Assembly (NCBI GenBank): GCA_023954375.1
Contig: JAMLIC010000015.1
Span: forward strand, 1 to 64,000
Direction: 5' to 3'
Length of the DNA stretch: 64,000 nucleotides
Origin: Planctomycetota bacterium
GTDB lineage: Bacteria; Planctomycetota; J058
In this document: piece by piece, positions 1-64,000 of the stretch
Layout of the letters: every line of letters starts with the position of its first letter
Position numbering within the stretch: the stretch's first letter is position 1
The notes under the pieces: generated by a model
What the model was told of the DNA's origin: nothing
Seen by the model: the letters and a program-made list of their open reading frames with translations, nothing else
Database searches by the model: none
Made by a program: the position numbers and the translations under genes

Positions 1-2
1 CG

Positions 3-935
3 GCCGGCGCCGCCCCCGCCGCCGGCGTGGCGATCGCCCTCCTCCTGGCCGGGGTCGCCGCCGCCGCCGCGCGCGTCCGTCGCGCCGAGCCGCGCGACCG
101 CGCCCTCGCCGCCGGCGCCCTCGGCGGCGCGGTCGGGGCGCTCCTCCACGCCGGGTTCGACTTCGCCCTGAAGATCCCGGCCGTGGCCCTGCTCGTGGCC
201 ACGGCCCTCGGCCTGGCCTGGTCCGCCGCGTGGCCCGACGACGGCGCCGACCGCCCGCCGGCCGATCCGGCCGCGCGGGCAGGCCGCCTCGCCCTGGCCG
301 CCGCCCTCGCGCTGGGGGGGCTCGCGCTCCTCGTGCAGGCCGGGCGCGAGGCCGACGCCCGGGCGCTGGCCGCCCGCGCCTTCGACCGCGGCCTCCACCG
401 CGAGCTGCGCGCCGAGCTGGCGCGCCGCGCGCGGCCGGCGCTCGAGCGGGCCGAGGGGCCGCTGGCGACCGCGGCGCTGGCGCGCGACCGGGCGCTCGTC
501 GAGGAGGCGGCCGCCGACCCCGGCTGGCCGGAGGCCGCCGTGTCGCACGCTCGCCGGGCCGTCGAGCGGGCGCCGGGGCGCGCCGCGCTGCAGGCGCAGC
601 TCGGGCTCCTCCTCCTCCAGCACCCGGAGCAGCACCCGGAGCAGCACCCGGAGCAGCGCTCGCAGAGAGAGCGCGAGGGCGCCGCGCGGCTCGAGCTCGC
701 GGGCCGCCTCGGCCCGACGGTGCCCTCGATCCTCCTCCTGCGCGGCGAGTGGGCGCTCGTCCTGCTCGGGCGCACGGGCGACCCCGCGCGCGGCCGCGAG
801 GCGGTCGCGCTCCTCGGTGAGGCGCTGCGCCGCGACCCGTCGCTGCGCCGCGCGGTGCGCGCGATGTTCGACGAGCGCGTGGCGCTGCTCGGCGCGCAGG
901 GGCTCGCGCTCCGGCGGGAGCTTGGGATCGACTAG
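3..935 (+). CDS. O-antigen ligase-like / TPR protein, C-terminal part (5' end outside window)
   Basis: The frame is open to the left edge of the window, so the first start codon seen (GTG at 27) is probably internal and the gene is partial. The first ~75 residues are membrane-like (Ala/Leu/Val rich) and include HAGFDFALKIPAVALL, which resembles the last membrane segment of the Wzy/WaaL O-antigen ligase family. After it come about 200 residues of amphipathic helices rich in Ala, Arg, Leu and Glu, like degenerate tetratricopeptide repeats, a common arrangement of large ligases with a soluble tail. A short HPEQ tandem repeat interrupts the helical part. The gene faces the giant minus-strand gene tail to tail. 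The ligase call is inference from a fragment; the soluble tail has no recognisable catalytic motif. Confidence 0.5.
   Translation, partial: AGAAPAAGVAIALLLAGVAAAAARVRRAEPRDRALAAGALGGAVGALLHAGFDFALKIPAVALLVATALGLAWSAAWPDDGADRPPADPAARAGRLALAAALALGGLALLVQAGREADARALAARAFDRGLHRELRAELARRARPALERAEGPLATAALARDRALVEEAAADPGWPEAAVSHARRAVERAPGRAALQAQLGLLLLQHPEQHPEQHPEQRSQREREGAARLELAGRLGPTVPSILLLRGEWALVLLGRTGDPARGREAVALLGEALRRDPSLRRAVRAMFDERVALLGAQGLALRRELGID
618..656 (+). repeat. 12-bp tandem repeat coding HPEQ
   Basis: Three perfect copies of a 12-base unit (cagcacccggag) plus a partial fourth, in frame, giving QHPEQHPEQHPEQ inside the helical tail of the first gene. In-frame copy-number change would lengthen a loop by 4 residues per unit. 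Confidence 0.85.
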
Positions 936-990
936 TCGCCGCGCCCGCCGGTCGTCGTGATCGAGGGTGGAACGGTGTGGGCTCACGATG

Positions 991-1084
991 GGACACGGAG
1001 GCAACGAAGGTCCACGAAGACCACGGAGAGCTCTTCCTCACATCTCCTCCGTGACCTCCGTCGTCCTCCGTTGCCTCCGTGTCC
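991..1084. repeat. Long imperfect inverted repeat between convergent genes
   Basis: Left arm about 991-1030 and right arm about 1044-1084 are reverse complements with a ~13-base loop. The outermost 16 bases pair perfectly (ggacacggaggcaacg) and the rest pairs with a few mismatches. Arms are built from short repeated acggag/acgaag words. It fills most of the 191-base gap between two genes that end towards each other, so it could act as a bidirectional transcription stop, but no T-run follows either arm. It could equally be a dispersed REP-like element; no transposase is adjacent. Confidence 0.8.
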
Positions 1085-1126
1085 AATGACGAGCCAACCC
1101 GCGGAGGTCATCGGGGACGAGCGCCG

Positions 1127-4100
1127 TCAGCCGCGGGTCCGGACGACGACGCGCACCTGCCCCGCGGCCTCGTCGTCGCCCTCCGGCACGCGCGGTCGGC
1201 CGACGCGCAGGCGCTCGGCGGCGCCCTCGCCCAGCGCATCCATGAGCGCGCCCTGCACGGCGTCGAGCCGCGCCTGGCCGAGGAGGAGCAGGTTGCGCCG
1301 GAGCCAGCGCGCGCCGCCGTCGCCGCGCGCCGCGCGCAGGGCCACGCAGGCCTCGTCGAGCGCCTCGAGGGCGTCGCCCGCCTGGCGTGAGAGGTCGGCG
1401 GCCCGCTCCGCGGCGGCGCGGGCCTCGGCGGAGACGCCGGCGCGGAAGGCGTCGCGCGCCTCGGCGGCGGCGGCCTCGCTCGCCCGCTCGAGCGCCCGCC
1501 AGCGCTCGCGGAGCGCCACGAGGACGTCGCGCAGGTCGTCGGGGGACGGCCGCGCGGCGTCGGCCAGGCAGGCCAGGTCGGCGCCGCCCGGGTCGTACTC
1601 CAGGCGCACCTCGGCCCCGCGCTCCTTGCGCAGCCGCGTCACGATCTCGGCCAGGCGCGCCGCCTCGTCGGGGCGCAGGCGGGCGTCACCGGCCTCGAAG
1701 GCGATGAGCACGGGCGGCTCGTCCTCGGCGTCGTCCCTGGAGAGGAGCCCGAGGCCCCGGCCGAGCAAGCCGCCGACGCCGGCCACGGTGCCCAGGAGCC
1801 GCTTCGGCGCGCTCGCCAGCGCGTTGACGAACAGGTCGGTGACGACGCCGCCGACGATCCGGCCGACCGCGGCGACGCTCAGCCCGCCGGGGGGGATCAC
1901 CTCGTCGATGGCGAGGTCGAGCACGCCGCCGGGCTGGGTCGCCTTGAGGACGCCGAGGATGACGTTGGTCGGGGCCGAGAAGCCGAGGAAGCGCCCCAGC
2001 CAGCCGCCGTCCGGCTCGGACAGGTCCAGGCGCTCGAGGCGCACGCGCGCGGAGAGGGCCACCCGGCCGTCCTCGCGGAAGACGACCGTCGCCGCGCCCT
2101 CGACGGCGCCGTCGCCGAGCACCACCCCCTGCTTCTTCGCCGGCCCGGCGAAGGCGGTCAGCTCGAGCGCCGAGAGCCGCGCGTCGACGCGGCCGACGAG
2201 GCGCGGGTGGAGGCCCAGCTCGCCCCAGACGAGCAGCTCACCGAGGAAGCGGCGCTGCTGCCCGGCGCCGAGCGACTGGGCCCGCAGGGCCACGGGCCCG
2301 CCCTCGAGGACGAGCTCGAAGCGGACGGTGCGCCGCTCGTGCGCGAGGCGCGTCGTGAGCCCGCTCACCCGCAGGTCGAGCCCGGTGAGCGGCAGGAGGA
2401 GCGGCGGGTCGCAGGTGTGGTCGGCGACCTCGACGTCGACGTCGCTCACGACGAGCGCGTCGATGCGCACCTCCGGGCCCGGGGGCGCGGGCGGGGCCCC
2501 CGGCGGTCCGGGCGGCGGAGCGGGCGGCGGCGGGGCGGGCGGCGGCAGGACCAGGCCGCCCGCGTGCAGGCCGTCGCGCCGGAGCGCCGCGCGCAGGGCG
2601 GGCCGCGTGACCTCGAGCGTCCGCACGCGCACGGCGCCGGTGGCCAGGTCGAGCGCGGCGACGTCCGCCAGGACGTGCGACACGCCCGCGAGCACCGGCC
2701 CGCCGGGGCGGGGGCGCAGGGCCACCTGCTCGAGGACGACCTCGGCCGCGAGCGGCCGGCGCAGGAAGGTGAAGTCGGTCGGGTCGGCCCGCCGCGCGCG
2801 CAGGGCCACGCGGGCGCGCGCGGTGAGGAGGCCGTCGGTGAGCCCGTCCTGCGCGGCGACGGCCGCGCCCGCGAGCTCGGGGAGCGCGTCGATGAGGCCC
2901 TGCCCGCGCAGGCCGGTCGCCTGGAGCGTGAGGGCGAGCGACGGGTCGGCCTGGAAGGGCGCCGCCTGGACGCGGACCGCCACCCAGCTGGCGACCGGCG
3001 CCGCCTCGCCCTCGAGGAGGAGCGCGAGCAGCGGGTTCGTGCCGGGCCGCGGGCCGCCGAGGACGAGCGGGCCCTCGGACCGGAGCTCGAGCGCGGCGGC
3101 GAGCGGCGCGGCGCCGGGGCGCCGCACCTCGAGCCGCGACGCGGCGAGGCGCAGGGCCTCGACGCGGACGAGCGGCAGCGTGAGGGGCGCGGCCTGGGCG
3201 GTCTGCGCCGCGGTCGGCGCCGGCGCCGGCGTCGACGGCGGCGCCGGCACGAGCGCCACGCCGAGGAGGCGCGTCTCGTCCGGCGCGACGTCCGCCGCCG
3301 CCTCGACGCCGTCGACCGTGACGTGCTCGACGGTGACGACGCCGGCCGCGACGTCCACGCGCGGGGCCGCGACCTCGACGCGGGCGACGCGCAGGAGGTC
3401 GGGCCCGTCCGGGCCGTCGCGCCAGCGCAGGTCGCGGACCGCCAGCCAGGCGCCGAGCCCGCCGGCCGCGGGGCGGGCGAGGCGCGCGGAGAGCGCGGCG
3501 TCGAGGCGGCCGTCGGTCAGGTGCGCGCGGAGCGTCGGCGGCAGGTAGGCGGCCGCGGGGCCCGCCTGGATGCCGCGCGCCGAGAGCGCGAGGTCGACCG
3601 CCGCGCCGTCCTGGTCGGCCGCGCGGCCGGGGGCGAGGGTGCCGCGGAGCGTGAGCGCGTCGACGACGCCCGGGACGGCCAGCGTGAGCGAGGCGCTGGC
3701 CGGCGGGGCGGCGTCGGGGCGGAGGGCGAAGCGCTCGACCGCGACGTCGAGGCGGGCCACGAAGTCGACGCCGGTCGCGGCGTCGGTCCACGCCGCCTCG
3801 GCGCCGTCGACCACGAGGCGGTCGAGCCGGATGGTGGGAGCGGCGCCGGCGCGGCTCGCGGGCGCGGGCGGCGGCGACGTCGGCGGCGCCGGCGCGCCGG
3901 GCGCCGGCGCGACGCCGCCCACGCGCACGACCCCGTCGGCGCCGCGCTCGACGCGCACCCGCGGCCCGCGCACCTCGACGGCGTCGACGGCCAGGTCGCC
4001 GTCCTCGAGGCGGAGGCCGACGACGCGGGCGTGGTCGAGGCCCACGAGCGGCTCGCCGGCGACCGTGAGCGACAGGCCCTCCACGCTGGCGGACGCGGCC

Positions 4101-7100
4101 AGGCCGCGGGGCGTCGTCGCGGCCTCGGCGGCGAGGGCGAGGTCGAGGCGCGCGCCCCGGGGCGCGGTGAGGAGGCCGAGCGCCTCGAGCAGCGGGTCGG
4201 CCTGGGACCCGAGGAGGCCCTCGAGCGCGACGGCGGCGGTGACGCGCCCCCCGCCGGCCGCGGCGGCGAGGGCGCCCTCGACCACGCCGCGCTCGAGGAG
4301 CCCCGGCGCGCGGACCTCGATGCGGTAGGGCGCGTCGGTCAGGGCGCCGGCGGGGTCGAGGACGAGCCGGCCGACGGTCGCGGTGAGGGAGAGCGGGACG
4401 TCCAGGGCCGGGGTGCGGGTGCGGTCGGTCGCGCGCACGGTCAGGTCGCCCAGGCGCACGGCGCCGAGGGTCACGCGCGCGGGAGCGGGAGCGGGAGCGG
4501 GAGCGGGGGCGGGAGCGGGGGCGGGAGCGGGAGCGGGGGCGGGGGCGGGGGTCGAGGCGGAGGGGAGGGCGAACCCGAGGACCTCGAGGGCGCCGTCGGG
4601 GGCGCGGACGACGGCGGCCGCGAGGCGGTCGAGCTCGACCGCGCCGACCTCGACCTGGCCGGGCGTGGCGCGGGCGCCGCGGAGGCGGGCACCTTCGATG
4701 AGGAGGAGCTCGGCGTCGCCGTCGGTCAGGCGCAGGCGCTCGACCGTCGCGTCGAGGCCCTCACCCTCCGACGCGCGCGCCTCGACCACGGCCTCCAGCG
4801 CGCCTTGCCGCAGGCGGTCCTCGAGGCCGGCGGCCCGCAGGTAGGGCGCCAGCGGGGCGAGCGACAGGGCCTCGCCCTTCAGTCGGACGGTCGCGCGGGC
4901 GGCGGCCGGGGCGAGCTCGCCCCGGGCCTCGAGCGTCACGCGGCCGAGGTCGGCCGCGTCGGCCCAGGCCCGCAGGCGCGGCGTGCTGGTGTCGGCTGGG
5001 TCGAGCACGAGGCCCTCGAGCCGCAGCCCGGCGTCGGCGAGGGTCAGGCGGGCCGGCGGCGTGACGAGGTCGTCCTCGAGGCGGCCGCGCGCGCCCTCGA
5101 CCTCGAGCAGGTCGACCTGGAGGCGGAGCGGCTCGGCCGCGTCGTCGCGCGGCGGCGGCGGCGGCCGGCGCCGGGGCTCGCGCCCGCCCGGCTGGACGCG
5201 CAGCCCGCCGAGGGCCAGGCCGCCCGCGTCGTCGCGGCGCACCTCGATGCGGGGTCGGCGCACGGCCACGCGCGCGACGGTGACGCCGCGGGGCGGGCCG
5301 AAGGCGGGCGTGACGCGGGCGCCCTCGAGGAGCACCTCGTCGGCGCCGAGGAGCTCGCGAGGGCCGTCGAGCAGGCGCAGGTCGCGCAGGGCGGCCTCGA
5401 GGCGCAGGTGGTCGCCCGCGACCTCGGCCGCGCCCGAGGCGCGGAAGGCCAGCTCGCCGGCGTCGAGGAGGTCCTCGAGGCCGACCTGCCCCAGGTAGGG
5501 CCGCAGGGCCGCGTTGGTCACCCCGCGGGCCTTGGCCCCCACGTCGAACGTCCACCGGCGGTGCGCGAGGCTGGCCGTGCCGTCGAGCTCGAGCGACTCG
5601 GCGATCCCCGGGAGCGAGAGGGCCAGGCTCAGGCGCAGGGGCTGCGGCGGCGCGTCGGGCCCGAGGTGGAGGGCCGCGAGCGACAGGTCCTGGAGGCCGA
5701 GCGCCACGGTGGTGCCGGCCGCCTCGTCGTGGAGGGTCAGCCGCGCGCCGCGGATGTCCACGCCGCGGAGGACGAACAGGGGCAGGAGCGGCGGCGGGGC
5801 CGCGGGCCGGGACGCCGCGCGGGCATCCGGCGCGGCGGGCGGCGGAGACAGCTCGAGCCCCGCCACGCGGAGGGTGCCCGCGCGCGTGCGCGTGACCTCG
5901 CCCGCGAGGCCCTCGAGCAGCACCTGCCCCAGCTCGAGGCCGTGCGCGCCGGCGGCGTCGACGCCGCAGACGACGCGTGTGAGGGTCAGCGCGGGGCGCC
6001 CGGCGTGGAGCACCTGCACGCCCTCGAGCGAGCACGCGGCGCTCAGGGCGCCGGGCGCGGCGAGGGCGGGGCCGATCGTCCCCTCGAGGAGCCAGCGCGC
6101 GTCGAGCGCCCCGCCGAGCGGGACGACGCCGAGCGGCCGGAGGAGCGGCGCGACCTCGGCGGGGTCGAGGCGGTCGATGCGGGTGGCCAGGCGCCACCGC
6201 ACGCCCGAGGGCGCGACGGCCAGCGTCCCGTCCATGCGCAGCCGCTCGAGCGCGCGCGGCGCGAGCGGCCGGCCGGGGGCGGCCGTGGCGGTCGCGTCCA
6301 CCTCGAGCGTCGCCGGCCCCGTGGCCCCCGAGCCGTCGAGGCCCGCGAGGCGCAGGTGGGCGACCGCCTCGACCTCGAGCCGCGGCGTCGTGCCGGCGTC
6401 GGTCAGGCGCACGCGCGCGCGGCGCACGCCGAGGGCCTCGACGCGCAGCCACGAGAGGTCGGGCAGCGACACCGGCCCGGTCGGAGCGGGCTCCTCGGGC
6501 TCGGGCGGCGCCGGCGCGCTCTCGGGGAGCGCCAGCCCGCGCACCGCCCACGCGCCGTCCACGTCGCGGTCGAGCGCCACGTCGATGCCGTCCACGTCGG
6601 CCCGCCGGACGTGGACGCGGCCGAGGAGCAGGCGCGAGGTCGCCACGTCGAGCCGCAGGTGCTCCAGGCGCGCCACCGGCTCGCCGCCGGCGGCGGGCCG
6701 CGCCACGACGCCCGTGAGCTCGACCTCGCCGCCGAGGAGCGAGACGGCGGCGCGCTCGACCTCCAGCGCGAGGCCCACCGCGCCGGCCGCCGCGCGGAGG
6801 AGGGGGACGAGCGCCACCTTCGCGGCGAGGTGGACGACGACGAGCAGGAGCGCGAGGCCCGCGGCCGACCAGGCCAGGCGCCGGCGCCAGCGTCGTCGGG
6901 CGACCGGCGTGGGCGCCGAGTCCGAGGCCGGGTCCGGCTCCGAGGCCGAGTCCGTTGCCGAGGCCGAGGCCGAGGCCGAGTCCGAGGCCGAGTCCGAGTC
7001 CGAGGCCCCGGCCGAAACCGTTGCCGAGTCCGAGGCCGCGACGTGCTCCGAAGGCACGCGCCCTGCGCGTTCCGTCGTGCCCGTGCCCGTGCCCGTGCCC

Positions 7101-7951
7101 GTGCCCGCCGTCGTGCGACCCCGGGCCGTCTCCGCTCCCGTCTCCGCTCCCGTCTCCGCTCCCGTCTCCGCTCCCGTCTCCGCTCCCGTCTCCGCTCCCG
7201 TCTCCGCTCCCGTCTCCGCTCCCGGCGCCGCGCCCGCGCCCGCGCCCCCGTCCGCCTGCGCCAGGATCCGGGCCGTCTGCGCCCGCGCCAGCTCCCCGTT
7301 GAGCGCGGTCAGCCGGGCCCCGAGGACGCTCTGCGACTCGGTCAGCGAGACGAAGCTGTGCTCCCGCTTGAAGCGCTCGGTCGCCGTGGCCGCCTCCTCG
7401 ACCTTCAGGCGGAGCTCCTTGGCGCGCTCCCTCAGGTCACGCAGGCCCGAGTCGCTGATGCCGAGCGAGCGCTGCCGGGTGTCGCGCAGGTAGCTGGCCA
7501 CCAGCGCGTCGGCCACCCTGGCCGCCTCGGCTGGATCGGCGGACAGGAAGCCGACCCTCACGAGCCGCGTGTCCCGGATGGGATCGATGGCCACCGCCCC
7601 CATGAACTCCTTCAGGCCGTACTTGTCGCTCAGGTCGAGGTCATGCAGGACCGGCTCGACCACCCGCCGCGACCCGATCACCTGGTACTGCGTCCTGAGG
7701 TACTCCTCCGCCTTCCCCCCGGTCGGGTCGTACATCTCCTTCACGTTGGCGACGTTGATCTGCTTCGGCTCGATCAGGATCAGGGCGCTCGCCTTGTACA
7801 CGGGCACGAGGCTGTACGTGTGGACCGCGGTCGCGCCGACGACGATCACGAAGAAGGCGATCAGGAACCAACGGCGCGCGAGGACCACGTCGAGGTGGTC
7901 CTTCAGATGCAGTTGCCCCGCCTCCTCACCCTCTTCGGCGAGGAGGTCCAT
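1127..7951 (-). CDS. Wzz-like N-terminus joined to giant AsmA/DUF748-like protein
   Basis: About 2274 residues. Start chosen at ATG 7951: AGGA lies just upstream and the codon is 10 bases past the stop of the wza-like gene; a longer start at 7990 would overlap that gene. Residues 1-240 look like a polysaccharide chain-length determinant (Wzz): TM at ~28-47, then VPVYKASALILIEP and a coiled-coil stretch ending QSVLGARLTALNGELARAQ. Residues ~242-274 are eight GAET repeats, then Gly-Thr repeats and a Ser/Asp/Ala-rich stretch. A second TM (~355-380) leads into ~1700 residues of beta-rich repeats of the AsmA/DUF748 type, with a C-terminal helical part (IAFEAGDARLRPDEAARLAEIV). A normal Wzz would carry a second TM and often a tyrosine kinase; neither follows here. 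The frame is unbroken, but the two halves meet inside a repeat, so either a real fusion or an assembly join is possible. Confidence 0.6.
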   Translation of the reverse strand: MDLLAEEGEEAGQLHLKDHLDVVLARRWFLIAFFVIVVGATAVHTYSLVPVYKASALILIEPKQINVANVKEMYDPTGGKAEEYLRTQYQVIGSRRVVEPVLHDLDLSDKYGLKEFMGAVAIDPIRDTRLVRVGFLSADPAEAARVADALVASYLRDTRQRSLGISDSGLRDLRERAKELRLKVEEAATATERFKREHSFVSLTESQSVLGARLTALNGELARAQTARILAQADGGAGAGAAPGAETGAETGAETGAETGAETGAETGAETGAETARGRTTAGTGTGTGTGTTERAGRVPSEHVAASDSATVSAGASDSDSASDSASASASATDSASEPDPASDSAPTPVARRRWRRRLAWSAAGLALLLVVVHLAAKVALVPLLRAAAGAVGLALEVERAAVSLLGGEVELTGVVARPAAGGEPVARLEHLRLDVATSRLLLGRVHVRRADVDGIDVALDRDVDGAWAVRGLALPESAPAPPEPEEPAPTGPVSLPDLSWLRVEALGVRRARVRLTDAGTTPRLEVEAVAHLRLAGLDGSGATGPATLEVDATATAAPGRPLAPRALERLRMDGTLAVAPSGVRWRLATRIDRLDPAEVAPLLRPLGVVPLGGALDARWLLEGTIGPALAAPGALSAACSLEGVQVLHAGRPALTLTRVVCGVDAAGAHGLELGQVLLEGLAGEVTRTRAGTLRVAGLELSPPPAAPDARAASRPAAPPPLLPLFVLRGVDIRGARLTLHDEAAGTTVALGLQDLSLAALHLGPDAPPQPLRLSLALSLPGIAESLELDGTASLAHRRWTFDVGAKARGVTNAALRPYLGQVGLEDLLDAGELAFRASGAAEVAGDHLRLEAALRDLRLLDGPRELLGADEVLLEGARVTPAFGPPRGVTVARVAVRRPRIEVRRDDAGGLALGGLRVQPGGREPRRRPPPPPRDDAAEPLRLQVDLLEVEGARGRLEDDLVTPPARLTLADAGLRLEGLVLDPADTSTPRLRAWADAADLGRVTLEARGELAPAAARATVRLKGEALSLAPLAPYLRAAGLEDRLRQGALEAVVEARASEGEGLDATVERLRLTDGDAELLLIEGARLRGARATPGQVEVGAVELDRLAAAVVRAPDGALEVLGFALPSASTPAPAPAPAPAPAPAPAPAPAPAPARVTLGAVRLGDLTVRATDRTRTPALDVPLSLTATVGRLVLDPAGALTDAPYRIEVRAPGLLERGVVEGALAAAAGGGRVTAAVALEGLLGSQADPLLEALGLLTAPRGARLDLALAAEAATTPRGLAASASVEGLSLTVAGEPLVGLDHARVVGLRLEDGDLAVDAVEVRGPRVRVERGADGVVRVGGVAPAPGAPAPPTSPPPAPASRAGAAPTIRLDRLVVDGAEAAWTDAATGVDFVARLDVAVERFALRPDAAPPASASLTLAVPGVVDALTLRGTLAPGRAADQDGAAVDLALSARGIQAGPAAAYLPPTLRAHLTDGRLDAALSARLARPAAGGLGAWLAVRDLRWRDGPDGPDLLRVARVEVAAPRVDVAAGVVTVEHVTVDGVEAAADVAPDETRLLGVALVPAPPSTPAPAPTAAQTAQAAPLTLPLVRVEALRLAASRLEVRRPGAAPLAAALELRSEGPLVLGGPRPGTNPLLALLLEGEAAPVASWVAVRVQAAPFQADPSLALTLQATGLRGQGLIDALPELAGAAVAAQDGLTDGLLTARARVALRARRADPTDFTFLRRPLAAEVVLEQVALRPRPGGPVLAGVSHVLADVAALDLATGAVRVRTLEVTRPALRAALRRDGLHAGGLVLPPPAPPPPAPPPGPPGAPPAPPGPEVRIDALVVSDVDVEVADHTCDPPLLLPLTGLDLRVSGLTTRLAHERRTVRFELVLEGGPVALRAQSLGAGQQRRFLGELLVWGELGLHPRLVGRVDARLSALELTAFAGPAKKQGVVLGDGAVEGAATVVFREDGRVALSARVRLERLDLSEPDGGWLGRFLGFSAPTNVILGVLKATQPGGVLDLAIDEVIPPGGLSVAAVGRIVGGVVTDLFVNALASAPKRLLGTVAGVGGLLGRGLGLLSRDDAEDEPPVLIAFEAGDARLRPDEAARLAEIVTRLRKERGAEVRLEYDPGGADLACLADAARPSPDDLRDVLVALRERWRALERASEAAAAEARDAFRAGVSAEARAAAERAADLSRQAGDALEALDEACVALRAARGDGGARWLRRNLLLLGQARLDAVQGALMDALGEGAAERLRVGRPRVPEGDDEAAGQVRVVVRTRG
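4481..4551 (+). repeat. (GGGAGC/GGGGGC)n tract coding an Ala-Pro repeat on the minus strand
   Basis: About 12 near-identical 6-base units. On the minus strand they code APAPAP in a linker of the AsmA-like part. On the plus strand the tract holds many runs of three or more G separated by 2-3 bases, the textbook pattern for a G-quadruplex. Prone to copy-number error. Confidence 0.85.
6919..7109 (-). repeat. Low-complexity linker: Ser/Asp/Ala and Gly-Thr coding repeats
   Basis: 6919-7043 is a shuffled array of gccgag and tccgag units (Ala-Ser / Asp-Ser on the minus strand), and 7080-7109 is five copies of cccgtg (Gly-Thr). Together they form a probable flexible linker between the Wzz-like part and the second TM of the giant protein. 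Confidence 0.8.
7128..7223 (-). repeat. 12-bp perfect tandem repeat, 8 copies (GAET)
   Basis: Eight consecutive identical 12-base units (gtctccgctccc on the plus strand) code eight GAET tetrapeptides at the border between the Wzz-like and AsmA-like parts of the giant minus-strand gene. No mismatches between copies, which suggests recent expansion, active slippage or a collapsed/expanded assembly. Confidence 0.95.
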
Positions 7952-7961
7952 GTCCTGAGGC

Positions 7962-9011
7962 TCAGAAGAGCGCGGCGAGGTTATAGCCAAAGGTCACGAT
8001 CCTCGTGACGAAGCCCACGACGCCAAGGACGACCCACCGGGTGGTGCTCTGGGGCACCTCCACGACGTCCCACGGCGCGAGCGCCACGTCTTCGGCCTCG
8101 CCAGCGGCGACGGCCACCAGGTCCACTTCGATGACCGTCTCTCCCGCGGGTGTGCGCCGGCGGATCCGCGTGAGCGTCGGCGACGCGTCCGGGATCTGGA
8201 CGCCCCCTGCGATCGCGACCGCCTCGAGCAGGGTGGTCGGCTTGCGCAGCGGGTACTCCCCCACGCGGTGCACGAAGCCGGTGACGTAGAACGGCGGCGC
8301 TCTGGGGATCCGGACCACGTCGCCTCGGCGCAGAACGACGTTCTGGCTGAGGTAGCCCCGCTCGAGCGCCTCGAGGTCGACGTCGAGCCGGGCGGGCTCG
8401 CGCGGCGTCCGGCGCGCCCGCAGGACGTAGGCCTGCGTCCCGGCGGTGTCGCTGAGCCCACCGGCGAGGGCCAGCGCCTCGGTGAGCGACAACTCCGTCG
8501 CGGGCATGCTCACGAAGCCGGGCTGTGCGACGGCGCCGAGGACCGCGACGCGTGCGCTGCGGAACTCACGGACGACGACGCTCACCTCCGGGCCCGCGAT
8601 GAACCGGTCCAGCGCCCCCGCGACGACCTCCCGGATCTCGCCGGTCGTGAGACCGGCGACGGTGATGACGCCAGCCAGCGGGAGCTCGATCTCGCCGCGG
8701 CGGTCGACCTGCACCTCGATGGCCGTCCGCTCTCCGAGGCGCTCGAGGTGACGAACCGTGATCGAGAGCACGTCGTCTGGCCCGACCCGGTACTCGTGAT
8801 CCGGGCTGAGGCCCGCGAGCACGTCCGAATAGATGGTCGCCACGCCGACCGACTGGGGCTCGGCCCAGCGGCGCAGCGCGGCCTCGTTGACGTGCTCACC
8901 GGGACCCGAGCAGCCGACCGCCGGCAGGGACGCGCAGAGCCAGACGAACGGCAGACGGACTGAAGCGCGTCTGGCAATGAAACCGAGGCGGCCAGTCGCC
9001 GGCTCCGTCAT
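7962..9011 (-). CDS. Polysaccharide export outer-membrane protein, Wza/GfcE type
   Basis: 349 residues. Forms, in its family, the outer-membrane channel for capsule or exopolysaccharide export. N-terminus has a positively charged, hydrophobic signal ending in SLPAVGCSG, a lipobox with Cys near residue 31, so a lipoprotein. The polysaccharide export domain begins around YRVGPDDVLSITVRHLERL and is followed by two SLBB-type repeats (VAVLGAVAQPGFVSMP and FYVTGFVHRVGEYPL). The C-terminus has a hydrophobic stretch (WVVLGVVGFVTRIVTFGYNLAALF). Start ATG 9011 has a GGGGGA-like ribosome site upstream. The next gene starts 10 bases downstream and codes the Wzz-like protein, the classic Wza-Wzz pairing. 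Confidence 0.85.
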   Translation of the reverse strand: MTEPATGRLGFIARRASVRLPFVWLCASLPAVGCSGPGEHVNEAALRRWAEPQSVGVATIYSDVLAGLSPDHEYRVGPDDVLSITVRHLERLGERTAIEVQVDRRGEIELPLAGVITVAGLTTGEIREVVAGALDRFIAGPEVSVVVREFRSARVAVLGAVAQPGFVSMPATELSLTEALALAGGLSDTAGTQAYVLRARRTPREPARLDVDLEALERGYLSQNVVLRRGDVVRIPRAPPFYVTGFVHRVGEYPLRKPTTLLEAVAIAGGVQIPDASPTLTRIRRRTPAGETVIEVDLVAVAAGEAEDVALAPWDVVEVPQSTTRWVVLGVVGFVTRIVTFGYNLAALF

Positions 9012-9134
9012 CGTGTCCCCCCGGACAAGCGGAATCGTGGCACGCCGTGATAACAGTTGTAGCCCCAGAAGGGCAACGCCGAGCTGGATTCGGCATGCCT
9101 TCGGCGCTACCCTCACCTTCGGGGGAGCGAGGCC
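9012..9134. promoter_or_regulatory. Divergent intergenic region between wza-like and wecA-like genes
   Basis: 123 bases separate two divergent starts, so promoters for both export and synthesis arms must lie here or just inside the genes. A less G+C-rich stretch (gtgataacagttgtag, about 9046-9062) is the best candidate for promoter elements, but no convincing -35/-10 pair was assigned. Confidence 0.35.
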
Positions 9135-10682
9135 GTGCCGGAGAAGGTGATGCCGCTCGTCTGCGCCTTCGCGGGCGCAGCCGCGACGACCTGGGCGATC
9201 ACGCCGCTCGTCGCGCGAGCCGCTTTTCGTCTCGGGGTGGTCGATCACCCGGGCGGGCGAAGGGTGCACACGAGTCCGACCCCACGCCTGGGAGGTGTCG
9301 CGGTCGCCCTGGGCTTGCTCGTGGGGGCGAGCATGTACGGGTTCGCCTTCGGGCACGACGCCCTGCTGGGGGTGCTCTCGAAGGACGAGCTCGCCGCGTT
9401 CCTCCTGCCATGCCTCCTCGTCTTCCTCGTTGGGCTCACCGACGACGTCCGGGGCCTCAGCCCCGGTCCGCGCATCGCCGCCGAAGCGATCGCCGCGAGC
9501 TTCCTCGTCCAGGCGGGCTACGTGATCGACAACGTCGCCAACCCGTTCGGGGCGCCGATCGAGCTCGGCGTCTTCGCCTACCCGATCACGATCGCCTGGT
9601 TCGTCGGCGTCACGAACGCCTTCAACCTGATCGACGGCCTCGATGGACTCCTCGGCTCCGTCGCGCTCGCGGCCGTCCTGGGTTGTGCGGGGGTCGCGGT
9701 CCTCGGGGACCGGACCGCGAGCGCCACGCTCGCGCTGGCGCTCGCCGGGGCTCTCAGCGGCTTTCTCTTCTGGAACTGGCGTCCCGCACGCATCTTCATG
9801 GGGGACTCGGGCAGCTTGCTGATCGGCTTCTCCGTTGCCGCGCTCTCGTTGAAGGTGGCGAGGAACCCGAGCGGAACCCTGGCGTTCCATGTGCCTCTGC
9901 TCCTCTGCGGACTGCCCATGTTCGAGACGGTCCTGACACTGGCTCGCCGCCACGTGAGCGGGCAGCCTTACCTCTCTGGCGACCGCAGTCACATTCATCA
10001 CGTGTTGCTCAACAGAGGACTCAGCGTCCGGAAGGCAGTCCTGACCCTCGCCGCAGTAGGAGCGTTGCTCGCTGGGGCGGCCGTCGCCTCACGCAACTGG
10101 CGCGAGCAGACACTCCTCGTCGCCAGCCTGGGGCTGCTCTTGCTCGCAGGGCTGGCTCTACGGTGGCTGGGTTACCTCGAGTTGCGAGTGCTCGCCGATC
10201 GACTTGGACAGCTCATGCGCGGCCGTCGCGCCCTGTCGGACATGGTTTTGGTTGCGTCCGCCGGCGAGGGTCTCTCCGAGGCAACCTCGCTCGACGACCT
10301 CAGGGCACGCCTGCGAGCAGCGGTCACGCTCGGGCGCTTTGAGTTTGTCGCGCTCGAGTTCACACCTCGCCCGGATATGCCTGCCATTCAAGACACGGTC
10401 GAGTGCCACAATGAGGCTGCGGCTCGGTTCCAAGCAGCCCGGGATGGCCTGCCGTTGTGGCTCTTCTCTTGTCCCAATGACACTCCCTGCGCGACCGGCT
10501 TCGTGTCCTACAGCATCCCCCTCGTCGGTCCCAATGGCCCCATCGGCGTGCTCCTTTGCCAGCGACGCCTCGGATCCGAAGACGGATCCGCGGGGGCAAT
10601 CACTCGATTCTTCGCCGAGCCCTTGGTGGCGGCGCTCCACCGGCTCGAGTTCGAGGGCACCCTCGAACCCCAGGTGGGCTGA
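9135..10682 (+). CDS. WecA/MraY-family undecaprenyl-phosphate sugar-1-phosphate transferase with C-terminal extension
   Basis: 515 residues. Transfers a sugar-1-phosphate from a UDP-sugar to undecaprenyl phosphate, the first membrane step of polysaccharide assembly. Family motifs: VGLTDDVRGLSP near residue 100, NAFNLIDGLDGL near 164-170, RIFMGDSGSLLIG near 220, and the HIHH-type motif SHIHHVLLNRGLS near 285. About ten membrane segments fill residues 1-345. Residues ~350-515 form an extra soluble domain, absent from E. coli WecA, containing a GAF-like stretch (VSYSIPLVGPNGPIGVLLCQ). GTG 9135 follows gggggagcgagg; ATG 9150 is a possible alternative with ggagaagg upstream. First gene of the plus-strand operon that continues with an ABC exporter. 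Confidence 0.87.
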   Translation: MPEKVMPLVCAFAGAAATTWAITPLVARAAFRLGVVDHPGGRRVHTSPTPRLGGVAVALGLLVGASMYGFAFGHDALLGVLSKDELAAFLLPCLLVFLVGLTDDVRGLSPGPRIAAEAIAASFLVQAGYVIDNVANPFGAPIELGVFAYPITIAWFVGVTNAFNLIDGLDGLLGSVALAAVLGCAGVAVLGDRTASATLALALAGALSGFLFWNWRPARIFMGDSGSLLIGFSVAALSLKVARNPSGTLAFHVPLLLCGLPMFETVLTLARRHVSGQPYLSGDRSHIHHVLLNRGLSVRKAVLTLAAVGALLAGAAVASRNWREQTLLVASLGLLLLAGLALRWLGYLELRVLADRLGQLMRGRRALSDMVLVASAGEGLSEATSLDDLRARLRAAVTLGRFEFVALEFTPRPDMPAIQDTVECHNEAAARFQAARDGLPLWLFSCPNDTPCATGFVSYSIPLVGPNGPIGVLLCQRRLGSEDGSAGAITRFFAEPLVAALHRLEFEGTLEPQVG

Positions 10683-10684
10683 CC

Positions 10685-11611
10685 ATGACCAGTGCCAGGG
10701 ACGCCTCTTCGGGCCGTTGCTCCGCTGGAGTTCATGATTCCTCGTCCGAGATCCCGCACGGTCCGTTGATCGAGTCCGAGGCGGGCTCCCGCCCCGAACC
10801 TCCGGTCATCCGCCTCACCCCCGGAGCGGACCTGCTCCGCTGGCGCGAGCTGTGGGCCTACCGCGAGCTGCTGTACTTCCTCGTATGGCGTGACGTGAAG
10901 GTCCGCTACAAGCAGACGGTGCTCGGCGCGGCGTGGGCCATCATCCAGCCCTTCATGACCATGGTCGTGTTCTCGATCTTCTTCGGCCGGCTCGCGGGGA
11001 TGCCGTCGGACGGTGTGGCCTACCCGCTGTTCGCTTACTGCGCCCTCGTCCCGTGGACCTACTTCGCGACGGCCCTGGGGAACGGCGCCAACTCGCTCGT
11101 GGGCAACCAGCACCTGATCTCGAAGGTCTACTTCCCGCGGCTCGTGATCCCGCTCGCCGCGGTCCTCGCCCCCCTTGTCGACGCGGTGATCGCCTTCGCG
11201 GTCCTGCTCGGCCTCATGGCCTACTTCCACCACGTCCCACCCGCGGCCGTGGTCCTCCTCCCGGTGCTGAGCCTCCTCGCCGCGCTCACCGCGCTCGCAG
11301 CGGTCCTCTGGTTGAGCGCGCTGAACGTCAAGTACCGCGACGTCCGCTACGTCGTCCCGTTCGTCGTGCAGTTCTGGCTGTTCGCGTCGCCGGTCGCCTA
11401 CCCGGCGACGCTGGTGCCCGAACCCTGGCGCTGGGTCTACGGCCTCAACCCGATGGTCGGCGTCATCGAGGGGTTCCGGTGGGCCCTCCTCGCCACACCG
11501 CCGCCGTCGCCCGCGATGATGGCCACCTCGTCCCTGGCGGTCGCGGCGCTCCTCCTGGGGGGCATCCTCTTCTACCAGCGCACCGAGGGTACCTTCGCGG
11601 ACGTGATCTGA
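10685..11611 (+). CDS. ABC-2 polysaccharide exporter permease, Wzm/TagG type
   Basis: 308 residues with six predicted membrane segments. Partner of the following ATPase in flipping a finished lipid-linked glycan across the inner membrane. Typical features are the N-terminal amphipathic part before LVWRDVKVRYKQTVLGAAWAIIQP (about residues 55-85), the LISKVYFPRLVIPL stretch and YGLNPMVGVIEGFRWAL near the C-terminus. ATG 10685 lies two bases after the previous stop; an upstream in-frame extension overlaps the previous gene and looks like shadow sequence. The extended N-terminus (~45 residues before the first helix) is a little longer than in many homologues. Confidence 0.9.
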   Translation: MTSARDASSGRCSAGVHDSSSEIPHGPLIESEAGSRPEPPVIRLTPGADLLRWRELWAYRELLYFLVWRDVKVRYKQTVLGAAWAIIQPFMTMVVFSIFFGRLAGMPSDGVAYPLFAYCALVPWTYFATALGNGANSLVGNQHLISKVYFPRLVIPLAAVLAPLVDAVIAFAVLLGLMAYFHHVPPAAVVLLPVLSLLAALTALAAVLWLSALNVKYRDVRYVVPFVVQFWLFASPVAYPATLVPEPWRWVYGLNPMVGVIEGFRWALLATPPPSPAMMATSSLAVAALLLGGILFYQRTEGTFADVI

Positions 11612-11621
11612 GCGGGGCGTG

Positions 11622-12908
11622 ATGAAGCCAGCGATACGACTCGAGGGGCTCGGTAAGCGCTACCGGATCGGCGCGCCCACGCGCGGTCACCAGACACTGC
11701 GCGAGAGCCTGGTCGGCCTCGCGACGGCGCCGCTGCGCCGCTGGCGCGGCGATGCTCGCCCCCGCCCCCAGGACCTGTGGGCCCTGCGCGACGTCTCGCT
11801 CGAGGTCCAGCAGGGAGAGGTCGTCGGGCTCATCGGGCGCAACGGGGCCGGGAAGAGCACGCTCCTCAAGCTCCTCTCCCGGATCACGCGCCCGTCGATC
11901 GGGCTCGCGGAGATCCGCGGTCGGGTCGGCTCCCTGCTCGAGGTCGGGACGGGCTTCCACTCGGAGCTGACCGGCCGCGAGAACGTGATGCTCAGCGCCG
12001 TGATCCTCGGCCTCACACGCCGGGAGGTACGCGACCGCTTCGACCGCATCGTCGAGTTCTCCGGCATCGATCCGGCCTTCCTCGACACCCCGGTGAAGCG
12101 ATACAGCTCGGGCATGCAGATGCGGCTCGCCTTCGCCGTGGCCGCGCACCTGGATCCGGAGATCCTTCTGATCGACGAGGTCCTGGCGGTGGGAGATGCC
12201 GAGTTTCAGCGCAAGTGCCTGACCTCGATGGCCGAGATCGGCTCGCGCGGCCGGACGGTCGTGTTCGTGAGCCACAGCATGGCGGCCGTCGAGTCGCTCT
12301 GCTCGCGCTGCGTGCTGCTCGACCACGGGCGCGTGTTGAGCGACGGACCGCCCTCGCGGGTGATCCCCGAGTATCTGACGCGCGGCCGCGAGGCGGTCGC
12401 CGCGACGCACGACCTCGCGGGACATCCCGGGCGGAGCGCCGGCTCGAGGGAGGTGCTGACCTCCGTGAGCGTCGCGCCCGCGGGCAACCCCGAGCGAACC
12501 TTCCGGATGGGAGGCGACCTCGAGGTCGCCGTGACCTTCGCCGCGCCGGCGCCGATCCAGCCGGTGCTCGGGGTTGTCGTCAAGACCATCATGGGCGCGC
12601 CGGTCTTCGGGGTGAACAACCGTTTCATCCCGGGGTTCACGTTCCGGGCCGTGGAGCGGGGACGTCTCCTGGCTCGCATCCCCGCGCCACCGCTCATGGC
12701 CGGGGTCTACTCGCTCGACCTGTTCCTCGGCGACAGGGACCACGACATCGACATCGTGCGCGACGCGATCTCGTTCGACATCGCGCCGGCGGACGTGTTC
12801 GGCAGCGGCAAGGTGCCGCCCCAGGCCGCCGGGCCGGTCTACTGGCGGGCGGAGTTCACCCTTCAGACGGCCGGCGTGGTCCAGGACGACGCGCGGGTGG
12901 CGCCGTGA
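11622..12908 (+). CDS. ABC exporter ATPase with carbohydrate-binding tail, Wzt type
   Basis: 428 residues. Powers export of lipid-linked polysaccharide together with the permease just upstream. Walker A GRNGAGKST near residue 72, signature YSSGMQMRLAF near 160, Walker B ILLIDEVLAVGD near 181, switch His in VSHS near 216. Residues ~270-400 form a beta-rich extension (FRMGGDLEVAVTFAAPAPIQ, PPLMAGVYSLDLFLGD) matching the Wzt C-terminal domain that in E. coli O8/O9a binds the terminal modification of the glycan. Such tails usually go with chains capped by methyl or phosphate groups, and an FkbM-type methyltransferase follows with a GTGA overlap. ATG 11622 preferred over the GTG at 11619. Confidence 0.9.
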   Translation: MKPAIRLEGLGKRYRIGAPTRGHQTLRESLVGLATAPLRRWRGDARPRPQDLWALRDVSLEVQQGEVVGLIGRNGAGKSTLLKLLSRITRPSIGLAEIRGRVGSLLEVGTGFHSELTGRENVMLSAVILGLTRREVRDRFDRIVEFSGIDPAFLDTPVKRYSSGMQMRLAFAVAAHLDPEILLIDEVLAVGDAEFQRKCLTSMAEIGSRGRTVVFVSHSMAAVESLCSRCVLLDHGRVLSDGPPSRVIPEYLTRGREAVAATHDLAGHPGRSAGSREVLTSVSVAPAGNPERTFRMGGDLEVAVTFAAPAPIQPVLGVVVKTIMGAPVFGVNNRFIPGFTFRAVERGRLLARIPAPPLMAGVYSLDLFLGDRDHDIDIVRDAISFDIAPADVFGSGKVPPQAAGPVYWRAEFTLQTAGVVQDDARVAP

Positions 12909-13741
12909 CGCCGCCCGCCGAGCGCCACCGGCGCGGGCGCCTAAGCCGGCTGCCGTCGTGCGTCCTGGCCTCCTACTACCGCGGTCCCGACCACCCCTTC
13001 AAGATCCGCATCTACCGCTGGCTGCGCCGGGTGCTTCGCGGGCGGCTGACTGTCCCTTACGGCGGCGGCTGGATCAGCCTGGACGAGGCCGACCTCCTCC
13101 AGCGAGAGATCCTCTACCGCGGCCGGTACGAGCCCGAGGTGTGGGACGCGGCGGCGACGCTGCTTCAGCCAGGCGACGTGGTCTGGGACATCGGCGCGCA
13201 CGTGGGGACCTTCTCCGTGCTCGCCGCGGCGGACCCTCGCGTCGCCGTGATCCACGCGTTCGAGCCCGATCCGGAGACGGCCGAGGTTCTCCGACTCAAC
13301 GCCAGCCTCAACGCGCCGAAGATCAACATCCATCAATTCGCCCTGGGGGACGAGCCGGGGAGCGGCACGCTCCATGAGGGGCCGGGCGCCAACACGGGCC
13401 TCTCGAGCCTGGTCGCCGCAGGGGGGCGCGCCGCGCGCGTCGTTCGCTGCGACACAGTCGACCGCCTCGTGTTCGATGTGGCCCTCCCCGCGCCCGCGCT
13501 CGTGAAGATCGACGTGGAGGGATGGGAGGAGCGCGTGCTTCGCGGGGCGCGGCGCCTGCTGGCCGAGCGGCCGCCGCGCGCCCTCCTCGTGGAGGCGCCG
13601 GCCGAGCAGCGGGTCGATGAGCTCGAGCGCCTGCTCGGCGCGACCTACCGCGTCATCCACCTCCATCGCCGGTCCGGCCTCGTCGAGAGCAGGGAGAACT
13701 TCCTGGCCCTGCGACGACGAAACGAGCAAAGCACCCCGTGA
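12905..13741 (+). CDS. FkbM-family methyltransferase
   Basis: 278 residues; GTG start at 12905 overlaps the stop of the ATPase gene (GTGA). SAM-binding motif DIGAHVGTFSVLAAA near residue 95, acidic ribose-binding end FEPDPE, and the FkbM-type LVKIDVEGWEERVLRGA motif. Family members methylate sugar hydroxyls or related positions. Its position directly after a Wzt with a carbohydrate-binding tail suggests it could cap or decorate the exported glycan, by analogy with O8/O9a systems; the exact target is not readable. One of three FkbM-type genes in the window. Confidence 0.82.
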   Translation: MTPPAERHRRGRLSRLPSCVLASYYRGPDHPFKIRIYRWLRRVLRGRLTVPYGGGWISLDEADLLQREILYRGRYEPEVWDAAATLLQPGDVVWDIGAHVGTFSVLAAADPRVAVIHAFEPDPETAEVLRLNASLNAPKINIHQFALGDEPGSGTLHEGPGANTGLSSLVAAGGRAARVVRCDTVDRLVFDVALPAPALVKIDVEGWEERVLRGARRLLAERPPRALLVEAPAEQRVDELERLLGATYRVIHLHRRSGLVESRENFLALRRRNEQSTP

Positions 13742-14697
13742 CCCGGCGGCTCGGCGTCCTGGTCACCTACCACGACGAGGGACCCCTCCTGACGGAGGGC
13801 CTCGAATCGCTCCTCGCGCAGGCGGGCGACGAGGTGGAGGTCTTAATCCACGACGACGCCTCGCCGCGCCACCCTGCGACGGACCACGTCCCCCGGGATC
13901 CGCGCGTGCGCGTCCTCCGCGCGGAGCGCAACCGTGGACCGGCTGTCGGCCGTAACGTCCTGCTCAGGGCCGCATCCGCCGACGCCATCCACTTCCACGA
14001 CGCAGACGACATCTTCGCGCCCGGCTGGGTCGAGGCGGTCCTGGGCGCGCTCGCGGCGCCCGAGGTCGACGCGGTCTTCACGGAGCTCGAGCGCTTCATG
14101 GCGGACGGGACGAGCACCTGGCCGATGATGGGGCTGGCCGATCATCTCCGCCGGGATGACCTGGTCGCCGCGGCCATCCGCGGGGGGATTCTCTGCGCGG
14201 CCGGGACGTATAGACGGGCCGCGGCGCTCCGGATCGGAGGGTACCGGGAGAGCCTGTGGCAGTCTGAGGACTACGACTTCCACGTGCGGCTCGCCGCCTC
14301 GGGCATCGACTTCGTGTTCATCGATCGGCCGCTCGTGCGCGTCCGGGACCACGCGCACAACCGAAGCAAGGAGCTGGGCGAGGTCTGGCGCTCGGCGGTT
14401 CAGGCCTTGGCGCTCCTCGGCGACGAGCTCGTCCCCGAACACCGGCCCGCCCTTGCCGATGCCGCAGTGGCCGCCGGCCGACGGCTCCTGACGCTGGGCG
14501 ATGCCGTGCACGCGGCTGCGGCTTTCGATCTTGCCGCGCGCCTGGGGCCCGCGCCGCTGCGGCACGACCCGCGCCTGCGCCGCTGGGCCGACCGACTGCT
14601 CGGTCACGGCAGAGCTGCCGTCCTGGCCAGGCACTACAGGGCGCTCCTCCCGGCACGCCTGCGGCGCGCGCTCCGCGGCGGCGGGAAGAGGCCGTGA
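13738..14697 (+). CDS. Family 2 glycosyltransferase (GT-A fold)
   Basis: 319 residues; GTG start in a GTGA overlap with the previous stop. GT-A features in order: LGVLVTYHDEGPLLTEGLESLL at the N-terminus, VLIHDDASPR, AIHFHDADDIFAPGW (the DxD-type metal site, here DADD) near residue 87, and the acceptor-side WQSEDYDFHVRLAASG. The C-terminal ~90 residues are helical, with Ala/Leu repeats of TPR character. Sugar and acceptor cannot be read from sequence. Acts at the cytoplasmic face within the repeat-unit assembly operon. Confidence 0.82.
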   Translation: MTRRLGVLVTYHDEGPLLTEGLESLLAQAGDEVEVLIHDDASPRHPATDHVPRDPRVRVLRAERNRGPAVGRNVLLRAASADAIHFHDADDIFAPGWVEAVLGALAAPEVDAVFTELERFMADGTSTWPMMGLADHLRRDDLVAAAIRGGILCAAGTYRRAAALRIGGYRESLWQSEDYDFHVRLAASGIDFVFIDRPLVRVRDHAHNRSKELGEVWRSAVQALALLGDELVPEHRPALADAAVAAGRRLLTLGDAVHAAAAFDLAARLGPAPLRHDPRLRRWADRLLGHGRAAVLARHYRALLPARLRRALRGGGKRP

Positions 14698-15869
14698 CCC
14701 GCCGCCGCCGGCTCGTCCACGCGACCATCACCATCGTCCTCGCGCTCTTGCTCCTCGAGGCGGGCATCCGCCTGGCGCTCCCCGACCTGGGCGCGGACCT
14801 CGAGCCGGCTCCCGCCCCGCCAGCGTCGTCGCCGTTCCGCCTCGACCCCGAGGTCGCCTACGAGCCGCTGCCCGGGGCGCGCCTGCCGGTCGAGACGGGC
14901 GGTGACGAGGTGCTCAACGACGAGGGCTTCCGTGGCCAGGACATGCGCCGCCCGAAGCCCGCCGGGGTCGTCCGGATCGGCGCGGTGGGCGACTCCGTCG
15001 TCCAGGCCCTCTCGGTCGGGCTCGACTCGACGTGGGAGGAGGCGCTGCGGCGCGCGCTCGAGGGGCGGACGCAGCGCCCGGTCGAGGTGATCAACGCCGG
15101 GGTCGGCGGATACGTCTCGTGGCAGGCCGTGCGGCGCCTGGAGCGCCGGGTCCTCCAGTACGAGCCGGACGTCGTTCTGGCCCTCGTCGGCTGGAACGAC
15201 CTCGTCTACTCGAGCCTCGGCGGCTGGGCGCCGGGGATGGACCTCTCGGCGATCGAGCGGCGCCGGCGCGAGGAGGCCTCCGCCGCGCCGGCGCGCCCGG
15301 GAGAAGGCGTGCTGCGGCGGGTGTGCCGTGCCTCCTACATCGCGCGCCTCCTCCGGACGGCGCGCAACCATTCCTGGAACGCCCGGCGCCGCGCCGACCT
15401 CATCGCATTCCACCAGCGCCCCTCCGGGACGCCCTTCAACGAGCGCGCACTCGCCGACTACCTCGAACACCTCGGGCGCCTGCGGGACACGGCCACCCGC
15501 GACGGCGCGCGACTCGGACTCATCGTCTGGCCCACGATCCTGGGTGAGGCGACCCTCGACAGCCCCGCGGTCCACGCCCGCCTCATTCGCACCTACGAGA
15601 ACTTCCCTCTCTCGACGTGCGAACTCTGGATCTGGATCCATCGCTACTGGGAAGCCATGCGCGCCTTCGGCGCGCGGCATCCCGACGTGGTCCTGATAGA
15701 TGTCGCGCGCGCGTGGGCGGCCCTCGACGAACGCGAGCGCCTGATCCGCTTCACGGATCTCGCCCACCTGACCGAGGCCGGCAACGAGGCCCTGGCGCGC
15801 GCGATCGAAGAGGCGCTGCTGGCCGACCCCGCGATCGCGCGGCTCCTCGGCCCCGACGAGCCGCGTTGA
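14694..15869 (+). CDS. Membrane-anchored SGNH/GDSL hydrolase
   Basis: 391 residues with an N-terminal TM (residues ~8-28, TITIVLALLLLEAGIRLAL), so probably anchored with the domain in the periplasm. SGNH blocks: block I IGAVGDSVVQALSVG (Ser near residue 99), Gly block VINAGVGGY, Asn block VGWND, and block V DLAHLTEAGNEALA supplying Asp and His. Such proteins in polysaccharide clusters add or remove acyl groups from sugars (AlgX/AlgJ-like or PatB-like roles). GTG start overlaps the previous gene by four bases. The exact acyl substrate is unknown. Confidence 0.78.
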   Translation: MTRRRRLVHATITIVLALLLLEAGIRLALPDLGADLEPAPAPPASSPFRLDPEVAYEPLPGARLPVETGGDEVLNDEGFRGQDMRRPKPAGVVRIGAVGDSVVQALSVGLDSTWEEALRRALEGRTQRPVEVINAGVGGYVSWQAVRRLERRVLQYEPDVVLALVGWNDLVYSSLGGWAPGMDLSAIERRRREEASAAPARPGEGVLRRVCRASYIARLLRTARNHSWNARRRADLIAFHQRPSGTPFNERALADYLEHLGRLRDTATRDGARLGLIVWPTILGEATLDSPAVHARLIRTYENFPLSTCELWIWIHRYWEAMRAFGARHPDVVLIDVARAWAALDERERLIRFTDLAHLTEAGNEALARAIEEALLADPAIARLLGPDEPR

Positions 15870-16033
15870 GCGTCACCCTGGACCGCGCGGTTCGTGGCGC
15901 GATCAGTGCTGCGTTCGAACGAGGGGGCGCTCCGTCGGGTGTGGGCTGCACGCGTCGTGACGAAGACGCTCACGTCGCGCATTCGGCCTGTCCGGCCGCG
16001 CCGCGGTCTGGCAGACTGGCGCAGACACCTGCC

Positions 16034-16756
16034 GTGGACGACCGCGTTCTTTACTCCGCCTCCGAGACGCCCGGGCGCGCCGGGGTCGTCGTCGTCTGCG
16101 CGGGCGGACACGGCCGGGAGGTCGCCTCGTACCTCGAGGACCTCGCGGCGGCGGGCGCCGGGCCGGCGCTCGCCGGGGCGGTCGACGACACCATCGCGCC
16201 CGACACCCCATGGATGAGCGCGCGTGTCATCGGCCCGATCGAGCACCTCGAGCGCCTTGCCGCCGATCGGGGGCTGGCCTACATCACGGCCCTTGGCGAC
16301 AACGAGGACCGACGGGCGGTCGTCGCTCGCATCGCGGCCTTGCCCCGGGCGCCCCGGCCCCACTCGCTGGTGCATCTTGCGAGCTACGTCGGCCGCGACG
16401 CGCGGCTGGGCGAGGGCACGCTCATCGCGCCTGGGGCCGTCATCACGGTCGGGGTCGCGCTGGGGCGCCACTGCATCGTCAATGTCCGCGCGACGATCTC
16501 GCACGACTGCCTCGTCGGCGACTTCGTAAACGTCAACCCCGGCGCGACGCTGTGCGGCGGCGTGACCGTCGGAGCGGGGGCGTTCGTCGGCGCGGGCAGC
16601 ACGGTCCGCGAGCGCGTGCGGATCGGAGCGGGCGCGGTCATCGGCGCCGGCGCGGTCGTCGTCAGCGACGTGCCACCGGACGTCACGGTCGTGGGAGTGC
16701 CCGCCCGGGTGACGCGGCGGCGCCCGCCTTCCGCCTGGGGCTCATCAGCACCGTGA
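16034..16756 (+). CDS. NeuD/PglD-type acyltransferase (left-handed beta-helix)
   Basis: About 240 residues. N-terminal Rossmann-like PglD domain (VVVVCAGGHGREVASYLEDL), then hexapeptide repeats LGEGTLIAPGAVITVGVALGR to IGAGAVIGAGAVVVSDVPPDV with the catalytic-type His in RATISHDCLVGDFV. The family acylates the amino group of UDP-4-amino sugars or hydroxyls of sialic acid. A DegT-type sugar aminotransferase lies 2 kb away on the other strand, so an N-acylated amino sugar is plausible. The start is uncertain: the frame is open back to 15866; GTG 16034 is chosen for family length. The stop overlaps the opposing GT2 gene by 12 bases. Confidence 0.75.
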   Translation: MDDRVLYSASETPGRAGVVVVCAGGHGREVASYLEDLAAAGAGPALAGAVDDTIAPDTPWMSARVIGPIEHLERLAADRGLAYITALGDNEDRRAVVARIAALPRAPRPHSLVHLASYVGRDARLGEGTLIAPGAVITVGVALGRHCIVNVRATISHDCLVGDFVNVNPGATLCGGVTVGAGAFVGAGSTVRERVRIGAGAVIGAGAVVVSDVPPDVTVVGVPARVTRRRPPSAWGSSAP

Positions 16757-17719
16757 CCACCCCCCCCCCCGCGCGCGCTGCCAGCGCGCCTTGAGGCGGC
16801 CGTAGCGGTCGAGCCCGATGAGCACGCCGCCGATGTGCCGAGCGATCCCCACGCTGAGAAGGGTCGGGTCGCGGCGAAGCGCCGCGAGGTAGCAGCGCCG
16901 TGCGTCCTCGACCATCCCCGCGCCGAAGTAGCACTCGGCGTAGTGCAGGTAGGTGGCCGCGTAGACACGGCGCCGCCAGCGCCGCTTCTCTGCCTGTCGC
17001 GGGGAGCGCGCGAACAGCTGATCGAGGACGAACAGAGACGTGGCCTCGCCGGACCGGTCGAGGACCATCGTCCGATGCATGTTGCTCGGGTGAAGCCGGT
17101 AGTCGGCCAGCACGGCGTCGACGTAGGCCGAGTCATGGGACTCGAGCGCGGCCGTGCTTAAGTACCAGTCGATGAACCGGAGCTGCGGCGGGAGCGGCAG
17201 GAAGGGGGCGATCGCCGCGCGGCGGAGGAGGGTCGTCGGCGCCGGGATGAAGTTGTCGAGGAGCAGTGGGAGGAGCTCGTCACCGACCGGGGGGCGGCCG
17301 CCGCGGCGCACGTTGCCTTTGCTCGATGTCACGACGCCTTGGGGGTCGATCGTGGCGATGTCGCCGTAGACCAGCCCCACCCGCGCGTTCGAGAGGAGGA
17401 GCGGCACGGCGTACTGGAGGAACTCGGGCCTGTATCTGTCGTCCGAGTCGATGCGCGCGACGAACTCCCCTGCGCACCGCTCGTAGCCCTCACTCGCCGT
17501 CGCGGTCGCACCGGCCGTCCGCACGTGGCGCACCAGCCGGAGGCGCGGATCCCGGAACGACTCGACCACCCGCGCCGTCCCGTCCGGGGACGCATCATCG
17601 ATGACGATCACCTCGAGCGGGAACCCGCCACGGAGCGAGAGAACGCTCTCGATGCACTCACCGATCCACCGCTCGGTGCGGTACGCCTGGACGAAGACGC
17701 TCACCAGCGGCCGAGTCAT
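16745..17719 (-). CDS. Family 2 glycosyltransferase
   Basis: 324 residues, ATG 17719, five bases after the upstream aminotransferase gene. GT-A motifs: VSVFVQAYRTERWIGECIESVL, VIVIDDASPDGTARVVESF, GEFVARIDSDDRYRPEFLQ (DSDD metal site near residue 93) and a FIDWYLSTAALES acceptor-side region. The tail (residues ~240-320) is helical with TPR-like spacing (YAATYLHYAECYFGAGMVEDARRCYLAALRRDP). The last codons sit on an 11-base C run, so the annotated C-terminus (RARGGGWSRC) depends on the exact length of that run. Confidence 0.82.
   Translation of the reverse strand: MTRPLVSVFVQAYRTERWIGECIESVLSLRGGFPLEVIVIDDASPDGTARVVESFRDPRLRLVRHVRTAGATATASEGYERCAGEFVARIDSDDRYRPEFLQYAVPLLLSNARVGLVYGDIATIDPQGVVTSSKGNVRRGGRPPVGDELLPLLLDNFIPAPTTLLRRAAIAPFLPLPPQLRFIDWYLSTAALESHDSAYVDAVLADYRLHPSNMHRTMVLDRSGEATSLFVLDQLFARSPRQAEKRRWRRRVYAATYLHYAECYFGAGMVEDARRCYLAALRRDPTLLSVGIARHIGGVLIGLDRYGRLKARWQRARGGGWSRC
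16760..16770. repeat. C11 homopolymer at the shared 3' end of two convergent genes
   Basis: Eleven consecutive C residues, the longest homopolymer noticed in the window. It lies just past the plus-strand acyltransferase stop and within the last codons of the minus-strand glycosyltransferase. A change in length alters only the last few residues of the latter. Confidence 0.9.
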
Positions 17720-17724
17720 CTCGC

Positions 17725-18975
17725 TCAGGGCGACTCGGGATCGGTCCGCCGCCGGGGATGCCGTGGCCGCACCGTCACCCGGAGCGCCGCGCGGACCTCG
17801 TCGGCGCGCTCCACGCCGAGCCGGATGACGCTCGCGACGATAGCGATCGCCTCGGGGTCCATGGACTGGCCGGTCGGCAGCACGAGCACCCCGGCGGCTG
17901 CGCGGATCGTGCTCGGCAGGAGCAGGTGCGCGTTCGGGAAGTGGCTCCGGTACGGCTCCATGCGGTGGAGGCCGGGGTAGAAGTATCGCCGCGCCTGGAC
18001 GTTCTCCGTCCAGAGGAGGTCCAGCAGGTCGTCGCGGCCGAGCGGACACCGCTCCGGGTCGACGTCGACGACCACGTACTGCCAGTTCGTCCTCTCCCCC
18101 GCGGGCGGCTCGAGCAGGCGCAGACCCGTGATCCCGTTCAGCTCCCGCGCGTACTCGGCGTGATTCCGGGCGTTGATGGCGACGAACGAGTCCATGGCGT
18201 CGAGCGACGTCAACCCCATCGCGGCGCAGAACTCGTTCATCTTCCCGTTGGTGCCGACGAAGGCCACGTCGTCGTAGCCGACGAACCCGAAGTTCTTCAT
18301 CAGCCGGATGCGCCGGGCCAGCTCGTCATCGTCGGTGACCACGGCCCCGCCCTCGAGCGAGTTGACGAACTTGGTCGCGTGGAAGCTGAAGACCTCGGCG
18401 TGGCCGAACCCTCCCACCGGGCGCCCCCGCCGGCTGCAGCCGAACGCGTGCGCCGCGTCGAAGATGAGCTTCAGCCCCCGGCGCCGCGCGATCGCACCCA
18501 GCGCCTCCACGTCGCACGTCTGACCCCAGAGATGGACGCCCAGGATCCCGGTGGTCTTGGGGGTGATCAGCCGCTCGACCGACCGCGGGTCGATCACGTG
18601 GGTCCTCGGGTCGACGTCGGCGAAGACCGGCGTGATCTCCTGCCACTGGAGCGAGTGCGCGGTGGCGACGAACGTGAAGGCGGGGACGATGACCTCGCCC
18701 CGGAGCTCCAGCGCTCGGATCGCGATCTCAAGGCCGATCTCGCCGTTGCACGTGGCGATGCAGTGACGGACCCCGGCCGCCCCGGCGACTCGCCGCTCGA
18801 ACTCGTGCACCAGCTCGCCGTCGTTGGTGAGCCAGCGGCGGTCGAGCACACCTTCGAGCCGCGAGAACAGAGCCTCCCGCGGGCCCAGGTTCGGACGCCC
18901 GACATGCACCGGCTCCTCGAAGGCGGGGGGACCGCCAGAGATCGCGAGGTCGCCGAGGTCCTGCTTCACTCGCAT
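17725..18975 (-). CDS. DegT/DnrJ/EryC1-family sugar aminotransferase
   Basis: 416 residues. PLP-dependent enzyme that aminates nucleotide-linked keto sugars. Catalytic Lys at about residue 202 in FSFHATKFVNSLEGGAVV, preceded by the PLP-contacting LIFDAAHAFGC; the N-terminal GRPNLGPREALFSRLEGVLDRRWLTNDGELVHEFE region is typical. C-terminal NWQYVVVDVDPE and ARRYFYPGLHRMEPY fit the class that makes 4-amino-4,6-dideoxy sugars. It is first in a two-gene minus-strand operon with a GT2. The start (ATG 18975) is only 27 bases from a divergent start. Together with the two PglD-type acyltransferases it suggests an N-acyl amino-deoxy sugar. Confidence 0.88.
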   Translation of the reverse strand: MRVKQDLGDLAISGGPPAFEEPVHVGRPNLGPREALFSRLEGVLDRRWLTNDGELVHEFERRVAGAAGVRHCIATCNGEIGLEIAIRALELRGEVIVPAFTFVATAHSLQWQEITPVFADVDPRTHVIDPRSVERLITPKTTGILGVHLWGQTCDVEALGAIARRRGLKLIFDAAHAFGCSRRGRPVGGFGHAEVFSFHATKFVNSLEGGAVVTDDDELARRIRLMKNFGFVGYDDVAFVGTNGKMNEFCAAMGLTSLDAMDSFVAINARNHAEYARELNGITGLRLLEPPAGERTNWQYVVVDVDPERCPLGRDDLLDLLWTENVQARRYFYPGLHRMEPYRSHFPNAHLLLPSTIRAAAGVLVLPTGQSMDPEAIAIVASVIRLGVERADEVRAALRVTVRPRHPRRRTDPESP

Positions 18976-19002
18976 CGCACCCGCCGCAGCTCGGAAGCTA
19001 CC

Positions 19003-20451
19003 ATGGCGGACCGGCGCACGCCCCTGCCGCCGCAGCCTCGCCGGTGGACGATTGTGAAGGTCCTGCACGTCCCGTACACGTTCCATCCCGACCCGATCGG
19101 CGGCACGGAGGTGTACGTCGAGGCGCTCGCGGCGGCGCAACGCCGCGCCGGAGACGAGCCGGTGATCTGCGCGCCCGGTCCGACCACCGGCGAAGGCGCG
19201 TTCGGGGGTGTCCGCGTGCACCGGATTGCGGTGGACCCGGCGCCGAACCTCGCCGCCCTGTGGGGCGCCGGCGACCCGCGCGCGGCCGACGGTTTCGCGC
19301 GGGTGCTCGACCGGGAGCGCCCGGACGTCCTCCACCTCCACGCCTTCACGAGCGCGGCCTCGGTCCTCGTCGTCCGGGCAGCGCGAGCGCGCGGTCTGCG
19401 GACGGTGCTCACCTACCACACACCCACGGTGACCTGCCCCCGCGGCACCCTCCTGCGCTGGGGCCGAGCCGTGTGCGACGGCGCGCTCGACGAGCGGCGC
19501 TGCACGGCCTGCGTGCTGCAATCGAAGGGCGTGCCCCGCCCGCTCGCCGCCGCGCTCTCGCGCGCGCCACGCGCGCTCGGGGCGAGCCTCGCGCGGGTGG
19601 CCCCTGGGCGAGCGGCCACCGCGCTCGCCATGCAGTCCTTCGTGGGCATGCGCCACGCCGCGGTCCGCGAGCTGCTCTCCTCGGTCGACCAGGTTGTGGC
19701 GCACGCCCGCTGGTCCGCGGACCTGCTGCGCCGCGCGCTCGGCCCCCGCGCGCGCGTCGCGGTCGTCCGCCTTGCGCTCCCCCCCGGGCTGGCACGGCCG
19801 GTCAGCCCCCCCTCGCCGCCACCTCCGCTGCGCCTTCTGTATCTCGGGCGCATCGTCCCGGAGAAGGGCCTGGACGTGCTCATCGCGGCCCTGGCGCTGC
19901 GGCCGGCGCTGGACGCGCGGCTCACCGTCATCGGCGCGGCGCCCGCGCCGGCGTGCGGCTACAGCCGCGAGGTGGCCCGGCGAGCGGCGCAGGACCCACG
20001 GATCGCCCTGCGCCCCGCCGTCGACCGCCGCGGACTGGCAACGCTCTTCTCGGCGCACCACGCGCTCGTGGTCCCTTCGAGGACGCTCGAGACGGGCCCG
20101 CTCGTCGCGCTTGAGGCCGCCGCGGCGGGCGTCCCGGTGATCGGGACGGCCCTGGGTGGCCTGGCCGAGCTCGTCCGGCACGGCGTCGACGGTCTCCTCG
20201 TCCCGCCGGACGCGCCGGCGGCGCTCGCGCGAGCCATCGAGGCCATGAGCGCCCCCTGGACGTGGGCGGCGCTGCGCCAGGAGAGCCGCGTGAGCGTGCG
20301 AACGTTCGACGACGTTGCCCGCGAGCTCGCGAGGGTCTACGATGACGTCCGGACGGTCCGCACGGATGACAGGGTCCGGCCGCGCGACGATGTTGGGCGC
20401 CACCGGCCGAAGCTGGAAGGGCCGAGTCAGGGCCATGCGGTTCACGAGTGA
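19003..20451 (+). CDS. Family 4 glycosyltransferase
   Basis: 482 residues from ATG 19003, which has GGAAG six bases upstream; GTG 19054 is an alternative that begins right at the first beta strand (VKVLHVPYTFHPDPIGGTEVYVEALA). GT-B features: GGTE near the N-terminus, a four-Cys patch (TCPRG...VCDG...RCTACVL) in the middle of domain 1, LLYLGRIVPEKGLDVLIAAL, and the donor-site ALVVPSRTLETGPLVALEAAAAGVPVIG. The Cys cluster is unusual for GT4 and may bind a metal, though it is known in some members with a similar HTPTVTCPRG context. First gene of the 16-kb plus-strand operon. Confidence 0.83.
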   Translation: MADRRTPLPPQPRRWTIVKVLHVPYTFHPDPIGGTEVYVEALAAAQRRAGDEPVICAPGPTTGEGAFGGVRVHRIAVDPAPNLAALWGAGDPRAADGFARVLDRERPDVLHLHAFTSAASVLVVRAARARGLRTVLTYHTPTVTCPRGTLLRWGRAVCDGALDERRCTACVLQSKGVPRPLAAALSRAPRALGASLARVAPGRAATALAMQSFVGMRHAAVRELLSSVDQVVAHARWSADLLRRALGPRARVAVVRLALPPGLARPVSPPSPPPPLRLLYLGRIVPEKGLDVLIAALALRPALDARLTVIGAAPAPACGYSREVARRAAQDPRIALRPAVDRRGLATLFSAHHALVVPSRTLETGPLVALEAAAAGVPVIGTALGGLAELVRHGVDGLLVPPDAPAALARAIEAMSAPWTWAALRQESRVSVRTFDDVARELARVYDDVRTVRTDDRVRPRDDVGRHRPKLEGPSQGHAVHE

Positions 20452-21256
20452 GCGGCTGGAGCGGCTTCTCCTTCGGGTCCGGCCGGCGCAGGTGGCCGAC
20501 CTCGGGAAGCGGCTGCTCGGCGTGCGCCGCCGCACCGCCGTGAGCACGGCCGGGCTCAGGTTCTGGGTCGACCCCGTGTCCGTGTTCGGGGCCGAACTCC
20601 TCGCCACGGGCGAGTTCGAGCCACGCCTGACCGCCCTCCTGACCGAGGTCTGCCGCCCTGGCGACGTCTTCCTGGACGTGGGCGGTAACGAGGGCTACTT
20701 CACGGTGCTGGCGCGGACCCTCGTCGGGCCGGCGGGCGTCGTCCACAGCGTCGAGCCGCAGAGCAGGCTCCGCGGGGTGATCGAGGAGAACATCCGGTCG
20801 AACGGAGCCGACGGTGGCCGGGTCCACGTTCACCCGGTGGCCCTGGTCGCCGAGCCTGGCCCGGTCGAGCTCTACCTTCGCCCGTCCACCAACACCGGCG
20901 CCAGCAGCCTCGTTCGGCACTGGCGCCTCGGCTCGGCGCGCGAGGTCGTCGACGGCGTGCGGCTCGACGACCTGCTCGACGACCTGTCGCTCCGTCGAGT
21001 CGACGTGATGAAGGTGGACTGCGAGGGCGCCGAGGGCCAGGTGATCGCAGGAGGAGCACGGAGCTTCGCCTCGCATCGCGTCGGCCTTCTCAGTCTCGAG
21101 CACCACCCGACGATCAGGGGCGAAGCGGCCTGCCGGTCGCTGCACGAGCGCCTCCTCGGCTGGGGGTACCGGTGGCCCCGCTGGCGCGACGCCGACCTCG
21201 GTCTCTACGTCGCCCCCGGGTACGAGGGTCGGCTCTCCCGGAGCCCGGGATCGTGA
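20435..21256 (+). CDS. FkbM-family methyltransferase
   Basis: 273 residues from ATG 20435, overlapping the previous gene by 17 bases; further upstream in-frame starts fall deeper in that gene. SAM motif VFLDVGGNEGYFTVLARTL, SVEPQS, and the FkbM signature VDVMKVDCEGAEGQVIAGGA. The region VELYLRPSTNTGASSLVRHW (about residues 145-165) is typical of the family. Likely methylates a sugar of the glycan; the substrate cannot be read. Confidence 0.8.
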   Translation: MRFTSERLERLLLRVRPAQVADLGKRLLGVRRRTAVSTAGLRFWVDPVSVFGAELLATGEFEPRLTALLTEVCRPGDVFLDVGGNEGYFTVLARTLVGPAGVVHSVEPQSRLRGVIEENIRSNGADGGRVHVHPVALVAEPGPVELYLRPSTNTGASSLVRHWRLGSAREVVDGVRLDDLLDDLSLRRVDVMKVDCEGAEGQVIAGGARSFASHRVGLLSLEHHPTIRGEAACRSLHERLLGWGYRWPRWRDADLGLYVAPGYEGRLSRSPGS

Positions 21257-22440
21257 GCCGACCCGGACGCTGGCCGGCGCGGCTCCTGTCCGGCCAGCAG
21301 CACGCCCGTCCACGACGGATCGCCTTCGTGCAGTACACGAATCCGGGCGCCTATCCGCCGCTCCAGGGGAGCTCGCGGCACCTCGCGGACCGCGGGTGGG
21401 AGGTCCTGTTCCTCGGCACGTCGTCGCTTGGCGCGGCGACGCTTCAGTTCCCGCCGCACCCCCGAGTGCGGAGCCACTGCTGGGCTCGCCCGCGCGGGGG
21501 GCTGTGCCAGAAGTTGCACTACGCTGCGTTCGTGGGCTGGTGCCTGGGCTGGACGCTGGCCTGGCGCCCGGGGTGGGTCTACGTCTCCGAGCCGCTCGCC
21601 GCGCCGGTCGGCGCGCTGGTGGTCGCGCTGACGCGGATCCCGGTCCTGTACCACGAGCACGACGCGCCAGGAGCCGCGTCCAGGACGAGCGGGCTCGCGG
21701 CGCTGGTCGAGCGGGCGCGGCGTCGGCTGGTCCGTGCGGCGCGCGCTTGCATCGTCCCTGCCGAGGGGCGCCTCCAGCACCTCCCCCCAGGGGTCACCGA
21801 GACCAGAGTCGTGTGGAACTGCCCCCGGCTCGAGGAGGTCGGCCCGGCCCGGGTCGCCCGGCCAACCGGCCCGAAGCGCCTCGTCTACTCGGGCTCGATC
21901 GGCCCGGAAAGGCTCCCGCTGGCCCTGATCGAGGCGCTCGCGCTCCTTCGCGGCGAGGTCGAACTCCGCGTGTACGGCTACGAGACGGTCGGCACCATCG
22001 GACACCTCGAGCGACTGCGCGGCCGCGCCCGAGCGCTCGGCATCGAGGGCTCGCTCGACATTCGCGGCTCGCTGCCACGGTTCGAACTCCTGCCGGCGCT
22101 GCGCGCCTGCGACGTCGGCTGGGCCGCGGTCGGCCACGCGACCGACGACCCGAACCTGCGCTCCCTCGTCGGGGCGTCGAACAAGGTGTTCGACTACCTC
22201 TCCCAGGGGCTCCCCCCGATCGTGGGTGATGACCCCGGCTGGCAGGAGCTGGTGGTGGACCCGGGTTACGGGGTCGCCTGCGACCCCTGCAGCCCCGGGT
22301 CCATCGCCGACACGCTCCGCGGCCTGCTCGGGCGCGACCTGCTCGCCATGGGCGAGCGAGGGCGGCAGCGCATCGTATCGGAGTGGAACTACGACGCCCA
22401 GTTCCGACCGGTGGTCGACCTGCTCGAGGGGGACGCGTGA
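21253..22440 (+). CDS. GT-B glycosyltransferase (family 4-like)
   Basis: 395 residues, GTG start in a GTGA overlap. N-terminal domain: RRIAFVQYTNPGAYPPLQGSSRHLADRGWEVLFLG; VYVSEPLAAPVGALVVAL and VLYHEHDAPG in the interdomain region; C-terminal domain with KRLVYSGSIGPERLPLALIEALALL, LDIRGSLPRFELLPALRACDVGW and NKVFDYLSQGLPPIVGDDPGWQELV. The ExFxxxxxE motif of retaining GT4 enzymes is replaced by a NKVFDYLSQGLP-type site, as in the glycosyltransferase 4-like group with less conserved donor sites. Sugar unknown. Confidence 0.75.
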   Translation: MSRPGRWPARLLSGQQHARPRRIAFVQYTNPGAYPPLQGSSRHLADRGWEVLFLGTSSLGAATLQFPPHPRVRSHCWARPRGGLCQKLHYAAFVGWCLGWTLAWRPGWVYVSEPLAAPVGALVVALTRIPVLYHEHDAPGAASRTSGLAALVERARRRLVRAARACIVPAEGRLQHLPPGVTETRVVWNCPRLEEVGPARVARPTGPKRLVYSGSIGPERLPLALIEALALLRGEVELRVYGYETVGTIGHLERLRGRARALGIEGSLDIRGSLPRFELLPALRACDVGWAAVGHATDDPNLRSLVGASNKVFDYLSQGLPPIVGDDPGWQELVVDPGYGVACDPCSPGSIADTLRGLLGRDLLAMGERGRQRIVSEWNYDAQFRPVVDLLEGDA

Positions 22441-23540
22441 GCTCCGGCGAGGTGGTGCGGCGCGACCGCGTCGACCGGCCGACCCTCTCCGTGTGCATTC
22501 CTCAGCACGAGCGGACGCAGTTCCTCCTCCTCGCGCTCGAGTCGTTGGCGCGGCAGACCCACGACGCGTTCGAGGTGTGCATCTCGGACGACTGCTCGAA
22601 GGACGGGGGGACCCCGCGGATCCTGGAGTTCCTCAAGCGTTCGCGGCTCTCCTTCGCCTTCGCCCGGCAGGAGCGCAACGGGCGGTACGACCGGAACCTC
22701 CGCGCGAGCCTCGCGCTCGCCCGCGGCGAGTACTGCGTCCTGCTCGGCAATGACGACGGCCTCGCCGGACCGGACACGCTCGCGCTCCTCGCGCGCGACC
22801 TCGCCACCACCCCGGGCGTCGCCGTGGCGGTGACCAACTATCGGGACGCGGCGACGGGGAGGCTCTATCGCCGCGCGCGCACCACGCGCGGGCTGGCCGG
22901 CGGGCCGGCACTGGCAGCCCGAACCTTCCGGAACTTCAGCTTCGTCAGCGGGCTCGTGCTTGCCACGGAGGGGGTCCGGCGCCACGCCACCGACCGCTGG
23001 GACGGGAGCGAGTTCTACCAGATGTTCCTCGCGGCGCGCATGCTGGCGGAGGGCGGCGCCCTCCTGTCGATCGACCGAATCGTGGTCGACATGGGCCTGC
23101 AGGTGCCCGATCAGCGGGTGGACAGCTATGCGCGGCGGCCACGGACGCCCCGCTGGCCGATCGTCGAGCGGCGCCTGAACCTCGACGCGATCGGACGTCT
23201 CGTCCTCGACGCGATCCTTCCCTTCGCCCGGAACGAGCTCGAGCGACAGCGACTTATCTGGCGCGTGATGGGCCAGCTCTACCTGTTCACGTATCCCTTC
23301 TGGCTCGTCGAGTACCGCCGCGTCCAGTCCTGGAGCTACGCCTGCGGCGTGGCCCTCGGCATGCGACCGCGCCACTCGCTGCAGGACGTTCCGGCGGCCG
23401 CCGTCACCCGGGCGGCGCTCGGGGCCATCTTCGGCGGCGTGACGGCCGCGGGGCTCACGATCCCGCTCGGGGCGTTCGAGCGGCTCCACGAGCATCTGTA
23501 CGGCCTTGCGAAGGCGGCCGCAGGGGCGCGTCGTGACTGA
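22437..23540 (+). CDS. Family 2 glycosyltransferase
   Basis: 367 residues, GTG start overlapping the previous stop. GT-A motifs: LSVCIPQHERTQFLLLALESLARQ, FEVCISDDCSKDGG, and a metal site in GEYCVLLGNDDGLAGPDTL (GNDD near residue 102). Residues after ~210 are mixed helices, with an amphipathic C-terminus (LGAIFGGVTAAGLTIPLGAFERLHEHL) that may touch the membrane. Acts in the cytoplasm on a lipid-linked acceptor. Confidence 0.8.
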   Translation: MSSGEVVRRDRVDRPTLSVCIPQHERTQFLLLALESLARQTHDAFEVCISDDCSKDGGTPRILEFLKRSRLSFAFARQERNGRYDRNLRASLALARGEYCVLLGNDDGLAGPDTLALLARDLATTPGVAVAVTNYRDAATGRLYRRARTTRGLAGGPALAARTFRNFSFVSGLVLATEGVRRHATDRWDGSEFYQMFLAARMLAEGGALLSIDRIVVDMGLQVPDQRVDSYARRPRTPRWPIVERRLNLDAIGRLVLDAILPFARNELERQRLIWRVMGQLYLFTYPFWLVEYRRVQSWSYACGVALGMRPRHSLQDVPAAAVTRAALGAIFGGVTAAGLTIPLGAFERLHEHLYGLAKAAAGARRD

Positions 23541-24549
23541 GCGGCTGCGGCTGGTCGTCGTCGGCAACCGGGGCGGGACGAACGTGGGGGAGTCCTTCGA
23601 GCGCGCCGCGCGAGCACTCGGCCACGAGGTCCTGCTCGTCGACGCTCGCCGCGCGATGGAAGCGCCGCGCCTCGTGCGCCGCGTCTCCTGGTGGCTGCGG
23701 GGCCGCACTCCGCCGCGGCTCGTGCGCTTCGAGGAGGAGGTCCTGACCCTCTCCCGCGCCGCAGCGCCCGACGTCGTCCTGACGACCGGTACGGCGCCGC
23801 TCCGGGCCGGGGCCGTGGACACGCTCCGCGCGCGCGGGGCGGTCGTCGTGAACTACTCGACGGACGACCCCTGGAACCCGGCCCACCGCGCCGCGTGGTT
23901 CCTCGAGGCGCTGCCCCGCTACGACCTCGTCTGCTCGACCCGACGTGCGAACGCGCCCGACCTCGCGGCGCTGGGCTGCCGGCGCGTCGCCCACGTCCCC
24001 TTCGGCTACGACCCCGCCCTGTGCTTCCCGGAGCCCGCCGCCGCGCCGGCGAGCGACGTCCTCTACGTGGGGGGCGGTGAGGGAGACCGCGTCCCTTACC
24101 TCCACGCCCTGGCGACGGCGGGGCTGCACGTCGCGCTTCATGGGACCTACTGGGACCGCTATCCTGAGACGCGACGCCTGACGAGGGGCCAGGCCGGGCC
24201 GGAGCTGGTGCGCCGAGTGACCGCCGCGACCCGGATCGCCCTGTGCCTCGTCCGCCGCGCCAACCGCGACGGAAGTTGCATGCGGACCTTCGAGATCCCG
24301 GCGGTCGGGGCCTGCGCCCTCGTCGAGGACACGGTCGAGCACCGCGACCTCTTCGGCGTCGATGGCGAAGCGGCGCTCTACTTTGACTCGCCCGCGATGC
24401 TCGTCGACCGGGCGCGTTGGCTGCTCGCGCGCGACGACGAGCGGCGCCGGCTCGCCGCCCGCGCCCACGCGCTCATCACCACGGGCGGGCACACCTACGC
24501 CGACCGCCTGCGCGAGGTCCTGCGCCTCGCGACCGGGGCGCGGGCATGA
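23533..24549 (+). CDS. CgeB-like glycosyltransferase
   Basis: 338 residues, GTG start with an 8-base overlap. Resembles the CgeB / glycosyltransferase-1-like group: LRLVVVGNRGGTNVGESFERAARALGHEVLLVDARRA at the N-terminus, VVVNYSTDDPWNPAHRAAWFLEALPRYDLVCSTRRAN in the middle, DVLYVGGGEGDRVPYLHAL, and MRTFEIPAVGACALVEDTVEHRDLFGVDGEAALYF at the donor site. Members of this group glycosylate spore-coat or cell-surface polysaccharides; substrate unknown. Confidence 0.75.
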   Translation: MTERLRLVVVGNRGGTNVGESFERAARALGHEVLLVDARRAMEAPRLVRRVSWWLRGRTPPRLVRFEEEVLTLSRAAAPDVVLTTGTAPLRAGAVDTLRARGAVVVNYSTDDPWNPAHRAAWFLEALPRYDLVCSTRRANAPDLAALGCRRVAHVPFGYDPALCFPEPAAAPASDVLYVGGGEGDRVPYLHALATAGLHVALHGTYWDRYPETRRLTRGQAGPELVRRVTAATRIALCLVRRANRDGSCMRTFEIPAVGACALVEDTVEHRDLFGVDGEAALYFDSPAMLVDRARWLLARDDERRRLAARAHALITTGGHTYADRLREVLRLATGARA

Positions 24550-25724
24550 CCCGGCGGGTCGCGCTCGTCGTGCCCGGCCGTTTCCACGCGTTCGACCTCG
24601 GCCGCGCCCTGCTGGCGCGGGGCGACGACGTGCTGCTCCTGACGAACTACCCCGGGCGGGTCGTCGAGCGCTTCGGGTTCCCCGCCGCCCGCACCCGCTC
24701 GTTCCTCGCCCACGGCCTGCTCCACCGCGCTGCGATCCGCTTGCCCGCAGGCCAGCGGCTCGCCGAGGCCGCGCTGCACAGGGCGTTCGGCGCCTGGGCC
24801 GCCCGGACGCTCCGTGACCAGCCGTTCGACGTCGTCCACTGCTGGAGCGGGGTCTCGGAGGAGGTGCTGCGCGACCGGCGGGTGCGGGGGCTGAAGGTGC
24901 TCACGCGCGGGTCGGCCCACATCGCCGCCCAGCGCCGCCTCCTCGACGAGGAGGAGCGCCGGGCGGGCGTGCCCATCGACAAGCCGAGCGACTGGATAGT
25001 CGAGCGCGAGGAGCGCGAGTACGACCTGGCTGACCGCATCAGGGTCATCTCCAGCTTCGCCCGCCGCACCTTCCTCGAGCACGGGTGCGCGCCGGACCGG
25101 CTCATCGAGTCCCCGCTCGCCACGCCGATCGAGCAGTTCCGCCCGGCGGCCGGCGTGGTCGAGGCTCGAGCCCGCAGGCTCCGCGCCGGCGAACCCCTCC
25201 GCGTCCTCTACGTGGGGGCGCTCACGTGTCGCAAGGGACTCCTCGACCTGGTGGCCGCGGCGGACCAGGTGGCCCGGGACGCGCGCGTGCGGCTCGTGGG
25301 CGCCCCCACGTCCGAGTCCGGCCCGCTCCTGCGGCGGCTGCCCCCGGCGGTCGAGGTCCTCGGACATCGTCCCCAGCGGGAGCTCCCGGCGCATCACGCC
25401 TGGGCCGACCTGTTCGTCTTCCCCACCATCGAGGATGGGTTCGCGATCGTGCTCGCACAGGCCGCGGGTGCCGGCCTCCCGCTCATCACCACGCCGAACT
25501 GCGGCGGCCCCGAGCTGCTCTCCCAGGGCGCGGCGGTCTGGGAGGTGCCCATCCGCGCGCCGGGGGCGATCGTCGACCGCCTCCGTTGGGCGGACGCGAA
25601 CCGCGACGAGCTCGCCTCCCTCGTCGAGGCCAGCGGTCAGGCGCTCAGGCCCAGGAGTTGGGCACAGGTCGCGGCCGAGCTTCAGGAGCGCTGCGCGGCC
25701 GCCGCGAGCGGGGCGGGCGCGTGA
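24546..25724 (+). CDS. Family 4 glycosyltransferase
   Basis: 392 residues, ATG in an ATGA overlap with the previous stop. GT-B architecture: VALVVPGRFHAFDLGRALLARGDDVLLL, FDVVHCWSGVSEEVL, TRGSAHIAAQRRLLDEEERR, then PLRVLYVGALTCRKGLLDLVAA and the donor-site motif LFVFPTIEDGFAIVLAQAAGAGLPLITTPNCGG, in which ExFxxxxxQ replaces the usual ExFxxxxxE. The TRGSAHI segment is shared with a GT4 subgroup found in exopolysaccharide clusters. Confidence 0.83.
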   Translation: MTRRVALVVPGRFHAFDLGRALLARGDDVLLLTNYPGRVVERFGFPAARTRSFLAHGLLHRAAIRLPAGQRLAEAALHRAFGAWAARTLRDQPFDVVHCWSGVSEEVLRDRRVRGLKVLTRGSAHIAAQRRLLDEEERRAGVPIDKPSDWIVEREEREYDLADRIRVISSFARRTFLEHGCAPDRLIESPLATPIEQFRPAAGVVEARARRLRAGEPLRVLYVGALTCRKGLLDLVAAADQVARDARVRLVGAPTSESGPLLRRLPPAVEVLGHRPQRELPAHHAWADLFVFPTIEDGFAIVLAQAAGAGLPLITTPNCGGPELLSQGAAVWEVPIRAPGAIVDRLRWADANRDELASLVEASGQALRPRSWAQVAAELQERCAAAASGAGA

Positions 25725-27082
25725 CTTACGAACTGCTGTTCCTCCTGCTCGTGTGGGTACTCGCCGCCGCATTCATCGTGCGGCGCGGGCTCGCCCGGCC
25801 GTCGGGCGCTCTGACAATCGCATACCTGTTCAATCTCGGCCTCACCCATTGGGTCGCCGCGAGTATCTACGTGCTCGATTGGCAGGGACGGAGCGATCCC
25901 ACTCTTGTCGTATCCGGGTTTCAGCTGGCGACTGTAGGGGTGGTCGCGCTGGCCGTCGGCGTTGGGCTAGGGCCCCACCTTTTCGCCCTCCGGCGAGCGG
26001 CGCGAGGCGCGTCCACGAGGGCGCGCCCCGTGCCCGCGCCACCCTCGCTCTCGCCCGCCCGCTACGTCGCGTGGGGGCTATGCTGTTACTTCGTCCTCTT
26101 GCCCCTCCTCGCCGGCCTACCCTCCGTCGTATCGGTCGCCTCGGCGGGGCTCAGCCTCGCGCTGGCCGGCGTGGTCGTCGGCTGCTGGCGCGCCCTACGC
26201 GCCGGAGACTCGCGAAGATTCTCGCTCTGGCTCTCGAGCGTCTTCCTGTTCCCGGTGTTCACGGTTATCACGCAGGGGTTCCTTGGCTACGGCGTGGTAG
26301 CGGTGTCAAACTGCCTCGCGGCCGTGGCGACCATGTACACGCGGCACCGGGTTCGGACGATCGCCTTCACGGTGTTAATCGTGTACAGCGGCCTGTCCGT
26401 TTACGTTTCCTACATACGAGATCGCCAGCAGATCCGCGCGTCCGTCTGGGGCGGCCAGCAGTTCGACGCCCGCGCCGACCGCCTGCTTGAGACCGTCTCC
26501 ACGCTAGAGCCGTTCGACCCGACCGAGGAACGCCATCTGCGCAGGATCGACGCGCGGCTGAACCAGAACCTGCTCGTCGGGGCCGCCCGCGAGTATCTCG
26601 GGACCGGCCGTGCGAGCTACGCCCTGGGCGAGACCTTGCTCCTATCCGTTGCCGCAGTCGTCCCGCGGGCGATCTGGCCCGACAAGCCGGTGCGGGCGGG
26701 CAGCATGGGCTTCGTGACGCGCTTCACTGGGATCCGCTTTGCGGAGGGCACGAGCGTCGGTATGGGTCAAGTGTTCGAGTTCTACATCAACTTCGGCCTG
26801 CTCGGCGTGTTCACCGGCTTCATCTTGTTCGGTGTGTGCCTGAGCATCCTTGATGAGTTGTGCGCCGCCCGGCTGGTCTCCGGTGACGTGCGCGGCCTCC
26901 TCGCGCTGTACGTCCCCGGTCTGAGCCTTGTGCAAGCAGGGGGCGCACTGGCGGAAGTGACTGCGGGCTTCGCCGGCGGAGCCGTGCTCGTGCTCATGGT
27001 CCACAGGATTGGCAGCACGCGTACCGTCCGACGCCGCTCCCCACGCGCCCGCGCGCGCGGCCGGGCCCCTGCAGCGCCATGA
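25721..27082 (+). CDS. Wzy-like oligosaccharide repeat-unit polymerase
   Basis: 453 residues, GTG start overlapping the preceding stop. About ten to twelve membrane segments and a soluble loop near residues 235-300 (DRQQIRASVWGGQQFDARADRLLETVS), the overall pattern of O-antigen/EPS polymerases. The motif-like VPRAIWPDKPVRAGSMGFVTRF followed by GMGQVFEFYINFGLLGVFTGFILFG resembles the C-terminal region of polymerases of the EpsG/Wzy type. Sequence conservation in this family is poor, so the call rests on topology plus context. Codon use is visibly less G/C-ending than in its neighbours (for example ata, gtt, tta appear), suggesting separate ancestry. Confidence 0.65.
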   Translation: MTYELLFLLLVWVLAAAFIVRRGLARPSGALTIAYLFNLGLTHWVAASIYVLDWQGRSDPTLVVSGFQLATVGVVALAVGVGLGPHLFALRRAARGASTRARPVPAPPSLSPARYVAWGLCCYFVLLPLLAGLPSVVSVASAGLSLALAGVVVGCWRALRAGDSRRFSLWLSSVFLFPVFTVITQGFLGYGVVAVSNCLAAVATMYTRHRVRTIAFTVLIVYSGLSVYVSYIRDRQQIRASVWGGQQFDARADRLLETVSTLEPFDPTEERHLRRIDARLNQNLLVGAAREYLGTGRASYALGETLLLSVAAVVPRAIWPDKPVRAGSMGFVTRFTGIRFAEGTSVGMGQVFEFYINFGLLGVFTGFILFGVCLSILDELCAARLVSGDVRGLLALYVPGLSLVQAGGALAEVTAGFAGGAVLVLMVHRIGSTRTVRRRSPRARARGRAPAAP

Positions 27083-28239
27083 CGCGTCCTCGGGTTCTGC
27101 ACGTGATCCCGGGCATCGCACCACGCTACGGTGGCCCGAGCCAGGCGATTGTGGATATGGTCCGGGCCATCGCCCGCGCCGGCGCCGACCCGCTCATCGC
27201 GACCACGGACGCCGACGGGCCCAACGACCGCCTCGACGTCCCGATCGAGCGGCCGTTCGACTATCGCGGGGCCCCCACCATCTTCTTCCGGCGCGACTGG
27301 AGCGAGGCGTTCAAGGCCAGCCGCGGGCTGGCGAAGTGGCTCGCCCGCGAGGTGGGCGGGTTTGACGTCGTCCACATCCACGCGGTCTTCTCGCACGCCT
27401 CGCTGGTGGCCGCGCGCGCCTGCCGGCGCGCCGGAGTCCCTTACGTGGTGCGCCCGCTGGGCACGATCGACCCCTGGAGCATGGCGGTGAAGCCCTGGCG
27501 CAAACGCCTCGTCTGGGCCGTCGCGGCCGGTGCGGCGTTGCGCCACGCGGCGGTCATCCATTACACGACCGATGGCGAGCGCGACCGCGCCGAGCGCAGC
27601 CTCGGCCTGTCGCGCGGCATGGTCATCCCACTCGGCGTCGCGCCGGCCGCCTTCGAGGGCGTGCGCGTCACGTCACCCGCGGCGGGCGACGTCATCTCGC
27701 TCGGCCGCCTCGACCCGAAGAAGAACCTTGAGCCGCTGCTCGAAGCCTGGGGCGACCTCATCCGGCGGCCAGCCTTCGCGGGTCGCCGGCTGGTGATCGC
27801 GGGCGATGGCGACCCCGCTTACGCGCGGCACCTCCAGGCGCTGGCGGCGACGCACGCCCCCGGAACGGTCACGTTCACCGGCTGGCTCGAGGGCGCGGCG
27901 AAGGCCCAGGCGTTGGCCGGGGCCGCGCTGTTCGCGGCCCCTTCGCACCAGGAGAACTTCGGCATCGCCGTCGCCGAGGCGCTCGCGGCCGGCCTCCCGG
28001 TCCTCCTGAGCCCGAAGGTCGACCTCGCGCCGGCCGTCGTCGAGGCGGGCGCCGGCTGGGTCGTCCCGGGCACGCGCGACGCCCTCCGCGACGCCCTGGT
28101 GTCAGCCCTCGGCGACCCCGCGGCCCTGGCCGACCGTGGCCGCCGCGCGGCGGCCATGGCGCGGGACAGGTTCGACTGGGACGCGATCGGCGCGCGGCTG
28201 GTCGACCTGTACCGCGGCCTGCGAGCTCGTCACGGATGA
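27079..28239 (+). CDS. Family 4 glycosyltransferase
   Basis: 386 residues, ATG with ATGA overlap. Clear GT4: VLHVIPGIAPRYGGPSQAIVDMVRAIA, FDVVHIHAVFSHASLVAARACRRAGVPYVVRPLGTIDPWSM, then DVISLGRLDPKKNLEPLLEAW, RRLVIAGDGDPAYARHLQALA, FTGWLEGAAKAQALAGAALFAAPSHQENFGIAVAEALAAGLPVLLS. The ENFGIAVAEAL stretch carries the ExFxxxxxE nucleotide-sugar motif. The RPLGTIDPWS segment is typical of colanic-acid-type mannosyl- or glucosyltransferases, but donor identity is not resolved. Confidence 0.87.
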   Translation: MTRPRVLHVIPGIAPRYGGPSQAIVDMVRAIARAGADPLIATTDADGPNDRLDVPIERPFDYRGAPTIFFRRDWSEAFKASRGLAKWLAREVGGFDVVHIHAVFSHASLVAARACRRAGVPYVVRPLGTIDPWSMAVKPWRKRLVWAVAAGAALRHAAVIHYTTDGERDRAERSLGLSRGMVIPLGVAPAAFEGVRVTSPAAGDVISLGRLDPKKNLEPLLEAWGDLIRRPAFAGRRLVIAGDGDPAYARHLQALAATHAPGTVTFTGWLEGAAKAQALAGAALFAAPSHQENFGIAVAEALAAGLPVLLSPKVDLAPAVVEAGAGWVVPGTRDALRDALVSALGDPAALADRGRRAAAMARDRFDWDAIGARLVDLYRGLRARHG

Positions 28240-29183
28240 CGCTGTCTGCCGGTCCAGAGGGCTGCTATGGTCCGGACATGGCGTCCGACCCCGCGGCGGT
28301 CCGGGAGGAGAGGACGGGCCTGACGACGGGCCGGGCTCGCGTCGTCGCCGTCGTCCTGACCCTCGATGAGGAGCTCCACCTTCCGAGCTGCCTGGCGTCG
28401 CTCCGCTGGTGCGACGAGGTCGTCGTCCTCGACTCCTTCAGCGCCGACCGCACGGAGGAGATCGCCCGCGACGCCGGCGCGCGATTCGTCCAGCACCCGT
28501 TCACCGGGTTCGGTGCGCAGCGGAACTGGGCGCTCGGCGCGCTCGGGCTGGCGCACGAGTGGGTGCTGTTCCTGGACGCCGACGAGCGGGTTCCGGCAGC
28601 CCTCGCGGACGAGATCCGCGCCCTCACCCGCTCGGCGCCGCCCGAACTCGCGGCCTTCCGCGTTCGGCGGCGGTTCCACCTCTGGGGGCGCTGGCTGCCC
28701 CGGAGCAGCGACTATCCGACCTGGGTCGTGCGGCTCGTGCGCCGCGGGCGGGTCCGCTACGTCGACCGGGGGCACGGGGAGACCCAGGTGGTCGATGGCG
28801 ATGTCGGAGCGCTCGAGCACGACCTCATCGACGAGAACCTGCGCGGCATCGAGGCGTGGTTCGACCGCCAGAACCGGTACTCGTCCCGCGAGGCAGCCCT
28901 GGAGGAGGCGGGCGCCGCGCCGCTCGCCTCGACGCTCTGCGGGCTCCTCTCGCGCGACCCCCTGATCCGGCGAACGAGCGCGCGCCAGGCCGCGGGCCAC
29001 CTCCCGCTACGCGGCGGCTGGCACTTCCTTTACAGTTACCTCCTCCGGGGCGGTGTCCTCGAGGGACGGGACGGCTTCACCCTATGTGTGATGCGGGCGA
29101 TGTACCAGCAGATGATTGCGATCAAGCGCCATGACCTCCGACGTCGCCGCGCCCCCCCGCGGAGCGGGATGGGCGGCTCGTGA
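28236..29183 (+). CDS. WaaE/KdtX-like family 2 glycosyltransferase
   Basis: 315 residues from ATG 28236 (ATGA overlap); ATG 28278 is an alternative, giving a core domain starting near VVAVVLTLDEELHLPSCLASLRWCDEVVVLDSFSADRTEEIA. Motifs of the lipooligosaccharide-core beta-1,4-glucosyltransferase group: FGAQRNWALG, WVLFLDADERVPAAL (DADE metal site), PTWVVRLVRRGRVRYVDRGHGE. The C-terminus (YSYLLRGGVLEGRDGFTLCVMRAMYQQMIAIK) is a membrane-associated helix usual for this group. Likely adds a hexose to the growing lipid-linked unit. Confidence 0.83.
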   Translation: MTLSAGPEGCYGPDMASDPAAVREERTGLTTGRARVVAVVLTLDEELHLPSCLASLRWCDEVVVLDSFSADRTEEIARDAGARFVQHPFTGFGAQRNWALGALGLAHEWVLFLDADERVPAALADEIRALTRSAPPELAAFRVRRRFHLWGRWLPRSSDYPTWVVRLVRRGRVRYVDRGHGETQVVDGDVGALEHDLIDENLRGIEAWFDRQNRYSSREAALEEAGAAPLASTLCGLLSRDPLIRRTSARQAAGHLPLRGGWHFLYSYLLRGGVLEGRDGFTLCVMRAMYQQMIAIKRHDLRRRRAPPRSGMGGS

Positions 29184-29202
29184 GCTACGGCTCCGCGCGG
29201 CG

Positions 29203-30288
29203 GTGAGCGCCCCCTCGATCCTCCTGCTCGCCCCAGCGCTGCTCGGCCACGACGGGGTCTCGGGCGTGTCCCTCACGGCCTGGCGCGAACTCGCCCGGGC
29301 CACGCCGACGCGGGCGCTCAGCCTGCACGACATCTCCGGGGCCCTCTCGGGCCAGGGCATCACGGGAGAGGAGGCCCGCGGGAGCAGGGCTCGCTTCGCG
29401 GCGCGCATACTGGCCCAGGCGATCGTGGGGTGCCCAGGGATCGTACTCGCCATGCACGCGCACCTCGCGCCGGCGGCGTTGCCCCTGCGGACGCGGGGCG
29501 CGCGGCTGATCGTGTTCCTGCACGGGATCGAGGCATGGACGCGCCTGCGGGGCGTGCGGCGGCTGGCGCTCGCCTCGGCGGACCTGCTCGTGGCGAACTC
29601 CCGTCACACCCTCCGGCGCTTTCACGAGGCCAACCCGTCCCTCGTGACGGTGCCGGCGGCCATCTGCCCGCTGGGGATCGCCGCGCCGCCGCCCCGGCTG
29701 AGGGCACGGCTCGCGCCCGACGACGGCCCGGCGGCCCTGATCGTCGGCCGCCTCCACCCCGACGAGCGCTACAAGGGCCATGACCTCCTGCTTGAAATCT
29801 GGCCGCGAGTCCTCCGATGCGTTCCGGACGCCCGGCTAATCGTCGTGGGCGACGGCGAGGACCGCCCACGGCTGCAGGCGCGCGCGGGCGCGCTCGGCGT
29901 CGCCGGGCGGATGTCGTTCGTCGGGCGCGCGGCGCCCGACGTCCTCTCCGGCCTCTACGAGGACTCGGCGTTCTTCGCCCTGCCGAGCCAGGGCGAGGGC
30001 TTCGGGCTCGTTTACCTCGAGGCGATGGCCTTCGGCCGCGCCTGCGTCGGTGGACGCGGCGCGGCCGAGGAGGTGATCGAGCACGAGCGGACCGGTCTCA
30101 TCGTCGACCCCGCCGACCGCGACGCGGTGACCGGGGCGCTCGTGCGCCTGTTCCTCGACCCCGGCCTGCGCCAACGCTTGGGCGACGCGGGCCGCGCGCG
30201 GCAGCAGCGGCACTTCACGGCGGCCGCCTTCGGCCAGCGACTTCGGGCGCTACTCGGGCTGGAGGGGACTGCGGTATGTGCGGGATAG
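29203..30288 (+). CDS. Family 4 glycosyltransferase
   Basis: 361 residues from GTG 29203, which places the start right before the first strand (SILLLAPALLGHDGVSG) and 19 bases after the previous gene; ATG 29131 is an in-frame alternative that would overlap that gene by 53 bases. GT-B motifs: GARLIVFLHGIEAWTRLRG, ADLLVANSRHTLRRF, AALIVGRLHPDERYKGHDLLLEIWP, RLIVVGDGEDRPRLQARA, FFALPSQGEGFGLVYLEAMAFGRACVG (EGFGLVYLEAM is the ExFxxxxxE site). The ANSRHT segment matches retaining transferases of the PimA/WcaL sort. Confidence 0.83.
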   Translation: MSAPSILLLAPALLGHDGVSGVSLTAWRELARATPTRALSLHDISGALSGQGITGEEARGSRARFAARILAQAIVGCPGIVLAMHAHLAPAALPLRTRGARLIVFLHGIEAWTRLRGVRRLALASADLLVANSRHTLRRFHEANPSLVTVPAAICPLGIAAPPPRLRARLAPDDGPAALIVGRLHPDERYKGHDLLLEIWPRVLRCVPDARLIVVGDGEDRPRLQARAGALGVAGRMSFVGRAAPDVLSGLYEDSAFFALPSQGEGFGLVYLEAMAFGRACVGGRGAAEEVIEHERTGLIVDPADRDAVTGALVRLFLDPGLRQRLGDAGRARQQRHFTAAAFGQRLRALLGLEGTAVCAG

Positions 30289-32108
30289 CCGGGGCCCTTG
30301 TCCGGTCCGGGGCGGCGCCACCGCGGCCCCCCCGGGCGGCCGTCGAGGCCGCCGTCACCCGTCTGCAGCACCGCGGGCCCGACGATCGGGGCGTCGTCGA
30401 CCTGCCGGGAGCCGCCGGGGCCATCGGCAACACGCGGCTCGCCATCCAGGACACGAGCCGCGCCGGCCACCAGCCGATGGGCGACGAGGCGGGAAACTGG
30501 GTGGTGCTCAACGGGGAGCTCTACAACCACCTCGAGGTGCGCGAGGCGCTGGGGGGTGCGGAGGGGTGGCGCTCGCGCTCGGACACCGAGACGCTGTTGC
30601 GCGCTTACGCCGCGTGGGGCCGCGGCTGCCTCGACCGGCTCCGGGGCATGTTCGCCTTCGTTCTGTGGGACGCCCGGGCGGGCGAGCTCTGGTGCGCTCG
30701 CGACCGCCTCGGCATCAAGCCTCTCTACTTCGTGGCCCTCCCCTGGGGGTTCGCGTTCGCTTCCGAGGTCCGCGCGCTGGTAGCGGCGGGGCTCGTCCAA
30801 CCTCGCCTCGATCGCATCGGCCTGGCCTCGTACGCGCGCTTCGGCGCGGTGAGCGACCCGCGGACCCTGCTCGAGGGCGTGCGCTCGCTGCCGGCGGGCG
30901 ACTGGCTGCGCGTGGTCGATGGCCGCGTCGTGGAGCAGCAGGCCTACTGGCGGCCTCGCCTCCCGCTCGCCGGCGTCAGGCCGCAGGAGACGCCGGCCAC
31001 GGTCGAGGCCCACCTCCGGCGCGCCGTCCGCGAGCACCTCGCGGGCGACGTGCCGGTCGCGTCCTTCCTCAGCGGCGGGCTCGACTCCGCGCTCGTGACG
31101 ACCCTCGCCGCGCGGCACGCGGCGGAGCCCATCCGGGCCTTCACCTTCGGGTTCGCCGAGGCGGGCTTCGACGAGTCCGTCGCCGCGGCGCGGATCGCCG
31201 CGCGGTGCGGCGCGGTCCACACGCGCGTCGTGCTCGACGCAGCCGAGGTCGCCCGTGAGGTCCCGCGGGCCCTCGACGCCATGGACCTCCCGACGGCGGA
31301 CGGGGTGAACACGTTCGTGATCGCAGGCGCGGCGGCCCGCGCCGGGGTTAAGGTGGCGCTCTCTGGCCTGGGCGGCGACGAGCTGTTCGGCGGCTACCCA
31401 TCGTTTCGTCTCGTCCCCGGCGCTGCCCGTTGGTCGCCGCTCCTCGGACGGCTCCCACGCCGCGCCCTGGCGCTTGCGGGCGGCGGCGGCGGGCGGGGCG
31501 CACGAGCCGCCGCGCTGATGCGGCCCGGCGCGAGCCTCGCCGAGCGCTACGAGCAGGTCCGGGCGCTTTGGTCCGACGCGGAGCTGCTCGACCTCGGGCT
31601 CGAGCCGAGCGTGCCGTCCGCCTCGTGGGCCGCCGACGAAGCGGAACCGGCGGGCGCGGTGAGCCTGCTCGAGCTCTCGGGTTACATGCGAAACACGCTC
31701 CTGCGGGACGCGGACGTGATGAGCATGGCGCGCTCGATCGAGCTGCGGGTGCCGCTGCTCGACCACGAGCTCGTCCAGGCGTGCCTCGACGCGCGGGTGG
31801 CAGGGCCCGCGCGGGGCCGACCGAAGGCCGCCCTGGTCGAGCTCTCGCGGGGGCTCCTCCCCCCCGACGCGCTCGCGCGGCCCAAGCGGGGCTTCGCCCT
31901 GCCAATGGACGCCTGGATGCGGGGACCGCTCCGGTCGTTGGTCGCGGAGGGCGTGACCCTCCTCACGGCCCGGGGCGTCCTCGCGGGCGCACCCGGAGAC
32001 CTCCTGCGCCGGTTCGAGCGGGGGCGACTGCCCTGGGCCCGCCTCTGGCAGTTCGTCGTCCTCGGCCACTGGCTCGCGCAGATCGAGTGCTCGGGGGGGC
32101 GCGCGTGA
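30276..32108 (+). CDS. Asparagine-synthase-type amidotransferase (AsnB-like)
   Basis: 610 residues. Starts MCGIAG, so Cys2 is exposed after Met removal and acts as the glutaminase nucleophile; LQHRGPDDRG and WVVLNGELYNHLEVR belong to the N-terminal amidotransferase domain. The synthase domain has the PP-loop SFLSGGLDSALV near residue 265, GLGGDELFGGYPSF, and RVPLLDHELVQACL. AsnB-like genes in polysaccharide clusters are commonly linked with exosortase/EPS loci, where they are thought to amidate uronic acids rather than aspartate; that role here is inference. ATG 30276 overlaps the previous gene by 13 bases and the carbamoyltransferase start follows with a GTGA overlap. Confidence 0.88.
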   Translation: MCGIAGALVRSGAAPPRPPRAAVEAAVTRLQHRGPDDRGVVDLPGAAGAIGNTRLAIQDTSRAGHQPMGDEAGNWVVLNGELYNHLEVREALGGAEGWRSRSDTETLLRAYAAWGRGCLDRLRGMFAFVLWDARAGELWCARDRLGIKPLYFVALPWGFAFASEVRALVAAGLVQPRLDRIGLASYARFGAVSDPRTLLEGVRSLPAGDWLRVVDGRVVEQQAYWRPRLPLAGVRPQETPATVEAHLRRAVREHLAGDVPVASFLSGGLDSALVTTLAARHAAEPIRAFTFGFAEAGFDESVAAARIAARCGAVHTRVVLDAAEVAREVPRALDAMDLPTADGVNTFVIAGAAARAGVKVALSGLGGDELFGGYPSFRLVPGAARWSPLLGRLPRRALALAGGGGGRGARAAALMRPGASLAERYEQVRALWSDAELLDLGLEPSVPSASWAADEAEPAGAVSLLELSGYMRNTLLRDADVMSMARSIELRVPLLDHELVQACLDARVAGPARGRPKAALVELSRGLLPPDALARPKRGFALPMDAWMRGPLRSLVAEGVTLLTARGVLAGAPGDLLRRFERGRLPWARLWQFVVLGHWLAQIECSGGRA

Positions 32109-33859
32109 CGACGGTCCTCGGGCTCAACAGCTTCCACCCGGACGCCTCCGCCTGCCTCGTGGTCGACGGCCGCTTGGTGGCGGCGGCGGAGGAGGAGCGG
32201 TTCCGGCGCATCAAGCACTGGGCGGGGTTCCCGCGGGAAGCGGTCGGGTACTGCCTGCGCGAGGCGGGCCTCGGCATCGAGGACGTGGACCACGTCGCCG
32301 TCAACCGCCATCCCCTGGCGAACCTCCCGCGCAAGCTGCTGTTCCTGGTCCGACACCGGCCCACGGGGGCGCAGGTCCTGGCGCGCCTGCGAAACCGCCG
32401 GCGCGTCGCCTCGATCCCCGGGGAGCTCGCCGCGCTGGCCGTCGGCGCGCGCGCGCGGGTGCACGCGGTCGAGCACCACCGGGCGCACCTCGTATCGGCG
32501 GCGCTCGCCTCCCCGGCCTCGCGCTGCCTGGTCGTGTCCGTCGACCAGTTCGGCGACTTCGCCAGTACCGCCTGGGGGGTCGCCGATGGCGCGCGCGTGA
32601 GCGTCGACGCGCGGGTTTCGTTCCCGCACTCGCTCGGGACCTTCTACAGCGCACTGACGCAGTTCCTCGGCTTCCCCTCCTACGGCGACGAGTACAAGGT
32701 GATGGGGCTCGCGCCCCGCGGCGAACCAACCTACCTTGAGGCGCTCCGCCGCGTCCTCCGCTCGCGCCCCGACGGAACGTTCGAGCTCGACCTGCGCTAC
32801 TTCCGCCACCACCGGGAGCTCGTCTACCAGCCGGCAGCCGGCGAGGCGCCGCAGGTCGCCGACCTGTTCTCGCCCGAACTCGAGCGTCTCCTGGGACCGC
32901 GTCGCCGCCGGGGCGAGCCCCTGGAGCGGCGCCACGAGGACCTCGCGCGCTCGGTGCAGGCGCGCTACGAGGAGGCTCTTTTCGCGCTGCTATGCGCCCT
33001 GCACACGCGCTACCGGCTCGACGCCCTCGCGCTCGCGGGGGGCTGTGCAATGAACTCGGTGGCGAACGGGAAGGTCACGCGCGAAACGCCGTTCCGCCGG
33101 GTTGACGTGCAGGCGGCGGCGGGTGACGCCGGTGGCGCGCTCGGGGCGGCATTCGACGTCTGGGCGCGCCTCGCGCCCGGTGGCGCGCGCTACCTCATGA
33201 CCAGCGCCTACCTCGGCCCCGCATTCGGGGCCGCGGAGGTCGCGGCGGCGCTCGCCGAGCGCGCGGCCGACCTCGAGCGATCGGGATGCGCGGTGTCGAC
33301 CATCGCCGACGAGGGGGCGCTCTGCGAGGCGGTCGCGGCCGCGCTGGCGGAGGGGCAGGTCATCGGCTGGTTCCAGGGGCGAATGGAGTGGGGTCCTCGG
33401 GCGCTCGGGAACCGCTCGATCCTCGGCGACCCCCGCCGGGCCGACATGAAGGACATCCTCAACTCGAAGATCAAACGGCGCGAGTCGTTCCGCCCCTTCG
33501 CCCCCTCGGTCCTGCGAGAGGCGACCGCGGCGTGGTTCGAGGTCGAGGCGGACGTGCCCTTCATGATGCACGTGTTCCCGGTCCGATCGGACCGGCGCCC
33601 CCTCGTTCCGGCGGTCACGCACGTCGATGGGAGCGGCCGGCTGCAGACCGTCCGTCGCGAGGACAACCCTCGCTACCATCGGCTGATCCAAGCCTTCGCT
33701 GAGCGCACGGGCGTCCCAATGGTCCTGAACACGTCCTTCAACGAGAATGAGCCCATCGTTTGCCGGCCGGCCGAGGCGGTCGACTGCTTCCTCCGCACGG
33801 ACATGGACCTGCTCGTGCTCGGTGACACGCTTGTTGCGCGACGCCGACTGGGCGGCTGA
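32105..33859 (+). CDS. NodU/CmcH-family carbamoyltransferase
   Basis: 584 residues, GTG in a GTGA overlap. Transfers a carbamoyl group from carbamoyl phosphate via carbamoyl-adenylate to a hydroxyl. N-terminal Kae1-like domain: VLGLNSFHPDASACLVVDG, the metal-binding His pair in VEHHRAHLVSAALASP, GDEYKVMGLAP, ALAGGCAMNSVANGKV. C-terminal YrdC-like half: GWFQGRMEWGPRALGNRSILGDPR, and NTSFNENEPIVCRPAEAVDCFLRT. Full family length. With the adjacent amidotransferase this gives two sequential sugar decorations encoded side by side. The carbamoyl phosphate precursor depends on carA, present 24 kb downstream. Confidence 0.92.
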   Translation: MTTVLGLNSFHPDASACLVVDGRLVAAAEEERFRRIKHWAGFPREAVGYCLREAGLGIEDVDHVAVNRHPLANLPRKLLFLVRHRPTGAQVLARLRNRRRVASIPGELAALAVGARARVHAVEHHRAHLVSAALASPASRCLVVSVDQFGDFASTAWGVADGARVSVDARVSFPHSLGTFYSALTQFLGFPSYGDEYKVMGLAPRGEPTYLEALRRVLRSRPDGTFELDLRYFRHHRELVYQPAAGEAPQVADLFSPELERLLGPRRRRGEPLERRHEDLARSVQARYEEALFALLCALHTRYRLDALALAGGCAMNSVANGKVTRETPFRRVDVQAAAGDAGGALGAAFDVWARLAPGGARYLMTSAYLGPAFGAAEVAAALAERAADLERSGCAVSTIADEGALCEAVAAALAEGQVIGWFQGRMEWGPRALGNRSILGDPRRADMKDILNSKIKRRESFRPFAPSVLREATAAWFEVEADVPFMMHVFPVRSDRRPLVPAVTHVDGSGRLQTVRREDNPRYHRLIQAFAERTGVPMVLNTSFNENEPIVCRPAEAVDCFLRTDMDLLVLGDTLVARRRLGG

Positions 33860-35097
33860 TGTCCCGGCCGCGCATCGTCGTCCTCTACCACTATCAGCGC
33901 CCCGACGATGTCGTGAGCGCCAGGCTCTACGACGACCTGTGCGCCGGGTTGGCGGCCCGCGGCTGGGACGTCGAGGCGCGCCCGAGCAACCGCGCCTGTC
34001 ACGACCGTACGGCAGCGTTCGCGCCCCGCGAGCGCTGGAACGGGGTCGCCTTCCGCCGCGTGTGGCGGCCTCCCCTTTCCCAGAGCACGGCGCGGGGTCG
34101 CCTGCTGAACGCCGCCTGGCTGACATCGGCCTGGTTGGCTGACCTCGCCACCCGGCGCCGCCCGCCCGACGTTGTCCTAGTGGGCACCGATCCCGTCCTC
34201 GCCGTGAGCCTCGCCGCGCCGCTCCGCCGGCTCCGCCCCGGGGTACGAATTGCCCACTGGGTGTTCGACGTCTACCCCGAGGCGGCCATCGCAGACGGGC
34301 TCCTGCCCGCCGATGGCGTCCTCGCAGCGAGCCTCCGACGACTGGCGGCCCGGAGCTACCACGCGTGCGACCTGATCGCCGACGTCGGTCCCGTCATGCG
34401 CGAGCGACTGGCTCGCTACCCCTCGCCCGCCCGGCGGGTGACCCTACCACCCTGGGGCCTCGTCGAATCGGGGGAGGTGTCCGCGGCCGACGAGGCCGCT
34501 CGGGCAGCGCTGTTCGGCCCCGACGCCGGCCTGGGCCTCCTGTACTCGGGCAGCTTCGGTCGCGCGCACGACTCGGACCTGTTCGCCGCGCTCGCCCGCC
34601 GGCTCGCGGGCACGAGGGTACGCCTCTGCCTTGCGGGCCGTGGGCATCGCGTCGACGCCCTCCTCGCCCACGCGGGAGGGATGATTCGGGTCGCCGACTT
34701 CTGCCCGGAGGAGCACCTCGCGCGACGCCTCGCCGCCGCCGACGTCCATCTCGTCAGCCTGCGCTCCGAGTGGACCGGCCTCGTCGTCCCGTCGAAGTTC
34801 TTCGGCGCCCTTGCCGCCGGGCGGCCGGTGGTCTACGCGGGGCCCGCCGCCTCGGACATCGGCCGCTGGATCGAGGCTCTTGGCGTGGGCTGGGTGCTCG
34901 ACGGAACGAGTCTGAATCGCGTGGCTGCCGCGCTAATCCGGTTGAGCGAGGACCGCGCCGCGCTGAACCAGCTCAAGCGGCGCTGCCACGCGGCCTACCT
35001 GGAGCACTTCGCGCGGGAGCGGACGCTCTCCCGCTGGCATGAGGCCCTGCTAGGGCTGGTGCGAGCCAGACCGCTCGCGCGTGACCGGGCCGAGTAA
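33859..35097 (+). CDS. Family 4 glycosyltransferase (WbuB-like)
   Basis: 412 residues, start in a TGATG overlap. Motifs: RIVVLYHYQRPDDVVSARLYDDLCAGLAARGWDVEARPSN, DVVLVGTDPVLAVSLAAPLRRL, IAHWVFDVYPEAAIADGLL, LGLLYSGSFGRAHDSDLF, VHLVSLRSEWTGLVVPSKFFGALAAGRPVVYAGP. The WVFDVYPE and SEWTGLVVPSKFFG segments fit WbuB-type N-acetylfucosaminyl/aminosugar transferases, where a VPSK site replaces the usual ExFxxxxxE; this is consistent with the amino-sugar genes nearby. It is the last gene of the long plus-strand operon. Confidence 0.83.
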   Translation: MSRPRIVVLYHYQRPDDVVSARLYDDLCAGLAARGWDVEARPSNRACHDRTAAFAPRERWNGVAFRRVWRPPLSQSTARGRLLNAAWLTSAWLADLATRRRPPDVVLVGTDPVLAVSLAAPLRRLRPGVRIAHWVFDVYPEAAIADGLLPADGVLAASLRRLAARSYHACDLIADVGPVMRERLARYPSPARRVTLPPWGLVESGEVSAADEAARAALFGPDAGLGLLYSGSFGRAHDSDLFAALARRLAGTRVRLCLAGRGHRVDALLAHAGGMIRVADFCPEEHLARRLAAADVHLVSLRSEWTGLVVPSKFFGALAAGRPVVYAGPAASDIGRWIEALGVGWVLDGTSLNRVAAALIRLSEDRAALNQLKRRCHAAYLEHFARERTLSRWHEALLGLVRARPLARDRAE

Positions 35098-35284
35098 CCC
35101 GCGTCATTCAGAGCCTGCGGGGAGTGGGCGCGCACGAGCCTCCGCGAACCAACCACAGCGCGAGAGGGCCAGTCCGCGGACGCAGCCTCGAGCGCGCTCG
35201 TCAGTCACCTCGCGAACGACCCCGGAGCCACCCACCCAGGCTGGTGCTCCCGGCGGCGCAGCCGAACGGCTGGAGAAGGGCCGC
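35098..35284. other. Intergenic region between convergent operon end and eno
   Basis: 187 bases without a gene, at the 3' ends of both the long polysaccharide operon (+) and enolase (-). No hairpin followed by a T-run was found on either strand and no conserved element was recognised. Confidence 0.5.
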
Positions 35285-37190
<1,906 letters not shown>

Positions 37191-37341
37191 GTCGCCTCCC
37201 ACGTGCGTCCCGCGACTTCGCGCGGGGCGCCGGCGTCCAGGGCAACGGCCGTGCCCGGTGGGTCATCGTTGACCGAGGGCGGAGCAGACAGGGTTCTGTT
37301 AGGGTGACATTGGAAACATCGGGGGGACGCGGAGGACCGCC
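37191..37341. promoter_or_regulatory. Divergent intergenic region (lipoprotein / GxxxG protein)
   Basis: 151 bases between divergent starts. On the plus strand there is a TTGACC (about 37269-37274) and a downstream less G+C-rich stretch (ttctgttagggtgacattgg, about 37293-37312) that could carry a -10 element; the spacing is not ideal. A GGAGGA ribosome site precedes the ATG at 37342. Confidence 0.35.
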
Positions 37342-37893
37342 ATGGGGTTCCTCGACAGCTTCCGCGTCACGGCTCGCTATCGCCTCGACGAGGCCCGGCG
37401 CGACGGCCTCCGGCACGGTTGGAAGGAGGGCCACAAGAAGGGCCTGGAGGACGGCCGACGCGAGGGGCTGAAGGAGGGCTTCAAGCAGGGCTACGAGAAG
37501 GGCAAGGCCGAGGGCAGCCGCAAGGGCCGGCTCGAGGGCATGCGCAACGGCCTCACCCACGGCCACCAGGACGGCAAGCAGGACGGCCTCAACGAGGGTC
37601 GGCGCACCGGCTACGCCGCGGGCTTCCGGTCGGGGATCGAGCGCGGCCTGACGAAGGGCCGCGCCGAGGGGCAGGAGCTGGCGCGCAAGGCCCTGCGCGA
37701 GGCGATCATGGCCGTCGTCCGCCGTCGCCTGCACGGGGTCGTGCCGCGGACGCTCTTCGAGCGGCTCGTGCGTGTCCCCGAGGTCGAGCGGCTCCACGCG
37801 ATCCTGCTCGCCGCCGACCGGATCGAGAAGGTCGAGGACATCGCGGGCATGCTCGCCGCCTCTCCGGAGGTCGGGTACGACCCCTGGCCGTGA
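37342..37893 (+). CDS. Small protein: GxxxG repeat plus Rpn C-terminus-like helical tail
   Basis: 183 residues. Residues ~22-115 are a continuous run of 4-residue units with Gly at every fourth position (KEGHKKGLEDGRREGLKEG and so on), about 20 in a row, strongly charged and helical. The tail (REAIMAVVRRRLHGVVPRTLFERLVRVPEVERLHAILLAADRIEKVEDI) resembles the C-terminal part of Rpn/YhgA and DUF4351 proteins, which typically follows an EGxxxG linker there. The N-terminal PD-(D/E)XK nuclease domain of Rpn is absent. Known: E. coli rpn genes also produce C-terminal short forms that block the full-length toxin. Whether this stand-alone protein does something similar is speculation. GGAGGA precedes ATG 37342. 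Confidence 0.65.
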   Translation: MGFLDSFRVTARYRLDEARRDGLRHGWKEGHKKGLEDGRREGLKEGFKQGYEKGKAEGSRKGRLEGMRNGLTHGHQDGKQDGLNEGRRTGYAAGFRSGIERGLTKGRAEGQELARKALREAIMAVVRRRLHGVVPRTLFERLVRVPEVERLHAILLAADRIEKVEDIAGMLAASPEVGYDPWP

Positions 37894-37911
37894 GCGGCGT
37901 ATGATCCGGGC

Positions 37912-38562
37912 ATGGTCGGACCGGCCCAGGACGACACCGCCACGACGCCGCTCGCCTACGCCCACGCCCGGGCGGCGCACACCCACGACTACCTGAAGGA
38001 CGGCGTGCTCGCGGCCCTGCGCGGCGAGCACGGCGTCCGGGACGTCCTCGACGCGGGCTGCGGCAACGGCGCCTTCGCGGGGGTCCTCCGCCGCGAGGGC
38101 TTCGACGTCTGGGCGTGTGACGCGTCGCCGTCCGGGGTCGAGGTGGCCCGCGAGCACGTCCCCGACGTCCGCTTCGCCGTCGCCTCGGTCTATGACGACC
38201 TCCTGGCGCCGTTCGGCCGCACGACGCCGTTCGACGCGATCACCTCGCTCGAGGTGATCGAGCACCTCTACAGCCCGCGCGCGTTCCTCGACCGCGTCCA
38301 CGGCGCGCTGCGGCCGGGGGGGCTGCTCGTCCTCTCGACGCCGTACCACGGCTACCTGAAGAACCTGGCGCTCGCCCTCTCGAACCGCCTCGACGCCCAC
38401 TTCAGCGTCCTGTGGGACGGCGGGCACATCAAGTTCTGGTCGCGCCGGACCTTGTCCGCCGTCCTCGAGGAGCGCGGCTTCGAGCCCTGCGGCTTCCGCG
38501 GGGCCGGGCGGCTGCCCTACCTGTGGAAGTCGATGGTGCTGACCGCGCGCCGGCGACCGTGA
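37912..38562 (+). CDS. Class I SAM methyltransferase (Methyltransf_23/UbiG-like)
   Basis: 216 residues. Motif I DVLDAGCGNGAFAGVLRREG near residue 43, then VWACDASPSGVEVAREHVPDVRFAVASVYDDL, DAITSLEVIEHLYSPRAFLDRVHGALRPGGLLVLSTPYHG (motifs II and III) and a C-terminal HIKFWSRRTLSAVLEERGFE. This ordering fits the UbiG-like or bacterial LPS-biosynthesis methyltransferases that act on small or lipid-linked substrates. It lies 18 bases after the GxxxG protein and 46 bases before nadC; function in either glycan or cofactor chemistry is open. Confidence 0.8.
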   Translation: MVGPAQDDTATTPLAYAHARAAHTHDYLKDGVLAALRGEHGVRDVLDAGCGNGAFAGVLRREGFDVWACDASPSGVEVAREHVPDVRFAVASVYDDLLAPFGRTTPFDAITSLEVIEHLYSPRAFLDRVHGALRPGGLLVLSTPYHGYLKNLALALSNRLDAHFSVLWDGGHIKFWSRRTLSAVLEERGFEPCGFRGAGRLPYLWKSMVLTARRRP

Positions 38563-38608
38563 CCGGAGGCGGACTTCCGCATACACTCGCCCCCTCTGGA
38601 GCGCCCGC

Positions 38609-39523
38609 GTGGACGACCTCGACCCGAGCGTGTTCGACGGCGACGACGTGACCCGCCTCCTGGAGGTGGCCGTCACCGAGGACCTCGGCCCCGGCGGGAC
38701 CTACGAGGGCGACGTGACCTCGCGGGTGATCCCCGACGCGGCCCCCTGCCGGGGCGAGGTCGTCTTCCGCGAGGCGGGCGTCCTCGCCGGATTGCCGATC
38801 GTGCGCCGCGTGCTGGCGCGGATCGCGCCGAACGCGCGCCTCGAGGAGCGGGCCCGCGACGGCGACCGGGTCGCGGCGCGCCAGGTGGTCGCCGTGATCA
38901 CCGGCCCCGCGCGCGAGGTCCTGGCCGCGGAGCGGCTGCTCCTCAACTTCCTCCAGCGGCTCAGCGGGACGGCGACGGCCACGCGGCGCCTCGTCGACGC
39001 GGTCGCCGGCACGTCCGCGCGGGTGCTCGACACGCGCAAGACGACCCCGGGCTGGCGGCTCATCGAGAAGTACGCCGTCCGCGCCGGCGGCGGCCACAAC
39101 CACCGGGTCGGGCTCTACGACCAGATCCTGCTCAAGGACAACCACCTCGCCGTCCTGGGCGGCGAGGCGGCGATCGCCGAGGTCGTCCCCCTCGCGCGGG
39201 CGAAGGCCCCGCCGGGGACGGCGCTCGAGCTCGAGGTCACGACCCTCGACGGCGCCCTGAGCGCGGCCCGGGCCGGGGCCGACATCGTGCTCCTCGACAA
39301 CTTCGACCCGCCGCACCTGCGCGAGGCGGTCGAGGCCGTGCGGGCGGACGCCCGCGCGCGCGGCGCGCGGCCGCCGCTCCTCGAGGCGTCGGGCGGGATC
39401 ACGCTCGACACGATCCGCGCCTTCGCCGAGACCGGCGTGGACCGTATCTCCACCGGCTCCATGACCCACTCGGCCAGGAGCCTCGACATCGCGCTCGACT
39501 TCGAGATCGGAGGCCCCGCCTGA
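38609..39523 (+). CDS. nadC: Nicotinate-nucleotide pyrophosphorylase (carboxylating)
   Basis: 304 residues. Converts quinolinate and PRPP to nicotinate mononucleotide in de novo NAD synthesis. Signatures: EDLGPGGTYEGDVTSRVIP, LLLNFLQRLSGTATATRRLVDAVAGTSARVLDTRKTTPGWRLIEKYAVRAGGGHNHRVGLYDQILLKDNH (Arg, Lys and His of the quinolinate/PRPP site), LEVTTLDGALSAARAGADIVLLDNFDP, LEASGGITLDTIRAFAETGVDRISTGSMTHSA. Start GTG 38609. Its stop overlaps the first codon of the next gene (CTGA). Confidence 0.96.
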   Translation: MDDLDPSVFDGDDVTRLLEVAVTEDLGPGGTYEGDVTSRVIPDAAPCRGEVVFREAGVLAGLPIVRRVLARIAPNARLEERARDGDRVAARQVVAVITGPAREVLAAERLLLNFLQRLSGTATATRRLVDAVAGTSARVLDTRKTTPGWRLIEKYAVRAGGGHNHRVGLYDQILLKDNHLAVLGGEAAIAEVVPLARAKAPPGTALELEVTTLDGALSAARAGADIVLLDNFDPPHLREAVEAVRADARARGARPPLLEASGGITLDTIRAFAETGVDRISTGSMTHSARSLDIALDFEIGGPA

Positions 39524-40479
39524 CCGCCTCGACGACGCAGGGCAACGGCGCCGCCCCGGGCGCCGCGATCGACCTCGTCCGGCGCCTGGCCGACAACGTC
39601 AAGCAGGTCTTCGTCGGCCGCGAGACGACGGTCGAGCACCTGCTCACGGCCCTCCTCGCCGAGGGGCACCTCCTGATCGAGGACGCCCCGGGCGTCGGCA
39701 AGACGACGCTGGCCAAGGCGCTGGCCCGCTCGATCGACGCCTCGTTCAAGCGGATCCAGTTCACGCCCGACCTCCTGCCGAGCGACATCGTGGGGGTCTC
39801 GGTCTTCGACCAGGCGAAGGCCACGTTCAACTTCAAGCCGGGGCCGATCTTCGCCAACGTGGTCCTGGCCGACGAGATCAACCGCACCAACCCGCGCACG
39901 CAGTCGAGCCTGCTCGAGGCCATGAGCGAGCCGCAGGTCAGCGTCGACGGCGAGCCGCACGCGTTGCCGCGCCCGTTCCTCGTCCTGGCCACCCAGAACC
40001 CGCACGAGTTCGAGGGCACCTACCCGCTCCCCGAGTCGCAGCTCGACCGCTTCCTCCTGCGGATCCGGATCGGCTACCCGTCGCCCGAGCAGGAGCGCGA
40101 GGTCCTGCGCGCCCAGGCCGCCCGCCACCCGCTCGAGGGGCTGCGGCCGGTGGTCACGGGCCAGGACGTCCTGCGCCTGCAGGAGGCCACCCGGCACGTG
40201 CGCGTCGACGACGCCGTCCTCGACTACGTGGTGGCGATCGCCCAGCGCTCGCGCGAGACCCCCGAGCTGGCCGTCGGCGTCAGCCCGCGCGGCTCGCTCT
40301 GCCTGCGCCGCGCGGCGCAGGCCCTGGCGCTCGTCCGCGGGCGCGACCACGTCGTGCCCGACGACGTGAAGGAGCTCGTACTGCCCGCGCTCGCGCACCG
40401 AGTGGTGGTCGGGCGCGGGGGCGGGACCGCCGACCAGGTGCTGGACGAGCTCGTGCAGGCCGTCCCGGCGCCGCTCTGA
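39520..40479 (+). CDS. MoxR-family AAA ATPase, probable CTG start
   Basis: 319 residues if read from CTG 39520. MoxR ATPases are chaperone-like AAA+ proteins usually paired with DUF58/VWA proteins. Walker A EDAPGVGKTTLAKAL lies at about residues 53-66, upstream of the first ATG/GTG/TTG in frame (GTG 39790), so a start at that GTG would delete the P-loop. No ATG, GTG or TTG occurs in frame between 39430 and 39790; CTG 39520 overlaps the nadC stop (CTGA), like the GTGA/ATGA overlaps elsewhere. Walker B VVLADEINRTNPRTQSSLLEAMSE, sensor VLATQNPHEFEGTYPLPESQLDRF and the C-terminal SPRGSLCLRRAAQALALVRGRDHVVPDDV are all present. No DUF58 or VWA partner follows. Confidence 0.8.
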   Translation: MTASTTQGNGAAPGAAIDLVRRLADNVKQVFVGRETTVEHLLTALLAEGHLLIEDAPGVGKTTLAKALARSIDASFKRIQFTPDLLPSDIVGVSVFDQAKATFNFKPGPIFANVVLADEINRTNPRTQSSLLEAMSEPQVSVDGEPHALPRPFLVLATQNPHEFEGTYPLPESQLDRFLLRIRIGYPSPEQEREVLRAQAARHPLEGLRPVVTGQDVLRLQEATRHVRVDDAVLDYVVAIAQRSRETPELAVGVSPRGSLCLRRAAQALALVRGRDHVVPDDVKELVLPALAHRVVVGRGGGTADQVLDELVQAVPAPL

Positions 40480-40484
40480 GGCCC

Positions 40485-41387
40485 ATGGCCCGGGCGCTCG
40501 ACCTCGTCCGCTCGCTGCGGTTCGTCCTCTCGCATCCGCTCAACCGGCGGCGGCCGGCCGCGGCGGCGGCCCGGTGGCTGCGCTGGCAGGTGGGGAGCCG
40601 CCTGCTCCCGGGCGCCTCCGTCGCCGTCCCGTTCGTGAACGGCTCGCGCCTCCTCGTGCGGCCCGGCATGACCGGCGCGACCGGGAACGTCTACTGCGGG
40701 CTGCACGAGCTGGAGGAGATGGCCTTCCTCCTGCACCTCCTCCGGCCCGAGGACCAGTTCGTCGACGTCGGCGCCAACGTGGGGAGCTACACCGTGCTGG
40801 CGAGCGCGGCGGTCGGCGCGCGGACGGTCGCGTTCGAGCCGGTCCCGGCGACGTTCGAGCACCTGCGCGCCAACGTGCACCTCAACGGCGTCGGCGAGCG
40901 GGTCGTCCTCCGCAACGTCGGGGTCGGCGCCAGGCCCGATCACCTGCTCTTCTCGAGCGACGACGACACGACGAACCGCGTCCTGGCCGGGCCGCAGGAC
41001 GACCGGCCGAGCGTCCGGGTCCCGGTCGTCCGCCTCGACGACGAGCGCGCCATCACGTCGCCGCGCCTGGTGAAGATCGACGTCGAGGGCTACGAGGGGG
41101 CCGTCCTCGACGGCGCCGCCGAGCTCCTGCGTTCGCCGGGGCTCGACGCGCTCGTCCTCGAGCTCATGGGCCAGGGGGCGCGCTACGGCTTCGACGAGGG
41201 CGCGCTCCGGGCGCGGCTCCGCGCGAGCGGGTTCGTGCCCTGCCGCTACGACCCGTTCCGGCGCGTCCTCGAGCCCGCGCCGGGCGACGCCCCGTCGGGC
41301 AACGCGATCCTGGTCCGCGACCCGGGGCGGGTGCAGGCGCGGCTCGCCACGGCGCCCGCGTTCCGGGTCCTCGACGGGACGCTCTGA
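40485..41387 (+). CDS. FkbM-family methyltransferase
   Basis: 300 residues, five bases after the MoxR gene. SAM motif QFVDVGANVGSYTVLASAAVGA near residue 87, AFEPVPATFEHLRANVHLNG, VGARPDHLLFSSDDDTTNRVL, and the family motif LVKIDVEGYEGAVLDGAAELL. N-terminal ~60 residues (FVLSHPLNRRRPAAAAARWLRWQVGSRL) form an amphipathic helix often seen in FkbM enzymes of EPS clusters. Third FkbM-type methyltransferase here, encoded next to a glycosyltransferase fusion. Confidence 0.82.
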   Translation: MARALDLVRSLRFVLSHPLNRRRPAAAAARWLRWQVGSRLLPGASVAVPFVNGSRLLVRPGMTGATGNVYCGLHELEEMAFLLHLLRPEDQFVDVGANVGSYTVLASAAVGARTVAFEPVPATFEHLRANVHLNGVGERVVLRNVGVGARPDHLLFSSDDDTTNRVLAGPQDDRPSVRVPVVRLDDERAITSPRLVKIDVEGYEGAVLDGAAELLRSPGLDALVLELMGQGARYGFDEGALRARLRASGFVPCRYDPFRRVLEPAPGDAPSGNAILVRDPGRVQARLATAPAFRVLDGTL

Positions 41388-41443
41388 GGGCGGCACCCGG
41401 CTCCGGGCCGGCCAGGCCTGGCTCGGTACAACCTGGCGACGAC

Positions 41444-43261
41444 ATGCCCCCGATCACCCACGTCGTCACCCACGCCGTCACCACGCGAGCCCTCCTGCGC
41501 GGCCAGCTCGCCTGGCTGCGCGGGCGCGGGCACGAGGTGTCGGTCGTCTCCGCCCCCGGGCCGGCGCTCGACGACGTGGCCCGCACGCAGGGCGTCGAGA
41601 CGGTCGGCGTGCCGATGTCGCGCGAGATCGAGCCGCTGGCCGACCTCGTCTCGCTCGTCCGGCTCGTGCGGACGCTCCGGCGCCTGCGGCCGGACGTGCT
41701 CAACGCCAGCACGCCCAAGGCGGGGCTCCTGGGCACGGTGGCCGGGGCGATCGCGCGCGTGCCGGTACGGGTCTACCTGCTCCGCGGGCTGCGCCTCGAG
41801 ACGGCGACCGGCCTGCGCGGGCGCACGCTGGCGCTCACCGAGCGGGTCGCCTGCGCCCTCGCGCACGAGGTCGTGTGCGTGAGTCACAGCCTGCGCCGGC
41901 GGGCCGTCGAGGAGGGCCTGGTCGACCCGGCCCGGGCGCGGGTGCTCGGGGCTGGCTCGTCGAACGGCGTCGACGCCGAGCGCTTCGCCCCGCGGCCCCC
42001 CGACCCTGCCCTGCGAGCGCGCCTGGGCCTCCCCGAGGGCGCGCCGGTCGTGGGCTTCGTCGGCCGGCTCACGCGCGACAAGGGGATCGAGGACCTGTGG
42101 CGGGCCTTCGAGGGTGTCGTGCTCCCGCGGGTCCCCCGGGGCCTGGCTCCTGCTCGTGGGCGAGCCGGAGCCGGGCGACCCCGTGCCGCCGGCCGTGCTC
42201 GAGGCCCTCGCCCGCCACCCGCAGGTCGTCCGCACCGACGGCTTCGTGGTCGAACGGCGCCCTACTACGGGCTCATGTCGGTCCTGGCGTTCCCGTCGGC
42301 CCGCGAGGGCTTCCCCAACGCCCCGCTCGAGGCGGCCGCCTGCCTGCCGGTGGCCGGGTTCGTGGCAACGGGCACGGTCGACGCCGTGGTCGACGGGGTC
42401 ACGGGCACGCTGGTCCCCCGGGGCGACGGGAGAGCCCTCGGCGACGCGCTCGCGCGCTACCTCGAGGACCCCGCCCTCGCCCGCGCCCACGGCCAGGCGG
42501 GCCGGACGCGCGCGCTCGAGGCCTTCGCGCCCGAGCGCGTGTGGACGGCGCTCGAGGCCGAGTACCTGCGCCTCCGCGTCCCCGGCCGCCTCGCCCGCCT
42601 GCGCCGCGCCGCCGGCCGCCTCGGCCGCTCGCGGACGCTCAAGCGCGCGCTCGACCTGTCCGTGGCCAGCGCGGCGCTCGCCGGCACATGGCCGCTCCTC
42701 GCCGCCGCGGCGCTGGCCGTGCGGGTCGGGATCGGCCGCCCCGTGCTCTTCGCCCAGCGCCGGCCGGGCCTCCACGGGCGGCCGTTCACGGTCTACAAGC
42801 TGCGCACGATGACCGACGCCCGCGGCCCCGACGGGCGCCCCCTGCCCGACCACGCCCGCCTGACGCGCCTCGGGCGCCTCCTGGGCAGCACCAGCCTCGA
42901 CGAGCTCCCCGAGCTCTGGAACGTCCTGCGCGGCGACATGAGCCTCGTGGGGCCGCGGCCGCTCCTCATGGAGTACCTCGACCGCTACACGCCCGAGCAG
43001 GCCCGCCGCCACGAGGTCAAGCCCGGCCTCACCGGCCGGGCGGTCGTCCACGGGCGCAACGCGCTGACGTGGGAGGAGAAGTTCGCGCACGACGTGTGGT
43101 ATGTCGACCACTGGACCCTCGGCCTCGACCTGCGCGTCCTCCTCCGCACGGCCTGGGCCGTCCTCGCCCGGGAGGGGGTCTCGGCGCCGGGCGAGGCGAC
43201 CATGCCGGTGTTCACGGGGACGCAGGCCCCTGCGTCAGCGAGGTCGCTCCAGGCGGTGTGA
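41444..43261 (+). CDS. GT4 glycosyltransferase fused to PglC/WcaJ-like phosphoglycosyl transferase; two compensating frameshifts
   Basis: 605 residues in one frame. N-terminal GT-B part (residues 1-380): [59 protein letters not shown] (as in CapM-type enzymes), [45 protein letters not shown]-terminal part (from ~400) is a monotopic phosphoglycosyl transferase: [46 protein letters not shown] and [25 protein letters not shown] with the catalytic Asp-Glu pair. Between 42133 and 42253 the true frame appears to be the next one, where [15 protein letters not shown] and [15 protein letters not shown] read well: one extra C in the C5 run at 42133-42137 and one missing base near 42252 explain it. Such fusions load a lipid and add the next sugar. 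Confidence 0.82.
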
Positions 43262-43265
43262 AGCG

Positions 43266-44155
43266 TCACACGTCGTGATTGGCTCGGTCGGCCAGGGGCT
43301 CGATCAGGTCGACCAGGAGCTGCCGACCCGTCGCCCTGAGAGCGTCGATCGACACCCCGCGACCGCTCAGGAGGCCGACCTCGCACGTGAAGTGCGCCTC
43401 CTCGAGAGCCGCACGCGTCTCGAGCAACGCACGCAGTCCGCTCCCCGCATCGCGGGCCAGGTCGCGCCAGTCGAGAGGGAGCTGCTCCCTGAGGGCCTGG
43501 ACCCACGGATCGAGCCACGCCTCGACGTCCGCGCGGGACGAGAGGTGAGCGATCGCCAGCACGCGCCCGAGGCCTTCGCCGAGCGCAAGATCCCGCGTCC
43601 CTCCATGGGCTTCAGCATGCGCACCTCGCCGACGTGGGGGTGCGAGAGCAGGTTCGCCAGCGCCATCATCGCGGGCGCGGCGTGGTCGATCCCGTGCTCC
43701 GTTCGCACCCGCCCCTCTCCCGTGAGGCCCTGGAAGCGGAACGTCGGCAAGCCGAACCAGGCGCCATGGACCCTGACGGGGATCCACTCCTTCGCCTGGC
43801 GCTGTGCAGGCGACGGCAGGTTCAGGAACTCGAGGAAGTAGTCCATCGAGTCGGGCGGGAAGAGTCGAATCGCCGGGAGCCGGTCCGCCGGTTTGGCAGC
43901 GGCCGCCCCGGGCGCCTCGGGGTCCTGCCTCCAGCCGAGGTCCCGGAGGCGCTCCGCCATGGCCGCGCACGATCGGACGTCTCCCGCGGGGTGGACGACG
44001 AGGTCCGCGTCCTTCGTCTTGACGCCCCGCTGACCCAGCTGATCGCGGAAGGCGTAAGCGGCGGCGAGGCTGCCGACGACGTAGACGTGCGGGTGGAGCT
44101 CGAGGGGCAGGTCCTGCGCCAATCGAGCGAGGAGCCGCGCTGGATCGAGCAACAT
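43266..44155 (-). pseudogene. AbiEii-like nucleotidyltransferase, frameshifted
   Basis: Starts ATG 44155 (TGATG overlap with the upstream HTH gene). N-terminal part has the nucleotidyltransferase signature: YVVGSLAAAYAFRDQLGQRG, then KTKDADLVVHPAG (DAD metal pair). It reads in one frame to KPMEGRG; then a clean continuation (DLALGEGLGRVLAIAHLSSRADVEAWLDPWVQAL to the C-terminal LVDLIEPLADRANHDV) is in the next frame. A single missing base in the C3 run at 43599-43601 restores a 296-residue protein. The catalytic residues precede the break. In the AbiE type IV toxin-antitoxin family the nucleotidyltransferase is the toxin, encoded second. Mutational inactivation and assembly error cannot be told apart from sequence. 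Confidence 0.7.
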
Positions 44156-45237
44156 CACGCGGCGTTCCTCCGCATCATGCGATCGAGCAGGGCGCCCGCC
44201 TGCTCGTGAAGACGTAGCTCGTGCAGGTCGAGGAGCACCTCGACGGGGTCGGCGAACGGCAGTCCTCCCGCCGGGTCCTCCGCGAAGAGTGACGCCGGCC
44301 GCCGCACCGCGTGGACCACGAGCACGGACCCTGGCGCGTCCGGCGAGGTCGGCTCGAGCGCCGGGTCGAGCCGCTCCACGAACCCGAGGTCCGCCACCCC
44401 GTCGGGAGCGTGAAGGCTCAGGTCCAGGCGCGGTAGGCCCTGGAGGTCGAAGAGTGGGTCCCAGTGGTGGGCTCCGACCACCCCGCCCAGCGCGACCTGG
44501 GGGGGCTTCAGCCGCTGGAGGCGCCGGAGCAGGTCCGGGGGCGGGGTCCGCCCGCCCGAGGCGTCCCTGTAGGCGACCGTCCCCCGGAGGGAGTGCGAGA
44601 GCGCCAGGAGCTCGCTCCAGGCTCGCTCGGGGAGGCCGACGAGCTCGACGCTGCGGTCGGAGCGCGCGTGGACGTCGCGCTGGAGCCGCTTCAGGGCGCG
44701 TGAGGTGGTGGGATAGGTGGCCCCGGCCTGTGCGCCCAGCTCGCCTCGCGAGATCGGCCCCTGACCGACCAGCCACCGCGACATGAGCACCTGGAGGATC
44801 AGGAGGTGCTTCGGGACCGGAGGGGTCACGGTCGCCGTGGCCGTGACAGCTGCGCGCGCGAGGGCGGCGAGCGCCTCGAGGTGTGCGTCTGCGCCCGGGA
44901 CGACCACCTCGAGCTCGTCTCCCACCGCGACCAGGGCGAGCCGGGAGGTCACCTCTGGCTGCAGGATCGCGAGGAGATCGGCCCACTCCTGCCTGAGCCT
45001 GGCCTCCGTCAGCCGTGCGGCTTCGAGGAGGAGGCAGGCCTGTCGCACCCGGGCGTTCTTCGAGAGATAGACAGCGAGGCGGGCGAGGTGGGCCCTAAGG
45101 TCCCGGGCACCGGCCTGATGCACCACGTCGAGGACCCGGCCACCTCCGCGCTGCTCGAAGTGCACTTCAGCGTGCGAAGGGTGGTAGCCCAGCCTGGCGA
45201 GCCGAGCTGTCAGCGCGTCGTCCAAGTGCTGAGCCAC
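44155..45237 (-). CDS. AbiEi-like winged-helix protein (putative antitoxin/autoregulator)
   Basis: 360 residues from GTG 45237. N-terminal ~130 residues are mixed alpha/beta (DDALTARLARLGYHPSHAEVHFEQRGGGRVLDVV, EWADLLAILQPEVTSRLALVAVGD). A winged-helix HTH follows (~145-185: LILQVLMSRWLVGQGPISRGELGAQAGATYPTTSRALKRLQ). The C-terminal part (GVVGAHHWDPLFDLQGLPRLDLSLHAPDG to DPVEVLLDLHELRLHEQAGALLDRMM) matches the AbiEi-type C-terminal shape. It overlaps the nucleotidyltransferase start by one base, as expected for an AbiE-type operon in which this gene represses its own promoter. A three-copy 19-bp repeat directly upstream is the likely binding site. Confidence 0.68.
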   Translation of the reverse strand: MAQHLDDALTARLARLGYHPSHAEVHFEQRGGGRVLDVVHQAGARDLRAHLARLAVYLSKNARVRQACLLLEAARLTEARLRQEWADLLAILQPEVTSRLALVAVGDELEVVVPGADAHLEALAALARAAVTATATVTPPVPKHLLILQVLMSRWLVGQGPISRGELGAQAGATYPTTSRALKRLQRDVHARSDRSVELVGLPERAWSELLALSHSLRGTVAYRDASGGRTPPPDLLRRLQRLKPPQVALGGVVGAHHWDPLFDLQGLPRLDLSLHAPDGVADLGFVERLDPALEPTSPDAPGSVLVVHAVRRPASLFAEDPAGGLPFADPVEVLLDLHELRLHEQAGALLDRMMRRNAA

Positions 45238-45244
45238 TTACGAC

Positions 45245-45301
45245 TGAAAGTAGCACCTCGAATCGAAAGGCGCAACTTCAATTGAAAGTCGCACCGTTAA
45301 A
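45245..45301 (-). promoter_or_regulatory. Three 19-bp direct repeats with embedded promoter (putative AbiEi-like operator)
   Basis: On the plus strand, tGAAAGtaGCACC at 45245, cGAAAGgcGCAAC at 45264 and tGAAAGtcGCACC at 45283 recur at an exact 19-base period; the spacer ends AAT or AAA in all three. This is the most A+T-rich stretch nearby. On the minus strand TTGCGC and TACTTT are separated by 17 bases and both lie inside the repeats; the -10 is close enough to GTG 45237 for a leaderless or very short leader. Repressor binding at these repeats would block RNA polymerase. Repeat periodicity is seen; operator and promoter roles are inference. Confidence 0.7.
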
Positions 45302-45305
45302 CAGC

Positions 45306-45941
45306 CTACCTGGGGCCCTCGGCCGACGCGGCCTCGTCCGGCGGCGCGAGGGCGTCCCCCTCCGACGAGGCCTCGGCCGGTGGCGCGGCTTCGGGCTCCT
45401 CCGCCTTCTGCGCCGGCCGCGGCGGCAGCCGCTTGAACCGGGTCGCCAGGTCGTCGATCACGGTGCGCGTCAGCCCGCGCAGGTTCTCCCGCACGAGCCC
45501 CTCGCCGTCCAGGTCGCTCCACAGGTGGGGGACGAACACGCCGGGCCACCACCAGAGCACGGCCACGGTGCTCCGGGCCTCGGCCTGGATCAACCGCTCG
45601 CCCTGCTCCTCGACCCAGCCGCGCACGAGGAGGTCGTGGAAGCGGAACGTCGGGACCGTGAGCAGGGTCAGGCCCGAGAAGAAGGCGTTGACCCCCGACC
45701 AGGCGATCGCGTCCTCGAACCACACGTGCAGGGTCGCCGGCTCGCCCGGCACGGCGCCGCAGGTGCGCGACTCGTGGACCGCCTGCACCTGCGCCGGCTC
45801 CTCGCCGTGGGCGACGTAACCCGACCACACGGGGTTCGCGGCGGTCCAGGGGACCTGCTCGGGACGGCCCTCCCAGTTCCAGCCGAGGCACCCCGGCGCG
45901 CCTACGACGAGGGCCGCCAGGAGGACGAGCGAGCGGGTCAC
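45306..45941 (-). CDS. Putative lipoprotein, unknown function
   Basis: 211 residues. GTG 45941 is chosen because AGGAGG (45945-45950) lies four bases upstream. Signal peptide VTRSLVLLAALVVGAPGCLGW with lipobox GAPGC (Cys ~18). The body holds aromatic-rich stretches (YVAHGEEPAQVQAVHESRTCG, NAFFSGLTLLTVPTFRFHDLLVRGWVEEQGERLIQAEARSTVAVLWWWPGVFVPHLWSDL) and an acidic, Ala/Pro-rich C-terminal tail. Family not recognised. It is transcribed after the YceK-like lipoprotein gene seven bases upstream, so the two probably act together at the envelope. Confidence 0.6.
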   Translation of the reverse strand: MTRSLVLLAALVVGAPGCLGWNWEGRPEQVPWTAANPVWSGYVAHGEEPAQVQAVHESRTCGAVPGEPATLHVWFEDAIAWSGVNAFFSGLTLLTVPTFRFHDLLVRGWVEEQGERLIQAEARSTVAVLWWWPGVFVPHLWSDLDGEGLVRENLRGLTRTVIDDLATRFKRLPPRPAQKAEEPEAAPPAEASSEGDALAPPDEAASAEGPR

Positions 45942-45944
45942 GGG

Positions 45945-45950
45945 CCTCCT
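45945..45950 (-). promoter_or_regulatory. Strong Shine-Dalgarno deciding the GTG start of the 45306-45941 lipoprotein
   Basis: AGGAGG four bases upstream of GTG 45941. It rules out the longer in-frame start at 46013, which would lie inside the YceK-like gene. Confidence 0.8.
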
Positions 45951-46251
45951 ACCGCACGTGCCGCGGGACGCCGAGCCGCCGGGGGTCCTCGGCGCGGACC
46001 TCCACGCCGTCACGCTCGATCTCGTTGAGGTAGGCGAGCGGCGACATGCACACGTCCCCCACGAACGAGAAGGGCAGGTCCAGGCAGTAGAAGACCACGT
46101 CCATGACCCCGGCGCGCTCGTGGCGGAGCTGCTTCAGGATCAGCCGCACGCCGCCGTAGATCGCGGGCCCGTCGGGCTGGTGGGCCTGGTGGAGGGTCCC
46201 GCAGCCCGCGAGTCCGACGCTCAGCGCCACGGCCGCGAGCCGCCGGACCAA
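45949..46251 (-). CDS. YceK/YidQ-like lipoprotein (TTG start)
   Basis: 100 residues from TTG 46251; this start gives a proper lipoprotein signal (MVRRLAAVALSVGLAGC, charged start and LAGC lipobox), whereas the GTG further in leaves too short a signal. YceK-family features: YGGVRLILKQL, VMDVVFYCLDLPFSFVGDVCMSPLAYLNEIE. The family has no firm function; members are small envelope lipoproteins. Gene spacing is tight: 11 bases after the upstream stop, 7 before the next start. Confidence 0.72.
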   Translation of the reverse strand: MVRRLAAVALSVGLAGCGTLHQAHQPDGPAIYGGVRLILKQLRHERAGVMDVVFYCLDLPFSFVGDVCMSPLAYLNEIERDGVEVRAEDPRRLGVPRHVR

Positions 46252-46262
46252 CGCGCGCGCCG

Positions 46263-47006
46263 CTACGGGTTGGCCGGCGAGACGGCCGGCGGCTGGGTGC
46301 CCTCGCCGAAGAGCGCCTTCGACTGGGTGGCCACGACGCCCGGCGGCGGCGAGGTCAGGATCGCGTCGAGCGTGCCGAGGTGGGTGGCGACCACGGTCGG
46401 CGCGAAGCGCACCGTCACGGCCAGGATCCCGCCCGGCTGCAGGTCGAACGCCCCGCCGCTGGCGAGGATCGAGAACTGGGTGCTGTTGCTCAGGGTGACC
46501 ATCCCGGTCAGCTGCTGGTTCGAGTTGTTGCGCAGGAGGAAGGTGCGCTGGCGCGTCTGGCCGACCTGCACCTGCCCGAAGTCGCCCGAGGGCGACGTCT
46601 CGAACATCATGCCGCCGATCCCGCCGGGGCCACCGCCGCCGCCGCCGCCGCCGAAGAAGCCGCCGCCGCCGCCCCCGGTCGAGCTGCGCATGTTGTAGCC
46701 GATCACGCCGCCGGCCACGCCGCCCACGACGCCGATCGCCGTGCCGGCGCCGACCGCGATCAGCGTCGAGCCCGTGTCGGCCGCCAGGCGCAGGCCCTCG
46801 CTGCGCCCCTTCGGGGCCAGGATCTTGATCGTCTTCAGCGGCCGGTCCTGGCGCAGCTCGAAGTACTGGACGTGCCCGTCCCACTCGAGCGCGTACGAAC
46901 CGTTGACCAGCTCCGGGAGGACGAACTCGCCCTCCTCGCCGGTCGTGAGGCGCGCGATCAGGTCGCCCGTCTCGACGTTGCGGAGGACCAGCTTGCGCCC
47001 GGGATC
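46263..47006 (-). CDS. N-terminally truncated surface protein: carboxypeptidase-regulatory-like region, Gly-rich segment, ASH-like beta domain
   Basis: About 248 sensible codons. From the break: KLVLRNVETGDLIARLTTGEEGEFVLPELVNGSYALEWDG resembles a SpaA/carboxypeptidase-regulatory-like beta domain; then a TM-like VGAGTAIGVVGGVAGGVIGYNM, a poly-Gly segment with a central Phe pair, and a beta-sandwich of the ASH/abnormal-spindle type (RTFLLRNNSNQQLTGMVTLSNSTQFSI, FDLQPGGILAVTVRFAPTVVATHLGTL). No start codon or signal peptide is found near the beginning; the open frame does run on to a GTG at 47135, but that stretch is antisense to a DUF4351 fragment and looks like shadow. The gene is therefore probably cut at about 47006. 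Confidence 0.6.
   Translation of the reverse strand, partial: DPGRKLVLRNVETGDLIARLTTGEEGEFVLPELVNGSYALEWDGHVQYFELRQDRPLKTIKILAPKGRSEGLRLAADTGSTLIAVGAGTAIGVVGGVAGGVIGYNMRSSTGGGGGGFFGGGGGGGGPGGIGGMMFETSPSGDFGQVQVGQTRQRTFLLRNNSNQQLTGMVTLSNSTQFSILASGGAFDLQPGGILAVTVRFAPTVVATHLGTLDAILTSPPPGVVATQSKALFGEGTQPPAVSPANP
46622..46680 (-). repeat. Poly-Gly coding ccg repeats
   Basis: Runs of ccg/ccgcc units interrupted by gaagaag code a Gly-rich segment with a Phe-Phe in the centre of the truncated surface protein. Slippage-prone, in frame. Confidence 0.8.
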
Positions 47007-47009
47007 CTG

Positions 47010-47252
47010 ATGGCGTCGAGCTTCTATCAGCAGGTCCAGGCCGAGGCCGAGACCAGGCGGGCGTGGGCGATCCTCTTGCGCCTGCTGCGCCGCCGGTTCG
47101 GCGCCGACCTGCCGCCGGCGCTCGTCGAGGGGCACCTGGCCGACGCCAGCGCGGAGCAGCTCGAGGTCTGGGCCGAGCGCGTCCTGAGCGCCGAGAGTCC
47201 CGAGGAGGTCTTCACGCCCCCCCGCCGGCGCCGGCGGGCGAAGCCGCGCTGA
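47010..47252 (+). pseudogene. Rpn/DUF4351-type C-terminal fragment
   Basis: 80 residues from ATG 47010. WAILLRLLRRRFGADLPPALVEGHLADASAEQLEVWAERVLSAESPEEVF is a clear DUF4351-style tail (LL..LLRRRFG, then a helix with EQLE.WAERVL and EEVF), normally the end of Rpn/YhgA-family PD-(D/E)XK nucleases linked to transposase-like or recombination-promoting proteins. The catalytic N-terminus is missing and the sequence immediately upstream belongs to an oppositely oriented gene, so this is likely a remnant. The C-terminal RRRRRAKPR is basic. No ribosome site is evident. Confidence 0.65.
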
Positions 47253-47255
47253 GCC

Positions 47256-47885
47256 CTACCCCGGCCCGCCCTGGCCGCCGCGCTGGCGCGCCGGCACCCC
47301 GACCGCCGTGACCCCCGGCGGCACGTGGCGCACGACGACGCCGCCCGCGCCGACGATCGACCACGGACCGACCTCGACGCGCACGATCACCGAGGCGCCG
47401 GTGCCGAGGAAGGCGCCCTCGGCCACGTGGACCTCGCCGGCGAGGTGGCAGCCCGGGGCGAGGTGGACGAAGTCGTCGACCTGGCAGTCATGGTCGATCG
47501 AGGCGCCGGTGTTGACGATCACGTGGGCGCCGACGACCGAGTCGGGCTGGATCACGGCGCCGGCGAAGACGACGGTGCCCGCGCCCAGGCGCACCGAGGG
47601 GTCGACCCAGGCGCGCGGGTGGACGACGGTCACCCACTCGAGCGCGAGGCGGTGCGCGATCCGCTGGCGCGTGCGGTTGTTGCCGACCGCGATCACGGCG
47701 CGCGGCGGCCCGTCGCCCACCCGGTCGTCGTCGCCCACGATCGGCACGCCCGAGATCGACCTCCCCCACTTGGCCTGGTCGCCGTCGTAGACGCAGACGA
47801 CCTTCCAGCCGGCGTCGCGGAGCGTGGCGATCACCACCTTGGCGTGCCCGCCCCCCCCGATCACCGCCACCTCGTCCGCGCTCAT
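47256..47885 (-). CDS. PglD/NeuD-type acyltransferase (left-handed beta-helix)
   Basis: 209 residues, ATG 47885 (ATGA overlap with the dehydratase-like gene). N-terminal VAVIGGGGHAKVVIATLRDAGWKVVCVYDGD is the PglD Rossmann domain; AVGNNRTRQRIAHRL follows; the beta-helix begins WVDPSVRLGAGTVVFAGAVIQPDSVVGAHVIVNTGASIDHDCQVDDFVHLAPGCHLAG with the catalytic His in SIDHDCQVDDFV. The family N-acetylates UDP-4-amino sugars (PglD) or O-acetylates sialic acids (NeuD). It is encoded directly after a GDP-mannose-dehydratase-like gene, which suggests an acylated amino-deoxy sugar, although no adjacent aminotransferase exists in this patch. Confidence 0.85.
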   Translation of the reverse strand: MSADEVAVIGGGGHAKVVIATLRDAGWKVVCVYDGDQAKWGRSISGVPIVGDDDRVGDGPPRAVIAVGNNRTRQRIAHRLALEWVTVVHPRAWVDPSVRLGAGTVVFAGAVIQPDSVVGAHVIVNTGASIDHDCQVDDFVHLAPGCHLAGEVHVAEGAFLGTGASVIVRVEVGPWSIVGAGGVVVRHVPPGVTAVGVPARQRGGQGGPG

Positions 47886-48850
47886 GGGGCGCCGCCCTCC
47901 CGCCGCGCCTGGACCATGCGCCGCACCACGTCCTCGAGGCGCGCCTCGGCCCGCCAGCCGAGCACCTCGAGGGCGCGCGACGGGTCGGCGCGGCCGCCGT
48001 GCAGGTCGGTGGGCCGGATCAGCGCCGGGTCGTGGTCGACGTGGTCGCGCCAGTCGAGCCCGACCTCGCCAAAGGCCAAGGCGAGGAACTCCTCGAGCGA
48101 GCGCGTCTCGCCCGTGGCCACGACCAGGTCCTCGGGCGCGTCCGCCTGGAGCATGCGCCACATGGCGTCGACGTACTCGGGCGCCCAGCCCCAGTCGCGC
48201 CACACCGCGAGGTTGCCCAGCTTCAGCCGCTCGCCGCTGCCGCCGGCGATCCGGCAGGCCCCGGCCACGACCTTCTGCGTGACGAAGCGCTCGGGCCGCA
48301 GGGGCGACTCGTGGTTGAACAGGATCCCCGTGCAGGCGAAGAGGCCGTACGCCTCGCGGTAGTTGGCGACCTCCCAGAACGCCGTCGCCTTGGCCACCGC
48401 GTAGGGGCTCCGCGGGCGGAACGGGGTGCGCTCGTTCGCCGGCGCGTCGCCCGTGTCGCCGAAGCACTCGCCCGAGCCCGCGTTGTAGAGGCGGATCGGG
48501 CGCCGCGTGAAGCGGATCGCCTCGAGCAGGGTGAGCGTCGAGACCGCCACGCTCTCGAGCGTCTCGACCGGCTGCTCGAACGACAGCCCGACCGAGCTCT
48601 GCCCGGCGAGGTGGTAGACCTCGTCGGGCGCGTGCCGGTCGAGGACGTAGAGCACGGAGCGGAAGTCGTTGGGCGCCATCGACACGCGCGTCACCCGCTC
48701 GCGGACCCCCAGGCGCGCGAGGGTCTCGAAGCGCGACGACTGCGCGTCGCGCGACGTGCCGACGACGTCGTAGCCCTTCTCGAGCAGCAGCCGGGCCAGG
48801 TAGGCCCCGTCCTGCCCCGAGACGCCGACGATCAACGCGCGCCGCTGCAC
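47882..48850 (-). CDS. GDP-mannose 4,6-dehydratase-like SDR
   Basis: 322 residues. Extended short-chain dehydrogenase: ALIVGVSGQDGAYLARLLLEKGYDVVGTSRD, VYHLAGQSSVGLSFEQPVETLESVAVSTLTLLEAIR, YNAGSGECFGDTGDAP, SPYAVAKATAFWEVANYREAYGLFACTGILFNHESPLRPERFVTQKVV, WAPEYVDAMWRMLQ. NHESP.R.E.FVTQK and SSSEM-like AGSGECFG match GDP-mannose 4,6-dehydratases, the first step to GDP-fucose, rhamnose or perosamine. Start GTG 48850 lies in a 45-base sequence repeated near 52.6 kb. I did not assign gmd because C-terminal features are shorter than usual. Confidence 0.82.
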   Translation of the reverse strand: MQRRALIVGVSGQDGAYLARLLLEKGYDVVGTSRDAQSSRFETLARLGVRERVTRVSMAPNDFRSVLYVLDRHAPDEVYHLAGQSSVGLSFEQPVETLESVAVSTLTLLEAIRFTRRPIRLYNAGSGECFGDTGDAPANERTPFRPRSPYAVAKATAFWEVANYREAYGLFACTGILFNHESPLRPERFVTQKVVAGACRIAGGSGERLKLGNLAVWRDWGWAPEYVDAMWRMLQADAPEDLVVATGETRSLEEFLALAFGEVGLDWRDHVDHDPALIRPTDLHGGRADPSRALEVLGWRAEARLEDVVRRMVQARREGGAP

Positions 48851-48868
48851 GCGCAGCAGGATAACCCG
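48824..48868. repeat. 45-base direct repeat, copy A (over the start of the dehydratase gene)
   Basis: Differs from copy B at 52583-52626 by four substitutions and one single-base indel. The copy spans the first 9 codons and the immediate upstream region of the SDR gene and includes an agcaggataacccg core. On the minus strand a TTATCCT hexamer-like sequence precedes GTG 48850 by 7 bases, a possible -10 for a leaderless transcript. Confidence 0.88.
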
Positions 48869-48938
48869 TTGTCCCTCCTCGGCGCTCGCGCCGGGAGGAC
48901 ACCCGAGCGGCGGACCTGCCTGGAGGCGGCCCGGCGCG

Positions 48939-50171
48939 TCACGGGGAGGGCGCCGAGCAGGCCCGCCGGATGTAGGCGCAGACCCCGAGCGTGAGGGCCC
49001 CCAGCAGGCCGATCGACCCCCACAGCGCCTGCACGACGTCGAGGCCCCCGGCGGCGCTCGTCAGCGCCAGGAAGGTCGCCAGCGCCAGCCCGATCGTGAT
49101 CGTGTTCAGGCTCAGCACGAACCAGGCGTCGATGATGCTGCGCGTGGCGACGTACAGGCAGTACGGGACGGCGCAGAGGAAGACCCGCCGGCTGCAAGCC
49201 GCGAGGTCCGGGTCGAGGCCGGCCCCCAGGAACGCCGCGAGGAGCGGCCCCGCCACGACGTGGAAGACGAGGGTCCCGGCCGCGGCCAGGCCGACCGAGC
49301 CTGCCACGAGGCGGTCGAGGTAGCGGCGCACGGTCGCGCGGTCCCCGAGGGCGATCGCCCTGCTCGCCGCGGGGAGCATGACGACCCCGATCGGCGCCAG
49401 GGCCGCCGCCGCCATGCTCAGGAGCGAGATCGAGAAGGCGACGCGTCCGCCCTCCTGGACCCCCGCCGCGTGGGTGGTCATCAGCGCGGGGAGGCCCAGG
49501 AGGGCGGCGAGCCCGAAGTCGCCTGGCAGGCGCTGCAGCCCGTAGGTGAGGAGGCCTCGCAGGTGCCCCCGGTCGAGGCGCAGCCGGAGCCGCGGGGCGA
49601 TCCGGGCGGCGAAGAACAGCGACGAGACGCCGAGCGAGAGCCCCCCGGTCGTGAGGAGGACCTCGCGGAGGTCCCGGCCGACCCCCATGGCGACCAGGGG
49701 GACGACGGCCGAGTTCGTCAGGTGAAGGGCGCTCGCGGCCCCCATGCTCAGGTGCCCGCGGAGGTAGGCGTAGCACGCGCCGTGCGCCACGAGCGACGTG
49801 ACGACGCACGTGAGCGGGACGATCAGGGGCTCGAGCGCGGCGTCCCCGAAGAGGAGGAGCGACAGCCGGCGCGGGAACAGCGCGCTCAGCGCCCAGAAGC
49901 TCGACTGGACCAGCGCCAGGACGACCAGGCCAGAGGCATAGGGACCTGCCGCGCCCTCGCCCTTCGCCACGGCCGCCGCGATCGCGCGCGGGAGGGCGAC
50001 CGACAGGCCGACGAAGGCGAGCGGGGCCAGGAACGAGGTCGTCCGGCGGCAGAGGCTGTACGCGGCGAAGCCGTCCGTCCCCAGCCGCTCGAGCGCCAGC
50101 CGGTAGACGAGCAGCCCCGCGAGGAGCACGACCAGCTCGGTCACGAGCGTCGTCGCGATCTCGCGCCTCAC
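48939..50171 (-). CDS. Wzx-like polysaccharide flippase (MATE/MOP superfamily)
   Basis: 410 residues, GTG 50171 in a GTGA overlap with the ligase gene. About twelve membrane segments: starts VRREIATTLVTELVVLLAGLLVYRLALERLGTDGFAAYSLCRRTTSFLAPLAFVGLSVALPRAIA, a layout (ALERLG..GF..YS..R....) typical of Wzx/RfbX flippases, then pairs of helices separated by short loops. Moves lipid-linked repeat units to the periplasmic face. With the polymerase-like protein encoded next to it, it forms a Wzx/Wzy set parallel to the Wzm/Wzt exporter elsewhere in the window. Confidence 0.8.
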   Translation of the reverse strand: MRREIATTLVTELVVLLAGLLVYRLALERLGTDGFAAYSLCRRTTSFLAPLAFVGLSVALPRAIAAAVAKGEGAAGPYASGLVVLALVQSSFWALSALFPRRLSLLLFGDAALEPLIVPLTCVVTSLVAHGACYAYLRGHLSMGAASALHLTNSAVVPLVAMGVGRDLREVLLTTGGLSLGVSSLFFAARIAPRLRLRLDRGHLRGLLTYGLQRLPGDFGLAALLGLPALMTTHAAGVQEGGRVAFSISLLSMAAAALAPIGVVMLPAASRAIALGDRATVRRYLDRLVAGSVGLAAAGTLVFHVVAGPLLAAFLGAGLDPDLAACSRRVFLCAVPYCLYVATRSIIDAWFVLSLNTITIGLALATFLALTSAAGGLDVVQALWGSIGLLGALTLGVCAYIRRACSAPSP

Positions 50172-51418
50172 GGAGGGCCTCTCGTGGGCGACGCCGCGCG
50201 GGCGGCCTGGCGGCGCCGCTCGACGAGCAGCCCGGCGGCGAGGCCCCAGCCGACGGCGAAGATGGGGTCGAACACCGACTTGGCCGCGACGGCGACGACG
50301 AGCGAGTAGAGGCACAGCAGGAAGGCCGCGGAGCAGGTGGCGGACTCGAGGCGCCGGCGGCGGAGGTCCGCCGCGCTCACCGCGAACGCCGCCAGGTTGA
50401 CGTAGACGAACAGGCAGAACCCGATGAGCCCGTAGTCGACCCACGCGGACAGGGCGTTGTGAGCGTAGGTCCCGAGCTCGTCCTCCAGCACGGGGGAGGC
50501 GAACCCGCCGGCGAAGGGGTGCTCCTGGATGGTGTCCCAGGCGATCCGGTGGAACAGCTGCCGCTCGCGGAAGGACCTCGAGCTCTCGAGGTCGAGGAGC
50601 TGCATGACGCGATGGGACCGGGCGTCGAGGTCGGCGCTCAGGACGACCACGACCAGCGTGAGCGCGGCCGCCGCCACCCAGATCGACCTCCCGACCCGGT
50701 CCAGGCGAGCTCCGGCGACCGTGCCCACCGCGACGACGATGACGAACCCCGCGAACTCGGTCCTCGCGCCGAGGAGGAACAGGGCCGCGACGGTGGCGCC
50801 GAAGGACGCGGCGCGCGCCCAGCTCCCCAGCGTCGGCCAGAGGAGCAGCGCGGTGACCAGGAGGGACCTGCCCAGCCCTTGCCAGCTCGCGAGCTGTCGT
50901 CCCTCGTCGCGGCGGGCCTCGGCGAGGAAGCCCGTGGCGCCCTCCGCGAGCGCAATGAGCACCATGGCCCAGAAGGCCAGGGTGAAGGCGACGGGCGCGC
51001 GCGCGCCCTCGAGCCGGCAGCCGCGAGCCGCGAGGTAGACGACCAGCCACACGAACAGGGTCGTCCCGGTCTGGGTCAGCTTGGCGCCCGCGCCGAGGTC
51101 GCCATGGTGCAGGTATCGCGCGAGGGACCACGCGCCGTGGAACGTGATGGTCAGCGCCACGGCGGCGTCGACATGGTTGACGACCGGCCGCCGCAGGGAG
51201 GCCCTGAGCTGCAAGCACACCAGGAGCGGCGCGAGCCCGACGGCGGCCACGCCGAAGAAGCCGCCGAGCACCGGCGGAAGGCCGAGCGCCGCCCGCAGCG
51301 AGTGGTAGAGGAAGAACCCGGGGAAGAGGAGGAGCAGGGCCGCCCTGCCGGCGACCGCGAGGCCCGGCGAGTCGAGCGGAGGCTCCGGCGCGGGTCGCGT
51401 GTCCAGGGCGTCACTCAA
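50168..51418 (-). CDS. O-antigen ligase / polymerase-like membrane protein (WaaL/Wzy)
   Basis: 416 residues with about ten to eleven membrane segments. Contains a large periplasmic-type loop (RSHRVMQLLDLESSRSFRERQLFHRIAWDTIQEHPFAGGFASPVLEDELGTYAHNALSAWVDYGLIGFCLFV) with the characteristic HPFAGG...HN....DYGLIG pattern of the Wzy_C/O-antigen ligase family. Joins or polymerises lipid-linked glycan at the periplasmic face. Located between the flippase and a glycosyltransferase, in one minus-strand operon. Confidence 0.83.
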   Translation of the reverse strand: MSDALDTRPAPEPPLDSPGLAVAGRAALLLLFPGFFLYHSLRAALGLPPVLGGFFGVAAVGLAPLLVCLQLRASLRRPVVNHVDAAVALTITFHGAWSLARYLHHGDLGAGAKLTQTGTTLFVWLVVYLAARGCRLEGARAPVAFTLAFWAMVLIALAEGATGFLAEARRDEGRQLASWQGLGRSLLVTALLLWPTLGSWARAASFGATVAALFLLGARTEFAGFVIVVAVGTVAGARLDRVGRSIWVAAAALTLVVVVLSADLDARSHRVMQLLDLESSRSFRERQLFHRIAWDTIQEHPFAGGFASPVLEDELGTYAHNALSAWVDYGLIGFCLFVYVNLAAFAVSAADLRRRRLESATCSAAFLLCLYSLVVAVAAKSVFDPIFAVGWGLAAGLLVERRRQAARAASPTRGPP

Positions 51419-52526
51419 GCGCGAGCGTCCTGCGGTAGCTCCGGAGCAGGAGCTGCCCCTCGCCCTGCCAGCTGAACGCCGTCTCGACGGCGCGCCGGCC
51501 GTTCTCGCCCAGGCGCCGCGCCTCCGCGGGGTCCGCCAGGACCCGGTCGATCGCGGCGGCGATCTCGCCCGGGTCGGACGGGTCCACGCAGTGGCCGCAG
51601 TCGTGCCCGCGGACGATCTCCTCCCACGCCGGGAAGGAGGAGGCGATCACGGGCAGCCCGGCCGCCATGTACTCGAAGAGCTTGTTGGGGAGCGCGTCGA
51701 CGTGGTTCGGCGCCGGCTGGAAGAGCACCAGCCCGGCCATGGCGCGCTCCAGGGTCCGGACGACCCCCGGTCGGTCGAGCTGGCCGAGCTCCTCGACCTT
51801 CCGCCAGCCGGGCAGCGCGCGGGCCTGCGCCGCCGAGCCGTCCATGAACGAGCCCGCGAGCAGGAGCCTGGCGCCGCTCGACCCGACGGCGGTGACCATC
51901 TCGTGGACGCCTCGAGCGCGGCTGATGCCGCCGACGTAGCAGACGGCCCGCTCCTTGCGCTCCCAGCCGTCCGCGGCGCCGACGGGGAACTCGTGCATGA
52001 GCGGGTAGTTCTTGACGTCGATCGCCGCGCAGCCCAGGGAGCGGAAGCGATCCCGGATGACCGGCGTCGCGGCCACGACGCCCGACAGGCGCCTGGCGAC
52101 GAGGTCCTCCAGCTGCTCCACCGACCAGGCGGCGGCGGGTCGACACGCGCGGGGGATCCAGTGCTTGGTCAGGATCTGGCGCGGGGTGTCCTCGTGCGCG
52201 TCGTAGATGACGAGGTGGCCCCGCCGACGGAGGTGCCACGCGACGGGGAGGAGCTCGGGGTCGTGCAGGTGCACGAGGTCGGGCGCGATCGCGACGACCG
52301 CCTGGAGGGCCCTCCAGGGCTGGAGCCCCATGCGCAGGAGCCTGGAGGACGGCCGCCGGCCGACGTCGTGGATCCGGACCCCCTCCGCGGTCTCGGGGCC
52401 GAGCCCGTCGCCCACGACGAGGGAGACGTCGTAGCCGGCGGCGGCCAGGGTGACGCACTCCTTGTGGAAGATCCGGACGTCGCGTCGCTGATGGACCGTG
52501 GTGACGTGCGCGACCCGGTGCCGCAT
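51411..52526 (-). CDS. Family 4 glycosyltransferase
   Basis: 371 residues from ATG 52526, overlapping the ligase gene by 8 bases at its end. GT-B motifs: RVAHVTTVHQRRDVRIFHKECVTLAAAGYDVSLV, PDLVHLHDPELLPVAWHLRRRGHLVIYDAHEDTPRQIL, KNYPLMHEFP, RAVCYVGGISRARGVHEMVTAVG, LVLFQPAPNHVDALPNKLFEYMAAGLPVIASSFPAWEEIV. The HLHDPELLP...YDAHEDTPRQ and NKLFEYMAAGLPVI segments mark the group of N-acetylglucosamine/mannosaminuronate-like transferases common in capsule loci. A 23-codon short ORF ends 11 bases upstream of its start. Confidence 0.85.
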   Translation of the reverse strand: MRHRVAHVTTVHQRRDVRIFHKECVTLAAAGYDVSLVVGDGLGPETAEGVRIHDVGRRPSSRLLRMGLQPWRALQAVVAIAPDLVHLHDPELLPVAWHLRRRGHLVIYDAHEDTPRQILTKHWIPRACRPAAAWSVEQLEDLVARRLSGVVAATPVIRDRFRSLGCAAIDVKNYPLMHEFPVGAADGWERKERAVCYVGGISRARGVHEMVTAVGSSGARLLLAGSFMDGSAAQARALPGWRKVEELGQLDRPGVVRTLERAMAGLVLFQPAPNHVDALPNKLFEYMAAGLPVIASSFPAWEEIVRGHDCGHCVDPSDPGEIAAAIDRVLADPAEARRLGENGRRAVETAFSWQGEGQLLLRSYRRTLALE

Positions 52527-52537
52527 GCTGCTCCCCG

Positions 52538-52609
52538 TCACCGACCCGGGGCCGACTCGACGAGCGGGAGGCAAACGCTGGTGCCGACGAACGACGCTTG
52601 CCGCTGCAC
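52538..52609 (-). other. Possible 23-codon upstream ORF derived from the dehydratase start
   Basis: GTG 52609 to TGA 52538 reads VQRQASFVGTSVCLPLVESAPGR and ends 11 bases before the glycosyltransferase ATG. Its first 9 codons align with the first codons of the dehydratase gene (VQRRALIVG) because both lie in the duplicated 45-base segment. It may be only a by-product of that duplication. Confidence 0.35.
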
Positions 52610-52626
52610 GCGAGCAGGATAACCCG
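52583..52626. repeat. 45-base direct repeat, copy B (upstream of the GT4-ligase-flippase operon)
   Basis: Copy of 48824-48868 with four substitutions and a one-base deletion, same orientation. The two copies bracket the flippase, ligase and glycosyltransferase genes (about 3.7 kb). On the minus strand it provides the same TTATCCT sequence, placed about 85 bases before the GT4 start. Confidence 0.88.
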
Positions 52627-52738
52627 CGAGCGACCCGCCCGAGCAAGAGACGAACCTTCACCGACGCCGCGCCACCGACGCCGGAGGGTGGCCAGCCGGT
52701 AGCGCCAAAGATAGGATCCCTCCCGCCTGGAGGGCACC
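52627..52738. promoter_or_regulatory. Upstream region of FHA-phosphatase gene
   Basis: Part of the 212-base divergent gap between the GT4 (-) and FHA (+) genes. Near the FHA start there is a less G+C-rich aaagataggatcc (about 52708-52720) and a clear CTGGAGGG ribosome site six bases before ATG 52739. No confident -35/-10 pair. Confidence 0.4.
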
Positions 52739-53953
52739 ATGTCGGGGGCGCGGCTGATCGTCGTCTCGGAGCGCGAGCACACGTTCTTCGACGTGGTCGA
52801 GGGGCAGCCGGTCAAGATCGGCCGCGCGCCGGACAACGACATCATCATCAAGGACGACATGGCCTCGCGCCGCCACTGCGTGATCGAGCGCGACGCGGCG
52901 GGCGACCTGCGCGTCCGCGACATGAAGAGCTTCAACGGCACCTACCTCAACGAGCGGCGGATCCGCGACGAGGCGCTCCAGCTCTGGGACGCCCTGCGGA
53001 TCGGCCGCACGAAGATGTTCCTCGTCGAGCGCGGCGACGCGCCGCCGGCGCCGCTGGCCCCCCCGGGCGAGGAGTCGACGACCGACGCGGCCGGCGCGGA
53101 GGCCGAGGCCGCCGCCGCCGACGAGAAGCAGATGAGCGCCACGCGGACCATGGAGGCCGGGGCGGCGGAGCTGCTGGCCAACAAGGACGTCCGGCGCGTG
53201 ATCGAGGACCTCCTGCGCCGCGAGCGCGAGGACGTCGAGCGCGAGACGGCGCGGCGGCTGCGCGACGAGAGCGCGCCGGCGGTCCTGGCCAGCCTCGACG
53301 GCCTGGTCGCGCGCGCCCGCCGCTTCGGCCCGGCCGACGGCGGCGGCGACTTCTTCGACGTGTTCCTCGAGCCCGACCACGCGGACGAGCTGTTCGTCAG
53401 CCTGGGCACGGTCTCGGGCGTCGGCACGGCCGCCTGCGTGGCCGCCAGCGCCGCGCGCCACACGCTCCGCGGCGTCGGCACCGCGCGCGCGGACGGCCCG
53501 AAGGACGTCTGCGACCTGGCGCGCGAGGTCCTGGCCCGCACGCTCCACCCCGGCTCGGCCGTGTCGCTCCTCCTCGGCCGCGTGAGCCGCGAGGGCCGGG
53601 TGCAGCTCGGCGCGCTCGGCGGCACCGGCGTGCTCCAGTGGCACGCGGCCACGGAGAAGCTCGAGGTCCTGCGCGCGCCCTCGCGCCGCGACGAGGAGGC
53701 CCCGCGCTCGGTGTCGGTCGAGACGACGCTCAAGTCCGGCGACCGGCTGCTCCTGTGCAGCGACGGCGCGGGCGCCCTGCGCCGGGCGGGCGACAACGAC
53801 GCGCTCGGCCTCGAGCGGCTCTCCGCGGCGTTCCGCGAGGTCGTGGGCCAGCCGCCCAAGGAGCTCGTCGGCCGCCTCGCGGCGCAGTTCGAGGAGTTCA
53901 CGGGCGGCGTGCCCGACCGCGACGCGACCGTCGCCGTGGTCGCGCTCGCCTGA
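52739..53953 (+). CDS. FHA domain - SpoIIE/PP2C-type phosphatase-like signalling protein
   Basis: 404 residues. N-terminal FHA domain (residues ~5-100): VKIGRAPDNDIIIKDDMASRRHCVIERDAAGDLRVRDMKSFNGTYLNERRI carries the phosphothreonine-binding GR, SRRH and SFNGTYLN motifs. An Ala/Glu-rich linker and a helical segment (VIEDLLRREREDVERETARRL) lead to a C-terminal SpoIIE-like domain: ARRFGPADGGGDFFDVFLEPD (metal-binding GGDFFDV) and DRLLLCSDGAGALRRAGDND with DRDATVAVVAL at the end. It reads phosphothreonine and dephosphorylates Ser/Thr in regulatory relays. The GTVSGVGTAACVAASAARHTL stretch corresponds to the DVSGHG region of the family but lacks its Asp, so activity may be reduced. Strong SD sets the start. 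Confidence 0.83.
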   Translation: MSGARLIVVSEREHTFFDVVEGQPVKIGRAPDNDIIIKDDMASRRHCVIERDAAGDLRVRDMKSFNGTYLNERRIRDEALQLWDALRIGRTKMFLVERGDAPPAPLAPPGEESTTDAAGAEAEAAAADEKQMSATRTMEAGAAELLANKDVRRVIEDLLRREREDVERETARRLRDESAPAVLASLDGLVARARRFGPADGGGDFFDVFLEPDHADELFVSLGTVSGVGTAACVAASAARHTLRGVGTARADGPKDVCDLAREVLARTLHPGSAVSLLLGRVSREGRVQLGALGGTGVLQWHAATEKLEVLRAPSRRDEEAPRSVSVETTLKSGDRLLLCSDGAGALRRAGDNDALGLERLSAAFREVVGQPPKELVGRLAAQFEEFTGGVPDRDATVAVVALA

Positions 53954-54020
53954 GCCTCTCGGCGCGCAGCCGAGCTCGCCGCGCTGCGCTCCGACGGGAC
54001 CGCCGAGGGAGGAGGCACAC

Positions 54021-55451
54021 GTGCTCGGGGTCCGCGAACCCGACCGCTCCGCCGACCCGGCTCGGTGTCCGGTGCTTCAGGGGTTGCCGCTCCTCGACCT
54101 GCGCCCGCTGACCCCGTCCGACCTCCCCGCCTCGGCCTCCATGACCGACTGGCTCGCCTTCGCGCGGCGGTTGCGCGGGCAGTTCGCCGTCCTGGCAGGG
54201 CGGGGAGCGGCTACGTTCGTCGTCACGGACCCGGTCGGCTCCTACCCCGTCTACGCCCATGAGGACGGCGCCGTCGGGCTGAGCCTCCGGGAGCTGGCCC
54301 CCCTCTCGCGTCGAGCGCTGAACCCTCGGTCCCTCGTGGAGCTTCGGACCCATGGGGGCTTCGTCGGCTTTCAGTCGGCCTACCTCGACGTCGTGCGTCT
54401 GCCCTTCGCGTCCGTCACGCGGGTCGAGGGGTCGCGGCGCGAGTCCTGCTCCTACGTCGACTGGCTGGAGCTCGCCGCGCCGCAGGCGATGACCTCGGGC
54501 GAAGCCCTCGAGCGCCTGGAGGCGACGGCGACCGAGTACCTCCGGGCGATCCTGGCTCACGCCCCGGGCGTGGTGCTGTTGTCGGGGGGCACCGACTCGG
54601 CCCTCGTGGCCGGGTGGATCGAACGCGCCGGGCTCGCCGCTCCCGCGCTGACCGCCGACTTTCGAGTCCGTCGGTACTCGGAGGCCGACGCGGCCGAGGC
54701 GAACGCGCGCGCGCTGGGGATCGACGTCGCGCGAGAGACCGTCACCGCTCGCGACTTCCTGCGGGGCTTCTCGGGCGTGAACCGGGTCGCCGACGGGCCA
54801 TGCTCGAATCCGGCCTCGGTCGTGTTCCATGCCCTGGCGGAGCGGGCCGCGGCGCGCGGCGCGCGGATCGCGATCACCGGGGATCACGCCGACTCGCTCT
54901 TCCTGGGCTTCGACGAGCGCGCGCCGCTGCCGCCTGGCTGGGAGCGCTTCACGACCGAGGAGAAGCTGGCCGCCGCGTTCACGAGGGCGGTCGACCGCGA
55001 CGAGTGGAGGGAGCACGCGGAGGGCGTCGACCTGCTGACGTTGAGGCAGCTCCCGGGACAACGCTGGGCCGGCATCGGCTGGCAGTTCTCGTTCCTGCCG
55101 ATCGAGCGCTCGACCGGGCTGCTCTTCGTCAGCCCCTTCTACGACATCGCGATGATCCGGCTCGGGCTGTCCCTGCCCGCCGCGCTCAAGGTCCCCTTCC
55201 CCGTGACGAAGCCGCTGCTCCGCACGGCGGGGAGGCGCCTGCTCGGACGAGAGCTGGTCAAGCGCGCCTCCCCCTCCCCGGCCCGCCTCTGGGCGGGCCT
55301 CCTCCCCGCCATGCTCCCTCGGCTGCACCGCAGCCTGCGCCCCGCGTTCGTCCGCGAGTTCGGCCGCTGGATCGCGAGCGGGTGCCGGACCACCCACGAG
55401 CTCCTTCGAACCACCGCGCTCGGGCTGTGGATGGCCGAACACGTGCAATGA
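54021..55451 (+). CDS. Asparagine-synthase-like protein lacking the glutaminase Cys
   Basis: 476 residues, GTG 54021. Residues ~165-330 form a PP-loop ATPase domain: VVLLSGGTDSALVAGWIERAG (SGGTDS), then ITGDHADSLFLGFDE in place of the SGDGADELFGGY motif, WQFSFLPIERSTGLLFVSPFYD. The N-terminus has no MCGI start and no Cys2, so it cannot hydrolyse glutamine in the normal way; some weak Ntn-like features remain (FVVTDPVGSYPVYAHEDG). Free ammonia or another partner might supply nitrogen, or it may adenylate a different carboxylate. The stop overlaps the epimerase start (ATGA). Confidence 0.75.
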   Translation: MLGVREPDRSADPARCPVLQGLPLLDLRPLTPSDLPASASMTDWLAFARRLRGQFAVLAGRGAATFVVTDPVGSYPVYAHEDGAVGLSLRELAPLSRRALNPRSLVELRTHGGFVGFQSAYLDVVRLPFASVTRVEGSRRESCSYVDWLELAAPQAMTSGEALERLEATATEYLRAILAHAPGVVLLSGGTDSALVAGWIERAGLAAPALTADFRVRRYSEADAAEANARALGIDVARETVTARDFLRGFSGVNRVADGPCSNPASVVFHALAERAAARGARIAITGDHADSLFLGFDERAPLPPGWERFTTEEKLAAAFTRAVDRDEWREHAEGVDLLTLRQLPGQRWAGIGWQFSFLPIERSTGLLFVSPFYDIAMIRLGLSLPAALKVPFPVTKPLLRTAGRRLLGRELVKRASPSPARLWAGLLPAMLPRLHRSLRPAFVREFGRWIASGCRTTHELLRTTALGLWMAEHVQ

Positions 55452-56419
55452 TGAGGTCCGATCGATCCATGCGAGTCCTCGTCACCGGCGGCGCGGGGTT
55501 CATAGGCTCCCACCTCGTCGAGGCCCTCCTGCGCCGGGGGAGCGCGGCCGTGGCCCTCGACGCGTTCGACCCCTACTACGACCCGGCCCTCAAGCGGCGC
55601 ACGGCGGCAAGGCTCGCCGAGGCCGGCGCTGAGGTCGTCGAGGGCGACGTCCGCGACCCGGCGACCGTCGAGCGGGCGCTCGAGGGCGTGGACCGCGTGG
55701 TGCACCTCGCCGCGATGCCCGGTGTGCGCGCGTCGATCGACGACCCCCTCACGACGTTCGACGTCAACGTCCGCGGCCTGCTCGTCCTCCTCGAGGCCAT
55801 GCGCTCGCGCGGCGTCGGGGCGCTCGTGAGCGCGTCGTCGTCGAGCGTCTACGGCGGCGATGCCACGCCGCCCTTCCGCGAGGACCAGCCGGCCAGCCGC
55901 CCGCTCTCGCCCTACGCCGCGTCGAAGCGCGCGGCCGAGCTCCTGTGCGCCACCTACGCCGAGCTCCACGGCCTGGGCTCGATCGCCCTGCGCTTCTTCA
56001 CCGTCTACGGCCCGAGAGGCCGCCCCGACATGGCGATCGGCAAGTTCGTCCGGGCGGCGCTGCGCGACGAGCCCGTGCCCCTCCTGGGCGACGGGAGCGT
56101 CGTGCGCGACTTCACCTACGTCGACGACATCGTGGCCGGCCTCCTGCGCGCGGTCGACGTCGTCGCCCCGGGCGGCGGCCACGACGTCGTGAACCTCGGC
56201 GGCGGGGCCACCCACGCGATGAAGGAGGTGATCGCGCTGATCGAGGCGGCCACCGGCCGCCCCCTGCGCCTCGAGCGCCGCCCGCCGGCCCCGGGTGACA
56301 TGCAGCTCACGCACGCCGACCAGGCCCGCGCCCGCGCGCGCCTGGGCTTCGAGCCGCGCGTGCCGCTGGCCGAGGGGATCCGCCGCACGGTGGCCTGGGC
56401 GCGGGGCGAGCCGGCCTGA
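55448..56419 (+). CDS. NAD-dependent nucleotide-sugar epimerase (UDP-glucuronate 4-epimerase-like)
   Basis: 323 residues from ATG 55448 (ATGA overlap); ATG 55469 gives the same core (MRVLVTGGAGFIGSHLVEALLRRG). Extended SDR: GGAGFIG, the YYDPALKRRTAARL segment characteristic of CapI/GAE-type UDP-glucuronate 4-epimerases, DRVVHLAAMPGVRASIDDPLTTFDVNVRGLLVLLEAM, SASSSSVYGG, SPYAASKRAAELLCATYAELHGLGSIALRFFTVYGPRGRPDMAI (YxxxK). Substrate by similarity: UDP-glucuronate to UDP-galacturonate, feeding glycan synthesis; uronic acids would also be substrates for amidation by AsnB-like enzymes here. Confidence 0.88.
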   Translation: MMRSDRSMRVLVTGGAGFIGSHLVEALLRRGSAAVALDAFDPYYDPALKRRTAARLAEAGAEVVEGDVRDPATVERALEGVDRVVHLAAMPGVRASIDDPLTTFDVNVRGLLVLLEAMRSRGVGALVSASSSSVYGGDATPPFREDQPASRPLSPYAASKRAAELLCATYAELHGLGSIALRFFTVYGPRGRPDMAIGKFVRAALRDEPVPLLGDGSVVRDFTYVDDIVAGLLRAVDVVAPGGGHDVVNLGGGATHAMKEVIALIEAATGRPLRLERRPPAPGDMQLTHADQARARARLGFEPRVPLAEGIRRTVAWARGEPA

Positions 56420-56471
56420 GCGGCGATCCCTACCCGGCACCTGCGCGCCGTGCCAGGATGCGGCAGAGCCG

Positions 56472-56855
56472 ATGTCCGAGCCGAGCCCCGCGTTCTACGA
56501 GGACCGCTTCCCGCGCTTCCGCCGGTTCCGGCGCGTGCGCCGCGCGCGCGTGCTGAACCGCGGGGTCCTGGCCGGGTTCCTCGAGGAGACCCCCTCGGGC
56601 TACCGCTTCACCTACGCCCCGGAGTACCTCGCCGACCCCTCGGCGCCGGCCGTGAGCCTGACGCTGCCCAGGCAGGCCGCGCCGCACGAGTCCCGGCACC
56701 TGTTCGCGTTCTTCCACGGTCTCCTCGCCGAAGGGCGCCTCAAGCGGCTCCAGTGCCGGACGCTCAAGATCGACGAGGACGACCACTTCGGGCGCCTCGT
56801 CGCGACCGCCGGGGGCGACGTGATCGGGAGCGTCACGGTCGAGCCCGACGCATGA
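56472..56855 (+). CDS. HipA N-terminal-domain protein (HipS-like)
   Basis: 127 residues from ATG 56472. Matches the HipA N-subdomain as a separate protein: RVLNRGVLAGFLEETPSGYRFTYAPEYLADPSAPAVSLTLPRQAAPHESRHLFAFFHGLLAEGRLKRLQCRTLKIDEDDHFGRLVATAGGDVIGSVTV. The G-L.F.Y...YL......SL.LP.......L..FF.GLL.EG pattern is diagnostic. In tripartite HipBST modules the separate small subunit HipS neutralises the HipT kinase. Here the following kinase gene begins with a four-base overlap but is broken. No HipB-type HTH gene lies upstream. Confidence 0.75.
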   Translation: MSEPSPAFYEDRFPRFRRFRRVRRARVLNRGVLAGFLEETPSGYRFTYAPEYLADPSAPAVSLTLPRQAAPHESRHLFAFFHGLLAEGRLKRLQCRTLKIDEDDHFGRLVATAGGDVIGSVTVEPDA

Positions 56856-57020
56856 CCCCGCGCTGCCTCGCTTCGCTGGAGCCGCTCCCCGCGGAGGGCT
56901 ACTCGGCCGCCGCGCAGCGCCGGCTCGCCGGGGACGACCGGCCCTTCCCGCACCGGGTCGCCTACCGGCGCGCGGACCTCCTCTCGCACACCGCGCGCGT
57001 CGTCGACCGCATGTCGCCTG
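56852..57020 (+). pseudogene. HipT/HipA-kinase 5' remnant
   Basis: ATG 56852 overlaps the HipS-like stop. The first ~55 codons (MTPRCLASLEPLPAEGYSAAAQRRLAGDDRP, then VAYRRADLLSHTARVVDRMS) resemble the start of Bacteroidetes-type HipA kinases (RCL.CL.PL.EG.Y), with Ser replacing the second Cys. After DRMS the HipA consensus would continue SGVQ.KLS and run for ~250 more residues with the kinase active site; none is found, and the frame runs into carA 80 bases further on. Confidence 0.55.
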
Positions 57021-57035
57021 GGTTCGTGAAAGGAC

Positions 57036-57067
57036 TTGACGTGGCGCCGCCCCCCGGACGCGATACC
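57036..57067 (+). promoter_or_regulatory. Candidate promoter upstream of carA
   Basis: TTGACG (57036-57041) and GATACC (57062-57067) are the best -35/-10-like pair in the gap, but the 20-base spacer is too long for a standard sigma-70 promoter. Confidence 0.25.
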
Positions 57068-57099
57068 ATGGCGGCCTCTCACCGCACCCAAGGCCAGCC

Positions 57100-58299
57100 A
57101 TGCCCCAGCAACGTCCCGCCCGCCTCCTCCTCGCCGACGGCCGCGTGTTCCGCGGGCGCTCGTTCGGCGCGGACCGGGAGGTCACGGCCGAGGTCGTGTT
57201 CAACACCTCGCACACGGGCTACCAGGAGGTCCTGACCGACCCCTCCTACCGCTTCGAGGCGGTGGTGTTCACGGTCCCGATCCTCGGGATCTACGGGGTC
57301 ACCGACGAGAGCGACGACCAGTCGAGCGGCCCGCAGGCGTCCGCGATCGTGTGCCGCGAGGTGAGCTGGCGCCCGAGCAACTACCGGAGCCTGCGCAGCC
57401 TCCCCGAGCACCTCGAGGCGCTGGGCGTCCCCGGGATCGAGGGCGTCGACACGCGCTCGCTCACGAAGCACCTGCGCGACCACGGCTCGCAGAACGGCCT
57501 GCTCACGACGAGCGACGAGCCCGAGGCCGCGCTCCTCGAGCGCCTGCGCCAGGCGCCGAAGATGGAGGGCCTCGACCTCGCCCGCGAGGTGACGACGAAG
57601 GCCCCCTACGCCTGGACCGAGGCGTTCGGCGAGCACAACGAGCCGGGCCACCTCCTCCTGCCGCGCCCCTTCCCCGCCGCCGGCAGCGCCGGGCGCGTCG
57701 TCGTCCTCGACTTCGGGATCAAGCGCGACATCCTCCGCCACCTCGCCTCGCGCGGCCTCGACCTGACGGTCGTCCCGGCCAGCACGCCGGCCGAGGCGAT
57801 CCTCGAGCGGCAGCCCGACGGCGTCCTCCTCTCGAACGGCCCGGGCGACCCGGCGGCCGTCACCTACGGCGTCGAGGCCGCCCGCAGGCTGATCGCCGAG
57901 ACCGCGCGCGGCGGGCCGCCGGTCTACGGGGTGTGCCTGGGCAACCAGATCCTGTCGCTCGCCGCCGGCGCCCGCACGCACCACCTCAAGTTCGGCCACC
58001 GCGGCGCCAACCACCCCGTGCGCGAGGTCGAGACCGGGCGCGTCCTGATCACCTCGCACAACCACGGCTTCGCCGTCGACCCCGCCTCGCTCGGCAAGGC
58101 GGCCGTCGTGGCCACCTACACGAGCCTGTTCGACGGCACGATCGAGGGGATCCGCCACAAGGAGCTCCCCGTCGCCGCCACGCAGTTCCACCCCGAGGCC
58201 GGGCCCGGCCCGCACGAGGCGGCGACCTTCTTCGACGACTTCGTGCGCGCGATCGCCGCCCACCGCGGCGCCCCGACCGCCGTGGCCCAGGGGAGCTAG
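57100..58299 (+). CDS. carA: Carbamoyl-phosphate synthase small (glutaminase) subunit
   Basis: 399 residues. Hydrolyses glutamine and passes ammonia to CarB for carbamoyl phosphate, a precursor of pyrimidines and arginine. N-terminal domain: LLLADGRVFRGRSFGADREVTAEVVFNTSHTGYQEVLTDPSY. C-terminal class I amidotransferase: GRVVVLDFGIKRDILRHL, LLSNGPGDPAAVTYG, VYGVCLGNQILSLAAGA (Cys near residue 279; N instead of H after CLG), THHLKFGHRGANHPV, ATQFHPEAGPGPHEAATFFDDF (His/Glu of the triad). Possibly also supplies carbamoyl phosphate for the CmcH-type sugar carbamoylation. Confidence 0.97.
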   Translation: MPQQRPARLLLADGRVFRGRSFGADREVTAEVVFNTSHTGYQEVLTDPSYRFEAVVFTVPILGIYGVTDESDDQSSGPQASAIVCREVSWRPSNYRSLRSLPEHLEALGVPGIEGVDTRSLTKHLRDHGSQNGLLTTSDEPEAALLERLRQAPKMEGLDLAREVTTKAPYAWTEAFGEHNEPGHLLLPRPFPAAGSAGRVVVLDFGIKRDILRHLASRGLDLTVVPASTPAEAILERQPDGVLLSNGPGDPAAVTYGVEAARRLIAETARGGPPVYGVCLGNQILSLAAGARTHHLKFGHRGANHPVREVETGRVLITSHNHGFAVDPASLGKAAVVATYTSLFDGTIEGIRHKELPVAATQFHPEAGPGPHEAATFFDDFVRAIAAHRGAPTAVAQGS

Positions 58300-58301
58300 C
58301 C

Positions 58302-59600
58302 GTGCGCAGCGCGACGGTGATCGGCCTCCAGTGGGGCGACGAGGGCAAGGGCAAGGTGATCGACGCCTTCGCGTCGGAGGCCGACGTCGTCGTCCGCTAC
58401 CAGGGCGGCGGCAACGCCGGCCACACCGTGATCGCCAAGGGCGTGAAGTACGTCTTCCACCACGTGCCCACAGGGATCCTCTACCCGAAGGTCACCTGCG
58501 TGGTCGGCAACGGCACCGTCCTCGACGTGGGGGCCCTCCAGACCGAGCTCGCCGAGCTGACGAAGCAGGGCGTCGACCTCTCGAACCTGCGCCTCTCGAG
58601 CCGCGCCCACGTCGTCATGCCCTACCACCGCGCCCTCGACGAGGCGCGCGAGCAGGCGCGCGGCGGCACCGGCCAGATCGGGACGACCAAGCGCGGGATC
58701 GGCCCCTGCTACGCCGACAAGGCCTCGCGCACGGGGATCCGCCTGGCCGACCTCTACGACCCGCAGCGCTTCGCCGAGCGCCTGCGCCGCAACCTCGACG
58801 AGAAGAACGCGATCCTCGTCCACCTCTTCCGCCGCCCGCCGCTGGCGTTCGAGCCGATCCGCGAGGCCTGCCTCGACGCGGCCGAGGCCCTGCGCCCCTA
58901 CGTGTGCGACACGGCCCGCGTGGCCCAGGACGCGCTCGCCGCGGGCAAGCGCGTCATGTTCGAGGGCGCGCAGGGGATCATGCTCGACCTCGACCACGGC
59001 ACCTACCCGTTCGTGACCTCGAGCTCGGCCTCCTCGGCCGGCGTCTCGTCGGGCGCGGGCGTGCCGCCGGCCGCCGCCGGCAAGGTCGTCGGCGTGGCCA
59101 AGGCCTACACGACCCGCGTCGGCTCGGGCCCGTTCCCGACCGAGCTCCTGGGCGAGCCGGGCGACCGCCTGCGCGAGCTCGGCAAGGAGTACGGCGCGAC
59201 CACCGGCCGCCCCCGGCGCTGCGGCTGGCTCGACCTCGTGCAGCTCGGCGAGGCCGTGCGCCTCACCGGCTGCGCCGGGATCGTCCTCACCAAGCTCGAC
59301 ACCCTCGCCGGCTTCGGCCCGCTCAAGGTCGCCGTGGCCTACGAGCGCGGCGGCAAGCGCCACGAGGGCTTCCCGGCCGACGAGGGCGGCTGGGAGGAGC
59401 TCACGCCCGTCTACGAGGAGCTGCCGGCGATCGCCGCCGACCCGGGCCTCCTCGGCGCGACCGAGGAGGCCCAGCTCCCGGGCGAGGCGCGCGAGTACGT
59501 GGCGTTCATCGAGCGGCGCCTCGGCGTGCCCGTGAGCGTCGTCTCGACCGGCCCGCAGCGCGAGGCGCTGATCCGTCGCAGCGACGTCCTGGGGTTCTGA
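58302..59600 (+). CDS. purA: Adenylosuccinate synthetase
   Basis: 432 residues, GTG 58302, two bases after the carA stop (a TAG). First committed AMP step: IMP, aspartate and GTP give adenylosuccinate. Motifs: VIGLQWGDEGKGKVIDAFA (P-loop-like), YQGGGNAGHTVI, VVGNGTVLDVGAL, GTGQIGTTKRGIGPCYADKASRTGIR, MFEGAQGIMLDLDHGTYPFVTSSSASSAGVSSG, KAYTTRVGSGPFPTEL, ATTGRPRRCGWLDLVQL, VLTKLDTLAGF. A short insertion-like Ser/Gly/Pro stretch after VTSS is slightly longer than usual. Co-directional with carA, a nucleotide-biosynthesis pair. Confidence 0.97.
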   Translation: MRSATVIGLQWGDEGKGKVIDAFASEADVVVRYQGGGNAGHTVIAKGVKYVFHHVPTGILYPKVTCVVGNGTVLDVGALQTELAELTKQGVDLSNLRLSSRAHVVMPYHRALDEAREQARGGTGQIGTTKRGIGPCYADKASRTGIRLADLYDPQRFAERLRRNLDEKNAILVHLFRRPPLAFEPIREACLDAAEALRPYVCDTARVAQDALAAGKRVMFEGAQGIMLDLDHGTYPFVTSSSASSAGVSSGAGVPPAAAGKVVGVAKAYTTRVGSGPFPTELLGEPGDRLRELGKEYGATTGRPRRCGWLDLVQLGEAVRLTGCAGIVLTKLDTLAGFGPLKVAVAYERGGKRHEGFPADEGGWEELTPVYEELPAIAADPGLLGATEEAQLPGEAREYVAFIERRLGVPVSVVSTGPQREALIRRSDVLGF

Positions 59601-59656
59601 GGGATCCTTGATCCTTGGGCCCGTCGGCGCCGCGCGGTACGCTCTCCCCCGCCCCC

Positions 59657-62606
59657 ATGCCCTGGCGCCCCAAGCGACCGCCCTTCCCCTGGCGCACCCT
59701 GCTCAAGGTGCTCGTGCCGATCGTGGCGCTGGTCGTGGCGTTCGAGGTCGTGTCGACCGTCGTCGAGCAGCGCCGCCCGCCCAACCAGGTGCGCCGCCTC
59801 AAGGAGCGCGCCGGGCTCCACCGGCAGGTCGGCCAGCTCGACGAGGCGGCCGCCGCGCTCGACCAGGCGCGCGCCCTCGACCCCGACGACGCCGACCTGC
59901 CGGTCCTGCTGGCGCTGGTCCGCCAGGCCCAGGGCCGACCGGACGAGGCCGAGCGCGTCCTGCGCGCCGCGCGCGCGCGCCGGCCGGACGACATGCAGCT
60001 CACGGTGCCCCTGGCGCGCCTGCTCCTCGACACCGGGCGCCCCATGGAGGCGGCCGAGCTGCTCGAGCCGGCGCTCGTGGCGATCCGGCGCGTCACCGAC
60101 CCCCTGCAGCGGATCGACGCCCTGCTCGTCGCCGGCCAGGCCGCGGCGGGGCGCGGGGCCCTGCTCCAGGCCGAGGCGCTGTTCCGCGAGGCGACGCGCG
60201 TCGGCCCGGCGCCGGTGACGACGGTGGCCAAGGGCGCGGCGGAGGCCTGCCTGGCGCTGGCCGACCTCTACACGCGCACGGGGCGGCTCGCCGGCGCGCA
60301 CGAGGCGCTCGCCGCCGCGCGCACCTACACGCCCTGGGACCCGCGGATCGCCGTGGCGAGGGCCAGGGCGCTCGAGCTCGCCGGCCAGACCGAGGAGGCC
60401 GTGGCCGAGCTGCAGCCGCTCGTGGGCGCCGAGGCCGGGCCCGACCTGACCGCGGCCGCGGGCGACGTCTTCCTCCTGCCGCGAGGCCGAGCGCGCGGGC
60501 GGGCGTCGCGGCGCCTGCCTCGCGCGTCGAGGCGGCGCCGGCCAGGTCCAGGCTCTGCCAGCGCCCTGCGCGCGCCGCGGCGGCCTATGGCGGCGACGAC
60601 CGCCGGGCGCGGTCTCGGCCGCGCCCTTCGCCGAGGCGCGCGGCGTCGCCGAGCGCCCGCCTGGCCAAGGGGCGCGCGGCCCTGGCGGCAGGCGACCTCG
60701 CGGCGGCGCGGCGCACGCGCGCCGAGGGCGCCGTCGCCGGCGCGCCCGGCTGACCGGGCGGCGGCATCCTGCTCGAGGCCGAGGCGCTGCGGGGACCCCG
60801 GCGGCGCTGCGGGCCGCGCCCTGTCCTCGAGCGCGCCGACGCGCGCCCGTGGGCCCTGCGCGCCCTGGCCGCCTGGCCGCGACCCGACCCCGGCGCGCTC
60901 GCCGCCGGCCGCGAGCGCCTCGACGCCCTCGTGGCCGCGCGCCCCGCGGACGCGCGCCTGCGCGTCCACGCGGGGCTCCTGCGCGCGGTCACGGGCGACG
61001 TCGCGCGCGCGGCGGGCGACCTCGCGCGCTGACCGGCGCGCCCGACCTGGCTCGAGCGGCGTCGGCCCTCGCCGACACGCCCGAGGGCATGCTCCAGGCG
61101 GCGTTCGCCGTCGAGGCGCTGGCGGCCCACCTCCTGCGCGGCGGCCCCGCGCCCGACGCCCGCCGCCTGCTCGCGCGCGCCGTCGCGCCGCTCGAGCGGC
61201 CCTGGCTGGCCGAGGCGCTGCTCGAGGGCCTGGACGACCGCGAGGACCTGGCCCTCCGCGTGCACCTCGCCCTGCGCGCCGGCGCCCTCGAGCGGGCGGC
61301 CACGCTGCCGAGGCGCTCCGCCGGGCCGACCCGCCCGACGACCCCGGGGTGCTCGCGGCGCTGGGCGAGGTGCGCCTGCTCCTCGCCCAGCCCGGGCCCG
61401 CGGTCGACGCCTCGGCTGCCGTGGCCGAGCCGCCGTCGGCCGCCCGTCCTGCGCGCTGGCCCGCCGCGCCGCTACGGGCGACCTCGCCAGGCCCGCGCCG
61501 ACTACGCCGCGGCTCGCGCTCGCGCCGCCGCCTGCCGCTGGCCACGAGGACGCCGGCCTCCCGCTGGCGACGGGCGACTGCGGCCGCTGGCTGACCACCG
61601 CGCGGCGCTCGACCTGTGCCGGGCGACCGCGCTTCGCCCTGGCGCTACAGCAACGCGGGGCGCAGGGCCAACCGCGCGAGGCGCTGGGCGCGCATGTTCG
61701 GGCGCGGCATTTCCGCCGAAGGCGCACCGTTCAGTGGCCCCGCCTTGCCGGGACAGAGGTCGAGCACGCGCGGGCGCTGGCGCGCTGACGCGCCCTCGCC
61801 CGTGCGCGGGCTGCCACCGCCCACCCGGACGCCGCCGCGCGCCAGGCCATGTGGGCGCTCGTGGCGCTGTCGGCCACGCTCGGCTGGCACCGCGCCGGCG
61901 CGACCACCAGCCGGCCTGCTCCACCGGGCGTGCCCGCAACGCGCTGTCCCGAGGGTCGCCGCCGCGCCGCCGGCCAGGCCGGCCGGGCGCTCGATGCCTC
62001 GGCGAGCGCCTGCACGGGCTGGCGCCGGCGGACCCGCTGCTGGCGCTGCGCCTCGCGGCGACGCGCCGGGCCGCCGGCGACGCCGCCGGCGACGCCGCCC
62101 TGGTGCGCGGGGTCCGCGAGCGGGGCGCCCGCGACGCGGCGCACCTCGTCGACCTCGGCATGGCCCTCGAGCGCGTGGGCGAGCCGGCCCAGGCGGAGGC
62201 CTGCTACCGCGAGGCGCTGGCCCGCGGCGCCGGCGGGGCGGTGGCCCTGAACAACCTCGCCTGGCTGCTCCTCGCCGACCCCTCCCCCGAGCGCCGGGCC
62301 GAGGGCCTCGAGCGCGCGAGGGAGGCCGTGCGCCTGGCCCCCGGCGCGGCCGAGGCGCTCGACACGCTCGGCTGGGCCCACCACCTGCTCGGGCGCAGCC
62401 ACGAGGCGCTGCCGCTCCTCGAGCGCGCGTCGGCGCGCCTGTTCGGCCAGCCGACCGTCCGCTTCCACCTCGCCGTCGTGCTCGAGGCCCTCGGCCGGCG
62501 CGACGCGGCCCGCGCCGCCCTGGAGGTGGCCCTGCGCCTCCCGCCCGGCTGGCCCGAGGAGGCCGAGGCGCGCGAGCGCCTGGCCGCGCTCGCGGGTCCA
62601 GGATGA
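59657..62606 (+). pseudogene. TPR-repeat protein (PEP-CTERM/exosortase-linked type), broken in many frames
   Basis: Starts MPWRPKRPPFPWRTLLKVLVPIVALVVAFEVVSTVV at 59657: signal-anchor TM, then helical repeats (AGLHRQVGQLDEAAAALDQARALDPDDADLPVLLALVRQAQGRPDEAERVLRAARARRPDD) of TPR kind to about 60480. From there the coding signal hops frames: ARLAKGRAALAAGDLAAARR near 60660, LRVHAGLLRAVTGDVARAAGDLAR near 60960, a piece near 61060, LAALGEVRLLLAQPGPAVDAS near 61350, none clear at 61500-61950, and again a clean frame from about 62040 (LVDLGMALERVGEPAQAEACYREALARG to ALAGPG). Restored, it would be ~980 residues. Decay or concentrated sequence errors; the frameshifts match those seen elsewhere in homopolymers. 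Confidence 0.7.
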
Positions 62607-64000
62607 CCGCGCGGCGGGCCGAGCACCTGCTCGCCTGGGCGCTCCTGGCCGCGGCCCTGGCGCCCACGGCCGCGCGGGTCGCGCGCGCCTGGCGCGACCC
62701 GATCGCCGAGCACGGGCCGCTGGTCGTCGCGGTCGCCGCCTGGCTCCTCTGGCGCCGCCGCGCGGCCTTCGCGGCCACCCCGTCGCCGCCCCGGCCGGGC
62801 GTCGGCGGCCTCGCCCTGGCCGTCGCGCTCTGGATCGGCGAGGCGGCGGCGCTCGAGCCCCACGTCACGGTCGCCGGCCCCGCGGCGCTCCTGGCGATCG
62901 CCGCCCACGTCCTGGCCCGCCACGGCCTGCCGGCGCTGCGCCTGGCCGCCTTCCCCCTGGCGTTCTGCCTGTTCGCCCTGCCGGCGCCGGGCCCGGTCCT
63001 CTTCTCGCTCTCGATCCGGCTGAAGCTCCTCGCGGCGCAGGTCGCCGCCGGCCTCCTCGACGGCCTGGGGCTGGCGGTCGTCCGCGTGGGCAGCACGCTC
63101 CACGTGCCCGGCGCCGCCCTCGTCGTCGACGACGGCTGCAGCGGCCTGCGCGGCCTCGTGGCGGTCGTGGCCTTCGCCGTCCTGATGGCCAGCCTCGCCC
63201 AGGACCGGCGGCGGGGCCTCCTGGCCCTGGTCCTGGCCGTGCCGGCCGCGATCGCCGCCAACGTGCTCAGGATCGTCGTCCTGTCGCTCCTCGTGGCCCG
63301 CGGGCACACGTTCGTGCTCGAGGGGGCGGCGCACGAGGCCACGGGCCTGGCCGTCTACGCGGTCGCCCTGGGCGCCGTGCTCCTCGCGGCCGGTCGGCCG
63401 GCCGACGAACCCCCCACCCCGCCGCCCGCGGCCGAGCCGGAGGTCCCTCCGCTCTCCCGGCCCGCCCGCGCGGCCCTGCTGGCGACCGTCGCGCTCTTCG
63501 CCGGCCTGTCGCTCGTCGCGGCCCGCCCGGTCACGACCCACGTCGCGCGGCGCCTGCCCGAGCGGCTCGGCCCCTTCGTGGGCGCCCCGGCGCCGCTCGA
63601 GCCGGCCGTGTTCAGGATCCTCGGCGAGGACGTCGCCGCCCGGCGCTTCCCGGTCGCGCCGGACGAGCCCACGGTGGACCTCGTCGTCGTCCACGCGGCC
63701 GACGACCCGTGGCGCGCCTACCACCCGCCCGACGGCTGCTTCCTGATCGGCGGCTGGGAGGTGGCCGAGGCCGACGAGCGCGCGCTCCCGGGCGGCCAGC
63801 GCGCGCGGCGGCGCCTCTTCCGCCGCGGCGCCGAGGCGGAGCTCGTCTACTACTGGGTGCGGGTGGGCGAGGCGGACGCCGCCGCCGACCCGCTGTCGCT
63901 CCGGCTCGAGCTGTTCGCGCGCCGCCTGAAGGGCGACCGGCGCCGCGACACAACCCTCGTGCGGCTCAGCACCTCCGCTGCGGACGGCGTGCCCGCCGCC
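62603..64000 (+). CDS. Exosortase fused to EpsI domain (3' end outside window)
   Basis: 466 codons, ATG 62603 in an ATGA overlap, open to the window edge. About eight membrane segments in residues 1-275. Exosortase catalytic triad in place: Cys179 in VVDDGCSGLRGLVAVVAF, Arg223 in AAIAANVLRIVVLS, His244 in LEGAAHEATGLAVYAV. After a Pro-rich linker comes an EpsI-type soluble domain (LGPFVGAPAPLEPAVFRILGEDVAARRFP, then YHPPDGCFLIGGWEV). Known: exosortases process PEP-CTERM-like proteins, and exosortase-EpsI fusions sit in EPS loci. No PEP-CTERM protein was recognised in this window. The preceding TPR gene is the usual neighbour type. Confidence 0.88.
   Translation, partial: MTARRAEHLLAWALLAAALAPTAARVARAWRDPIAEHGPLVVAVAAWLLWRRRAAFAATPSPPRPGVGGLALAVALWIGEAAALEPHVTVAGPAALLAIAAHVLARHGLPALRLAAFPLAFCLFALPAPGPVLFSLSIRLKLLAAQVAAGLLDGLGLAVVRVGSTLHVPGAALVVDDGCSGLRGLVAVVAFAVLMASLAQDRRRGLLALVLAVPAAIAANVLRIVVLSLLVARGHTFVLEGAAHEATGLAVYAVALGAVLLAAGRPADEPPTPPPAAEPEVPPLSRPARAALLATVALFAGLSLVAARPVTTHVARRLPERLGPFVGAPAPLEPAVFRILGEDVAARRFPVAPDEPTVDLVVVHAADDPWRAYHPPDGCFLIGGWEVAEADERALPGGQRARRRLFRRGAEAELVYYWVRVGEADAAADPLSLRLELFARRLKGDRRRDTTLVRLSTSAADGVPAA

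Follow-up and report, generated by a model that had tools for sequence, protein, structure and literature searches.

Three 19-bp repeat units tile positions 45245-45301 of the window, the 64,000-nucleotide stretch of Planctomycetota DNA analysed here. They stand head to tail without gaps, on the promoter of a minus-strand gene pair that encodes a helix-turn-helix (HTH) protein and a nucleotidyltransferase (NTase). Judged from sequence, the array very probably serves an uncharacterised toxin-antitoxin-like system as a conserved on/off switch. We consider it likely that the array is the operator of the cognate HTH protein, and that the operon is an unnamed AbiE-like candidate toxin-antitoxin pair in which the HTH protein would act as antitoxin and repressor and the NTase as toxin. 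Such an array is a recognisable signature for an unnamed, widespread candidate toxin-antitoxin family.

The repeat array and the promoter at the locus

On the plus strand, the three copies GAAAGTAGCACC, GAAAGGCGCAAC and GAAAGTCGCACC start at 45246, 45265 and 45284, a spacing of exactly 19, in agreement with the original prediction of direct repeats with the core GAAAGnnGCAmC and a 19-base period. Read in the direction of transcription, the features are as follows.

45301-45283, minus strand: putative operator unit 1, TTTAACGGTGCGACTTTCA; promoter-distal, separated by 4 bp from the stop codon (TAG) of the lipoprotein-like gene upstream
45282-45264, minus strand: putative operator unit 2, ATTGAAGTTGCGCCTTTCG; holds the -35 box
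45275-45270, minus strand: -35 box TTGCGC, within unit 2
45263-45245, minus strand: putative operator unit 3, ATTCGAGGTGCTACTTTCA; holds the extended -10
45252-45247, minus strand: -10 box TACTTT, after a 17-bp spacer, with a TG extension at 45254-45255
44155-45237, minus strand: HTH gene, 360 aa, GTG start; candidate antitoxin and autorepressor
44641-44811, minus strand: winged helix-turn-helix (wHTH), residues about 143-199; Pfam HTH_Crp_2/MarR and PDB MarR profile matches, AlphaFold helices and strands
43266-44155, minus strand: NTase gene with the motif GSLAAAYAF...TKDAD; profile matches; its start overlaps the HTH stop (TGATG)

The lag-19 score of this array is 23 of 32, which was reached by none of 1000 dinucleotide shuffles, nor at any lag from 12 to 30 in any of 200 dinucleotide shuffles. 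Even when one mismatch was allowed, no second such array was found in the genome (10.1 Mb). The array is also a local A+T peak, with 53% GC compared to about 70-80% in its surroundings, as had been noted earlier. The promoter TTGCGC-17-TACTTT lies inside the repeats on the minus strand as first proposed, with the TG extension of the -10 as an addition, while the GTG start at 45237 was measured to be 7 bases from the last repeat instead of the 8 given before.

Conservation and form of the array

Usable homologues comprised 12 from genomes of the same phylum, and GTDB genomes gave 53 loci; two matches (L012 and L026), judged spurious or partial, were left out. The loci are labelled as Planctomycetota, Verrucomicrobia/Lentisphaerae, Acidobacteria, Myxococcales/Deltaproteobacteria, Betaproteobacteria, Krumholzibacteriota, Hydrogenedentota, Eisenbacteria, Aegiribacteria and Spirochaetaceae, about ten phylum-level groups in all, and these labels may be wrong in places because most of the relatives are MAGs. 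Conservation of the repeats upstream of orthologous pairs, the test suggested together with the original prediction, was observed across these groups. The lag of 19 was the best or joint best upstream repeat period in 40 of 48 homologous loci, compared to 31 of 954 windows drawn at random from these loci. For the best 30-bp stretch, a lag-19 score of at least 18 was reached in 37 of the 48, compared to 0.8% of the 954 random windows. It should be mentioned that the 48 loci include close relatives (L059 and L060, 98% identical; L061 and L064, 97% identical) and are not all independent. Scores of at least 18 at other lags in the same upstream regions amounted to 1.2%. In the eight loci where 19 is not the top lag, the cause is partly a 1-bp offset of the last unit. 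Within the set from the same phylum, self-identity was 0.456 at lag 19 and 0.405 at lag 38, and about 0.25 at other lags.

An expectation-maximisation (EM) fit of a three-unit array across the loci gave the unit consensus TATTAAGTTGCAACTTTAA, with register and consensus fitted on the same data as tested. Three units are present in 33 of 44 loci, and the copy number ranges from 2 to 6. With the axis at the centre of the unit (positions 10/11), complementarity is 53%, compared to 27% by composition (38 loci, near-duplicates removed), a descriptive figure because these data also served to fit the register. Since the units are partly palindromic, direct and inverted repeats cannot be cleanly set against each other here. 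The idea of a direct-repeat operator variant thus holds for the head-to-tail arrangement of the 19-bp units and was drawn too sharply for the quasi-palindromic units themselves. An exact two-unit TTGC pattern, strict enough to miss many true arrays, occurs in one of 392 genomes (G372), where the gene of an HTH homologue follows it directly.

The pitch is maintained while the repeated word changes. Two paralogues in a single genome (G047) have unlike words at the same pitch, TTGCGACTTTCA in L009 and CTGTAGGTTT in L013. In one clade (L047, L051 and L078), the recognition helix carries NYR(T/S) for SYPT and the words are changed too; L072 breaks this covariation, with SYPT kept and an odd word. 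Natural paralogues with swapped words provide a test of how repressor and operator specificity diverge under a fixed geometry. They also bear on the possibility that the array is bound by a different, host-encoded regulator, with the HTH protein acting as antitoxin only. Other regulators can bind promoter repeats, but the array accompanies the HTH-NTase pair in unrelated hosts and is present a single time in this genome, and the two G047 paralogues are better explained by cognate specificity than by a host factor common to both. We regard a host regulator as improbable.

Promoter phase, start codons and proposed repression

The TTGC core of the unit often doubles as the predicted -35 box, and the -35 TTG falls at one unit position in 25 of 43 loci (loci whose best-scoring predicted -35 is in the array). 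Start codons were chosen as the first in-frame start after the array, a rule that favours short distances; by this rule, 28 of 45 loci have the start codon 1-8 bp beyond the last unit and 14 have it 21-27 bp beyond. The two clusters differ by one unit length. In the group at 21-27 bp, a spacer of 17 bp typically separates the -10 from the -35 in the last unit, for example TTGACT-17-TATAAT in L047. Shine-Dalgarno-like motifs are found in 5 of the 45 loci compared to 16% of random windows, so there is no Shine-Dalgarno enrichment. Together with the starts close to the last unit, this suggests that the HTH-NTase mRNAs are leaderless in most loci. The leaderless transcript with which the locus had been called compatible therefore fits the pattern of most relatives, but not L062 and L066, where G-rich Shine-Dalgarno-like stretches precede the chosen ATG; leaderlessness is not universal.

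The operator role assigned earlier is consistent with the conservation of the array and with its place on the predicted promoter, from which we infer binding and repression by the HTH protein. The protein, probably bound as one dimer per quasi-palindromic 12-bp core (AAGTTGCAACTT-like), would fill at least three sites at 19-bp pitch, possibly with cooperativity. Because these sites overlap the -35 and the -10, their occupancy would exclude RNA polymerase and shut off the mostly leaderless HTH-NTase mRNA. With several sites, repression would track the antitoxin level, and loss of the antitoxin would reopen the promoter.

The same positions bear on a second alternative, in which the repeats would be transcribed and neutralise the NTase as a repeat-RNA antitoxin. 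Tandem repeats precede the toxin gene in type III systems. The gene directly after the array here is that of the wHTH protein, however, and not the toxin. Since in most loci only 1-8 bp separate the array from the start codon, and the predicted -35 and -10 lie in it or just after it, most of the array would be untranscribed. We consider a repeat RNA very unlikely, and repression by the cognate HTH protein remains the preferred reading.

The gene pair, its kinship and its distribution

The HTH protein is predicted to consist of an N-terminal alpha/beta domain, a central MarR-like wHTH and a C-terminal domain with the sequence DPVEVLLDLHE (model pLDDT 91.6). Its family matches are weak Crp/MarR wHTH matches only, around residues 155-188. 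No full-length PDB match to the model was found, the matches being to wHTH domains and, weakly, to nuclease-like folds. The NTase gene adjoins the HTH gene in most loci and looks intact in most relatives. A bicistronic arrangement of a wHTH gene and an NTase gene with the polymerase-beta-type motif hG[GS]...DhD was found, with GS...TKDAD in relatives and the TGATG overlap in the window. The nearest plausible fold match of the partner model is JHP933 (PDB 4o8s; probability 1.00, TM 0.43/0.52, 12% identity) of Helicobacter pylori, which we take to be a DUF1814 (AbiEii-like) nucleotidyltransferase. The AbiEii/DUF1814 model itself gave no match in the partner; a marginal DUF6036 match was obtained in one of seven (Pfam) and PDC-M21B at E 6e-4.

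In the window, the NTase reading frame changes at about 43565-43604, between RSAK and LGRVLA, compared to intact relatives, and the protein is 60% identical to the partner in L032 when read in two frames. This frameshift may be either real decay or an assembly error. At about 42110-42260, the glycosyltransferase-sugar transferase gene reads best in another frame compared to the intact gene of a congener (G001), and this stretch is bounded by two apparent compensating shifts, which suggests indel errors in the contig. In L046, the same locus as L013 and L028, the HTH gene and the array are kept and the NTase is reduced to a C-terminal fragment.

Any kinship with AbiE is remote. An hhalign comparison of the family alignment (A3, 12 sequences only) with relatives of AbiEi_2 (PF09952; A5, 5 sequences only) gave 88.8% probability and an E of 2.5e-6 over residues 33-355, and several AbiEi_2 loci have an NTase-like ORF downstream, as here. 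A direct PF09952 match was obtained in none of the 12 family members at E 0.1, and the AbiEi models of Pfam, NCBIfam and PADLOC matched neither in the window nor in the relatives. The link of this AbiE-like pair to AbiE consists of the remote AbiEi_2 profile match and the fold match of the partner to JHP933; AbiEi, AbiEii, NCBIfam and curated Pfam models gave no match. The 19-bp array was absent from all five PF09952 control loci with assigned starts, a small set.

The AbiE of Streptococcus agalactiae is a type IV toxin-antitoxin system with a wHTH repressor-antitoxin followed by an NTase toxin; its AbiEi has an N-terminal wHTH and binds two inverted repeats of 23 bp with 3 bp between them (PMC3985639, PMC7319586). 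The Mycobacterium tuberculosis pair Rv2827c-Rv2826c also has 23-bp inverted repeats, four in number and separated by gaps of 13 and 4 bp, and these tandem promoter operators are bound with graded affinity (PMC7319586). These reports bear out what had been stated earlier about known systems, namely that AbiEi operators are inverted repeats (PMC7319586) and that AbiEi-type proteins repress their own operons, autorepression having been shown for AbiE and Rv2827c (PMC3985639, PMC7319586). No direct-repeat AbiEi operators were found in the open-access literature searched. The present locus resembles S. agalactiae AbiE in the two-gene order and in the multiple operator sites overlapping the promoter, and by analogy autorepression would be expected here. 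It differs in having three to six units head to tail at 19-bp pitch and in the position of the wHTH, which is central and preceded by an additional N-terminal domain. Several tandem sites on the promoter are also a feature of Rv2827c-Rv2826c, unlike which the 19-bp units here are contiguous. The layout therefore departs from the 23-bp inverted repeats of both characterised promoters.

With less assurance than for the operator at this locus, though still on the favourable side, we propose a toxin-antitoxin family that occurs in about ten phylum-level groups and lies outside the searched Pfam, NCBIfam and PADLOC models. Its "ladder" operator would be composed of phase-locked 19-bp quasi-palindromic units, the core of which would serve as repressor site and -35 box together and, in many loci, also as an extended -10 where it belongs to the last unit. 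The mRNA would be leaderless, and the pitch would stay fixed while the word evolves.

The HTH gene was found in none of six other genomes examined from the same genus or family. Similarity to G001 (about 79% identity) stops where the sugar transferase gene ends (43218-43261), and in G001 (L100) an aminotransferase gene follows in place of the HTH-NTase pair. The absence from the six genomes and the differing neighbourhood in G001 indicate that the pair is accessory. Protein searches of 72,556 plasmid and 50,697 phage records found no relatives, and neither a single-protein search of genome contigs nor a viral scan gave any. The absence from the plasmid and phage records speaks against a third alternative, a replication-initiator-like HTH protein with the 19-bp repeats as part of an origin, which the pitch and head-to-tail layout call to mind because plasmid iterons share both. 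In addition, an NTase and not replicon genes follows the HTH gene, and the repeats are fixed relative to the promoter and start codon, so we see hardly any chance of an iteron origin. A chance or slippage-made tandem repeat devoid of function has practically no likelihood: non-coding DNA readily gains short tandem repeats, but here the pitch is conserved while the words diverge, the shuffles did not reproduce the score and the array is unique genome-wide. The iteron, repeat-RNA and slippage readings were rejected on the grounds given for each.

A viral pattern scan gave seven matches, none with an HTH or NTase profile nearby. On one 89.9-kb viral contig (L105:3778-3806), with no HTH or NTase gene found near the array, a two-unit array much like that of the window stands ahead of an ATG and is possibly an orphan or truncated module.
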